Source: a virus. From it: 38,274 nucleotides of DNA. The translations under genes and the position numbers were made by a program. This document shows, one piece after another, positions 1-38,274 of this stretch. The notes under the pieces were generated by a model. That model was given only the letters and a program-made list of their open reading frames with translations, did not search any database and was not told the origin of the DNA. Numbering within the stretch: position 1 is the stretch's first letter; every line of letters begins with the position of its first letter. Location of the stretch: positions 1 to 38,274 of the IMG/VR virus record IMGVR_UViG_3300044691_000299. One strand, 5' to 3'.

Positions 1-238
1 GAAGCTGCGAGCCAAGCTGCGAGCCAAGCTGCGAGTCAAGCTGCGAGCGAAGCTGCGAGTCAAGCTGCGAGCCAAGCTGCGAGTCAAGCTGCGAGCCAAG
101 CTGCGAGCCAAGCTGCGAGCCAAGCTGCGAGCCAAGCTGCGAGTCAAGCTGCGAGCGAAGCTGCGAGCGAAGCTGCGAGTCAAGCTGCGAGCGAAGCTGC
201 GAGCGAAGCTGCGAGCCAAGCTGCGAGCCAAGCTGCTT
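1..238. repeat. 12-bp tandem repeat, about 20 copies, with one variable codon
   Basis: The unit aagctgcgag(c/t)(c/g) is repeated without a gap and continues past the window edge. All copies are identical except two bases. On the minus strand these fall in one codon, giving GGC (Gly), GAC (Asp) or CGC (Arg). The unit is in frame with the minus-strand gene and encodes Q-L-x-S. The near-perfect DNA identity points to recent expansion or gene conversion; copy number in an assembly may be unreliable. Confidence 0.95.
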
Positions 239-550
239 ATTATCCGTCGGAGTTTCCTTTAATTCTATGCCATTTCGCAAACAATAAATTGTGTAAATTA
301 TTGGTAAAAATAATTTCTCATTTGCTTTTATATAATTGAAAAATATTTGAGCCTCATAAGGATTCTCGGCGACTAAAATACACGGCTTTTTATATTTTGA
401 AGTCTCGTAGTTCCAGTCTATTAAAGCCGCTGCACTTTCATAATTGAAAGCCCTGTAACGCCCTCCGTCAAACACACCTTTAGTGTACCTGGTAATATAC
501 TGTGGAATTTTTGCCCGTATCTCAGGTGTGAAGTCTTTTAAAGTTTTCAT
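1..550 (-). CDS. Partial protein with QLxS tetrapeptide repeats (C-terminus outside window)
   Basis: An ATG at 550 opens a minus-strand frame that runs off the window at base 1 (183 codons seen). Residues 1-104 are non-repetitive, starting [19 protein letters not shown] and including a stretch ending in [14 protein letters not shown]. Then follow twenty copies of a Gln-Leu-x-Ser unit in which x is only Gly, Asp or Arg. The general look (a non-repetitive head followed by QLxSQLxS repeats) recalls DUF6745-like Bacteroidota/phage proteins, but this is from memory and unverified. Function unknown. It lies downstream of the 720-1394 gene in the same direction. The plus strand is also open (EAAS/QAAS) through the repeat to a stop at 337-339, but has no visible start. 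Confidence 0.72.
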
Positions 551-576
551 CGTTTTCTGGTTTTTTACTGCCAAAA

Positions 577-601
577 GCGTAAGCCGTTGTTGGCGTTACG
601 C
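577..601 (-). other. Bulged hairpin 1 upstream of the QLxS-repeat gene
   Basis: The arms GCGTAA/TTACGC and GCC/GGC pair around a 6-nt loop, with a single unpaired G on the 3' arm (plus-strand reading). It ends 27 nt upstream of the ATG at 550. A second hairpin at 671-695 has the same architecture with compensating base changes. No U-tract follows, so it is not a simple terminator. Confidence 0.6.
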
Positions 602-670
602 TAATGGTCTTTTAAACCTAAACTAATTATGAACCTTATTTACTCATGTGACCTACTTTTACCAGGTAAA

Positions 671-695
671 GCGCAAACCGTTTCTGGTGTTGCGC
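671..695 (-). other. Bulged hairpin 2, covariant with hairpin 1
   Basis: The arms GCGCAA/TTGCGC and ACC/GGT pair around a 6-nt loop, again with one bulged G in the same place. Relative to hairpin 1, T-A has become C-G and G-C has become A-T, so pairing is kept. It sits 25 nt downstream of the stop of the 720-1394 gene. The intergenic stretch 551-719 holds no gene, only these two elements. Confidence 0.6.
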
Positions 696-719
696 TGGAT
701 TAAAGCCGGGGCTACAATC

Positions 720-1394
720 TTAACCTAATAATTTTTGATTTGATGCAATGAGTTGTAATACCGTATCAGAATTTTCAAAAAACTTTTGCAGATTAATTAT
801 AAGACTATCAAATTTCGTATAGACATCTTCAAGAAATATTCTATTCTCCGGGGTATCGTCAATTATTATTGGATTTTCATTATAATAAGACATGCTTATA
901 GTATTTGACCAAGTTGTATTTTGCCAAGTGTAAACCGGCTTTCCAGCACCTGTTTTGGTTTCAACGGCAAGAATGAATTTGAATTTTTGTTCAAGTTCCT
1001 TTGATTCGGGGTTGCCTTGATTGCGTTCGTATTTATCAGTTTTTTCGCTTGACTTACCTTTGCACCAAACAATTATAACATTCTTAACAACCTTTGATGC
1101 ATTGCCGCAATAATGAAATAAATATTTAAGTATATCTATTAAATCTGATTCCGACTCATTAGCAATAGCAAAGCCATTAACACCTCTTATATTTCTTGCT
1201 GAAGAAATATAATATTTTTCTTTTAGATCATCGGGCATAGTATTAATAGCGTCCTCGAAAGACTCCGGTGGTACAATGTAAAATACCTTAGAATTAACAT
1301 CATACATTATGTTAACGTCCACAAAGTGTTCGTTTGATATCGTATCATTGGTGCTGACCGTATATGATACGGTTAAAGTTCTGATTTTTGGCAT
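720..1394 (-). CDS. Hypothetical phage protein, 224 aa
   Basis: I do not recognise a family. I chose the start MPKIRTLTVSY at 1394 over the longer frame from 1406, because the ATG overlaps the stop of the upstream 47-aa gene (TAATG), a coupling used throughout this genome. The protein has a beta-rich N-terminal half (VSYTVST..., FVDVNIMYDV), a DDLKEKYYISSARNIRG segment, a charged middle around residue 120-140 and a helical C-terminus. No signal peptide or membrane segment is seen. It is probably co-transcribed from the promoter near 1557-1589. Confidence 0.72.
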   Translation of the reverse strand: MPKIRTLTVSYTVSTNDTISNEHFVDVNIMYDVNSKVFYIVPPESFEDAINTMPDDLKEKYYISSARNIRGVNGFAIANESESDLIDILKYLFHYCGNASKVVKNVIIVWCKGKSSEKTDKYERNQGNPESKELEQKFKFILAVETKTGAGKPVYTWQNTTWSNTISMSYYNENPIIIDDTPENRIFLEDVYTKFDSLIINLQKFFENSDTVLQLIASNQKLLG

Positions 1395-1537
1395 TACGCA
1401 GGACAATTATAATCAAGTGAAATATTCAAACGATTAGCGATTTGACTAATTTTATAACTGTGATATTGTTTACCTTTTCGAGTTGCATAACCATACCAGT
1501 TAGCATCATCGTACATTTTTTGAAGTAGTGCTTTCAT
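1394..1537 (-). CDS. Small hypothetical protein, 47 aa
   Basis: The frame starts MKALLQKMYDDANWYGYATR and ends ISLDYNCPA. It lies 19 nt downstream of a perfect TATATTTG box, and its stop overlaps the next start (TAATG). The C-terminal half (YKISQIANRLNIS) could be a helix-turn-helix-like helix pair, but it is too short to call a domain. It is the first gene of a three-gene minus operon ending in the QLxS-repeat gene. Confidence 0.62.
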   Translation of the reverse strand: MKALLQKMYDDANWYGYATRKGKQYHSYKISQIANRLNISLDYNCPA

Positions 1538-1556
1538 AATGTTTAAATTTATATAA

Positions 1557-1589
1557 CAAATATAAAAACTTATTTTTAATATTTACAAG
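1557..1589 (-). promoter_or_regulatory. Bacteroidota-type promoter, minus strand
   Basis: Read on the minus strand, CTTG (1586-1589) is followed by a 21-nt spacer and TATATTTG (1557-1564). This matches the TAnnTTTG -7 element and a TTTG-like -33. It drives the 47-aa gene at 1537. An AT-rich inverted repeat (AAAAACTT at 1564-1571, AAGTTTTT at 1587-1594) overlaps it and may end the replication operon, which stops at 1608. Confidence 0.6.
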
Positions 1590-1607
1590 TTTTTTATTAA
1601 AAATAAT

Positions 1608-1793
1608 TTATTTGGGTTTATCTGTTTGTATTACTGGCGATTTACGAGGCGTTGAACGGATTTCAGCTTGCTTAGTAAAAGCTTCAGCTATGTCAAAAGC
1701 AACAAAGGCTAAAACGTCCGGATGATCTTTTCCGGTGTAATTGTGAAGCATTGCTTTTAAAAAATTTTCTGCCAACTCTGTTTTACTTTTCAT
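1608..1793 (-). CDS. Small hypothetical protein, 61 aa, after VapE
   Basis: This is a small, mostly helical protein (KTELAENFLKAMLHNYTG..., DIAEAFTKQAEIRSTPRKS) with a basic, probably disordered tail. Its ATG overlaps the VapE stop by four bases (ATGA), so it should be translated with the replication protein. No family is recognised. It is the last gene of the replication operon. Confidence 0.7.
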   Translation of the reverse strand: MKSKTELAENFLKAMLHNYTGKDHPDVLAFVAFDIAEAFTKQAEIRSTPRKSPVIQTDKPK

Positions 1794-4171
1794 AATATAT
1801 CCTCCGTTTCATGTTGAATTGTTTTTACTAGTGGTTTATATTCTTCAATTCGGATGTATGCCCGTTGGCGGCCGTATATTGAAAAAGTAAGCGGATTGTC
1901 GGCTTTTTGCCAACCGGGTATTGCAGCCATACTTTCATGAATACTTTTTGTATTATAGGCGGTCATATCTGATATCTCCCTTTTAAACAACTCTACCCAT
2001 ATCTCGGCCGAGCATACTTTTGTTCTGTAGTTAGCTCCACGTGCCATTAAAAGTTCGTCTCCAAAAATATAATTACGCCTCTCGTGTCGGCTTAGTTCAT
2101 CCCAGTTATCCGGTAGCGGCATTTCCAGATAGTTCGCTATAATTCCGGTTCGCTCATCGCTGTTACCGTGTTTCTTCTGTTCTTCTTTAGCCAATGCGTG
2201 AACCTCATCCGGAATGTCCAGCGTTTCCCCTAATTTACAATAGTGCTTTGCCTCGGCCCATACCTGGTCGACATCCGGTATGGCAGCCATTTTCTTATAT
2301 ACCTCTACAGGCCAAAACCGGCGGTTGCCTGCATCCCCCCGGAGAAAGTTACTGATATTGGTTGTGCCCCAGAATACCGTTTGCCGCGGGTGCACGTTAT
2401 TACGGCGTCCGTAAGATGACCTGTATTTATCCATAGTGCGGGACAGGAAAGATTTAATAGCGGTCACGTCGGCTTTATTTAAGCCTTCCAGCTCGCCCAT
2501 CTCCATTATCCATGTGCCCTGCAGCTGCTGCATAGAATCGACGCCTGTAACGCCTACAAACGTGTCTGAGAACCATTTCCCGCCAAGAAGGGAAAGCAGT
2601 GTTGATTTACGTAAACCTTCCTCGCCTATAATGACCAGTGTATTGTCAAACTTAGTGCCCGGATAATATATACGGGTAGCGCAAGCTAATAATGCTTTGC
2701 GGGTTACCGTACGAATGTACAGGTTGTCTGTAGCTCCCAGGTGGTCTATCAGTAAAGTATCTATACGGGATTTTTTATCCCATTCGAGTGTATCGAGGTA
2801 ATCCCGTACCGGGTGTTTTTTATATTTAAAGCAAACATTGTCAAATGCTTTTTTAATGTTGGCAGCATGGTGGATCCGGTATTTGCGCGATATGTAAGAT
2901 TCCAGGTTCGAGTCGTCAATGTCTTTCAAGTCGCGCAGCCGGTCGCCTTCCTCCCAGGGGAATGGCAGTTGCCCGAAGGTCCGGTCCTCAAACTCATCAT
3001 AATAAAACTTGTTTTTAAGCTTCGGGTCGTTGTCAATGATCAGCTCAAAATTTGGTATCGTTTGCTCGGTTTGCCCGAAACGGTCAACGGTTAGTTTTGA
3101 AAGCCAGTCATTGTTTTGTTCTTCCAGTTCTTCTTTTTCTATCGGGGCAAAATCCGCGATGGCTGCTTCTTTTATAACCGCGGGCAGTGTAGCTATGAAT
3201 TTCATCATCGCTTTACTGGATGGTAGCGAAGCGGTTGTAGTAGCTTTGGAATCGGCGTCCTTTTTACCGAATTTATGTATGCGCACCATGTCAAAGGCGT
3301 TGCATAATGTTTCCTGTATCGGGTCAGTCCCGTGATGACTGTAAATGAACAGGCCGTTTTGGTAGATCACGGCGCCGGACGCGGATGAGCCTGCGGTATA
3401 GGTCATCCTGTCATCAGTGGTTTGTTCGTATACACCAGGGATAAACTCCTGGGCGCCATATACGTCGTAAGCACGGCAGAATGCCCCTATAAGCCCCGGT
3501 TTATCACCAGGATCACCTTGTTTATCTGCGAGGTGATCAATTAATTTTTTACCCTCTGGATGTTGCGGCCATGCGGTGATATCTAACGGATCAACATACT
3601 GTGATAAAATAGTTTGCGGGTTGAGAAAATAGGTGTTTTGGTTTTCGGTGTAAAATACACCGTCGTGCGGGGTTGATGGCCAATACATCAGCCGTTCGTG
3701 CTGAAACGTTGTCGGGTCAAACATGCTCATTCCTACCTGCTCTGCTATTTTTCGTGAAATTGCCCCGTACTCATCAGGGGTAACAGGGTTGCTGAGGGGT
3801 ATAATAAGGCGTATACGGGGGTTTTCCGGTGTGTGGCTATGTGTGGAGTATATCAGGGTTGTAAAGTCGTATAGCTTCGTTATAATAGCCCACACATTGG
3901 GGGTAGCTTTATCCAGGTCAAGAGTGATCATGGAACGGTGCCGGATACTGGTTTTTGACCGCCTGCCGTCATTTATGTACCCGGCTACAAAAGAACCGTT
4001 TTTCTTAGCCTCTGCTTTTTCAGGTTTTGTCATCCGTGCGTACTCCGCAGATGATTCTGAAGTACGCATCGTTTCTGATAACCTTTTAGATAAAGAGGGC
4101 CAATCTGTTTTTTTATTGGTCCAGTCACGAAGGTTACTTTTAGTCGCCGTAGCAATATCAAAAGTTAGCAT
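1790..4171 (-). CDS. VirE/VapE-family phage primase-helicase
   Basis: A 793-aa replication protein. Residues about 45-180 look like an archaeo-eukaryotic primase-like/VirE N-terminal domain: SMITLDLDKA with acidic D85/D87, the HTPENPRIRLIIPLS stretch, and FDPTTFQHERLMYWPS. Residues about 440-680 match the virulence-associated E (VapE) superfamily-3-like ATPase, with Walker A GEEGLRKST near 516-524, an acidic WIMEMGELEGL strand near 554 and an arginine-rich GNRRFWPVEV near 616. In the family such proteins prime and unwind phage DNA. It overlaps the genes on both sides by a few bases. I see no frameshift. Confidence is high for the helicase half and moderate for primase activity. Confidence 0.93.
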   Translation of the reverse strand: MLTFDIATATKSNLRDWTNKKTDWPSLSKRLSETMRTSESSAEYARMTKPEKAEAKKNGSFVAGYINDGRRSKTSIRHRSMITLDLDKATPNVWAIITKLYDFTTLIYSTHSHTPENPRIRLIIPLSNPVTPDEYGAISRKIAEQVGMSMFDPTTFQHERLMYWPSTPHDGVFYTENQNTYFLNPQTILSQYVDPLDITAWPQHPEGKKLIDHLADKQGDPGDKPGLIGAFCRAYDVYGAQEFIPGVYEQTTDDRMTYTAGSSASGAVIYQNGLFIYSHHGTDPIQETLCNAFDMVRIHKFGKKDADSKATTTASLPSSKAMMKFIATLPAVIKEAAIADFAPIEKEELEEQNNDWLSKLTVDRFGQTEQTIPNFELIIDNDPKLKNKFYYDEFEDRTFGQLPFPWEEGDRLRDLKDIDDSNLESYISRKYRIHHAANIKKAFDNVCFKYKKHPVRDYLDTLEWDKKSRIDTLLIDHLGATDNLYIRTVTRKALLACATRIYYPGTKFDNTLVIIGEEGLRKSTLLSLLGGKWFSDTFVGVTGVDSMQQLQGTWIMEMGELEGLNKADVTAIKSFLSRTMDKYRSSYGRRNNVHPRQTVFWGTTNISNFLRGDAGNRRFWPVEVYKKMAAIPDVDQVWAEAKHYCKLGETLDIPDEVHALAKEEQKKHGNSDERTGIIANYLEMPLPDNWDELSRHERRNYIFGDELLMARGANYRTKVCSAEIWVELFKREISDMTAYNTKSIHESMAAIPGWQKADNPLTFSIYGRQRAYIRIEEYKPLVKTIQHETEDIL

Positions 4172-4374
4172 ATTTTATCCGTTAAGCGGTGAACAGTGAT
4201 CGTAGTTTCGTCAGTCCAGGTTTTGAACATACGTTCCGGATGTTTTTTAGATATCCGGTAACTTATTTCGAAACGGATCGTTTGTTTATGCTTTAAAGGA
4301 AATTTTGCAGATTCACCGGGTGGTATTTGGCACACTAATTCCGACCAGGTAATCGCATTTAAGACTTGTTCCAT
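4165..4374 (-). CDS. Small hypothetical protein, 69 aa, before VapE
   Basis: First gene of the replication operon; its end overlaps the VapE start by seven bases. The protein is beta-rich and basic (KHKQTIRFEISYRISKKHPERMFKTW). It could be a replication accessory or DNA-binding protein, but no motif proves it. Its ATG lies about 20 nt downstream of a good Bacteroidota promoter. Confidence 0.7.
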   Translation of the reverse strand: MEQVLNAITWSELVCQIPPGESAKFPLKHKQTIRFEISYRISKKHPERMFKTWTDETTITVHRLTDKIC

Positions 4375-4393
4375 AAAAATATGTTTTGAAGTT

Positions 4394-4425
4394 CAAACTT
4401 AAACTTTTGTTTTCAGAGAAGCAAA
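4394..4425 (-). promoter_or_regulatory. Promoter of the replication operon
   Basis: On the minus strand TTTG (4422-4425) is separated by 20 nt from TAAGTTTG (4394-4401). Both elements match the Bacteroidota consensus exactly with normal spacing. The leader to the ATG at 4374 is about 15-18 nt. Confidence 0.65.
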
Positions 4426-4702
4426 TTATTTTTGAAAAATAGTACGTTCTCGCTAAGTGTCTGATAATCAAGGAAAGTTATACAACATGCAACGCACGAA
4501 CCATTAATTCTTATAAGGTATTCTAAAAAATAAGTTACGTTGGCACTATGTTATACATAGTACTAATAACTATTTAATTTATAATAATATTTACATAAAT
4601 ATACGTTGTATGCGTTGTTATGTATGTAATATATTAATATAGAGTGGTTTAAGGTGCAACGAAAGGGGTACAACAAAGGTGCAACGATTAAAAAATGGTT
4701 GC
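4426..4702. promoter_or_regulatory. Divergent control region with TGCAACG repeats and a dyad; possible origin
   Basis: No gene is supported here. The region is AT-rich and lies between the divergent replication and terminase promoters. It holds GGTGCAACGA at 4653-4662, the variant GGTACAACAA at 4667-4676 and GGTGCAACGA at 4678-4687. Paired CAAC units lie in opposite orientations at 4482-4494 and 4603-4618. A perfect dyad ACTATG-TTATA-CATAGT is at 4545-4561. These could be iterons of the replication origin or operators for the adjacent promoters. Confidence 0.5.
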
Positions 4703-4737
4703 TTTGTTGATAATTCGATGATTTGTCGGTAAGTTTG
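4703..4737 (+). promoter_or_regulatory. Promoter of the terminase genes
   Basis: TTTG at 4703-4706, a 23-nt spacer and TAAGTTTG at 4730-4737 match the Bacteroidota consensus. The ATG of the small terminase is at 4756. The repeat triplet at 4653-4687 ends 15 nt before the -33 element, in a position suited to an activator or repressor. Confidence 0.6.
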
Positions 4738-4755
4738 AAAATAAAAATAAGTTTT

Positions 4756-5298
4756 ATGGCAGCACCGGTGGGAAATCAGTTTTGGATGCAACGAACTAAA
4801 CATGGGCGGGATAAACTTTTTTCTGATCCTGAAATATTCTGGCAGGAGTGCGTTCGTTATTTTAATTGGTGTGATAACAATCCATTAAAAGAGGAAGATT
4901 TTAGAGGTAAAGACGCTGTAAGTGTGACACTTAACAAAATGAGGGCTTATAGTTGGTCAGGTCTTGGGGTATTCCTGGATTGTGATTTGAGGCGATATAA
5001 ATCTGCTTTTAACGGAAATGTCGGGGAGGATCAAGTCAGTGGTTTAGTGGATTTGTCTCAAGATTTTGTAGCGATCCTCTCGCGGGTTAGTCAAATAATG
5101 TTCACTCAAAAATTTGAGGGAGCCGCCGCCGGATTACTAAAAGAGAACGTTATTGTACGTGATTTAAGCCTCGCAGAGAAGTCTGACATTCGTCAATTGA
5201 ATGTTAATCAAACCGACTATATTGAGTATACAGAGGTCTCCGATGAAGCTTTAAAAGAAATAAAGAATGCAAATAAACGCCTCAAAAGCAATAGCTGA
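4756..5298 (+). CDS. Terminase small subunit (gp3-like DNA-packaging protein)
   Basis: A 180-aa protein starting MAAPVGNQFWMQRTKHGRDK; the longer frame uses a TTG and would overlap the promoter, so I reject it. The N-terminal pattern (FSDPEIFWQECVRYFNWCDNNPL, then YSWSGLGVFLDCD) matches the GP3_package family, which recognises phage DNA and recruits the large terminase. The C-terminal half is charged, and its last 32 bases overlap the terminase large subunit gene. The position directly before the large subunit supports the call. Confidence 0.85.
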   Translation: MAAPVGNQFWMQRTKHGRDKLFSDPEIFWQECVRYFNWCDNNPLKEEDFRGKDAVSVTLNKMRAYSWSGLGVFLDCDLRRYKSAFNGNVGEDQVSGLVDLSQDFVAILSRVSQIMFTQKFEGAAAGLLKENVIVRDLSLAEKSDIRQLNVNQTDYIEYTEVSDEALKEIKNANKRLKSNS

Positions 5299-6817
5299 GC
5301 TGTGCCGTCGTTCGTTATTTGAGTTTGTCCAGGAGTTTTGGGACGTGATCATCCCTGAGGATCCGGTCTGGAACTGGCATATCAAATATATCTGCGACGA
5401 AGTGCAAATCGCCGCCCTTCGTGTATGCAGACTGGCAGAGCGTCCGGCGGTTTTTGACGGCGTTCGTTTTACAATGCCAAAGAAGCCACGTGAACAAAAA
5501 CACTATGATTTACTTATAAATGTGCCACCGGGTAGTTCTAAATCAACCATAGTAACCGTGATGCTGCCGGCGTGGTTGTGGACTATCGACCCGACCCTTC
5601 GTGTAATAAGCGCGTCGTACTCCGGCGACCTCAGCCAGGATCATGCCGTTCGTTCCAGGGACATTATCCAGTGCGACAAATACAAATTATATTTTCCTGA
5701 AATAGAGATCAGGGCAGACCAGAATAATAAAAACAATTACAAAAACACGATGAACGGCGAACGTTACGCGACGTCCGTCGGTGGTACGGTCATGGGTATC
5801 CATGCACACCTTATTATAATAGATGATCCGCTGAACACCAAACAATCGATCAGTGAAGCAGACCTGCCGGCGGCCGCGTCGTTCGTCAACACCACTTTAT
5901 CAACCCGAAAAGTTGACAAAGCTGTGACATTAACGATCATGGTGATGCAAAGATTGAACGAATTAGATCCGGCGGGGGTCTGGCTTCGCCAGCGGGACCA
6001 GGAAGGCCGGAAAATTAAACACATCTGCCTGCCCGTTCGTTTATCAGACAAAGTTTATCCGCCCGAATTAAAAGAAAATTACGTTGATGGGCTATTGGAC
6101 GTCGTTCGTTTAAATGACGAAGTGCTGCAGAACGCTAAAATAGAGCTTGGTTCGTATGGCTTCGCCGGGCAAATGGAACAAAACCCTTCGCCGGAGGGCG
6201 GCGGCGTCTGGCAGCGTTGGTTTATACCAGTGCCCGACAAAGATATGCCATCACCGGAAGTAATGACCGGATACGGGACCGACTGGGATACGGCCTACAC
6301 GGATAAATTAACAAACGCTGGCAGTGCTGCAGTCGTTAGTGGTAAATTCGGTGGGAAAATGTACATTGATAGTGTTGCCTGGTTCCATAAAGAGTTCCCG
6401 GAATTGATCAACACTATGAAAAACTTCCCGGATCCACACTACATCGAAGCAAAAGCCAGTGGAAAATCTGCTAAACAAACACTGTTAACCGCAGGTATCC
6501 CTGCCATTGAGGTCCAGGTAAACGGCGATAAGTTAGCCAGGGCGCGGGATGCAACACCTAAAGCGGAGGCTGGGTTGGTTTATTGTCGGGCCTCTATACT
6601 TGAAAAAATCTACTATGACACGGACCAGGGTATTTTGAAATTCCCGAACGGTGCCAAACAAGATTTAGCTGATACAATAGCCCAGGCCATACAACGTCAT
6701 TTTGGGCGGCCGGAACGTAAATTTGCCGTAGGCTGGCGCAAAAATAAACCGCCGGAGGGTGTACCGGCGGAGGGTGTACCGGCGGTTAATGAGGTCGTTA
6801 GTTTGATCAACGATTAG
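5267..6817 (+). CDS. terL: Terminase large subunit
   Basis: A 516-aa packaging motor. Walker A is PPGSSKST at 87-94 and Walker B is LIIIDD at 182-187, with the coupling region around IMVMQRLNELDP. The C-terminal RNase H-like nuclease shows acidic D339 and D341 in GTDWDTAY, E394 in YIEAKASG, and QDLADT near 465-470. It hydrolyses ATP to translocate DNA and cuts concatemers at the procapsid. The C-terminal tail has a small duplicated PEGVPAEGVPA motif encoded by a 15-bp direct repeat that also forms a hairpin. The gene ends one base before the stop of a convergent small gene. Confidence 0.95.
   Translation: MQINASKAIAELCRRSLFEFVQEFWDVIIPEDPVWNWHIKYICDEVQIAALRVCRLAERPAVFDGVRFTMPKKPREQKHYDLLINVPPGSSKSTIVTVMLPAWLWTIDPTLRVISASYSGDLSQDHAVRSRDIIQCDKYKLYFPEIEIRADQNNKNNYKNTMNGERYATSVGGTVMGIHAHLIIIDDPLNTKQSISEADLPAAASFVNTTLSTRKVDKAVTLTIMVMQRLNELDPAGVWLRQRDQEGRKIKHICLPVRLSDKVYPPELKENYVDGLLDVVRLNDEVLQNAKIELGSYGFAGQMEQNPSPEGGGVWQRWFIPVPDKDMPSPEVMTGYGTDWDTAYTDKLTNAGSAAVVSGKFGGKMYIDSVAWFHKEFPELINTMKNFPDPHYIEAKASGKSAKQTLLTAGIPAIEVQVNGDKLARARDATPKAEAGLVYCRASILEKIYYDTDQGILKFPNGAKQDLADTIAQAIQRHFGRPERKFAVGWRKNKPPEGVPAEGVPAVNEVVSLIND
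6747..6787 (+). repeat. 15-bp direct repeat inside a hairpin at the terL 3' end
   Basis: GGAGGGTGTACCGGC occurs at 6754-6768 and 6769-6783. It is bounded by AACCGCCGG (6747-6755) and CCGGCGGTT (6779-6787), a perfect inverted repeat. The same AACCGCC/GGCGGTT stem recurs around the portal gene. Confidence 0.75.
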
Positions 6818-6832
6818 TTATTTTTTAACTAA
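6814..6832. terminator. Inverted repeat over the convergent stops of terL and the next gene
   Basis: TTAGTTA (6814-6820) and TAACTAA (6826-6832) pair perfectly around a 5-T loop, covering both stop codons. It could act as a weak bidirectional terminator or block antisense reading. No long U-tract follows on the plus strand. Confidence 0.4.
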
Positions 6833-7030
6833 AGTATCAGGTACTTGTTGGTAATGATAGTTATTAAAGGGTAGAGGTAGCTCATTCTTAGCATACATTT
6901 TGGCGTTTAATTCATCTTCAAACCGGTGTGCGTACTCAATATCACAAGCATCAACACCTGGTTGTCTAAAATAAAACCGGTAGATTATACCGTTGTGCAC
7001 CCTTTTTTCGTAGAAAATAATAGTTTTCAT
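6818..7030 (-). CDS. Small hypothetical phage protein, 70 aa
   Basis: The protein starts MKTIIFYEKRVHNGIIYRFY and is a beta-rich small protein without membrane segments. It is the last gene of the minus accessory cluster. Its leader shares a CTAACAA(C/T)TATTAAT block with the leader of the preceding 57-aa gene. Function unknown. Confidence 0.7.
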   Translation of the reverse strand: MKTIIFYEKRVHNGIIYRFYFRQPGVDACDIEYAHRFEDELNAKMYAKNELPLPFNNYHYQQVPDTLVKK

Positions 7031-7048
7031 AATTAATAGTTGTTAGTA

Positions 7049-7222
7049 TTAATGTTTTTTCAGTACAACTTCAAAAATTGCGTCCTTATATTCAGGCATG
7101 ATTATTTTGGTCCAATAGCCTTCATCAATCATTTTTTGTGCTTTGGCCCGGCCGTATTCCCCATAAAATCCGGTTGCCATTAAGAAATTAGGGTAGTTTG
7201 TTGCTCTTACTTCGTATTCCAT
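7049..7222 (-). CDS. Small hypothetical protein, 57 aa
   Basis: The frame starts MEYEVRATNYPNFLMATGFY and ends EVVLKKH. The composition is protein-like (GEYGRAKAQKMIDEGYWTKI suggests one helix and a strand). The ATG is two bases after the stop of the preceding gene, so coupling is likely. No family is recognised. Confidence 0.65.
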   Translation of the reverse strand: MEYEVRATNYPNFLMATGFYGEYGRAKAQKMIDEGYWTKIIMPEYKDAIFEVVLKKH

Positions 7223-7224
7223 GA

Positions 7225-7416
7225 TTAATAATTGTTAGGATCAATATTTTCAAGTGGTATGTTTTCAAAGAAGTTTTGATCAATAAAGGTAGCTTTCATA
7301 AAGATGCTATGATTATAGCAATCAACTAAAGAAGTCAATTGCATTTTAATAGCTTCGTCGCGCTTTATATAAAGTGTTTCAAGCTCTTTTTCGTGTTGCC
7401 AAAGTGATTTTTTCAT
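7225..7416 (-). CDS. Small hypothetical protein, 63 aa
   Basis: A charged helical N-terminus (QHEKELETLYIKRDEAIKMQ) is followed by an aromatic tail. Its ATG overlaps the stop of the HTH-like gene by four bases (ATGA). Function unknown. Confidence 0.66.
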   Translation of the reverse strand: MKKSLWQHEKELETLYIKRDEAIKMQLTSLVDCYNHSIFMKATFIDQNFFENIPLENIDPNNY

Positions 7417-7580
7417 AGTTTTAAGTCTTTTTTTATAAGGTTTTCAATTTCTGTTAATTCGTTTTCAGTTAGTTTTTTGTGACTACCTAAACCATTTATA
7501 CGATTATATAAGGTAGTCGGGCGCGTGTTAAGTATCCGCGCCAGGGCGGATACATTGATCAGTTTTGATTTGATGTTCAT
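7413..7580 (-). CDS. Small HTH-like DNA-binding protein, 55 aa
   Basis: The sequence SKLINVSALARILNTRPTTLYNRINGLG reads as a helix-turn-helix: a first helix VSALARIL, a turn, and a recognition helix RPTTLYNRI. It is followed by an acidic helix. Both ends overlap neighbours by ATGA junctions. It may regulate the accessory cluster or other phage promoters. The HTH call is by pattern only. Confidence 0.65.
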   Translation of the reverse strand: MNIKSKLINVSALARILNTRPTTLYNRINGLGSHKKLTENELTEIENLIKKDLKL

Positions 7581-7810
7581 CTTATTTTACCGTTTTCGTT
7601 AAGAGATTTTAAATGTGATTCGGCGGCGGTTACTAAGTGATAATAGTAATTCGTCATCTCAATAGTTGCTTTTTTACGCCATTTTTGGTCTTTATGATGA
7701 AAGATTGCGCCAGTTGCGTCTACTATATAATAGTAAGTTTTGCAAGGAAACGCGCCGTATTGGTTAGACTTAACCGAATAAGGCTTTACAGGGTTTACAA
7801 TGTTGCTCAT
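7577..7810 (-). CDS. Small hypothetical protein, 77 aa
   Basis: The protein starts MSNIVNPVKPYSVKSNQYG; the middle is beta-rich and aromatic (TYYYIVDATGAIFHHKDQKWRKK) and the end is helical. Its stop overlaps the HTH gene start. Function unknown. Confidence 0.68.
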   Translation of the reverse strand: MSNIVNPVKPYSVKSNQYGAFPCKTYYYIVDATGAIFHHKDQKWRKKATIEMTNYYYHLVTAAESHLKSLNENGKIR

Positions 7811-7860
7811 TTTGTTTAGTTAAGTATTGAGTAAAACACCATTTTATTGTGAACGAACAT

Positions 7861-7885
7861 GCTATAATGGTATCTGATACCGTAG
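7861..7885. promoter_or_regulatory. Dyad between small genes
   Basis: GGTATC-T-GATACC at 7869-7881 is a perfect inverted repeat, flanked by GCTA (7861-7864) and TAGC (7882-7885) that extend the dyad. It lies in the 105-nt gap between the 77-aa and 177-aa genes. No U-tract follows, so an operator or mRNA-processing hairpin is more likely than a terminator. Confidence 0.4.
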
Positions 7886-7915
7886 CAATAATGAGTTAAA
7901 TATTGAGTTTCCATG

Positions 7916-8449
7916 CTAGTAAAGTTTACCGTCTACAGTAAAATCGTAGTCATTTGACTCAATTGTTTCAACGATTGCAGCACGTGACATTAAATAGTCA
8001 CATTCTTTTGTCAACGTTGATAAATAATCTTCGAGCAAATCTTTGCGAAAATCGTTTTCAAGATCGTTTGCCTCCTGATCAAATTCATAATCATTATCTT
8101 CTGCTACAATATCAAGTCTTACACCGTCACTGTATTTTTCAACGAGTTTAGACCAGTCACTAAGAAAAGTTTTAGCCAGTTGATAAGTACCGCACTTTTC
8201 ACCGTGATTTTCGATTATTTTATACGCTGTACAAGTACCTGAAGAGGTTAATTCGCCGGTAATTTTACTGCCTCTGCCAAGCTCAAAACTTGTTATTTTT
8301 AAACCTATTTCGGCTGCATCATCATAAGTACTTTCCCACCATTCATAATCTACGTTAATATCAAAAAGATTTTCAATGGCTGATTGTTGAGCATCTTCAG
8401 ATAATTCAACGAATTTGTAAACGTCTGTTTGTGTTGTTATCGTTTTCAT
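7916..8449 (-). CDS. Acidic phage protein of unknown function, 177 aa
   Basis: I start it at MKTITTQTDVYKF (8449) rather than 8512, because the longer frame reads through a perfect hairpin and the shorter start has the same leader as the next gene upstream. The N-terminus (KFVELSEDAQQSAIENLFDINVDYEWWESTYDDAAEIGLKITSFELGR) resembles a widespread family in tailed phages with a YKF-x-EL-x-A-Q/K-A...WW pattern, function unknown. The protein is very acidic in its C-terminal half, which could suit DNA mimicry, but this is only inference. Confidence 0.72.
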   Translation of the reverse strand: MKTITTQTDVYKFVELSEDAQQSAIENLFDINVDYEWWESTYDDAAEIGLKITSFELGRGSKITGELTSSGTCTAYKIIENHGEKCGTYQLAKTFLSDWSKLVEKYSDGVRLDIVAEDNDYEFDQEANDLENDFRKDLLEDYLSTLTKECDYLMSRAAIVETIESNDYDFTVDGKLY

Positions 8450-8463
8450 GTTTTTAAGTTTTT
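8441..8463 (-). repeat. Start-site leader repeat, copy 1
   Basis: A 23-bp block covering the ATG and first codons of the 177-aa gene is identical to 8841-8863, which covers the start of the 109-aa gene. The copies are exactly 400 bp apart. It may be a translation-initiation leader or a recombination joint for module exchange. Confidence 0.75.
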
Positions 8464-8472
8464 TACTGAATC

Positions 8473-8497
8473 TTACCGGCTGATTTAGAGCCGGTAA
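8473..8497 (-). other. Hairpin upstream of the 177-aa gene
   Basis: TTACCGGC (8473-8480) and GCCGGTAA (8490-8497) form a perfect 8-bp stem with a 9-nt loop, 23 nt before the ATG at 8449. There is no U-tract. Its distance from the start resembles hairpin 1 upstream of the gene at 550. Confidence 0.55.
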
Positions 8498-8519
8498 ACG
8501 CACGGTTTTCACGCCTTAA

Positions 8520-8849
8520 TCAGCATATTGAACTATAATCTTCCTGATTTGCTTCTATGTGATTTGCTAAATCATATATACTTATTAAGCTTTCTAAACT
8601 GTTTGCAGCCTCTATATTACCTGCGCCATTAAAGCAAACATACTTAGCATTCCAGTTTTCAATCTCACCAAAATACACGGCTCTTGCAGCTTCAGCAGGG
8701 GTACTAAAGAAGTTTTCAAAAAACTCATCATCAAAAGCGTATATAGCGCGCTCCATATGATTATCGTATTGATACTCATTCCATAAATCTTTAAGATTAT
8801 TATCTGATAATGATTCTAATGTTTCGGTGATTTGTTCTAACGTTTTCAT
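8520..8849 (-). CDS. Acidic phage protein of unknown function, 109 aa
   Basis: The sequence NDLWNEY-like start (NLKDLWNEYQYDNH), then FDDEFFENFFSTPAEAARAVYFGEIENWNAKYVCFNGAGNIEAANSLESL, matches a recurrent phage family seen in many tailed-phage accessory regions; its function is not established. The protein is acidic. It shares its leader with the following 177-aa gene. Confidence 0.72.
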   Translation of the reverse strand: MKTLEQITETLESLSDNNLKDLWNEYQYDNHMERAIYAFDDEFFENFFSTPAEAARAVYFGEIENWNAKYVCFNGAGNIEAANSLESLISIYDLANHIEANQEDYSSIC

Positions 8850-8863
8850 GTTTTTAAGTTTTT
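8841..8863 (-). repeat. Start-site leader repeat, copy 2
   Basis: Identical over 23 bp to 8441-8463 and covers the ATG of the 109-aa gene. Confidence 0.75.
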
Positions 8864-8918
8864 GATTAAGACCACCATTACTGGCAGTTTCGGTTATTTA
8901 AACCTCTTCAGTTAATCT

Positions 8919-9065
8919 TTAGTGTGACCAGTCAATGCGACCCGCTTTAGTAAGCTCAGCAATGTAATTATAAGCATGGTAAGCGAATACTAGGCATGCT
9001 ACTGCTACGATAGCAACGATAGCGATTCTAAGTGTGTTGTTGTGTTTGATGATTAGTGTTTTCAT
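8919..9065 (-). CDS. Small single-pass membrane protein, 48 aa
   Basis: The frame starts MKTLIIKHNN, with a hydrophobic segment TLRIAIVAIVAVACLVFAYH (about 11-30) and a short polar tail AELTKAGRIDWSH. The positive N-terminus suggests N-in topology. It could be a small membrane effector such as a superinfection-exclusion or holin-like peptide, but there is no family evidence. Confidence 0.65.
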   Translation of the reverse strand: MKTLIIKHNNTLRIAIVAIVAVACLVFAYHAYNYIAELTKAGRIDWSH

Positions 9066-9069
9066 GTTA

Positions 9070-9261
9070 TTAGATTGAGAAGTTAAATAGTGAACCGTCT
9101 ATATTTTGGATTGTATACCCCAAAGACTTTATATCTTTAAGGTTATTAAGTGATAATGTCAACTTACCTGTTAACCTGGTAATTGCTTTAGCGTCTTCGC
9201 ATACAGGATATATTAACCAGTTTCCGTATACGTTTCTTGTTTCGATAATGATAGTTTTCAT
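9070..9261 (-). CDS. Small phage protein, RNVYGNxLIYPVCE family, 63 aa
   Basis: The sequence ETRNVYGNWLIYPVCEDAKAITRLTGKLTLSLNNLKDIKSLGY follows a small-protein pattern I recall from many tailed phages (VYG-x-x-x-YP-x-C-x-x-A...LT...IK-x-LG). Function unknown. It is the first gene of the minus accessory cluster, with a promoter-like element just upstream. Confidence 0.7.
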   Translation of the reverse strand: MKTIIIETRNVYGNWLIYPVCEDAKAITRLTGKLTLSLNNLKDIKSLGYTIQNIDGSLFNFSI

Positions 9262-9287
9262 GTTTTTACTTGTTTAATTTGCTGATA

Positions 9288-9318
9288 TAAAGATAAGTAA
9301 TATTTCTTATTTGTCAAG
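9288..9318 (-). promoter_or_regulatory. Promoter of the small-gene cluster
   Basis: On the minus strand CTTG (9315-9318), a 19-nt spacer and TATCTTTA (9288-9295) fit a Bacteroidota promoter with one mismatch in the -7 element. The first ATG is at 9261. Confidence 0.5.
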
Positions 9319-9555
9319 TGTTTTATTGATAAAGTTATCCACATTTTATTAACATATTATACGTATAACTGATTGATAATGTTGCGCTTTGCAGCAAGTA
9401 ATTACTTAAAAGGATCACATTAAAAACAAAAGGACAGCTTGTAATTGGCCCAGGGCGCAGACCCCATCTACAAAAATATTTGAGCAAAAACCGGCTCTTA
9501 TGAAAATTATTTTTATTATATTTATGGCCTAATCATGAGGCACCACTTACGAAAG
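9319..9555. other. Gene-free stretch
   Basis: I see no supported gene between the minus promoter and the first terminator. It contains a TTGC/GCAA inverted repeat near 9384 and a tiny 10-codon frame (MKIIFIIFMA), which I do not call. No homology is recognised. Confidence 0.4.
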
Positions 9556-9596
9556 AAAACCGCCCCAGTATCTAAACCGGCGGTTTTTCTTTTTAA
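9556..9596 (+). terminator. Rho-independent-like terminator 1 upstream of the portal gene
   Basis: AAAACCGCC (9556-9564) pairs with GGCGGTTTT (9579-9587), followed by a T-rich tract. After it comes an AT-rich block and a TATATTTA box, closely resembling the second unit at 9643-9711. Confidence 0.75.
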
Positions 9597-9642
9597 AAAA
9601 TTTTTAATATATTTATCAAAGGTTAATTAATTGGTTATGTGG

Positions 9643-9676
9643 ACCGCCGGGGCATAAGGACTTTGGCGGTTTTTTC
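9643..9676 (+). terminator. Rho-independent-like terminator 2 upstream of the portal gene
   Basis: ACCGCC (9643-9648) pairs with GGCGGT (9665-9670), followed by six T. The downstream AAAAAATTTTTA block repeats that after terminator 1, so terminator plus AT-rich promoter block appears duplicated. Confidence 0.7.
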
Positions 9677-9703
9677 TTAAAAAATTTTTATATAAAATTT
9701 TTC

Positions 9704-9711
9704 TATATTTG
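9704..9711 (+). promoter_or_regulatory. -7 element 3 nt before the portal ATG
   Basis: TATATTTG fits TAnnTTTG exactly and ends 3 nt before the ATG at 9715. No TTTG/CTTG is found at -33. Transcription from here would give a leaderless or nearly leaderless mRNA. Confidence 0.5.
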
Positions 9712-9714
9712 GAA

Positions 9715-11169
9715 ATGGGATTGATTGAAACACTGTTTGGCAAAGCCATAGACAAAAGGGTTAACAGGCAGGTAGCCAACATTACCCAGAACACCTTCAA
9801 TCAAAATCTCAACCAGCTTATTAATAATGTCCAGGTAACGATCAATTCCAACGGGTATGACTACACCGAAAGGGGATTTGAACAGGTAGGTGCCGTTTAT
9901 GAATGTGTTGACCTGATTGTAAAAAAGTTCGTTGCTTGTCCCTGGATCGTCTACCGGATTAAAAGCCAAAAAGATTATAAAAAGTACCTCCAACTCTCTG
10001 AAAATGCAGATACGCTCGGTCCAGCGCTTTTAGCCAAGTCAAAAGCACTGGAAGAAGTATCCATGCCGAAGATCGAGAAATTGCTGGAAAACCCGAACCC
10101 TAACCCTGAGAACGAGGGCGATGATATGTGGGAGTTGCTGGCCGCACTGTTCCTGCTCCGGGGAAATGCCTACCTCTATGGAAATGCCGGTAATGATACA
10201 GACCGTGCCGCTGGCCGCTGGTCCGAGCTTTGGGGAGTTCCCTCAGATATGACCATCACCGCCGGGCAGAATTTTATGGATCCGGTCGTGTCTTACCAGA
10301 TGACCAACTATTTGCAGAACAAGTCTTTTCCGGCAAACCAGATCAAACATTTTAAAACGCTTAACCCGCGCTATGACCCTTCCGGGCAGCAGCGGTTTGG
10401 CATACCTACCCTAAGAGCTTATTTATACAGCCTGGACATTTTGAGAAATGCTGATAAGGAAGCGGATAAACAGGTAAAGAATGGGGGTACAATCGGACTG
10501 TTGAACCCGGAGAATAAAGAGGATAACTGGGGAGAAGAACAAATGTTGCAGACCGGCGAGAGTCTTAAATCCGCCTACAAGTCCAATGATAAACTGGACC
10601 GGATCGTGCCCGTCAGCATCCCCCTCAAATGGACCCAGATAGGCCTTGCCATTGCCGATATGAAGCTCTTGGAACTCAGTGACGCGAAGGCAGATGATAT
10701 TTACCGGGCTTTTCACATACCGCTGCAGTTTCGTAACCAGGATTCGGCTACTTACAATAATCTGCCGGTAGCTAACCGGCAACTCGCGTATAATGCCATT
10801 GCCCCGATCTGCCGGAAGTTCAGTAAAGGGGTAACAAGTTTCATCTGCAAGCCTTACAACACCAGTCAAAACACCTATATCGTCGAGAAAGACTTCATGG
10901 GACTCCCGGAGTTAAATGATGATATGAAAACCGTGGCTGAGTGGCTCGAAAAATCATGGGACTTAACCCCCAACGAACGCCGCGAGGTAAAACGATGGGG
11001 GCGCTCACCGCAGCCAGGTATGGATGAGATATGGGTAGATAAGAAAATGGTGCGTATGCAGGACGTGATGGACGGAAAGATCGACCAGGGGCCAGGTAGT
11101 ACAAGTTCCGCCACTACACCACCGGCAGAACCGGCTAAAACGTATTTTGAGAATTTGAAAGAATTGTAA
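9715..11169 (+). CDS. Phage portal protein (HK97-like)
   Basis: A 484-aa portal from ATG 9715 (MGLIETLFGKAIDK); a TTG six bases earlier is an alternative but lies in the promoter box. Family features: YTERGFEQVGAVYECVDLIVKKFVACPWIVYR near the N-terminus, then LLAALFLLRGNAYLYGN, the WGVPSDMTI segment, and RAFHIPLQFRNQDSATYNN in the clip/stem part. Portals form the dodecameric ring at one capsid vertex, through which terminase loads DNA. It stands alone on the plus strand between two antisense clusters, bounded by AACCGCC/GGCGGTT hairpins on both sides. Confidence 0.93.
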   Translation: MGLIETLFGKAIDKRVNRQVANITQNTFNQNLNQLINNVQVTINSNGYDYTERGFEQVGAVYECVDLIVKKFVACPWIVYRIKSQKDYKKYLQLSENADTLGPALLAKSKALEEVSMPKIEKLLENPNPNPENEGDDMWELLAALFLLRGNAYLYGNAGNDTDRAAGRWSELWGVPSDMTITAGQNFMDPVVSYQMTNYLQNKSFPANQIKHFKTLNPRYDPSGQQRFGIPTLRAYLYSLDILRNADKEADKQVKNGGTIGLLNPENKEDNWGEEQMLQTGESLKSAYKSNDKLDRIVPVSIPLKWTQIGLAIADMKLLELSDAKADDIYRAFHIPLQFRNQDSATYNNLPVANRQLAYNAIAPICRKFSKGVTSFICKPYNTSQNTYIVEKDFMGLPELNDDMKTVAEWLEKSWDLTPNERREVKRWGRSPQPGMDEIWVDKKMVRMQDVMDGKIDQGPGSTSSATTPPAEPAKTYFENLKEL

Positions 11170-11196
11170 AACCGCCATTAGCTAATAACGGCGGTT
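11170..11196. terminator. Hairpin at the convergent end of portal and glycan operon
   Basis: AACCGCC (11170-11176) pairs with GGCGGTT (11190-11196); the loop contains the 10-bp palindrome ATTAGCTAAT. It begins one base after the portal stop and ends 6 bases before the stop of the opposing gene, so it probably ends transcription from both sides. The T-tract is short. Confidence 0.6.
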
Positions 11197-11202
11197 AAGT
11201 AG

Positions 11203-11430
11203 TTAACCTTGTTTTGCAAGTATGCCGTTGTTTCCAATTATCGCGTCATTACCGGCGCACAGAGCTTTAATGTTTTCTTCCTGCACTTGCCGATTAGCTT
11301 CATGTTCCTGAAGGCGTATTTGGCGGTTTTTTAGCAAACCTTCTTTGATGGCTAGGAATAGATCAACTTGTTCACCGTGGTTTAATCCGGCAAACATTTC
11401 TAACACTGCTTTTAATTTTTCGTCTATCAT
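11203..11430 (-). CDS. Small helical hypothetical protein, 75 aa
   Basis: Mostly helical (EKLKAVLEMFAGLNHGEQVDLFLAIKEGLL) with a coiled-coil-like middle (RLQEHEANRQVQEENIKAL). It is the last gene of the minus glycan operon, overlapping the preceding glycosyltransferase by 4 bases. Function unknown; it may be a carrier or scaffold, but nothing proves this. Confidence 0.7.
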   Translation of the reverse strand: MIDEKLKAVLEMFAGLNHGEQVDLFLAIKEGLLKNRQIRLQEHEANRQVQEENIKALCAGNDAIIGNNGILAKQG

Positions 11431-11981
11431 ATGTTTTTAATTAAGTGGTTACAATCCTGTTTCGGGTTTTTACTCCATAGCCGATAGCCGTGGAACACGT
11501 ACACACCTTTCATAAGGCCTATCTTTGCCTCACAGATAAGCTGCGCCTCCCGGTTGAACTGCGTATCGAAGTTGATACTATCCTGGACAAAACCCCCGAC
11601 CTTTTCCCAGACTGACACACGGAAGCATAACATGAACGCAGCCATTACCCCTCGTGCGGGTACAACCATATCACCCGCGTTATCCCTGCACTCCTGCGCT
11701 ATGCGGATATGTTCCCGGATCCGGTCATCCTCGTTGAACCTACCGCCTACAAGCTGCTCCGGCGACCGGAGGCGATTGGTCATGCAGCCGAGGATATCAA
11801 AGTCCGTCACAGACAGTATGCGTTCGACCTGTGCTTTAGAGTCCGGCAAAAGCCACATGGCGTCCTGGTCTAAATGGACTATCCAGTCATCCGGTGTAGC
11901 GTTTAGTTGTTTGATCATTTCATTGAGCGCCAACCCGATATTTTTTTCAGTACTGTACGGTGAGATATACCAGATACGCAT
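11427..11981 (-). CDS. GT-A glycosyltransferase-like protein, 184 aa
   Basis: Residues 31-45 (DDWIVHLDQDAMWLL) contain a DQD motif at 38-40, typical of the metal- and nucleotide-sugar-binding DxD of GT-A enzymes. FMLCFRVSVWEKVGGFVQDSINFDTQF resembles the GT2 acceptor region (x-x-R-x-x-x-x-x-GGF-x-x). The 184 residues cover about the catalytic core only. No membrane segments, so it should act in the cytoplasm on host nucleotide sugars. Donor and acceptor are unknown. Coupled by TAATG-type overlap to the GT-B gene. Confidence 0.78.
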   Translation of the reverse strand: MRIWYISPYSTEKNIGLALNEMIKQLNATPDDWIVHLDQDAMWLLPDSKAQVERILSVTDFDILGCMTNRLRSPEQLVGGRFNEDDRIREHIRIAQECRDNAGDMVVPARGVMAAFMLCFRVSVWEKVGGFVQDSINFDTQFNREAQLICEAKIGLMKGVYVFHGYRLWSKNPKQDCNHLIKNI

Positions 11982-12979
11982 CAGTCCCGGTTAATGAATC
12001 TGAACCACCTTAAAATAGCATGGTGATTATAAGTTTTTAAATCCTGTATGTTATCTTCTACCAGTTCGGTTTTGTTGTGGATAGCATAGTCAAGAACCTC
12101 CGCGATACTTTTTTCGGATGTTGGTTCGGCTTTACGGCAATTGAGCCAGTATATTTCCTCACTTACTACGACAGGAACATGAGCAGCAATACAGTCGGCG
12201 GTTACGATGTTGAATGTCTCGGTGAAACTTACCTGCATACAAACGTCCATCTTGGCGATTACTTTTACAAACTCAGCGTGTTCCAGCCAGTCAATTTCAA
12301 ATAATTTATGCCGGGTGCCTGCGAATAAAGCTCTCATATTCTTTAAAACACTATCCCCCCTTTGCTCAATTCTAGTAGAGTTGATATAAAAATGTAGTGT
12401 AGCATGGCGTTTTTCAGCAAACATTAAAGCTGCCACAGCCTGGGCTAACTGATTTTTAAGGGGCCTTAATGCCCCGAAGCAACCTACCCGGTAGAAGTTT
12501 CTTCTGCGCTCAACAGGATTGCAGCCTAAATGCAGTACTTCCGGGTAGATATTCGGCAGGTAAGTATTGTGAATACCGATCTGCTGATAATCATTGCCAA
12601 TATCAACCGAGTTAAAAGAAATGATGGCTTCTTTACTGTATTCTTTGATCCACTCAATAGCATTTCCTTCCATTGCCAGGAAAGGTGTCTTACTGTGTAC
12701 ACGGACAACAAAACGGATATGTGGGTACTTTGCGATCAGTTCCCGCAGTTTGGCTGGAGTTACCCAGATTGCCTCTATAATGCAAATTTGTGGTTTGAAA
12801 TGATGGATGAACCGATCAATACTATTCCCATCCCTGCAAAGTTCAAGCACTGCATGAACTCCTGTGAATTGGTTAATAGCGTCAACAACAAAACGGGCTG
12901 AGTTGCGTAAACCTGACTTGGAGGGCATTACAGCATCACCGTATTCAGAGGTGATCTTTACAAGGAATAGTATTTTCAT
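11981..12979 (-). CDS. GT-B glycosyltransferase (GT4-like)
   Basis: A 332-aa two-domain enzyme. The N-terminal Rossmann-like half begins MKILFLVKITSEYGDAVMPSKSGLRNSA. The C-terminal half has GCFGALRPLKNQ (about 167-178), the typical GT4 strand-loop-K motif, and SFTETFNIVTADCIAAHVPVVVSE (251-274), in the place of the GT4 E-x7-E donor-binding motif with D262 replacing the second Glu. No membrane helix. It would transfer a sugar from an NDP-sugar to an unknown acceptor. Confidence 0.82.
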   Translation of the reverse strand: MKILFLVKITSEYGDAVMPSKSGLRNSARFVVDAINQFTGVHAVLELCRDGNSIDRFIHHFKPQICIIEAIWVTPAKLRELIAKYPHIRFVVRVHSKTPFLAMEGNAIEWIKEYSKEAIISFNSVDIGNDYQQIGIHNTYLPNIYPEVLHLGCNPVERRRNFYRVGCFGALRPLKNQLAQAVAALMFAEKRHATLHFYINSTRIEQRGDSVLKNMRALFAGTRHKLFEIDWLEHAEFVKVIAKMDVCMQVSFTETFNIVTADCIAAHVPVVVSEEIYWLNCRKAEPTSEKSIAEVLDYAIHNKTELVEDNIQDLKTYNHHAILRWFRFINRD

Positions 12980-13599
12980 GTTTTTCGTATAAAGATAATG
13001 TTTTCAGCATTTACAAGTACCGGGGACAACCCGAATTTTTCACAATATTCACAGAAGTGGGTTTTTAAACCCTCGTCGCCATTGTGCTCAATGATCAGGC
13101 ACTTGCAGCCTACAGCACACAGGTCAATTTGCCTTAAAATAGCCAGATCAAACCCTTCGGCATCAATCGATATGAAGTCGAATTTTGCAAAATCAGTCAT
13201 TTCCCACAGGAAATTGAACGGCACCACGTTGACTTTGATCTTATTGAACTCTACATTAGCCCAACGCTGTGTTTCGTTGAAATCCAGTGTGGACACCAGG
13301 GCTTTATCTGTACCGTTTGGAACATGAGCGCCAGATTCGTAAAAATCGACAATCCCCTGTTGTTCTCCAACAGCAACGTTATAACAGAAAACCCCACGAT
13401 TGCCGAGATACAGGCGTTTCAGGTCATAAAAAACAGATGAGGGTTCAACGAGGTGTCCGCTCCATCCCTGTTCCAGTAAAGCCCTGGCATTACTCAGGTC
13501 GAGGCCGTTATTTTCGCCAACTGATAGCAAAGTGCCTTTGTAGTCACCGAAATAGTTCTGTATAAACAGGTCCTCTTTGTTTTGAGCGTAAGTGTTCAT
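12976..13599 (-). CDS. FkbM-family methyltransferase
   Basis: A 207-aa SAM-dependent O-methyltransferase. Motif I is LLSVGENNG (24-32), the acidic ribose-binding motif is VEPSS (51-55), and the FkbM hallmark is FDFISIDAEGFDLAILR (140-156). In glycan loci such enzymes often methylate sugar hydroxyls. It overlaps genes on both sides by ATGA junctions and lies next to the GT-B gene, which suggests it caps the same glycan. Confidence 0.87.
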   Translation of the reverse strand: MNTYAQNKEDLFIQNYFGDYKGTLLSVGENNGLDLSNARALLEQGWSGHLVEPSSVFYDLKRLYLGNRGVFCYNVAVGEQQGIVDFYESGAHVPNGTDKALVSTLDFNETQRWANVEFNKIKVNVVPFNFLWEMTDFAKFDFISIDAEGFDLAILRQIDLCAVGCKCLIIEHNGDEGLKTHFCEYCEKFGLSPVLVNAENIIFIRKT

Positions 13600-13868
13600 T
13601 CAAAAAGCCCTTTCTTGTCGTCCACATGACTGTAAACATCTTTACGGTTAACCGTAATAAAATGTGGCGTTAAAGGATTATTGAAAGTCATAAATGAAAC
13701 CCATACTTTGCCGGTGAACAGTACTTTTAACCTTTCCCAAAAATTCATTTTATAGCAAGCTATAAATTCACCTTCTTTGGTATCAAGTTTTAATCCGGGT
13801 AAAGGATTGTACTGCGGCTGATTCTCAGCATAAGTAACATTACAATGTTTAAATTTTATAGCTTTCAT
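13596..13868 (-). CDS. Conserved small phage protein, 90 aa
   Basis: The sequence MKAIKFKHCNVTYAENQPQYNPLPGLK...FWERLKVLFTGKVWVSFMTFNNPLTPHF matches a small protein I recall from many phages of diverse hosts (NVTYAExQPEYxPLPA...SFWERxKVLFTGKIW). Function not established. It is often adjacent to the same partner as the next gene here. Its presence shows the glycan operon also carries ordinary phage accessory genes. Confidence 0.78.
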   Translation of the reverse strand: MKAIKFKHCNVTYAENQPQYNPLPGLKLDTKEGEFIACYKMNFWERLKVLFTGKVWVSFMTFNNPLTPHFITVNRKDVYSHVDDKKGLFE

Positions 13869-14125
13869 TTAATTTCCTCCGGAAAATTAGGCGCTTCTTC
13901 AGCTAAATATTTGGCTATGGCGGTATGAGCTTCATCTTGATCTTCATTATCAAAACCTCTGAATGAAGTACGACCCGGTAAGCACTCTATTACTTTGCCA
14001 TCTTCAACTTTTACAAATAAAACCCACCCGAAGGCGTGTAATATTGAATTGATGAACAGAAACAATCCAGTTGATCTAAATTCATCCCACGTTTTAGGTG
14101 TAATTGGTTTTTTATTTAGCTTCAT
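13865..14125 (-). CDS. Conserved small phage protein, 86 aa
   Basis: The sequence TWDEFRSTGLFLFINSILHAFGWVLFVKVEDGKVIECLPGRTSFRGF resembles a phage family with WDEFRxTGLLWFxNxILHxFGW...P-x-R-x-x-FRGF. It has one short hydrophobic stretch, not clearly a membrane segment. Function unknown. ATGA overlap with both neighbours. Confidence 0.78.
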   Translation of the reverse strand: MKLNKKPITPKTWDEFRSTGLFLFINSILHAFGWVLFVKVEDGKVIECLPGRTSFRGFDNEDQDEAHTAIAKYLAEEAPNFPEEIK

Positions 14126-14694
14126 TTTGATTTAATATGTTTTACGTAAATTTTGTTAAAATCTTCTTCGGGGATAAAGTCATTATCTACAACTTTACGT
14201 AAGACAGCACAGATGTTCCATCCATCAACTGTGTTACCCATAGCTGCTTCTGTGCTAACTTCCAGTAATTCATATTTACAGGCTTTAGCTAATTCTATAT
14301 AGAATTTTTGAGTGAAATAGTGATAACCATGTCCGGGCCAGTTTCCCGTCATAGGATTTTCGTGAATCATTACACCTCCTTCTTTGCAAGCATTATGAAT
14401 GTTTAAAAACGGGGTATAAAGTGATCCATCCACGTGCTCCAATGTTCCAAAATTAGTCACCATATGGTTATTAGCCTCGAAAGGAATTTTTTCCCTGAGA
14501 TCAGCCTGAACACATTTTTGATGTTCAATAATATCAATGCTTATATGAGATATGAGCATTTCTTCAAAAACGTCTTTTGCAATCCTGCCATAGTGAGGAT
14601 TGTAATAAGTATTTTGAGCTCCTAATTCGAGCATATTAATGCCCGGACGTAAATAAGGCGTAAGCCTTTTCATGCTATCTGCTGTTATTCCCAT
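14122..14694 (-). CDS. Class I SAM-dependent methyltransferase
   Basis: A 190-aa protein with motif I MLELGAQNT (21-29), a following acidic strand ISIDIIEHQ (51-59), and VTNFGTLEHVDG (79-90), a typical post-II/motif IV region. This fold includes sugar, lipid and small-molecule methyltransferases, so the substrate is open. Two bases separate its ATG from the stop of the upstream glycosyltransferase-like gene, and its end overlaps the 86-aa gene. Confidence 0.82.
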   Translation of the reverse strand: MGITADSMKRLTPYLRPGINMLELGAQNTYYNPHYGRIAKDVFEEMLISHISIDIIEHQKCVQADLREKIPFEANNHMVTNFGTLEHVDGSLYTPFLNIHNACKEGGVMIHENPMTGNWPGHGYHYFTQKFYIELAKACKYELLEVSTEAAMGNTVDGWNICAVLRKVVDNDFIPEEDFNKIYVKHIKSK

Positions 14695-14696
14695 AA

Positions 14697-15386
14697 TTAA
14701 ATTCCTTGCGCTTTTATGTAAATTTTATCATTTGCGGTTTCATCGAATAGCCCGGCATATTGCAGCCATTCATCCCCCGGCTGTAAATTCATACCGAGTG
14801 TATACCTTATTATAGATCCGCAGGAAAGATCGTGCCTATGACCCTTGCAGCTTTCATCCGGGCTTTCTGTTTTGTCATCGTTATTCCAGGCACCTTTAAA
14901 CATTCCGGCTTCCATAGAGTTAACCCATCGTTGAAAAAATAACATAGCTTTTTCATTATTCGTGTTCAAACCTAAAAATCCGGCGTTACCGTAGCAACGA
15001 ACGTCCATCACTTCATTTCGGTTAATGTGAAAATAGCTAAGGGCTGTATCATTGGTCCATTCACCTATGAAGTGTCCGGCATCCTGCATAATATACCCAT
15101 GTTCTTCAATATGATCGAATACAGGGCTAATATTTTTTATTGCGAAGCAGGAACTATCTAGCCATAATAATTGCTCATAGCCAGCTTGCATTGCTTTTTC
15201 AAGGCAATAAAGCTTGAAAGCATAAGGATTTTCGCTGTGTAAAGGCGCACCAACAGAAGCCTCTCCGATAAATCCCAGGAAATCTCCATCAAAATTATTG
15301 CGCAGGCTTTCATTAAGTCTGGCAAGACCATTTACATAATTTCCATTGCCATTCGCAAAACTAACTACGCACCTTTTTTTGTTCAT
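14697..15386 (-). CDS. GT-A-like glycosyltransferase, 229 aa
   Basis: I prefer MNKKRCVVSFANGNGNYV (15386) to the longer start at 15413, since it reduces overlap with the upstream gene to 26 bases. EQLLWLDSSCFAIKNI (71-86) supplies a D-x-S/DxD-like metal site. CYGNAGFLGLNTNN and AWNNDDKTESPDESCKGHRHDLSCGS look like the acceptor loop. The general form recalls GT8/DUF-type transferases rather than GT2. No membrane segment. Substrate unknown. Confidence 0.68.
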   Translation of the reverse strand: MNKKRCVVSFANGNGNYVNGLARLNESLRNNFDGDFLGFIGEASVGAPLHSENPYAFKLYCLEKAMQAGYEQLLWLDSSCFAIKNISPVFDHIEEHGYIMQDAGHFIGEWTNDTALSYFHINRNEVMDVRCYGNAGFLGLNTNNEKAMLFFQRWVNSMEAGMFKGAWNNDDKTESPDESCKGHRHDLSCGSIIRYTLGMNLQPGDEWLQYAGLFDETANDKIYIKAQGI

Positions 15387-15909
15387 ATCGATAATAGTAT
15401 AAAATTCCTTCAATCTTAACTTCCGTATTTAACAACCGTAACAATCTCATAGAGTATTCATAATCTTCTCCAAAACTGATCTCCGGAAACCCTGCAGCCA
15501 ATGCCAGTTCACGTTTAACGGGAGATATATGATTAGGTGTACGGTAGTAAACATTTTTCCGCTCAAACCAGCCCATATAATCTTTGGAGATATGCCACTG
15601 CATTTCATTGCTGCCATTTGTTGTGATTACTCCACTTATACCAATGCAGTCACAATCAGATTTACAAGCTTTCAGGATTTTTTCGATATAGTCAGGAGCG
15701 ATTAAGTCATCGTCATCAATTGCCGTGACATATTTACCTGAGGCCAGCGAAAGCAGTTTATTTCGTTTGGTACCAATATTGTAATTCATAGAGATGTCAG
15801 TAATCACTTCCACTTCAGGGGTTAACTGGCGATCAAGAACCTGGCGAAGATTGGCCAATTTGTTGGCCCGTATCGGCATTGTCGCGATAAGGATTGATAG
15901 TTGAATCAT
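15361..15909 (-). CDS. Family 2 glycosyltransferase, 182 aa
   Basis: The N-terminus MIQLSILIATMPIRANKLANL is a classic GT2 start. NIGTKRNKLLSLASGKYVTAIDDDDLIAPDYIEKI (44-78) contains the conserved nucleotide-binding and DDD metal motif. The later GFPEISFGEDYEYSMRL is the ED acceptor/catalytic motif. It is shorter than usual GT2 proteins, holding only the core. Start overlaps the HNH stop by ATGA. Confidence 0.88.
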   Translation of the reverse strand: MIQLSILIATMPIRANKLANLRQVLDRQLTPEVEVITDISMNYNIGTKRNKLLSLASGKYVTAIDDDDLIAPDYIEKILKACKSDCDCIGISGVITTNGSNEMQWHISKDYMGWFERKNVYYRTPNHISPVKRELALAAGFPEISFGEDYEYSMRLLRLLNTEVKIEGILYYYRYEQKKVRS

Positions 15910-16388
15910 ACTTCGATGATATTAAATTTATTTTTACGAAACCCGTTCAAGGCGTTGTATAGAGTGGAGGGAACTATACCATAAGCAACTGCGGCATCTA
16001 ATGCCCTATCATAAAAAATACCTGTCTCTAAGTGAACAACTTTTACATATTGAGGATTTAAATTTAATAACATCATATGATTTAAATTTTCCTTATGTGT
16101 CGCCCATTCTAAATTAGAGGCGTAGTTATTTAACTTATTAGCATCTTTGTGATTAACTGTCTTTTTATGCTCAGGATTTAGATGAAACGCCAATGCAACC
16201 AATACATGTATTCTTTTCATAGTAGATTTACCATTTATTCTTAACGTTACATCATAATAAGGTTCATTTTTACCTTTTTGAGGCTTTAATATTTTTTCCT
16301 TATTTGATTTTAATGACTTTATTCTGCCAAATGAAGATGCTAAATAATCATCAGTTATAGGGAGAGATTTCCAAATTTCTATTTCCAT
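15906..16388 (-). CDS. HNH homing endonuclease (NUMOD4-HNH)
   Basis: A 160-aa protein: NUMOD4-like EIWKSLPITDDYLASSFGRIKSL (4-26); HNH core HVLVALAFHLN...VNHKDANKLNNYASNLEWATHKENL (61-101); and a C-terminal NUMOD1-like DNA-binding helix pair (ALDAAVAYGIVPSTLYNAL). Such enzymes cut DNA at specific sites and spread their own genes. It is wedged between two glycosyltransferase genes, overlapping the upstream gene by 10 bases and the downstream one by 4, so it appears to have entered without breaking operon coupling. Confidence 0.93.
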   Translation of the reverse strand: MEIEIWKSLPITDDYLASSFGRIKSLKSNKEKILKPQKGKNEPYYDVTLRINGKSTMKRIHVLVALAFHLNPEHKKTVNHKDANKLNNYASNLEWATHKENLNHMMLLNLNPQYVKVVHLETGIFYDRALDAAVAYGIVPSTLYNALNGFRKNKFNIIEV

Positions 16389-17035
16389 ATAATATCCTCT
16401 CTTCGCATAACTGGGTTTTCGATTCCAAAGTTATTTTTAGCGTGCTCATTCAAAGTTTTTTGTCCTTGCGCCCAGGTAGCATTATTTTTTCGATTGATAT
16501 CATCGATTTCTGTTTTACCTGTAGTGTAGTGATTATGTAAGAATGTAAGCGGTAATTTTATATATTTTCCGGTCATTAAAGCTACACAAGTAAGTTCTTC
16601 ATCACAGTGCATGTGTAAATAGTCATTGTGGTATACGTAACCGTATCGTTCATAGTAAATTCTGTCCATAATTGGCATAGTGATCAATGTAGGCTGTAAG
16701 CCGTCATCAGTCTTAGCACAGAAATCCGAACGCCCGTGGAGCATTATAGTTAAGGCAGTATCCCATCCTGGTAAACAATCCGTATCGTCGCTAATAACTA
16801 AGAATATGTCACCAGTAGCTAAATTAGCGGCATTATTTATAGCCTCAATTGCGGAGTGGTTATCAAAGCGTAATACTTTTACATAACCAAAAAAAGTTTC
16901 GTAAGGGTATTCGTCTGAAGTGTCTACACTTAAAATATATTCAAAATCGTTATCTGCGTTTGAAAGCCATTTAAACATAGTGGCGAACGCCATATTATCA
17001 CGGCCTCTCGTAGCATGTATGATTGAAAATTTCAT
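16379..17035 (-). CDS. Family 2-like glycosyltransferase, 218 aa
   Basis: Starts MKFSIIHATRGRDNMAFAT, a GT2-type beginning. GDIFLVISDDTDCLPGWDTAL (75-95) carries the DDTD metal motif. TGKYIKLPLTFLHNHYTTGK near the C-terminus gives the histidine-containing region typical of the fold. No membrane helices. Overlaps both neighbours. It resembles the next gene in length and motif layout, so the two may be paralogues. Confidence 0.82.
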   Translation of the reverse strand: MKFSIIHATRGRDNMAFATMFKWLSNADNDFEYILSVDTSDEYPYETFFGYVKVLRFDNHSAIEAINNAANLATGDIFLVISDDTDCLPGWDTALTIMLHGRSDFCAKTDDGLQPTLITMPIMDRIYYERYGYVYHNDYLHMHCDEELTCVALMTGKYIKLPLTFLHNHYTTGKTEIDDINRKNNATWAQGQKTLNEHAKNNFGIENPVMRREDIIWK

Positions 17036-17688
17036 TTATAAGGAATAAAAGTGTTACTTAATTTTGTTTCTTCCCAGTATTTTTTGTTGTCCCGGATAGC
17101 TTTAGTACGTTCATAAGGATCAAAGCATGATCGAGCAGTATTTTGCTCATCGTGCGAGTAGAATAATCCTTTCGAGTGCGGAATGTCAACGTAAGGTGCT
17201 GGCGTAAGTTTCATATTGAAAATACGTTCAGATAAATTTGCATGCTCGTAGCAATTTGAAAAATTAGTATCAAACCCCCCTGCTATTTCAATACAACGCC
17301 TGGTAAAATAAAGCAGGCATCCGCGTGGTAATTCATAAGCCTTATAATCAGGTTCAGCCCATAATAGTTTACGGTCAAAAATATAACAGGCATGCTGCAG
17401 GTTACTGTGTGTGTACCAAGTAGCCCAGTTAGCATCTAAAGGATGGATGTCGTCATCACTGAGCACGAAGTGATCACATCCATCCAAGAGTTCGATACAT
17501 TTGTTTTTTACAGTTGATATACCCGCAGATTGTTCAAATCGATAATCAGCGCCAGGGTAAGGAATTTCACTTGCGTCATCAACGATTACCAGTTTAGCGC
17601 CTACAGGCAGGAACCGCCGCCACTCCGTAATAGAGTGATCAGCGATTTCCCGGCGATCATGTGTGCTAATTGCAATTCCTAAATTCAT
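17032..17688 (-). CDS. Family 2 glycosyltransferase, 218 aa
   Basis: The N-terminus MNLGIAISTHDRREIADHSI is GT2-like. LVIVDDASEIP (33-43) is the first nucleotide-binding motif and HFVLSDDDIHPLDANW (73-88) the DxD. Later GCLLYFTRRCIEIAGGFDTNF fits the GT2 GGF region, and GLFYSHDEQNTARSCFDPYERTKAIRDNKKYW is also common in bacterial GT2 proteins. Cytoplasmic by sequence. Substrate unknown. Confidence 0.87.
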   Translation of the reverse strand: MNLGIAISTHDRREIADHSITEWRRFLPVGAKLVIVDDASEIPYPGADYRFEQSAGISTVKNKCIELLDGCDHFVLSDDDIHPLDANWATWYTHSNLQHACYIFDRKLLWAEPDYKAYELPRGCLLYFTRRCIEIAGGFDTNFSNCYEHANLSERIFNMKLTPAPYVDIPHSKGLFYSHDEQNTARSCFDPYERTKAIRDNKKYWEETKLSNTFIPYK

Positions 17689-17882
17689 GCTTCCGCTTCT
17701 TTATATTTATTAAAATCTGGAAATATTAATTTTACTCTCTTATCAATTTCTTCTGTAATAATATCTTTTTCGTCGAAAAAATTTACATTTCTATAAACTG
17801 ATTCTAAAGAATCGAAAAGAGCGTATAGATCACTTAAAGGTAATTTTTCTAATTGTTCTCTATTTACTTTAACTGCATCCAT
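17685..17882 (-). CDS. Small hypothetical protein, 65 aa
   Basis: A highly charged helical protein (NREQLEKLPLSDLYALFDSLESVYRNVNFFDEKDIITEEIDKRVKLIFPDF). Overlaps neighbours by 1 and 4 bases. No family recognised. Confidence 0.68.
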   Translation of the reverse strand: MDAVKVNREQLEKLPLSDLYALFDSLESVYRNVNFFDEKDIITEEIDKRVKLIFPDFNKYKEAEA

Positions 17883-18121
17883 CAGTTTGAACTCCTTATC
17901 AAGTCAGGCATCATCATTTTCGGATTAGTCTTAAAATAGTTAATGATTAGTGATTGTAACTTCTCAGCGTCAAAATCGGAGAAATCACCGTTTGTAACAA
18001 TATCCAGTTGTATCAGCCCTTCAAACCGTTTGTTGATCTGCTCAAACGTCTCAGGGTTAAATTCATTTTTGAACTCGACCTTAACCGCTACACCTGTGAT
18101 TGTGAATTTTCTTAGGGGCAT
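17882..18121 (-). CDS. Small hypothetical protein, 79 aa
   Basis: A beta-hairpin-like N-terminus (KFTITGVAVKVEFKNEF) and a C-terminal helical part (AEKLQSLIINYFKTNPKMMMPDL). Its ATG overlaps the stop of the RHH regulator gene (TAATG). Function unknown. Confidence 0.68.
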   Translation of the reverse strand: MPLRKFTITGVAVKVEFKNEFNPETFEQINKRFEGLIQLDIVTNGDFSDFDAEKLQSLIINYFKTNPKMMMPDLIRSSN

Positions 18122-18267
18122 TATTTTTTAACTCCTTTATTTAAGATATTACCGGCTACATAACTTTCAGAACGATCTTGCTCCGCAGCTATTTTTTGAA
18201 GTGCTTTTTTTGTGTCATCAGTGACGTAAGCTTGCACCCGATTAGATTTACGACTCTTTTTTTCCAT
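18121..18267 (-). CDS. Ribbon-helix-helix regulator, 48 aa
   Basis: MEKKSRKSNRVQAYVTDDTKKALQKIAAEQDRSESYVAGNILNKGVKK. It has the basic N-terminus, the short strand RVQAYV, helix A (DDTKKALQKIAAEQ), a turn and helix B (SESYVAGNILNKGV) of CopG/Arc-type dimeric repressors. It is the first gene of the 15-gene minus operon and borders the divergent promoter region, as expected for an autoregulator. Confidence 0.8.
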   Translation of the reverse strand: MEKKSRKSNRVQAYVTDDTKKALQKIAAEQDRSESYVAGNILNKGVKK

Positions 18268-18271
18268 TATA

Positions 18272-18303
18272 CAAACTAACTCAATCTAAGTCACAAAAAC
18301 AAG
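18272..18303 (-). promoter_or_regulatory. Promoter of the glycan operon
   Basis: On the minus strand CTTG (18300-18303), a 20-nt spacer and TTAGTTTG (18272-18279) fit a Bacteroidota promoter with one mismatch at the -7 element. The -7 ends 4 nt before the ATG at 18267, so the RHH message may be leaderless. Confidence 0.5.
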
Positions 18304-18312
18304 TACTATTAA

Positions 18313-18328
18313 AAATAAATTTTTATTT
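18313..18328. promoter_or_regulatory. AT-rich dyad between divergent promoters
   Basis: AAATAAA and TTTATTT separated by TT form a perfect inverted repeat midway between the RHH promoter and the head-gene promoter. It is a candidate operator of the RHH protein, although low-complexity AT sequence makes chance likely. Confidence 0.3.
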
Positions 18329-18333
18329 AAATC

Positions 18334-18341
18334 TATATTTA
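18334..18341 (+). promoter_or_regulatory. -7-like element before the head operon
   Basis: TATATTTA (one mismatch to TAnnTTTG) ends 5 nt before the ATG at 18347. The upstream AT-rich block resembles that before the portal gene (AATTTTTAT, then TAAA, then CTATATTT). No -33 element. Confidence 0.4.
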
Positions 18342-18346
18342 CACAA

Positions 18347-18475
18347 ATGAACGATCAAAAGCAGAAGGAACAAATCGAAAAGTTGAATAAACTTAAAGAA
18401 AAACCTCTGCCAGATCATATCAAAAAGTCAATTGACGAGAAGCAAAAAAACATTACTAAACCGCTGAACAAGTGA
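18347..18475 (+). CDS. Small charged protein, 42 aa, leader of the head operon
   Basis: The frame starts MNDQKQKEQIEKLNKLKEKP and ends ITKPLNK; nearly a third of residues are Lys. Its TGA overlaps the GTG start of the prohead protease (GTGA), so the protease should be made by coupled translation. It could be a coupling leader or a small scaffold-like peptide; no family is recognised. Confidence 0.6.
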   Translation: MNDQKQKEQIEKLNKLKEKPLPDHIKKSIDEKQKNITKPLNK

Positions 18476-19308
18476 GTAAAATCTATTGCAAAGAACTCGA
18501 TAAGAAGTTTTCATCTAAGGATGAAATGTTTTTTGCTTTAAAAGCGAATGTTGATAAAATAGTTGCTATTAAAAAAGCGGCGATCAAGGACAGTGATCCT
18601 GTGGGTTATAGTTTTCGTGAAAGCCGGGAAGATGTCGCTAAAGGTGTAGCGCCTGATAAGTTAAAAACAGTGAAAGATGGCGATACCATTTATCCGGTCA
18701 TCAATACTACAAACTGGTTTGACAGCCACGGTGACGTACATTTGGACGGTATCTGGGATACATCAGTTGAACAGCAAAAAGGCAAGTTATATTATGCGAT
18801 CAATCACGAACTTAAGCTGGGCAGCATTATTAGTTACCCAAATGAGGTTGACCCGATGGTTAAAACCCTTAATTGGACCGATGTAGGTGAGAATTATGAC
18901 GGCCAGACCCAGGCGTTGATATTTGCCGCCCAGGTAACTGACAAGTCAAATAAAGATGCTAAAAAGGCGATCAAAGCCGGCGTACCTTTACAGAACTCTG
19001 TTCGTATGCAATACGAAAAAATGGTTTTGTGTGTAGACAGTACCGCAAAAGGTCTTGAACAGGAACGGATGAATTTTTATCAATACCTGCCGAAGATCGC
19101 TAATAAGGATGAAGTGATGGCCGCAGGATATTACTGGGGTATTCAGTCCGCTAAAATTGTTAAAGAAGGAAGTGCAGTATTGGCTGGATCCAATCGCGCG
19201 ACTCCTATTTTATATACCGACCCGTCTAACAAACAGTCGAAAAAAGAAACCGAACCGCCCGCAGACAGCAGCACTGAGGTTAAATCAGATTATTTTTATC
19301 AACTTTAA
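18472..19308 (+). CDS. Prohead (capsid maturation) protease
   Basis: A 278-aa protein with a GTG start. Candidate catalytic residues for the HK97/S78-type protease fold are H112 (YYAINHELK), S176 (GVPLQNSVRM) and the later KEGSAVLAGSNRATP (231-245), equivalent to the E-x-S-x-V-x-x-PAN motif. It should cleave the delta domain of the major capsid protein during maturation. The position directly before the capsid gene supports this. The overall sequence is diverged, so the exact catalytic set is inference. Confidence 0.78.
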   Translation: MSKIYCKELDKKFSSKDEMFFALKANVDKIVAIKKAAIKDSDPVGYSFRESREDVAKGVAPDKLKTVKDGDTIYPVINTTNWFDSHGDVHLDGIWDTSVEQQKGKLYYAINHELKLGSIISYPNEVDPMVKTLNWTDVGENYDGQTQALIFAAQVTDKSNKDAKKAIKAGVPLQNSVRMQYEKMVLCVDSTAKGLEQERMNFYQYLPKIANKDEVMAAGYYWGIQSAKIVKEGSAVLAGSNRATPILYTDPSNKQSKKETEPPADSSTEVKSDYFYQL

Positions 19309-19320
19309 AAACAACCCGAA

Positions 19321-20616
19321 ATGAAATTTGAATATTTAACCAAAGCACAATTCGAGGCCCTTACTGACTACCAGAAGGAAAAATACGCAGATGAAAAGCG
19401 TAGCCATGAAATGAAGGAAACTGCCGAAGCCGCTAAAGTAGCCGCTGAAACTGCTGCAGGCGAGAAAGTAAAAGAAGTAGAAGATAAATTAACTATAGTT
19501 ATCGAAGCTCAGAAAACTGAGATCGCTAGCCTGGTAGTTAAAATCGATGAAACTGATAAGAAACGCGAAGCTGTTGAGGCTAAGATGGAACGCATCCAGG
19601 CTAAACAAACTGAGACCGAAATGTCAGGTTTGAAAGCAGAGATCGCTGAAATGTTTGCTAATAAAGAAAGCGAAGGCTCTAAGCAACTTGCATCATTTAA
19701 AAGCAAAAAATCTTTCAACGTTGAGTTGGAAGGTAAAGGTTTATTGGCTGAAAAAGCACCAGGTGTTATCGGAGTTCCTGCCGGCACTACCGCGCAGCAA
19801 TGGCTACAGCCTATTGGTATTCCGCACGAAACTGTACAGGCCCGTGACATTATACCAGTGTACCCAACTGAGTTTCCGTCTATCAATTACGTTCAGTTCA
19901 CCAAAAAAGACGGTAGCATTGCTTCTGTTGCGGCTGGTGCAACTAAACCGCAGTTTGATTATACACCAACCGGTAAACTGGCGCCTGTTATCAAAATTGC
20001 AGGTTGGGTGAGTGTTCAGGAAGAATTTTTGGATGATGTTGTAGGTTCCGGTGCATTTTTAGCGCAAGAGCTGCCGTGGGCATACAAAGACGAAGAAACT
20101 CGTCAGGTGTTTAAAGGTAACGGTACTACCGAGCTGAATGGCTTATATGCTAACGTTGCAACTGCGCTTAACTTCGCAGGGTTTGAAGCTGCCGGCACCA
20201 ACTCAAATGGTTGGGATAAAATGGTAGTTGCCTTGACCAATTCGCGTCGTAGTTTGCGCCCAGGTGATGCTATCTGGATTTCTCCTGAAGCTTATGGTGA
20301 GCTTTTAATGAATAAGTCTACAGGTGATGTTCAGGAGTATGATTATCCTATCCAGGCTACTACTGCGGGCCAACTGGCTATCGGCGGTATCCCGATTTAT
20401 TTTCATACTGTTTTCGGTGCGACCGAAGGTATGTCAGGTAACTTTAGCCGTGGAGTAGCTTTATGGCAACGTAAGGGTATCACCCTGCGCACATCGACTG
20501 AGGCTGATCAGAACTTCTTCAAGAACTTAGTTACGTTCTTGATTGAAGCACGTATGGCAATGACTCCTTTCTTCCCTGAGTCATTCAAAAAGATAGATTT
20601 TACCCGTACGACATAA
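19321..20616 (+). CDS. Major capsid protein (HK97 fold)
   Basis: A 431-aa protein. Residues about 25-130 are a charged coiled coil, rich in Ala, Glu and Lys, which fits the scaffolding delta domain removed by the protease. The core follows from about 140, with FPSINYVQFTKKDGSIASVAAGATKPQFDY, the AGWVSVQEEFLDD segment, GNGTTELNGLY, and the C-terminal TFLIEARMAMTPFFPESFKKIDF, all typical of HK97-type capsids. Followed by a terminator. Confidence 0.95.
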   Translation: MKFEYLTKAQFEALTDYQKEKYADEKRSHEMKETAEAAKVAAETAAGEKVKEVEDKLTIVIEAQKTEIASLVVKIDETDKKREAVEAKMERIQAKQTETEMSGLKAEIAEMFANKESEGSKQLASFKSKKSFNVELEGKGLLAEKAPGVIGVPAGTTAQQWLQPIGIPHETVQARDIIPVYPTEFPSINYVQFTKKDGSIASVAAGATKPQFDYTPTGKLAPVIKIAGWVSVQEEFLDDVVGSGAFLAQELPWAYKDEETRQVFKGNGTTELNGLYANVATALNFAGFEAAGTNSNGWDKMVVALTNSRRSLRPGDAIWISPEAYGELLMNKSTGDVQEYDYPIQATTAGQLAIGGIPIYFHTVFGATEGMSGNFSRGVALWQRKGITLRTSTEADQNFFKNLVTFLIEARMAMTPFFPESFKKIDFTRTT

Positions 20617-20639
20617 GTTTTTCATAGTTTTTTACGTTT

Positions 20640-20670
20640 AGTCCGTCATATTAATATGTCGGACTTTTTT
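20640..20670 (+). terminator. Terminator after the capsid gene
   Basis: AGTCCG-T-CATATT pairs with AATATG-T-CGGACT (one T-T mismatch), followed by T residues. It would reduce read-through from the capsid gene into the connector genes, fitting the high capsid demand. Confidence 0.8.
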
Positions 20671-20672
20671 AT

Positions 20673-20680
20673 TAAGTTTG
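20673..20680 (+). promoter_or_regulatory. -7 element before the connector operon
   Basis: TAAGTTTG fits TAnnTTTG exactly and ends 4 nt before the ATG at 20685. The -33 position falls inside the terminator hairpin and has no TTTG. It restarts transcription right after termination. Confidence 0.5.
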
Positions 20681-20684
20681 TTTT

Positions 20685-21254
20685 ATGACAGCAACTGATA
20701 TAATCTCTTTAGACTCAGCCAAAAAATGGCTGAATATTGAACTTGATTATACAGATGAGGATGAAACAATTACCCGGCTGATTGACGCTGCTATTGACTG
20801 GGTAGAGAAGTATACGTCCTGGCGCACCTATCAGCGCGAGGAAGTGGTTTACAACAGGCAGGATAATTGCTACGTACCTGCTGACTATTTCCCTGATTAC
20901 GGTACTGGATTTTACAACGGGCCTTCCGGGATTCGCTGGACACCGAAAGGCTTGTCTATTTATCTGTACCCTTTTACCGTTGACTCTGTGCAGGATCAGA
21001 GTTCACCACCTGCCGACGTAGCGTATACGCTGCAAAGAAATTCGCTGAAAACATTGCTTTATACTTTGCCGAACAGTGCGATCACGTTAACGACAGGTTT
21101 TGCTTTGGCAGACATTGGTAAAATACCACCACCACTGATTGAAGCAGCATATAAATGGATTACCTACCTTTATGAGAATAGGGATAGCTATAAAGCTGAA
21201 CTACCAACTGATATACAGATTTTGATCAACCAGTATCGCCGCTCGTTAATATGA
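20685..21254 (+). CDS. Head-tail connector (gp6-like)
   Basis: A 189-aa protein beginning MTATDIISLDSAKKWLNIELDYTDEDETITRLIDAAIDWVEKYT, the classic start of the Phage_connect_1 / gp6 family, in which this helical region forms the ring below the portal. The long middle insert (CYVPADYFPDYGTGFYNGPSG) is aromatic and Gly-rich. The C-terminal helix IEAAYKWITYLYENRD is also typical. ATGA overlap with the next gene. Confidence 0.9.
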   Translation: MTATDIISLDSAKKWLNIELDYTDEDETITRLIDAAIDWVEKYTSWRTYQREEVVYNRQDNCYVPADYFPDYGTGFYNGPSGIRWTPKGLSIYLYPFTVDSVQDQSSPPADVAYTLQRNSLKTLLYTLPNSAITLTTGFALADIGKIPPPLIEAAYKWITYLYENRDSYKAELPTDIQILINQYRRSLI

Positions 21255-21649
21255 AAAAGCTGCTGTATGAAAATAAAACGTTTATTGATCCGGGCAGATT
21301 ACGGTTTAATATTTCATTTTATGAAACTGGATTTACTTCGAACGAGTTTGGTGACCAGGTACCAACTGAAACGCTGACCCTGACTACCAGAGCATCACAG
21401 CAGAATATACAGAACAGGCCAGGGAGTATTTATAGCCAATTGGAGCAGGAGGCTGGTGCTACACTGATGAACGGAGATACGTATTACACTATACGTTACC
21501 GTAACAACTGGCGGCCGAAAAAGAATATGCGGGTTGAAGTAATAGTAAATGGTGTTGTAATAAGCTATGTCCTCCGGGCGATTATTGATGTGGATCAGCC
21601 CGTACATTACTGGCGCATTTTATGTACCACTGATAAAAAAGGAACATGA
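21251..21649 (+). CDS. Head closure / head-tail adaptor protein
   Basis: A 132-aa protein with DPGRLRFNISFYE near 12-24 and ERVR-type strands (NWRPKKNMRVEVIVNGVVISYVLRAIIDVDQPVHYWRILCTT), matching SPP1 gp16/head-tail joining family. It would plug the connector after packaging. Overlaps both neighbours by 4 bases. Confidence 0.84.
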   Translation: MKKLLYENKTFIDPGRLRFNISFYETGFTSNEFGDQVPTETLTLTTRASQQNIQNRPGSIYSQLEQEAGATLMNGDTYYTIRYRNNWRPKKNMRVEVIVNGVVISYVLRAIIDVDQPVHYWRILCTTDKKGT

Positions 21650-22053
21650 TCAAGAACCTGGAGGAAGCATTAGGGCCTTTACTGGCGTTACAGAAAGGGG
21701 CTAAAGCGGCTAAAGACCGCGCGGAGCTTATTGTGGCTACCCGTATTGCAGAAAGTGCACGTATTGCGGCTCCTGGCAGTTTAGGGGGCAAGATCAGCGT
21801 TTCTCAAACAGGGGAAGAAACGATCATTGATGGTGGAGACGAACTGTCGGCTTATGTGGAGTTTGGTACGGGGCAAAATGCGGAAGCGTTTTTAGCTGGT
21901 AAACCGGAAGAACAGGTAGCAGAGGCTAAAAAATTCTTTGTAAATGGGGAGGGAACTTTGGGGGCGCATCCTTTTTTCTTTCCTGCTATATACCAGCACC
22001 GGGAGGAGATCACGGAAGAAATTGAAAAACAATTAAATGAAATCACCGGATAA
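21646..22053 (+). CDS. HK97 gp10-like tail completion protein
   Basis: A 135-aa protein with ISVSQTGEETIIDGGDELSAYVEFGTGQNAE (50-80); the A-Y-V-E-F-G-T-G motif is the hallmark of HK97 gp10-type neck proteins, and GAHPFFFPAI is the usual C-terminal motif. It sits between the head closure and the tail terminator genes as expected. Confidence 0.9.
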   Translation: MIKNLEEALGPLLALQKGAKAAKDRAELIVATRIAESARIAAPGSLGGKISVSQTGEETIIDGGDELSAYVEFGTGQNAEAFLAGKPEEQVAEAKKFFVNGEGTLGAHPFFFPAIYQHREEITEEIEKQLNEITG

Positions 22054-22459
22054 ATATTTACGTAAAGGCTATCTTTCCGCGCTGACAACAGCGGGGCTTA
22101 CGGCGTATAACAAAGATATTCCGATTTCGGTTGTTCCGATACCTGGCGTTTATGTGCTGATCGAGTCTCAGTCGAAACAAACTACGGAGCGCAGCAAAAC
22201 TAACTTTGAGTGGAATTGTAAAGTTACCCTGCATATCATAAAGGTTAACGAACGGGGTTATACTGCCACAACAGATGTCGATGATGCAGAAGAAAAATGT
22301 ATTGGTGCTATTGAAAGTGGTATATTAGTAGATAATTTTTATTTGAAATCAACTTATTTGACCGAGAGCATGAACCTGGATATGACGGATAAAACATCCA
22401 CTATCGAGCGCAGGGTTTTAATATATGAGCATTGGCTGGCTGAAATGATGACTACGTAA
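22037..22459 (+). CDS. Tail terminator protein candidate
   Basis: A 140-aa protein (IPGVYVLIESQSKQTTERSKTNFEWNCKVTLHIIKVNERGY) whose position after gp10 and before the tail tube, length and alternating beta pattern fit a tail terminator. Sequence motifs alone are weak. Its start overlaps gp10 by 17 bases. Confidence 0.68.
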   Translation: MKSPDKYLRKGYLSALTTAGLTAYNKDIPISVVPIPGVYVLIESQSKQTTERSKTNFEWNCKVTLHIIKVNERGYTATTDVDDAEEKCIGAIESGILVDNFYLKSTYLTESMNLDMTDKTSTIERRVLIYEHWLAEMMTT

Positions 22460-22460
22460 A

Positions 22461-22940
22461 ATGGCAGGTATACCAGGAAGGTTAATAGGACTACAAATAG
22501 GCGGCATATTTATTAGCTGCGAGGTGTCCTGTGCATTTAATTTTCAATCAGACATGCTACCTGCCTCTGCAATCGATAGTGCGGGATGGCGTGAATATAT
22601 CGCAGGTATCCGTTCCTGGACGATGAGTGTAGACGGGCAGCTTTTAGCGGAAGCTGTAGGCGCCGACTTTAAAACAATAATGAACGCATGGATTGCAAGA
22701 CTGCCTTTATTTCTGGTGTGGGGTACCCGCCTTTCTGCAACTACGCAGCTTAGTATCAGTGGGGCAGCATTAGTATCCACAGGCGGCGCTACTGCACCAA
22801 GTAAAGGAAATGCGACATACACGGTTAGCTTTCAAGGGACCGGGGCACTTCAAACAAGTTTTGAAGATTTTACACTTGTGATCGACGCAATGCCGGCGAT
22901 TGAAGATTATCCGATAATTTTTGATCTAAGAGTTACATAA
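22461..22940 (+). CDS. Major tail (tube) protein, paralogue 1
   Basis: A 159-aa protein with GIPGRLIGLQIGGIFISCEVSCAFNFQSD (3-31), a central GIRSWTMSVDGQL strand pair, and SKGNATYTVSFQGTGALQT near the C-terminus, as in TP901-1/lambda-type tube proteins. It shares the N-terminal (L/I)PG(R/K)L(I/L)G-x-x-x-(G)G-x-x-x-x-C pattern and the C-terminal GNATYTVSFQGTG-like strand with the tube protein at 23914. One is probably the tube and the other an alternative or initiator subunit. Confidence 0.8.
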   Translation: MAGIPGRLIGLQIGGIFISCEVSCAFNFQSDMLPASAIDSAGWREYIAGIRSWTMSVDGQLLAEAVGADFKTIMNAWIARLPLFLVWGTRLSATTQLSISGAALVSTGGATAPSKGNATYTVSFQGTGALQTSFEDFTLVIDAMPAIEDYPIIFDLRVT

Positions 22941-22965
22941 TTATATTAATAGTTAATAATTATGT
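22935..22965. terminator. AT-rich hairpin at the convergent end of tube 1 and HNH gene
   Basis: ACATAATTAT (22935-22944) pairs perfectly with ATAATTATGT (22956-22965). It covers the stop of the tail-tube gene and the stop of the opposing HNH gene. A U-tract is absent, so termination strength is uncertain. Confidence 0.45.
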
Positions 22966-23455
22966 TAAGATTTGCAAATTCTTTATGGTGTCTAACAGCT
23001 TCTCTGTTATAAGCTAGTGCTGCTTGGTATTCTTTTTTAAACTGCCCTAAGTAGATACCTTTTCCGTTTACTTCAATTGAAGCTTCCCAACTATTTCTTG
23101 CTTTTCGGCGGGTCACTCCTAAATAAATGGAACTTGAATTTTTTCGGGCGGTTTTATTTTTACCATTTTCTATAGACGTAGCTTTTCTTAAATTTTCAAT
23201 TCTATTGTTTAGCTTATTTCTATCTTCATGGTCTACTACATCTGGTAATTCTCCATGGTGCCAAAGAAATATTAATCTTGATAAGTAATAGAGTTTTCTA
23301 TTTACAGTGAGTACATGACGAGCGCCAGTTTTCTTTTCGTTCACATATCCTGCTTTTTCTCCCTTTACCTTATTGGCTACTCTATCAACTTTCCAATATA
23401 AAAACCCATCTCGGTATTCAAATAACTCTTTTATTAATTCTTGTGTCAATTCCAT
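22946..23455 (-). CDS. HNH endonuclease with AP2 domain
   Basis: A 169-aa protein. N-terminal LFEYRDGFLYWKVD and LSRLIFLWHHGELPDVVDHEDRNKLNNRIENLRKATSIENGKNK (58-101) form the HNH core. The C-terminal SSSIYLGVTRRKARNSWEASIEVNGKGIYLGQF (107-139) is an AP2-type DNA-binding domain. This is a free-standing homing endonuclease. It lies antisense in the tail operon, between two paralogous tube genes. Confidence 0.95.
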   Translation of the reverse strand: MELTQELIKELFEYRDGFLYWKVDRVANKVKGEKAGYVNEKKTGARHVLTVNRKLYYLSRLIFLWHHGELPDVVDHEDRNKLNNRIENLRKATSIENGKNKTARKNSSSIYLGVTRRKARNSWEASIEVNGKGIYLGQFKKEYQAALAYNREAVRHHKEFANLNIIINY

Positions 23456-23476
23456 AAAATTAAGAAGCCCTGTACA

Positions 23477-23502
23477 GGTTCAAGTCGGCCAACTCTCCCC
23501 CA
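23477..23502 (+). other. tRNA-3'-end-like fragment
   Basis: GGTTCAAGTC, then GGCCAACTCTCCCCCA, resembles a tRNA T-loop followed by an acceptor arm and CCA; read on the other strand it starts GGGAGAGTTGGCCGA, like the 5' end of a Ser tRNA. The 5' side of the T-stem does not pair, so no complete tRNA is present. A 10-bp palindrome CCTGTACAGG (23469-23478) abuts it. It could be a relic att site or chance. Confidence 0.3.
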
Positions 23503-23557
23503 TACAAGGCTGAAATATCTTTTAAAAACGTGGCCGCGCTTTATCATTACAAATGTA

Positions 23558-23565
23558 TATATTTG
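23558..23565 (+). promoter_or_regulatory. -7 element of the moron-like gene
   Basis: TATATTTG fits TAnnTTTG exactly and ends 5 nt before the ATG at 23571. It gives the gene its own start of transcription, as expected for a moron. Confidence 0.5.
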
Positions 23566-23570
23566 TTTTG

Positions 23571-23912
23571 ATGGACACAAACGGAATCGGATTTATTGTT
23601 TGGGATAAAGGCTTTGCTTGCAGTGATGACGTAATCTTTGATGTTGAGTCCGATCCAGTGCGAGATGATAGCGGAAAAATAAATATAGTTAGAACCAATA
23701 CTTTGAAATTTAATTTTATCTTTGAGGTAGAAGATAAAATAGTTAAAGGTTTGAAGGTGTTTTGTCTATTCAAATCAGGGGATAAAAAATCAGCTTTTGT
23801 AGGGGAGGTAAGGGGTAAAAGCGGGGATTTAACTATCATAAATCTTTTAGGAAAATCAGAGTATATCAACGAAATCATATCAAAAATTAAATCATTTAAA
23901 GGAGGAAATTAA
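23571..23912 (+). CDS. Moron-like hypothetical protein, 113 aa
   Basis: The start MDTNGIGFIVWDKGFACSD is preferred to the one at 23553, which overlaps the promoter box. The protein is beta-rich and acidic (VIFDVESDPVRDDSGKINIVRTNTLKFNFIFEVED). No family recognised. It is inserted with the HNH gene between tube paralogues and has its own promoter. Its last codons carry an AAGGAGG at 23899-23905, a good Shine-Dalgarno 8 nt before the next ATG and rare in this window. Confidence 0.68.
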   Translation: MDTNGIGFIVWDKGFACSDDVIFDVESDPVRDDSGKINIVRTNTLKFNFIFEVEDKIVKGLKVFCLFKSGDKKSAFVGEVRGKSGDLTIINLLGKSEYINEIISKIKSFKGGN

Positions 23913-23913
23913 A

Positions 23914-24375
23914 ATGAATGCACTTCCCGGCAAATTATTAGGGGTAACCTTAGACGGTGTTTATTACAAATGCCAGACAAACGCCGATCTAACCTTTTCT
24001 GCGGCTGTAACTGCGGATGATAGCTGTAAACCCGATCAGGGAGCAGGTGCCGATCCGATACAATGGGTTACCAACTCAGTTGATAATAAATCCTGGGTGA
24101 TCACTTTCAGCGCAAAATCTTTTGCGGACGGCCTCGGGGCTTCCGGGAATCAAATTGCGAGTTTTTTTATTGACAGTGATTTAGGTTGCACAGCGCATTT
24201 TATGACTAATCCTGATCTTGGAGACGGTACAATTGCTACTGACGTTCTTTTTGAAGGTGAAGGCTTGCTTACAGGCTTAAAAATAAATGCACCGGAGAAA
24301 GGATCATCCACTTATGATGCGACTATCACAGGTAACGGTCCAATGACCAAAACTGAGGTAAACCGTACTACGTAA
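23914..24375 (+). CDS. Major tail (tube) protein, paralogue 2
   Basis: A 153-aa protein. LPGKLLGVTLDGVYYKCQTNADLTFSA (4-30), then SVDNKSWVITFSAKSFA and APEKGSSTYDATITGNGPM, follow the same pattern as the protein at 22461, including the N-terminal G-x-x-x-x-C and the final beta strand. It is preceded by a strong Shine-Dalgarno. Confidence 0.8.
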   Translation: MNALPGKLLGVTLDGVYYKCQTNADLTFSAAVTADDSCKPDQGAGADPIQWVTNSVDNKSWVITFSAKSFADGLGASGNQIASFFIDSDLGCTAHFMTNPDLGDGTIATDVLFEGEGLLTGLKINAPEKGSSTYDATITGNGPMTKTEVNRTT

Positions 24376-24380
24376 GTAAA

Positions 24381-24563
24381 ATGCCTTCGGGTACAGAAAT
24401 AAGAAGGTGTACAGCCTATCCGGGAAACCGTTGGGTGTGCAGTTATATAGTTTGGTTAAAATGCGGCTGCCGATATGACCGGTATACTATTACTTTAACG
24501 CAGGAAATGCAGCCGACTGAGGAAGAAATTTTAAAAGCAATACATGAAGATAACGATCAATGA
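24381..24563 (+). CDS. Small Cys-rich protein, 60 aa
   Basis: The sequence MPSGTEIRRCTAYPGNRWVCSYIVWLKCGCRYDRYTITLTQ contains four cysteines (C10, C20, C28, C30), perhaps a small metal- or disulfide-binding fold. The acidic tail overlaps the chaperone start by 20 bases. It sits in the position between tube and chaperone; no family recognised. Confidence 0.58.
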   Translation: MPSGTEIRRCTAYPGNRWVCSYIVWLKCGCRYDRYTITLTQEMQPTEEEILKAIHEDNDQ

Positions 24564-24954
24564 AAAAGAATACGGGATTATTTGGGGTATAGCTGCCATA
24601 GACCGTTATTGCACGTTAATGGATATGGAGATCGAACCTGCGTTTGATCTGCTTTTCAAAGATGAAGGTAAAGGTATAAAACAAACTATAGCTTTAGCTA
24701 AGTTCGTGTCCTGCGCTATTGAAAGTTATTCTGTTGTTCATGGTATTAGTGATGAAGCTTCTTACGAGAAAATATTAGTTGAGTTTGATAACCAGGGCTT
24801 ACCACTGATACAGGCTATTTTAAGTGATTTTTTAAGTTCAAGACTGATGGGTCAAACTATCAGTGAGTTTTTAAACCTGGTGGCTGTTGTTGAAGAAGGA
24901 GGCCCAAAAAAAAAGGCAACAGCGCGGAAATCATCATCACAGCCTACGAAATAG
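24544..24954 (+). CDS. Tail assembly chaperone, short (G-type) form
   Basis: A 136-aa protein (IIWGIAAIDRYCTLMDMEIEPAFDLLF...). Position before the tape measure and length fit the lambda G-type chaperone that coats the tape measure during tail assembly. Near its end is a slippery run. Most ribosomes stop at 24954; a -1 shift at A-AAA-AAG would make the longer GT form. Confidence 0.8.
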   Translation: MKITINEKEYGIIWGIAAIDRYCTLMDMEIEPAFDLLFKDEGKGIKQTIALAKFVSCAIESYSVVHGISDEASYEKILVEFDNQGLPLIQAILSDFLSSRLMGQTISEFLNLVAVVEEGGPKKKATARKSSSQPTK

Positions 24955-25211
24955 GGTTAACCCCGATTGAGGTAGAAGGCTGTACATTACGTGACTTTAG
25001 CCTGATGTATACAGGATACAAAAGGAGGGAAGAAAGAGAATGGGACAGGACAAGGCATATTATGGCGTTCATTTTAAACTTCTCCGGATGGGGTGCCAGA
25101 GAGTTTAAGCACCCGAAAGACTTATGGCCGCTTGACATAGACAGGGAAAATGAAAAACGTAGGATTACAACGCTTAAACAAGCGTGGATACTTTTAAAAG
25201 AATTTGAATAA
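24544..25211 (+). CDS. Tail assembly chaperone, GT fusion by -1 frameshift
   Basis: After slipping at 24909-24915, reading continues in the -1 frame as KKKGNSAEIIITAYEIG... through LRDFSLMYTGYKRREEREWDRTRHIMAFILNFSG to LLKEFE, stop at 25211. The fusion would be 222 aa. The T part has the LRDFxLMYxGYxxR pattern common in phage T-type chaperones. Its stop overlaps the tape-measure start (TAATG). Confidence 0.82.
24903..24915 (+). other. Programmed -1 ribosomal frameshift site
   Basis: The run CCC followed by nine A and G contains two heptamers in the right phase: C-CCA-AAA (24903-24909) and A-AAA-AAG (24909-24915). The latter is a very efficient slippery type. The downstream frame is exactly -1. 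Confidence 0.85.
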
Positions 25212-28200
25212 TGGCAAGGCTCGTATACGAAATAACCGGCGATATTACGGGGCTTACCAACGCAGTTAACCAGGCGCTCAACCTGGTAAAAAAACTCAAT
25301 ACTGAGGCGGGGAAAATTAAGTTTGGCGCAGAAGGACTTTCCAGTTTAGGTGCGGCTCTTGCAACAGCTACCAGTCAAACCAATCAGTTTACATCTGCCG
25401 TTAATAAAAACTCCCAGGCTTTTAAAGACCAGACAGCGGCTAACTCACTTGATAAATTAGGTGCAAAATTAAATGCCATCAATGGGAATGTACAGCTTTT
25501 CGGTTCTTCCCTTCAAACAGATCAACAGTCAGTACGGGCCTTTCAAACTGCTTTAAACCAGTTACTATCTTCAGGGGTGGATCCACTGGATAAACGGGTT
25601 CAAGCGTTAAAATCAAACATCGATGGTTTTAATAAAAGCATAACTGAGCAAAAATCACTTAAATCTTCATCGGGGGGTTTGTTTGGGTCTATTGGGGGCC
25701 AAATAGCTGGTGTTGTCGCAGGATATACTTCTTTGTTCGCTTTAATAGCTACAGGGAAACGGGTAATTGAGTTCAATTCGGAGGTATCTGATACTTTAGC
25801 AGATGTGCGTAGAACAGCGAGTTTAACCGCAGCAGAGGCAGATAATTTATCTGAGTCTTTAAAGAAAATAGATACTCGTACTTCTTTAAAAGGTTTACTT
25901 GATATCGCTGTTATCGCGGGGCAACTTGGTATCGCCAAAGATCAGATCGCTGGATTTACAAAAGTAATCGACCAGTTAAGTGTTACTTTAAGTGGAGAAC
26001 TTAAAGGGGGGCCGAAAGAAATAGCAGAGTCTTTAGGCATTCTGGATAAAGTTTTTGGTATAACTGCCAAGAATGGCGGCGACATTGAGAAATCTTTTAG
26101 CCAGATAGGTTCCGTTATTTTAGGTTTAGGCCAATCAGGTCTTGCCACGGGTGATTTCTTAGCCGAGTTCGCCAAACGTGTCGGGGGCGTGGCAGCCCAA
26201 GCTAAATTATCATTACCTGTTTTACTGTCTTACGGTGCTACTTTGCAGGAACAAGGTGTGCAGTCTGAGGTTGCAGGAAGTGCATTTAAAAGGCTGATCA
26301 GTTCTTTAGCAGTTAAACGCGGGGCTTTTCTTGCGGTGGCCCAAATCGCTGATTCGAGCCTTACTTTAAAACAGTTTACACATATAATTAATACCGATAC
26401 TCAGCAGGCTTTATCTTTATTTTTTGCAGGTCTTGCCAAAGGAGGCTCTACCACAACTCAGTTCCAGGATTTATTAAAATCAATAGGGCTTGACGCCGCC
26501 CGTAGTAGCCAGGCGATCACTGCTCTGGCGCTCCATCAAACAGAGTTAAACACGCACATACAGGAAAGTACAAAACAGTTTAAAGACGGCACTCTTGCTG
26601 CCGAACAGTTTCAAATAAAAAATGATACGCTTGGGGCCTCAATTGATAAACTGGGCAAAGCTTTTAATCAGGCTTTTCAGGGGGCGGGTATAAGTGCGTT
26701 TTTCAAATCTATAGTTGATGGTGTTACTAACACTATTACTGTTTTTGATAAGTTGTTTAACAGCCGGTCTTTTAATGAAGCTTTTCAAAGAATATTTGCG
26801 CCTCTTAATAACAGTAGTTTCGATGCTGCAAACTCCTTGCAAGATAGATTCGCTAATGTAAAAACTACGCAGGCTAATCTGCTAACTCAAAGCCCACAAG
26901 GTTTTGACAACTTATCTGTAGAACAGTTAAGGGCGCTTATACCACAATACCAAAAAGTAGCTTTAGAGGCTAAAAAAGCTTTTGTTACTTTTTCCAGTCA
27001 AGTTCAATCCGGGCTTGTAACAGATCCGGAAAATAAATTACGGGATTTTAAAAATACCGCAATAGAACTGAATGATGATTATAAAGGACTTATAGCATCA
27101 TTTTTAAGGGCAAGAGACGCACAGGCGCAGAGTAATAAGCAAACTTTAAAAAACATAGAGGAACTTACTGATGCGCAGCTCACCTCTATTCCCCAAATAA
27201 AAGCGAGGATAAAAGAACTGACAGAGCTTTCTGATAGTGGCATTTTAGGTAGTGATACCAATAAACGTATTATTGCTTTAAACGAACGGCTAAAAGAATT
27301 GCGAGGCACGATAGGTAGTATACGGAATGTTTTTAATGATATTAACAATAGCATTAATGACCTGGTAGCTAAAAGTAATGCACTGGCAGCGTCAACGGGC
27401 TTAACTGGTTATGCGGCCGAAGTACAAAAAGTAGCTTCTGAGTTTGCAAACCTTAATACAGGGTTTGATAAAGTAAAAGCCAATATCACCCAGGGATTGC
27501 GTAGTGGTAGATTAACCCCGGCTCGCGCTGAAGTATTAACCGCGAAAAATAATGCGGGGCAGAGTCAATTAGGGGTAAATGAGCAAAGGGCGTTAGATGC
27601 TGCGCTTGTATCGGAACGGGAAAAATTTAATAATGACCTGCAGGCTATTGATGATGCTTTTGGCGTTAAAGCTGAACAGTCGCGTAAGGCTGAACTGGCC
27701 GCGGTACAGAAATTAGCTAACGATAAAGTAGCCACAGTAACAAAAGGGATTTTTGACCAACAGCAAATAGAAGCGCAGTTCAACGCTTCCGTAACTGCGG
27801 CTAAAGGTAATAAGGACCAGATTGCTACAGCTACAAAAGTACGGGACGCGGAAATACTTGCCGCGCAGGAGTCAGCTACCGAACGCCAGCGTATAGCGGC
27901 AGGTGTTTTAGCTGCGCAGGATGCTATCAATCAAAAATATCTTACTAAAGAAAGGGAGTTACAGGATAGTATTCAAAGTATCCGGGATGTTGCTTTAGAA
28001 GATTTATCAAATAAAGAAGATAATGCCACCAATAAAATAGTTGCCGGATGGGATAAGCGTAAAGCTGAAGCAGCTAAATACTTTGATCAGTTACGAACGA
28101 TTTACCCCGAGCTCAGTGCTATTATTACTAAACAGCAGGAGTCAACAAATAATTTACTTGACGCCGCTAAGTTCCGGGATGTATCTGTAGAATTGTCCAA

Positions 28201-29410
28201 AAATTTTGCTTCTGCTATGCAAACAGGAGTGACTACTTTTGCAGATGACTTTTATACGGCTATCACTACGTTAGGAGCCACCCGGCAATCAATAGATGAT
28301 AAATATCGTCAGCAGTATGCTGCGGCTACAGATGATCTTACAAGGCAGCAGATAGCACAACAGGAAAAACTTGAAAAATCAGCTACTACATCATTCGGGG
28401 CTATCTTCAGTTCTTTAATATCAAATGCGTTAGGGGCTTTTAATAAGTCTTTATTTGATGGATTTCTTAAAAAATTCACCGAGAATATAGGTACTACTTT
28501 AATTAAGCCAAATCCTGATCAGCTTGGTTTGAAAGTAACCGGGGCACAGTTTTCTAACACGGTTGTGTCTGCGGGGGATTCTTTTCGTCAGCAGATTGAT
28601 GCGGCAGCGCAGGCTATCACATCAAAAATAAATCCACAAGTATTAAGCGGGCAAACGGGGGGTTCAGTTGGCGGGGTTGGAGAATTGATAGGAAGTGGAT
28701 TGGGAAGTGTTTTAAATGATTCTAGTTCGGCTTTTAGTCAGAATATCGATGACTCCGGGGTACATTTAAGTAGCCAGTTAGATACAGCAGCCACCTCATG
28801 GACACAATCTTCAGAACAATCTTCTACAAGTATAACTAATGCGGGGAAAAATTTATCTTCTTCCGTACTTAGGGCTGCGGGGGCTTTTGGGGCAATAGGA
28901 ACGGGGCTGTCCGCGGCTTTAGGAGGAAAAGTTAATATAAGTGGAACAGGAAATATATCTTCTGGACTAGCTACAGGCATAGCGGGGGCAAGTATAGCGG
29001 GAGGTTTAATATCAGGAGCAACAAAACCAACATCATCTGCAGGTCAGGCTATTGGTGGCGCTTTAAGTGGTGCGGCCGCAGGGGCTTCAATCGGGTCCAT
29101 TTTTCCAGGATATGGTACTTTAATTGGCGGGGCCATAGGTTTTATTGCAGGGGGTATCTCAGGATTGCTCGGGGCATCAAAAGCAAAGAAACAGGAAGAA
29201 CTACAAGCCGCGCAATTAAAAGCGCAGCAGGAGGGGAATGCACTGTTATTAAGACAAAATGCTTTAGCTTACACTACCTCAATTATTGGCCGGATGACGC
29301 AGCAGGGTATCGTGACTGGGGTTGATCTGAACTCATTCGGGCAGCTGACCGCGACAGTAAGTGGTAAAAATATTCAATTTGTTTTAGACAGGGTAGCAAA
29401 TGGGCGTTAA
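25211..29410 (+). CDS. Tail tape measure protein
   Basis: A 1399-aa protein. The TP901-type core is at about 185-400 (FNSEVSDTLADVRRTASLTAAEADNL, LGIAKDQIAGFTKVIDQL, AGSAFKRLISSLA). Long helical, Ala/Gln/Lys-rich central parts follow. Near the C-terminus is a Gly/Ala hydrophobic region (LSGAAAGASIGSIFPGYGTLIGGAIGFIAGGISGLLGA) like the pore-forming segments of other tape measures. It sets tail length, so a long non-contractile tail is expected. Confidence 0.95.
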   Translation: MARLVYEITGDITGLTNAVNQALNLVKKLNTEAGKIKFGAEGLSSLGAALATATSQTNQFTSAVNKNSQAFKDQTAANSLDKLGAKLNAINGNVQLFGSSLQTDQQSVRAFQTALNQLLSSGVDPLDKRVQALKSNIDGFNKSITEQKSLKSSSGGLFGSIGGQIAGVVAGYTSLFALIATGKRVIEFNSEVSDTLADVRRTASLTAAEADNLSESLKKIDTRTSLKGLLDIAVIAGQLGIAKDQIAGFTKVIDQLSVTLSGELKGGPKEIAESLGILDKVFGITAKNGGDIEKSFSQIGSVILGLGQSGLATGDFLAEFAKRVGGVAAQAKLSLPVLLSYGATLQEQGVQSEVAGSAFKRLISSLAVKRGAFLAVAQIADSSLTLKQFTHIINTDTQQALSLFFAGLAKGGSTTTQFQDLLKSIGLDAARSSQAITALALHQTELNTHIQESTKQFKDGTLAAEQFQIKNDTLGASIDKLGKAFNQAFQGAGISAFFKSIVDGVTNTITVFDKLFNSRSFNEAFQRIFAPLNNSSFDAANSLQDRFANVKTTQANLLTQSPQGFDNLSVEQLRALIPQYQKVALEAKKAFVTFSSQVQSGLVTDPENKLRDFKNTAIELNDDYKGLIASFLRARDAQAQSNKQTLKNIEELTDAQLTSIPQIKARIKELTELSDSGILGSDTNKRIIALNERLKELRGTIGSIRNVFNDINNSINDLVAKSNALAASTGLTGYAAEVQKVASEFANLNTGFDKVKANITQGLRSGRLTPARAEVLTAKNNAGQSQLGVNEQRALDAALVSEREKFNNDLQAIDDAFGVKAEQSRKAELAAVQKLANDKVATVTKGIFDQQQIEAQFNASVTAAKGNKDQIATATKVRDAEILAAQESATERQRIAAGVLAAQDAINQKYLTKERELQDSIQSIRDVALEDLSNKEDNATNKIVAGWDKRKAEAAKYFDQLRTIYPELSAIITKQQESTNNLLDAAKFRDVSVELSKNFASAMQTGVTTFADDFYTAITTLGATRQSIDDKYRQQYAAATDDLTRQQIAQQEKLEKSATTSFGAIFSSLISNALGAFNKSLFDGFLKKFTENIGTTLIKPNPDQLGLKVTGAQFSNTVVSAGDSFRQQIDAAAQAITSKINPQVLSGQTGGSVGGVGELIGSGLGSVLNDSSSAFSQNIDDSGVHLSSQLDTAATSWTQSSEQSSTSITNAGKNLSSSVLRAAGAFGAIGTGLSAALGGKVNISGTGNISSGLATGIAGASIAGGLISGATKPTSSAGQAIGGALSGAAAGASIGSIFPGYGTLIGGAIGFIAGGISGLLGASKAKKQEELQAAQLKAQQEGNALLLRQNALAYTTSIIGRMTQQGIVTGVDLNSFGQLTATVSGKNIQFVLDRVANGR

Positions 29411-31388
29411 ATATATCATGCAGTTCAAGTCTATTGATAATGTCGCCTGGCAGTGTGATATCGAAACGCCCGGGTATTCTGGCGCACCTATAGCCATCCG
29501 TGGGGTATCTGAGCAGTCTACGGAATTAGCTTATGATGGAGATAGCGCGGACAATCCTTTTGATCCGCTCATAAAATCAACGTTGACGCTTAATTTTTAC
29601 AACCAGGGGCAGGTTGATATGGACGAGCTGATGCGGGCCGGGGATAAAGATTTTTTAATTAAACGCTTCCGTAACGGTCACCTGGACTGGACTGGGTTTT
29701 TAAAACCAGAGGATATACAGTGGAACTTCTTAACGCCCCCTCAGCAGGGTACACTAAGCTTTATTTGCGGACTTGCAATGCTTGATGATATACCTTATAT
29801 CCATCAGGACTTAATGGGTAATACAGGCTCAATTAGTCGCTGTCCTATGAATTATATCAGGCAGATACTATTTGCTTCCGCTAATCTTGGTATTAAACTG
29901 CCTATCCGGTGGACTAACCAATTACAATGCACAGCTTTTAGCGGAGATTTCTTTGCCGGGTCTGTGACCTGGTCGCCTTTCAATGAAGGGTTTTATAGTT
30001 ATCAGCAGGGGGTAACAGGCGCAGATCAAGGACCTTTAGTAACCTGTGGCTACATACTGGAAGGATTTTTACGTGCTACACAATGCCGTATATATCAGTC
30101 AAAAGGTAAATGGATCATACGGAGGGTAAATGATGTGATTGCGGGTACTATTCAGTATAAAGAGATCGCGGCTGATTTAGGCGTATTCTCTGTTGCTTCC
30201 GGCACAGAGAATTTATCAAAACGTATTGGTAGGTCTGGATATCGGTTTGTAAATGAGAACGCACTCATAACTGTAAAGCAGGGATTAAAGTCTTTTAAAA
30301 CAACTTACACGGCTAATATCCGAAGTAACATTTTACCAAATGGTAATTTTGATGTTAAAAGAATAGTTTTTTCTGTAGCTGATGCATTTGCAGGTAATAC
30401 TTTTTTTTATTGGGGAAGCTATGATATGATCTTAGTTGATGACCGAGATTCTTTAGATGGCAGGGCAGGATTTTCAGCGGAATTAATAAATGTTTCAGGG
30501 GATGAGTATTACACATTAGTATCTGACGGAGGTGTATTAGGTAAGAATGGTCTGCCAATTGACGCCTATACTTTGATTAAGTTGATTAATTTTAGTTTTA
30601 TGTTTTCCCCTGGTACGGAATTCGCTCCTGTAGACGGGGAAGATCAGATAATCTGGGATAGCCAGCCCTTACAGTTTAAAATGATACTTAACCAGGGAGC
30701 AAATACTTATTATTTAACCGAGTTTGGCATTTGGTCTGCGGTTGAGGCCTGGGTTCCGATTGTTGTTCAGGGTATGAAAATAGGAGATATCGCTCAGGTA
30801 ACTTTTGATAAATTTCAAGGTATAAAAATACCGCAGCCCACCGCGCAGCCAATAGCCGGAGATATATGTGACTTGCAAATTATATGGCGCGTTAAAGAAC
30901 ATCAAATTTATAGTATTGATAATGTTTCAATCACGATTGATAACGGTAATGATGTTTACGAAGTATTCGACGACAGTAGTAAAAACACCTCTACTGATAA
31001 TGTGGACTTGAATATCAGCAGTAGCTTTGGAGGATATATGCTAAGTAATTTCATGACTTCAGCTTTAAAATCCGGGGATGAGAGCCGGTTTAATGATGGT
31101 TTAATTTACAGCGGTACTTTGACAGCAATTAATTCTCGTGCAGTTATGCGTTTCCGGTATAAATCCTCGCAGGTAGTTAATACAGATATGTATGTAGCCG
31201 GTGGTAACTGGTCATTTGATGAAATTTATAGTGTAGACAGTTTATTAGGTAAAAAATTTCTACCTTTAAATGCGAAGCATAACGCGGAAAAAGGCACTGT
31301 TAATATAATCGCGATGGAGGCCAGAAACGATAACATTGCGTTAAGAGAAAGTTTTTATAGTAGTAATGATGCTCAATTAAGTAACTAA
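29400..31388 (+). CDS. Distal tail / baseplate protein candidate
   Basis: A 662-aa protein. The N-terminus (YIMQFKSIDNVAWQCDIETPGYSGAPIAIRGVSEQSTELAYDGD) and FKPEDIQWNFLTPPQQ-like beta-rich segments fit Bacteroidota phage baseplate/hub proteins located after the tape measure. The C-terminal half (SITIDNGNDVYEVFDDSSKNT...) is beta-rich. Exact role is inferred from position. Start overlaps the tape-measure end by 11 bases. Confidence 0.66.
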   Translation: MGVKYIMQFKSIDNVAWQCDIETPGYSGAPIAIRGVSEQSTELAYDGDSADNPFDPLIKSTLTLNFYNQGQVDMDELMRAGDKDFLIKRFRNGHLDWTGFLKPEDIQWNFLTPPQQGTLSFICGLAMLDDIPYIHQDLMGNTGSISRCPMNYIRQILFASANLGIKLPIRWTNQLQCTAFSGDFFAGSVTWSPFNEGFYSYQQGVTGADQGPLVTCGYILEGFLRATQCRIYQSKGKWIIRRVNDVIAGTIQYKEIAADLGVFSVASGTENLSKRIGRSGYRFVNENALITVKQGLKSFKTTYTANIRSNILPNGNFDVKRIVFSVADAFAGNTFFYWGSYDMILVDDRDSLDGRAGFSAELINVSGDEYYTLVSDGGVLGKNGLPIDAYTLIKLINFSFMFSPGTEFAPVDGEDQIIWDSQPLQFKMILNQGANTYYLTEFGIWSAVEAWVPIVVQGMKIGDIAQVTFDKFQGIKIPQPTAQPIAGDICDLQIIWRVKEHQIYSIDNVSITIDNGNDVYEVFDDSSKNTSTDNVDLNISSSFGGYMLSNFMTSALKSGDESRFNDGLIYSGTLTAINSRAVMRFRYKSSQVVNTDMYVAGGNWSFDEIYSVDSLLGKKFLPLNAKHNAEKGTVNIIAMEARNDNIALRESFYSSNDAQLSN

Positions 31389-32440
31389 TGCCAGGACCCT
31401 ACGAAATAGTATTAGCGCGCGTACAGCAAAAGAAAGCTACTGAAGCCGAATGGCTGGCAGTGGAAGATGACCTTGGCGTTATTTTAGACGGGGAACAGGC
31501 TTTTGTTATTAATGATAGCGGTGTCGGGATTAATTTCAAGATAGGGGATGGTACTAAGAAATTTTCCGAATTGCCGTATTTTATTACTTATTTCAGTAAT
31601 GTACTTAACCAAAAGATACTATCTTATATTGACCAAACCACTGACATTACAATCACCAGTATTTTTCGTAATTTTTCCTGCCTGTATGATATTGTTCTGG
31701 TTAATAACAGTGGTACGGATATTATTTTAAAAGTAGGGACATCCCCGGCTGCGGACGACCTGATCAACGTAACGGTACCTAATGGGGCTTATATCATTAA
31801 CCTGCGTAAAGTTTTTCAGACAGTAAGTACTGTGTACATAAGCGGGCTGGCAGGTAAAAACCACAGCCTTTTTATCCTTTATTTCCAGTACGACGAGAAT
31901 CCCGCTGAACCGCCGACCGGAGGTCCTGCGGTTGCTTTTAAATTCCCCCGCTGCTTTAAGGGAATGTATGAGCCATTAAGTGATACTGACCTGGACACGC
32001 ACTGGGACTTTACGACCGGGCTTGGTATGCCGGGTACTGCATATGCTAACTGTGCCATATCAGGAACGAACGGCACGGAAGAAATGGGCAGGTTTTACCC
32101 TACCGGCTGGCAGGTTGGCGACAGCCTGCGTCCGGCCACAACTATAGGCAGCAGTTCAGGACTTATTACGATCGCAGAAAATAATATACCGAAATTCAGG
32201 TTAAAAATGTTTTCCGGTGCAGGGCCGGCAGGACAACTGTCTCCAGATCCAACGGGAAATAAAGCCGTGGCCTGGTCATCGGCGCATACCAGCGGTAACC
32301 AGGACTATGACATGAAACAGGCGGGGGATGATAATGTATCAATGGGCCATACTTCTTCTTTCGGACAGGATATACCTGATACAATTGATATACGTCCTAA
32401 ATCTAAAGTCATTTTATTTTTTGTAGCTATAACGGAATGA
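31388..32440 (+). CDS. Tail fibre with Mtd-like N-terminus and collar-type C-terminus
   Basis: A 350-aa protein. EAEWLAVEDDLGVILDGEQAFVIND...FKIGDGTKKFSELPYF (17-60) matches the small N-terminal domain found in many phage fibres (Mtd-N-like, G-E-x-x-x...K-x-GDG...W/F-x-x-LPY). The end (GWQVGDSLRPATTIGSSSGLITIAENNIPKFRLK ... DIRPKSKVILFFVAI) resembles a tail-collar domain. Likely role: host attachment. Confidence 0.78.
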   Translation: MPGPYEIVLARVQQKKATEAEWLAVEDDLGVILDGEQAFVINDSGVGINFKIGDGTKKFSELPYFITYFSNVLNQKILSYIDQTTDITITSIFRNFSCLYDIVLVNNSGTDIILKVGTSPAADDLINVTVPNGAYIINLRKVFQTVSTVYISGLAGKNHSLFILYFQYDENPAEPPTGGPAVAFKFPRCFKGMYEPLSDTDLDTHWDFTTGLGMPGTAYANCAISGTNGTEEMGRFYPTGWQVGDSLRPATTIGSSSGLITIAENNIPKFRLKMFSGAGPAGQLSPDPTGNKAVAWSSAHTSGNQDYDMKQAGDDNVSMGHTSSFGQDIPDTIDIRPKSKVILFFVAITE

Positions 32441-32886
32441 GCAGCAAGAGTATTTATATCATCGATATTATCAAGTCCTCAGAGACTAACGTAGAGGTGC
32501 AGTCTATAGAAACTTATGCGCAGGTACTTACCGCCGATGATTTCGGGGATGACGACCAGATAAATAAAAGGGCTGCGGTACAATTAAGCGGGGGTGTTGT
32601 TACAGAGGTGCCAGTCATACCTGCGGGGGAGTCAATCCCTTTTTTCCTGGACGCTTCTTTATACAGCGGCAGCAGTGAGCTATCCGAAGTGATCACTAAA
32701 ACGCAGCGTGAGGATCCGGTAACAGGTTCTCCAACGGGCAGGTTGCAGCGTTTTTATGATATGGACGTAGTTGACCAGGATACGAACGGTGACGGAACAG
32801 GTGATTTTACAGGGTGGGATATATACGGGCATGATGATGGGACAGGTAACTTTAAATATGATACTTACGTAATCTTAAAAGGATGA
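32437..32886 (+). CDS. Hypothetical fibre-associated protein with Ca-binding-like loop, 149 aa
   Basis: Overlaps the fibre gene by ATGA. The C-terminal DQDTNGDGTGDFTGWDIYGHDDGTGN (about 117-142) has D-x-x-x-N-G-D-G-x-x-D spacing like EF-hand/dockerin-type Ca-binding loops. The rest is acidic and beta-rich. It may be a fibre cap or chaperone; no family recognised. Confidence 0.65.
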   Translation: MSSKSIYIIDIIKSSETNVEVQSIETYAQVLTADDFGDDDQINKRAAVQLSGGVVTEVPVIPAGESIPFFLDASLYSGSSELSEVITKTQREDPVTGSPTGRLQRFYDMDVVDQDTNGDGTGDFTGWDIYGHDDGTGNFKYDTYVILKG

Positions 32887-35174
32887 AAAAACTATTATTT
32901 ATACTATTTATTTTACCTATATGGTGCTTTGCGCAAACAAATTTTACGCCACAGTTTAAAAGAAACATACCCGCGGACAGTCTTTTAGGTTATTCTATAC
33001 CTGGTATAACGGGAAATCATTGGCTCGCAGACACATCCTGGATAAAAAAGTATTATATTGATGGTGTATTATCGCATGGTCAGTACTTCAACACCAAATC
33101 CATCAATAACTTTACAGGAGTAACTTTTACAAACGGATCAACGGGCAGTTTAGCGGGGTCATTATTCAGAAATACGAATAATTCAGGCTATAGTGTTCAG
33201 CAAGCTATCTTCAATAGTGGCTTTAACGGAGGTTCTCAAATTGACCAGCCGAACACGGCACTTTTTAATACCACCGCACCTATTTTAAATGTGAATAATC
33301 AAAACGCAGTTGGCCAATTATGGCTTAGCGCAGGTGGGTTAGACTCGTCTGATGTGGCTATTAAAATACTACCCACGAAAACATACTTATACCATACAGA
33401 TAGCACGTCAACACCAGTAAGCGCTTATGTGAAGTTGGCAGATGGGAGCGTTGGGTTGGCGCCATATGGCGGCGGCGGCGGTTCGGATAGTACGCTTTAT
33501 AAAGTGGATGATTCGCTGCATAATACGGACAGGACGGTTGATTTAAAGGCGCATGGGTTAGTGTTTTCGTCTACCGATACTACACACAGTTCAAGTTTAG
33601 ACGTTTTAATTGGGGGTAATACAAAGGGAGAGGTATATGTAACTGATGGTGTAGCTCAACTAACATGGCAAGATGCAACTTTTTTAAATACGTCATCTAT
33701 AACAGCAAGAAATGATGGTTCAGGGCATGGGGAAGTTACTTTATATGCTTTACAGGCGGGGAGCAGATTTAAAGAAATTATAATGAATACAAGCAAGGGT
33801 ATTCAATTTTGGGATAATGCAGATACGGTAGGTGTGCTATATCATGATACTTCTGTTAATGTTAATGGAAGGAGATATAACACATGGGTGCCTACATGGA
33901 GCGCTGTTAAGAGTAGAATCGATAGCGCCATTTCTACTCATTCAGGCGGCGTCACCACCGTAACCGGCACAACAAACCGCATCACCTCAACAGGAGGGGC
34001 AACGCCGGTTATTGACATTGCAAGTACATATGCGGGGCAATCGTCAATCACTACGGTAGGAGCATTGTCTGCGGGGAGTATCCCTGCATCATTGGTTACA
34101 GGACTTGCAACAGGGGCGAGTCCGACAGCAACAGTCGGGGTGAGCGCGGTGAACGGTTCAGCAAGTACCTTTATGCGAAGTGATGCGGCACCTAAAATAG
34201 ATACTACCTCTGGAGGTGTAACTACATGGTTTAGGGTTAAAAAAATGATAACTGATAGTTTATCAGCCAATACTTCTGCAATAGGTTTTGGGCTTGATAC
34301 AACAAGCCACACTTTAAAGGTAGATACTACATTAATAATGCCGAAAGCTAATACGAAAACATTGGCACAGTTGCAGACGGCTTTTAATCTTAAAGCTAAT
34401 CTTATTTCACCATCATTTACTACCCCCGCGCTTGGGACACCATCTTCTGGGGTCATGACCAATGTAACCGGCCTGCCATTAACTACCGGAGTGACGGGTA
34501 TATTACCTGTGGCTAATGGGGGCACTGGCACAGCAACACCGGCTATTGTACCGGGGACAAATATAACCGTGTCAGGTACATGGCCGAATCAGACTATTAA
34601 CGCAAGTGGAGGCAGCGGCGTTACAACCATAGGTACTTTCTCCGGCTCGTCACAAACAAACGGAGCCTCTATTTCAGGCAGCACGATAACTTTCGGCCCT
34701 GCGGATGCAAGTAATCCCGGCATGGTTACTACAGGCACGCAGACATTTACAGGGGTAAAAACATTATCTACGCCAGTGTTTACAGGTTTGCCAACGGGTA
34801 CGGGTGTTGCTTCGGCGGCTACGGCAAGTACCTTGGTGGCAAGAGATGCGAATGCGAATACGGCTCTTAATAATTCAATACAAGGGTTTACTGCTATAAC
34901 AGCAACCGGTGGTACAACTACGTTAACAGCAGCATCTACTTATAATCAAGTAGTTGCAACTGGAAGTTTCAATCAAACTATTGTACTGCCTGTCACTGCA
35001 ACTCTTACTTTAGGACAACAATTCTCTATTACCGTTTTAAATGGATTCACGATTACTGTTCAATCATCCGGTGGTAATACTATCACTCAATTAAGTGGGT
35101 CAAATACTGCTTATATATTTACATGTATTGCTATAACTGGAACCGGAGCTTCATCATGGATATGGGTTCGTTAA
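32883..35174 (+). CDS. Tail fibre protein with N-terminal signal peptide
   Basis: A 763-aa protein. Residues 1-19 (MKKLLFILFILPIWCFAQT) are a clear Sec signal: two Lys, a hydrophobic core and an A-Q cleavage-type junction. The rest is a Ser/Thr/Gly-rich beta protein with the fibre motif VANGGTGTATPAIVPG near 540, collagen- or beta-helix-like spacing, and a C-terminal beta domain (VVATGSFNQTIVLPVTATL). It shares an ATGA overlap with the previous gene. A signal peptide on a virion protein is odd. Confidence 0.82.
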   Translation: MKKLLFILFILPIWCFAQTNFTPQFKRNIPADSLLGYSIPGITGNHWLADTSWIKKYYIDGVLSHGQYFNTKSINNFTGVTFTNGSTGSLAGSLFRNTNNSGYSVQQAIFNSGFNGGSQIDQPNTALFNTTAPILNVNNQNAVGQLWLSAGGLDSSDVAIKILPTKTYLYHTDSTSTPVSAYVKLADGSVGLAPYGGGGGSDSTLYKVDDSLHNTDRTVDLKAHGLVFSSTDTTHSSSLDVLIGGNTKGEVYVTDGVAQLTWQDATFLNTSSITARNDGSGHGEVTLYALQAGSRFKEIIMNTSKGIQFWDNADTVGVLYHDTSVNVNGRRYNTWVPTWSAVKSRIDSAISTHSGGVTTVTGTTNRITSTGGATPVIDIASTYAGQSSITTVGALSAGSIPASLVTGLATGASPTATVGVSAVNGSASTFMRSDAAPKIDTTSGGVTTWFRVKKMITDSLSANTSAIGFGLDTTSHTLKVDTTLIMPKANTKTLAQLQTAFNLKANLISPSFTTPALGTPSSGVMTNVTGLPLTTGVTGILPVANGGTGTATPAIVPGTNITVSGTWPNQTINASGGSGVTTIGTFSGSSQTNGASISGSTITFGPADASNPGMVTTGTQTFTGVKTLSTPVFTGLPTGTGVASAATASTLVARDANANTALNNSIQGFTAITATGGTTTLTAASTYNQVVATGSFNQTIVLPVTATLTLGQQFSITVLNGFTITVQSSGGNTITQLSGSNTAYIFTCIAITGTGASSWIWVR

Positions 35175-36097
35175 CATCAAATAGTCAACTTACTTTTAAC
35201 CCAACTGGTGGCCCTTCAAGTACCGGTTTTATCAGTTTAACAGGGGTATTAAGAGCAACAAAATACATAGCTGCCTTAAATGATTTTTTAGGATTTACGG
35301 GTAATACCGGACAAGGTATTGTTCAAACATACCATGCTATACAATTAGCGGGCATGACGCAAACACAAACATCTTTATATTCAACGGCGGATGTTGGCAT
35401 AGGCGCAGATTCTTACCACGTGGTAATTCCTATGGCTTCTGTAAGTGCAGCGGGATTGGCCGTTCTTGGTAAAGCAAGTCAGACGGCTAATTACATTGAA
35501 GCCACTACAACAGCCAATAAAACGACTACTAATGGTGATGTATTTTACGTAGCTGCCGATGGCTCTGTTAATGCTGGCCGTGCAGGAACGTTAATAGGGC
35601 AGTACAATTTAGCAGGGAATACAAGCGGGACGATCAGCATAAAGCCACAGGCAGCGGCAGGAACATATAATTTTAACATGCCAATTACAGCCGGAACAGC
35701 AGGGCAATTGTTAACGAGTCAGGGCGGTAGCAGTACTGCTATGACGTGGACTTCATCACCAACCATACAAGGCACTGCTGATTTAACAGCGCAAACAACA
35801 GCCGGGAATATCACTACTTTTACTGTTGGGGCATCTACGGCAACCTTTAATATATCTTCTTACATCAATGTAACTGCTGTTTCCGTAGACGTGATACAGG
35901 GGCAAATCACCTATACCGATGAAAATAACACAGCGCAAACCGTTTCACTATCGAACATTAGCGCAATAGGAAATTCAACCTATAGCCCGATTACGATACG
36001 CGCTAAAAATGCAACAGTGATTACGGTAAAGACTAATTTAACAACAGGCGCTGGAACGATTACATTTGACGCAGGCGCGCGTATCACACAACTATAA
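35156..36097 (+). CDS. Second fibre-like protein, 313 aa
   Basis: I start at MDMGSLTSNSQLTFN (35156), which overlaps the previous gene by 19 bases; the longer start at 35123 would overlap more. Thr/Ser/Gly-rich, with LLTSQGGSSTAMTWTSSPTIQGTADLTAQTTAGNITTFTVG and SYINVTAVSVDVIQGQITYTDENNTAQTVSL at the end. It reads like a fibre shaft plus head. It may co-assemble with the signal-peptide fibre. Confidence 0.7.
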   Translation: MDMGSLTSNSQLTFNPTGGPSSTGFISLTGVLRATKYIAALNDFLGFTGNTGQGIVQTYHAIQLAGMTQTQTSLYSTADVGIGADSYHVVIPMASVSAAGLAVLGKASQTANYIEATTTANKTTTNGDVFYVAADGSVNAGRAGTLIGQYNLAGNTSGTISIKPQAAAGTYNFNMPITAGTAGQLLTSQGGSSTAMTWTSSPTIQGTADLTAQTTAGNITTFTVGASTATFNISSYINVTAVSVDVIQGQITYTDENNTAQTVSLSNISAIGNSTYSPITIRAKNATVITVKTNLTTGAGTITFDAGARITQL

Positions 36098-36098
36098 A

Positions 36099-37397
36099 AT
36101 GAGAGTAATTATCAATCGTGGCAGAATACTTTTAAAGAAAACATCGAGTCTGCCGTCTATATCTGGGTTGGTAACTGATTTTGATTTTTCAGACCCCACT
36201 ACAGTGCAGGTTATTTCCGGTAATGTTTCACAGATAACTGATAAGGTTGGTGCCGTTGTATCGTCACAGGGAACATCTGGCAATAGGCCGACATTTTTAA
36301 ATGATGGCACTATAAATAACAAATCATTTGCAAGATTTTCAGGTAGTCAATCTTTATCGGGTGCGCTCCTTGGGGCGACAGGGGATCACACAATAATAGT
36401 GCTTCATAGAGCAGCTACTAAAATAACAAGCCCTCGGTATGGATTCGGAGTATTTAACAATGGCACATCTTCAAATGGGTATGGCTTTGTTATTTCTCAA
36501 ACTGCCGATACGGGATTGAATAATTCAGGGGGATTTTATCCTGGTTCTGCAATAGCTTATTCAAATAATTATTATACTGATACGCGATGGAATATTGGAA
36601 TTGTATCGCATAGTACCAATAATTACATTTATAATACAGCCGGTGCACTTATGCTTTTATCTGCACCTACAAATACCCTTGCAACTCCAACAACTGGTCA
36701 CAGCATAGGGGCTTCTTTTTTTGGGAGTATGAACGCCTATAACGGTGATATAAGTAGAATATTGGTTTATAACAGACAATTGACAGATACGGAAGCACGG
36801 TCTTTGTGTGCTTTTTTCACATCGGCATATGCGCTTTCAATACCAAGTCAAAATATTTATGGGGGGCATAGTAAAATGACCGGACAGGGGGGGTCAATAG
36901 GATTGCCAAATACAATTAAACCTAATTTGATAACCGATAATTATTACTTTTTTGATTATTTAACTAATCAGGGCGGTAGGACGGTAGCTAATGTAGTGAC
37001 CAATTTAACTTCGGAAGTATTAAATAGATATCGGGCATCAACAAAAAATATATATGCCTTATGGATAGGGCATAACGATTTAGCCGCCGCTATATCCGGA
37101 ACTACTGTTTATAACTCAATTGTATCATTATGCAATACAGTAAAAGCAGCGGGCTTTAAAATAATAATTTTTACAGAAACGTACACCACGGCTTTTGCTA
37201 ATACACAAGTAGATGTGATGAACGGACTTATAAGGACAAATTACGCGACTTTTGCCGATAGTATTTGTGATGTAAATAATATTACGAATCTTATTGATCC
37301 AACAAATACCACCTATTTTTCTGATGGTATACACTTGACTCAGGCGGCGCAAAATGAGGTTGCTACATTATTAAAACCTATATTAGAAGCGATATAA
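36099..37397 (+). CDS. LamG-like plus SGNH hydrolase tail enzyme
   Basis: A 432-aa protein from MRVIINRGRILLKKT, one base after the previous stop. Residues about 25-245 form a LamG/concanavalin-like domain (TDFDFSDPTT..., HTIIVLHRA, DISRILVYNRQLTDTEARSL). Residues 250-432 match SGNH/GDSL hydrolases: block I GGHS (255-258, Ser258; Asp of GDS replaced by His), Gly in NQGGRTV (291-297), GHND (324-327, Asn326), and SDGIHLT (Asp409, His412). Likely a deacetylase/esterase of host surface glycans. Confidence 0.85.
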   Translation: MRVIINRGRILLKKTSSLPSISGLVTDFDFSDPTTVQVISGNVSQITDKVGAVVSSQGTSGNRPTFLNDGTINNKSFARFSGSQSLSGALLGATGDHTIIVLHRAATKITSPRYGFGVFNNGTSSNGYGFVISQTADTGLNNSGGFYPGSAIAYSNNYYTDTRWNIGIVSHSTNNYIYNTAGALMLLSAPTNTLATPTTGHSIGASFFGSMNAYNGDISRILVYNRQLTDTEARSLCAFFTSAYALSIPSQNIYGGHSKMTGQGGSIGLPNTIKPNLITDNYYFFDYLTNQGGRTVANVVTNLTSEVLNRYRASTKNIYALWIGHNDLAAAISGTTVYNSIVSLCNTVKAAGFKIIIFTETYTTAFANTQVDVMNGLIRTNYATFADSICDVNNITNLIDPTNTTYFSDGIHLTQAAQNEVATLLKPILEAI

Positions 37398-37402
37398 ACT
37401 AA

Positions 37403-37567
37403 ATGGAAAAGCAAGCCACCATCCAATACTTAAAAGACCACATAGCAACTTGTATGCATGATCTGGAGACATTGCGTGCACAACTGGAATACTTAGAGCA
37501 GGTGGAAGAGGATGGCGATATGTCACACATTTATAACTTACATTCAATAACACATTATAATCAATGA
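37403..37567 (+). CDS. Small coiled-coil protein, 54 aa
   Basis: MEKQATIQYLKDHIATCMHDLETLRAQLEYLEQVEED shows heptad-like leucines (Leu10, 21, 24, 28, 31), then a polar tail. The stop overlaps the next start (ATGA). Function unknown. Confidence 0.65.
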   Translation: MEKQATIQYLKDHIATCMHDLETLRAQLEYLEQVEEDGDMSHIYNLHSITHYNQ

Positions 37568-37914
37568 AAACAAAACTCATAACAGTTGAATTCGAGAAAC
37601 GCTTAAACAAGGCGCTTGACGAGTACGATAGAATTACCCAAAACAGGGGGAAATTCAGAGTGGGGTCGCAACTGGATTTTGAAAAGAAAGAATTCGTTAA
37701 TCTGATTATAGATGTATGCGAACAATTTAAAATAGACTATCCAATAACTAAGAAAATGAACTTAAAAGAATTATCAGAAAAAATCAAAGACCTGACTATT
37801 GATGAAATAGCACAGTTGTCAGCTTACGGTGTTGATGTATCGATCCGCCAGGTAGCAACGGACACTACAACCGATCCTCCCGGCTCAACTACGCCCCCGC
37901 CGCCAAAGTCGTGA
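37564..37914 (+). CDS. Hypothetical protein, 116 aa, proline-rich tail
   Basis: A helical, charged N-terminus (ITVEFEKRLNKALDEYDRITQ) and a C-terminal TDPPGSTTPPPPKS. No signal or membrane segment. Ends with GTGA coupling to the membrane protein. Function unknown. Confidence 0.66.
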   Translation: MKTKLITVEFEKRLNKALDEYDRITQNRGKFRVGSQLDFEKKEFVNLIIDVCEQFKIDYPITKKMNLKELSEKIKDLTIDEIAQLSAYGVDVSIRQVATDTTTDPPGSTTPPPPKS

Positions 37915-38243
37915 AGTTAGCAAATCTATTTTTCGCATTGTCAATGGCCGCCTACTTTACAGTGGGCGACTATTTTAATACTATTTGGTCTGACTTTTAT
38001 TACACATCCTTAATCGGGTACGTATTTTGCTGCCTTATCATAAATAAAAAACAAACAGTAGATCAATTAGTTGGGTTATTAGTAACAGGCGGTATCTGGG
38101 CATTGTACCTGATAAGGCCATTATTTATTAACTCAATCTTTTACGCATGGATAAGATTTTCGTTCGGTTGCTTGATTGGTATATTTGGCATTTTTTATTT
38201 AATTTACGTCATTATTTGTTTACTGAAAAAAAGAACCTTATAG
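37911..38243 (+). CDS. Multi-pass membrane protein, holin candidate
   Basis: A 110-aa protein with a GTG start overlapping the previous TGA. About four hydrophobic segments (3-20, 29-45, 51-70, 82-105) and a basic end KKRTL. Size and position after the tail genes fit a holin, but no family match is seen. Confidence 0.6.
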   Translation: MKLANLFFALSMAAYFTVGDYFNTIWSDFYYTSLIGYVFCCLIINKKQTVDQLVGLLVTGGIWALYLIRPLFINSIFYAWIRFSFGCLIGIFGIFYLIYVIICLLKKRTL

Positions 38244-38245
38244 CA

Positions 38246-38274
38246 ATGTCTGAAATAACACCCGGCTTTGAACA
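38246..38274 (+). CDS. Partial gene at window end
   Basis: An ATG at 38246 opens MSEITPGFE and runs off the window. The position after the holin candidate suggests a lysis gene, but only nine residues are visible. Confidence 0.45.

Follow-up and report, generated by a model that had tools for sequence, protein, structure and literature searches.

An Antisense Glycosyltransferase and Methyltransferase Operon in the Head Module of an Uncultured Phage, with a Likely Role in Virion Glycosylation

Organization of the Antisense Operon

The DNA analysed here (the window) is a stretch of 38,274 nt from the IMG/VR virus record IMGVR_UViG_3300044691_000299. It is probably a genome fragment, its relatives measuring 55–57 kb, and the host of this uncultured phage probably belongs to the Bacteroidota. 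A near-DNA search of the phage collection gave no match, a genome scan with the portal protein found no prophage and PADLOC detected no convincing defence family.

Fifteen minus-strand ORFs (g01 to g15), nearly all overlapping, run from 18267 to 11203 between two genes of the opposite strand, encoding the portal protein (9709..11169, +; PF04860, 2.6e-36) on the left and the presumed head maturation protease (18472..19308, +) on the right. The latter ORF has no family match, so that its name rests on its position, directly before the gene of the major capsid protein (19321..20616, +; PF05065, 1.5e-16), a possible glycan target. A previous sequence-only reading had placed 15 antisense genes between portal and protease, joined by overlaps of 1 to 26 bases and one 2-base gap. 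All the ORFs are present, the portal is identified by family and the protease by position, and the junctions, in the 5´ to 3´ direction, are overlaps of 1, 1, 4, 4, 10, 4 and 26 bases, a gap of 2, and overlaps of 4, 4, 4, 4, 1 and 4 bases, the 26-base value assuming the ATG at 15386 as the start of gene 8.

The first gene, g01 (18121..18267, −), encodes a ribbon-helix-helix (Arc-like) regulator (phrog_3431 Arc-like, 1.4e-6; the RHH Pfam match is sub-threshold). Upstream lies a promoter-like element of the Bacteroidota type, TTG-N20-TTAGTTTG (consensus TAnnTTTG; approximately 18268..18302, −), which has a conserved form in the related contigs L016, L019, L029, L017 and L034. The single promoter proposed earlier is supported in this form and not as a sigma-70-like promoter, as such promoters were no commoner than chance (17 found vs 22.7 expected); a terminator scan was also at chance level. 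At the sequence level, the operon forms a single transcription unit that has a start element of the Bacteroidota type and shares a fixed core order with unrelated phages. Its antisense transcription, combined with its own regulator, suggests a timing unlike that of the late head genes.

Five further small ORFs lie on the same strand. The g02 product (17882..18121; 79 aa) is found in close relatives and is 94% identical in L016, g11 (13596..13868; 90 aa) is 90% identical in L019 and the last gene, g15 (11203..11430; 75 aa), is conserved in several relatives, while g03 (17685..17882; 65 aa) is not conserved at its position. The g10 product (13865..14125; 86 aa, phrog_16397) is the only protein of the operon with a borderline hydrophobic stretch (Kyte–Doolittle 1.92 at aa 20), the one possible exception to the earlier claim that no gene encodes a membrane helix.

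Glycosyltransferases and Methyltransferases

The six glycosyltransferase-like (GT) proteins proposed from the sequence are recovered, five of them (g04, g05, g07, g13 and g14) by family matches and g08 by a GT-A structural model; five are GT-A and one is GT-B by sequence or predicted fold. The hydropathy scan found no transmembrane-like segments in the six. Structural comparison (AlphaFold/Foldseek), suggested earlier as a check on GT identity, was applied to g04 and g08, and both predicted folds match solved glycosyltransferases.

The g04 product (17032..17688, −) is a GT7/GT27-like GT-A enzyme (phrog_1579 glycosyltransferase, 7e-51) homologous to mycobacteriophage Taj gp107 (42%, 2e-48, BLAST). 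Its AF2 model (pLDDT 94.5) matches B4GalT, GalNAc-T and PcManGT. In its family (n = 30), the GT7/GT27 domain PF02709 is found in 19/30 members, whereas the TET-associated (DNA) glycosyltransferase PF20691 is weakly matched in 8/30 (best 5e-5); none of the GTs of the window itself matches PF20691. The g08 product (14697..15386, −), which carries a DxS motif and has no sequence-family match, is assigned by structure prediction to a GT-A fold of the GT6/GT8/GT34 kind, the confident AF2 model (pLDDT 87.2) matching LARGE1, XXT1 and the ABO enzymes GTA/GTB.

Two proteins are GT2-like: g05 (16379..17035, −; PF00535, 1e-4), which opens the conserved cassette and whose profile matches dolichol-phosphate mannose synthase (1.1e-4), and g07 (15361..15909, −; PF00535, 1.1e-9), a homologue of the N-terminal domain of Che8 gp108 (36%, 3e-25). 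This last homology is taken from BLAST only, because the g07 alignment includes the Che8 domain, which makes the profile comparison circular. The g13 product (11981..12979, −), in a variable slot, is a GT4-like GT-B enzyme (PF13692, 1.6e-4; PF20706, 2.8e-4), and g14 (11427..11981, −; phrog_14179 glycosyltransferase, 1e-43) is a small GT-A enzyme with a DxD motif whose D38 and D40 are invariant in 31 sequences.

Two methyltransferases had also been proposed. The first, g12 (12976..13599, −), is certainly an FkbM methyltransferase by its family matches (PF05050, 2.3e-14; TIGR01444, 3.4e-9). The second, g09 (14122..14694, −), is a probable class I SAM methyltransferase kept between g08 and g12; its window copy scores weakly (0.033), and Methyltransf_23 is matched in 3/6 family members (best 1.3e-4). 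Profile searches of the PDB gave no useful match for g08, g09, g12, g13 or g14, and no close relative of g05, g09 or g12 was found among 50,697 phage records.

A Homing Endonuclease within the Operon

The earlier description of a 15-gene glycan operon does not extend to gene 6 (15906..16388, −), absent from the earlier list, which by its domains is a NUMOD4-HNH homing endonuclease (NUMOD4, 8.9e-11; HNH_3, 3.2e-7). A 720-bp tract (15890..16609, −), which includes all of g06 and the 3´ end of g05, has 93–100% nucleotide identity to L017, with identity dropping to about 0.45–0.9 in the flanks, a pattern that indicates transfer with a co-converted flank. Other endonucleases occur in the operons of relatives (three HNH genes in L016, a GIY-YIG gene in L018), and L019 keeps the GTs in the absence of endonucleases.

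Conservation of the Locus in Related Phages

The operon is kept antisense, at the same portal–protease site, in L016–L019, L029 and L034, and in reduced form at this site in L004, L125, L116 and L114; the portal identity of the relatives is 34–81%. The core order g05-g07-g08-(g09)-g12 recurs in unrelated phages, and a gene-neighbourhood search, another check suggested earlier, found order and strand kept in 22/22 non-redundant loci having g05, g07 and g12. The operon is more than a chance assembly, for independent contigs carry it at this site with its order and strand unchanged. Fusions of g05 with g07 (L186), g07 with g08 (L016, L019) and g07 with g12 (L207) indicate that these proteins act in a single pathway.

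The variable slot lies between the FkbM gene and g14. It holds the GT-B gene g13 here, which is replaced or accompanied in relatives, where the slot contains either a different large protein or a GT-B gene paired with a second gene, GT-D-like or dehydrogenase-like.

Among the testable non-redundant loci, meaning those holding both genes, the g04 family lies between portal and protease or major capsid protein in 11/15 and the g14 family in 11/13. This placement is not universal, as 22/35 g05-cassette loci have no head gene detectable with profiles derived from the window. The distance to head genes did not differ significantly from random positions (P 0.10–0.15) in a test that was underpowered.

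Comparison with Known Glycosylation Systems

The nearest functional precedent is virion glycosylation in mycobacteriophages (Che8 and Taj of cluster F; Corndog; Myrna), where phage-encoded soluble GTs are specified by a small gene cluster, as here. The capsid and tail of the cluster F phage Che8 are reported to be glycosylated (PMC12363180, PMC11256854), and gp110 is described as essential to glycosylation of the capsid. Che8 gp108, the g07 homologue, fuses a GT2 domain to a methyltransferase-like domain. Cluster F phages have two to three GTs at the right genome end; the predicted set in the window numbers six GTs together with two methyltransferases and lies antisense among the head genes. 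No homologue of g13 or g14 was detected in Che8, and gp110 has no counterpart in the operon (no BLAST match for any gene; probability 0.3% for the g14 profile).

In the Omegavirus LittleE (cluster J), four GT genes (gp15, 17, 18 and 21, gp15 being the g07 homologue) lie between the major capsid protein and the head–tail connector; unlike the window, this cluster is on the strand of the head genes, includes a kinase gene and has no FkbM gene. The nearest isolate terminase found (52%) is that of Helsingorvirus (Cellulophaga phages phi17:1, phi18:1 and phi12:1). Phages phi17:1 and phi18:1 carry a g14 homologue and a methyltransferase-like gene between portal and protease, although with one two-domain GT, on the strand of the head genes, and with no g05–g12 cassette found. 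The Phapecoctavirus cassette (nieznany gp197-200) has adjacent homologues of g14 and g04 (41% and remote), located near endolysin and replication genes rather than in the head module.

A chemical parallel comes from the chlorovirus PBCV-1, in which soluble viral GTs and a methyltransferase that methylates the capsid glycan at its terminal rhamnose have proven activities (PMC5408694, PMC7826918). The operon has a similar predicted combination of GTs free of membrane segments with an FkbM and a probable class I methyltransferase. PBCV-1 (A064R, A111/114R) resembles the predicted pathway in its soluble cytoplasmic GTs and terminal-sugar methylation, and the GT34-like fold is also seen for g08 (a likeness at the level of fold class), but PBCV-1 is a eukaryotic virus with N-glycans on a double-jelly-roll capsid protein.

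The Target of the Pathway

The comparative evidence favours virion proteins as the target, with DNA and host-surface targets less likely. Glycosylation and methylation of phage DNA bases against host restriction, as in T4-like and TET-type phages, would suit soluble, cytoplasmic enzymes, the PF20691 matches in the g04 family and a gene content variable enough for an arms race with restriction systems. We consider it unlikely, since PF02709 is the commoner domain in that family and the thymidylate-synthase-type hydroxymethylase (PF00303) is absent from ten related records, relatives of 50–57 kb among them, in a search whose control worked; several of these records may be fragments. QueC was not found in the ten either, nor was a sugar epimerase. 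The earlier argument, that no base-hypermodification enzyme is seen, was weak as drawn from the window, itself probably a fragment, and is extended by these searches of ten records. A search of related records for PF12851 (TET/JBP) found no match and was uninformative, its control being silent as well. To our knowledge, known DNA glycosylation uses fewer enzymes than six GTs and an FkbM protein, which counts against the DNA reading. In the window, palindromes of six bases are under-represented (observed/expected 0.86), a weak sign of restriction-exposed DNA. Among the BASEL phages, the Vequintavirinae group is highly sensitive to restriction even though its members carry putative glycosylation genes (PMC8594841), and Phapecoctavirus, which has the g14/g04 pair, is related to this group.

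It appears quite improbable that the enzymes act during infection to remodel a glycan or glycoprotein on the host surface, e.g., to block superinfection or release progeny. In favour of this target, bacterial loci for surface polysaccharides typically contain GT2, GT4 and FkbM proteins, there are weak NCBIfam matches to EPS enzymes, and a dedicated regulator and promoter suggest that the operon is expressed separately from the late genes. However, family searches and hydropathy found none of the 15 proteins to be clearly a membrane protein, or a flippase, polymerase or lipid-carrier GT such as a lipid-linked surface polysaccharide locus or gtr serotype conversion would use. The head-module placement in several lineages also counts against this target, as do the homologues in mycobacteriophages of cluster F, for which virion glycosylation is reported. 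That the operon is hitchhiking cargo which does little for the phage and is maintained by homing endonucleases seems highly improbable: the recent transfer tract at g06 and the endonuclease genes of L016 and L018 point that way, but selection is indicated by the closely overlapping genes, by the conservation of gene order and catalytic motifs, and by persistence at a single site across 34–81% portal identity, and in L019 the GTs persist without endonucleases.

Proposed Pathway and Biological Significance

The operon likely directs soluble, stepwise glycosylation of virion proteins and methylation of the glycan, with host nucleotide sugars as donors. The phage would glycosylate its own structural proteins in the cytoplasm during assembly, the first sugar being placed on a virion protein (e.g., the capsid or major tail protein) by one GT-A enzyme, either g14 or g04, whose families are the most widespread of those tested. 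The g05-g07-g08 group would extend the chain, and the methyltransferases would O-methylate its sugars, perhaps as a cap. Of the methyl-capped oligosaccharide proposed earlier, assembly with methylation is supported by the enzyme families, cassette order and fusions, whereas capping, like sequential chain growth, is inferred. Exchange of genes in the slot that separates FkbM from g14 may alter the outer sugars, and homing endonucleases may move parts of the locus between phages.

More tentatively, and short of what we would call probable, the operon could be a portable locus for virion glycans, akin to the O-antigen loci of bacteria: a GT-GT-GT-(methyltransferase)-FkbM core in the head module, recurring in unrelated phages of uncultured communities, would be combined with the exchangeable slot to give phage-specific methylated coats, and homing endonucleases would spread the pieces. 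Virion glycosylation has been reported in a few mycobacteriophages, and its discussion has centred mostly on animal antibodies. That environmental phages carry a large glycan operon, conserved yet variable, suggests that a methylated sugar coat is a broader strategy, which in bacterial communities may serve particle stability, adsorption, or concealment from grazers or binding proteins. For assays, the five genes of the conserved core provide a defined set of enzymes, and the variable slot could help to show which selective pressures favour different coats.

Organization and enzymes of the operon

Fifteen ORFs (g01–g15, numbered 5´ to 3´) occupy the minus strand of the window from 18267 down to 11203, and re-measurement confirmed the junctions described in the sequence-only reading: overlaps of 1–26 bases and a single 2-base gap. 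The operon is flanked on the left by the plus-strand portal gene (PF04860, 2.6e-36) and on the right by a plus-strand ORF, a presumed protease assigned from position only, immediately 5´ of the major capsid protein (MCP; PF05065, 1.5e-16).

An Arc-like regulator is encoded by g01, glycosyltransferases (GTs) by g04 and g14 (PHROG matches, 7e-51 and 1e-43), GT2-like proteins by g05 and g07 (PF00535, 1e-4 and 1e-9), an FkbM protein by g12 (2.3e-14) and a GT-B enzyme by g13 (PF13692, 1.6e-4). The g08 product, without a sequence match, is GT-A-like; its AlphaFold model (pLDDT 87) matches the GT-A enzymes LARGE1, xyloglucan xylosyltransferase and the ABO transferases, while that of g04 (pLDDT 94.5) matches beta-1,4-galactosyltransferase, polypeptide GalNAc-transferases and an archaeal mannosyltransferase. 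Conserved acidic motifs of catalytic type occur in g14 (D38xD40, 31 relatives), g04 (D78xD80, 30 relatives), g08 (D77xS79) and g07 (D65 and D67-D68). A class I methyltransferase is the probable product of g09, with Methyltransf_23 matched by three of six family members (best, 1.3e-4). The remaining assignment, a NUMOD4-HNH homing endonuclease (g06), was missing from the earlier list.

The genome is probably incomplete, since the record comprises 38,274 bases and the nearest contigs 55–57 kb, and its extreme left end is a tandem array of a 12-base unit (2–284), possibly the assembly break of a longer genome.

Conservation and mobility of the locus

The antisense operon also lies between portal and protease in six related contigs (L016, L017, L018, L019, L029 and L034), the first four having portals 71–81% identical to that of the window. 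A reduced operon with g04 and g14 occupies the same site in L004 (portal 34% identical), L125 and L116. The closest relatives have g02, g04, g05, g07, g08, g12 and g14 in common as core genes. Between FkbM and g14 lies a variable slot, which holds GT-B alone in the window. L016 pairs GT-B with a weakly UDP-sugar-dehydrogenase-like protein and L019 pairs it with a GT-D-like one (7e-12), and in L017 and L018 the slot has a 322–369 aa protein without family.

Scanning with g05 yielded 35 non-redundant loci, with g07 (27/35), FkbM (28/35) and g08 (22/35) as neighbours. By hand tally from the scan table, order and single strand were kept in all 22 loci holding g05, g07 and g12, including three contigs (L186, L189 and L190) that otherwise show no detected similarity to the window; g05+g07, g07+g08 and g07+g12 fusions were also seen. 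This fixed order, extending to otherwise dissimilar phages, and the fusions are strong evidence that these genes act in one pathway. In L189, a GroEL-like gene recognised by eye (11305–12891) lies immediately 3´ of the cassette.

Near the operon start, beside the protease, a conserved protein of ~63 aa, HTH-like by eye, was noted in L017 (19695–19886), L018 (20005–20244), L004 (6184–6441) and L020 (20807–20998), and in Cellulophaga phages as well, whose GT lies on the opposite strand. The g03 position of L017 is taken by an ORF of 104 aa (18933–19247) whose product has an RNA polymerase alpha C-terminal-like domain (7.4e-6).

Homing endonucleases probably move pieces of the glycan locus, as suggested by a tract (15890–16609) spanning g06 and ~220 bases of g05, where window and L017 DNA are 93–100% identical against ~0.45–0.9 outside it, and by homing-type genes in the operons of L016 (three HNH) and L018 (one GIY-YIG). 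Elsewhere in the window, two major-tail-protein-like genes (phrog_1407; 22461–22940 and 23914–24375; mutual identity 21%) enclose an opposite-strand HNH-AP2 endonuclease (22946–23455); the gene pair is found in relatives too.

Promoter elements and host

A sigma-70 promoter is unsupported (17 sites against 22.7 expected). Directly 5´ of the operon's opening gene, L016, L019 and L017 carry a Bacteroidota-type element, TTG-N20-TAnnTTTG; the L029 copy has N19 spacing, and those of L034 and the window each have one mismatch. The stricter TTTG-N15-23-TAnnTTTG has eight sites across the window against 3.0 expected, a number reached in 0 of 100 shuffles; those at 4394–4425 (minus) and 4703–4737 (plus) fall between divergent gene blocks. 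Together with a Cellulophaga-like terminase (52%), the promoter-type element points to a Bacteroidota host; the prophage search gave no confirming case. A TAnnTTTA element (18310–18350), kept in 6/6 aligned relatives just 5´ of a plus-strand 42-aa ORF and the protease, is possibly a late promoter for the head genes, divergent from the operon.

Probable target of glycosylation

Virion proteins are the favoured target, on four lines: location, homology, the GTs of mycobacteriophage LittleE, and apparently soluble enzymes without a lipid-linked export apparatus. Where a non-redundant locus has both markers, portal and protease/MCP, the g14 family is placed between them in 11 of 13 cases and the g04 family in 11 of 15; both orientations occur, and Cellulophaga isolates show the placement too. 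A random-position test of distances to head genes was not significant, and the profiles used detected no head gene in 22 of the 35 g05 loci. Cluster F mycobacteriophages encode GTs related to both g07 and g04; according to accounts (PMC12363180, PMC11256854) citing Freeman et al. 2023, Che8 and other mycobacteriophages use GTs of their own to glycosylate proteins of the capsid and tail. The Che8 homologue of g07 is gp108, not gp110, the protein named essential. In LittleE (NC_042322.1, 10667–15064), four GTs, one a g07 homologue, lie together with a kinase gene between MCP and head-tail connector; the two-part MCP gene of this phage contains an HNH gene and, by its annotation, a group I intron. 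The operon enzymes look soluble, and family searches and hydropathy revealed no lipid-linked export apparatus among its proteins.

Glycosylation of phage DNA, already doubted in the sequence-only reading, is further weakened by the absence of thymidylate-synthase-type and QueC genes from ten records, with working controls, and by the mild palindrome avoidance in the window. It stays a less probable reading, as some g04 relatives match a TET-associated GT family and the TET/JBP search, itself without a match, had a silent control. The enzymes might instead remodel the host surface, a possible reading against which the absence of membrane components speaks. The sugar donors would presumably be the host's, as no nucleotide-sugar epimerase was found in ten related records.

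Relation to known viral glycosylation

The operon would resemble in its way of working the viral cytoplasmic glycosylation of capsids best studied in chlorovirus PBCV-1, in which viral GTs are joined by a methyltransferase that modifies the terminal rhamnose (PMC5408694, PMC7826918). Two of its GTs share ancestry with cluster F mycobacteriophage enzymes. Its size, place and orientation set it apart, as do its FkbM and g09 enzymes and the modular slot. None of the papers searched describes this gene set, which may still have been described elsewhere. Among 50,697 phage records, no relative was found for g05 or for g09 (queried with its L190 relative), and the only one for g12 was 27% identical.
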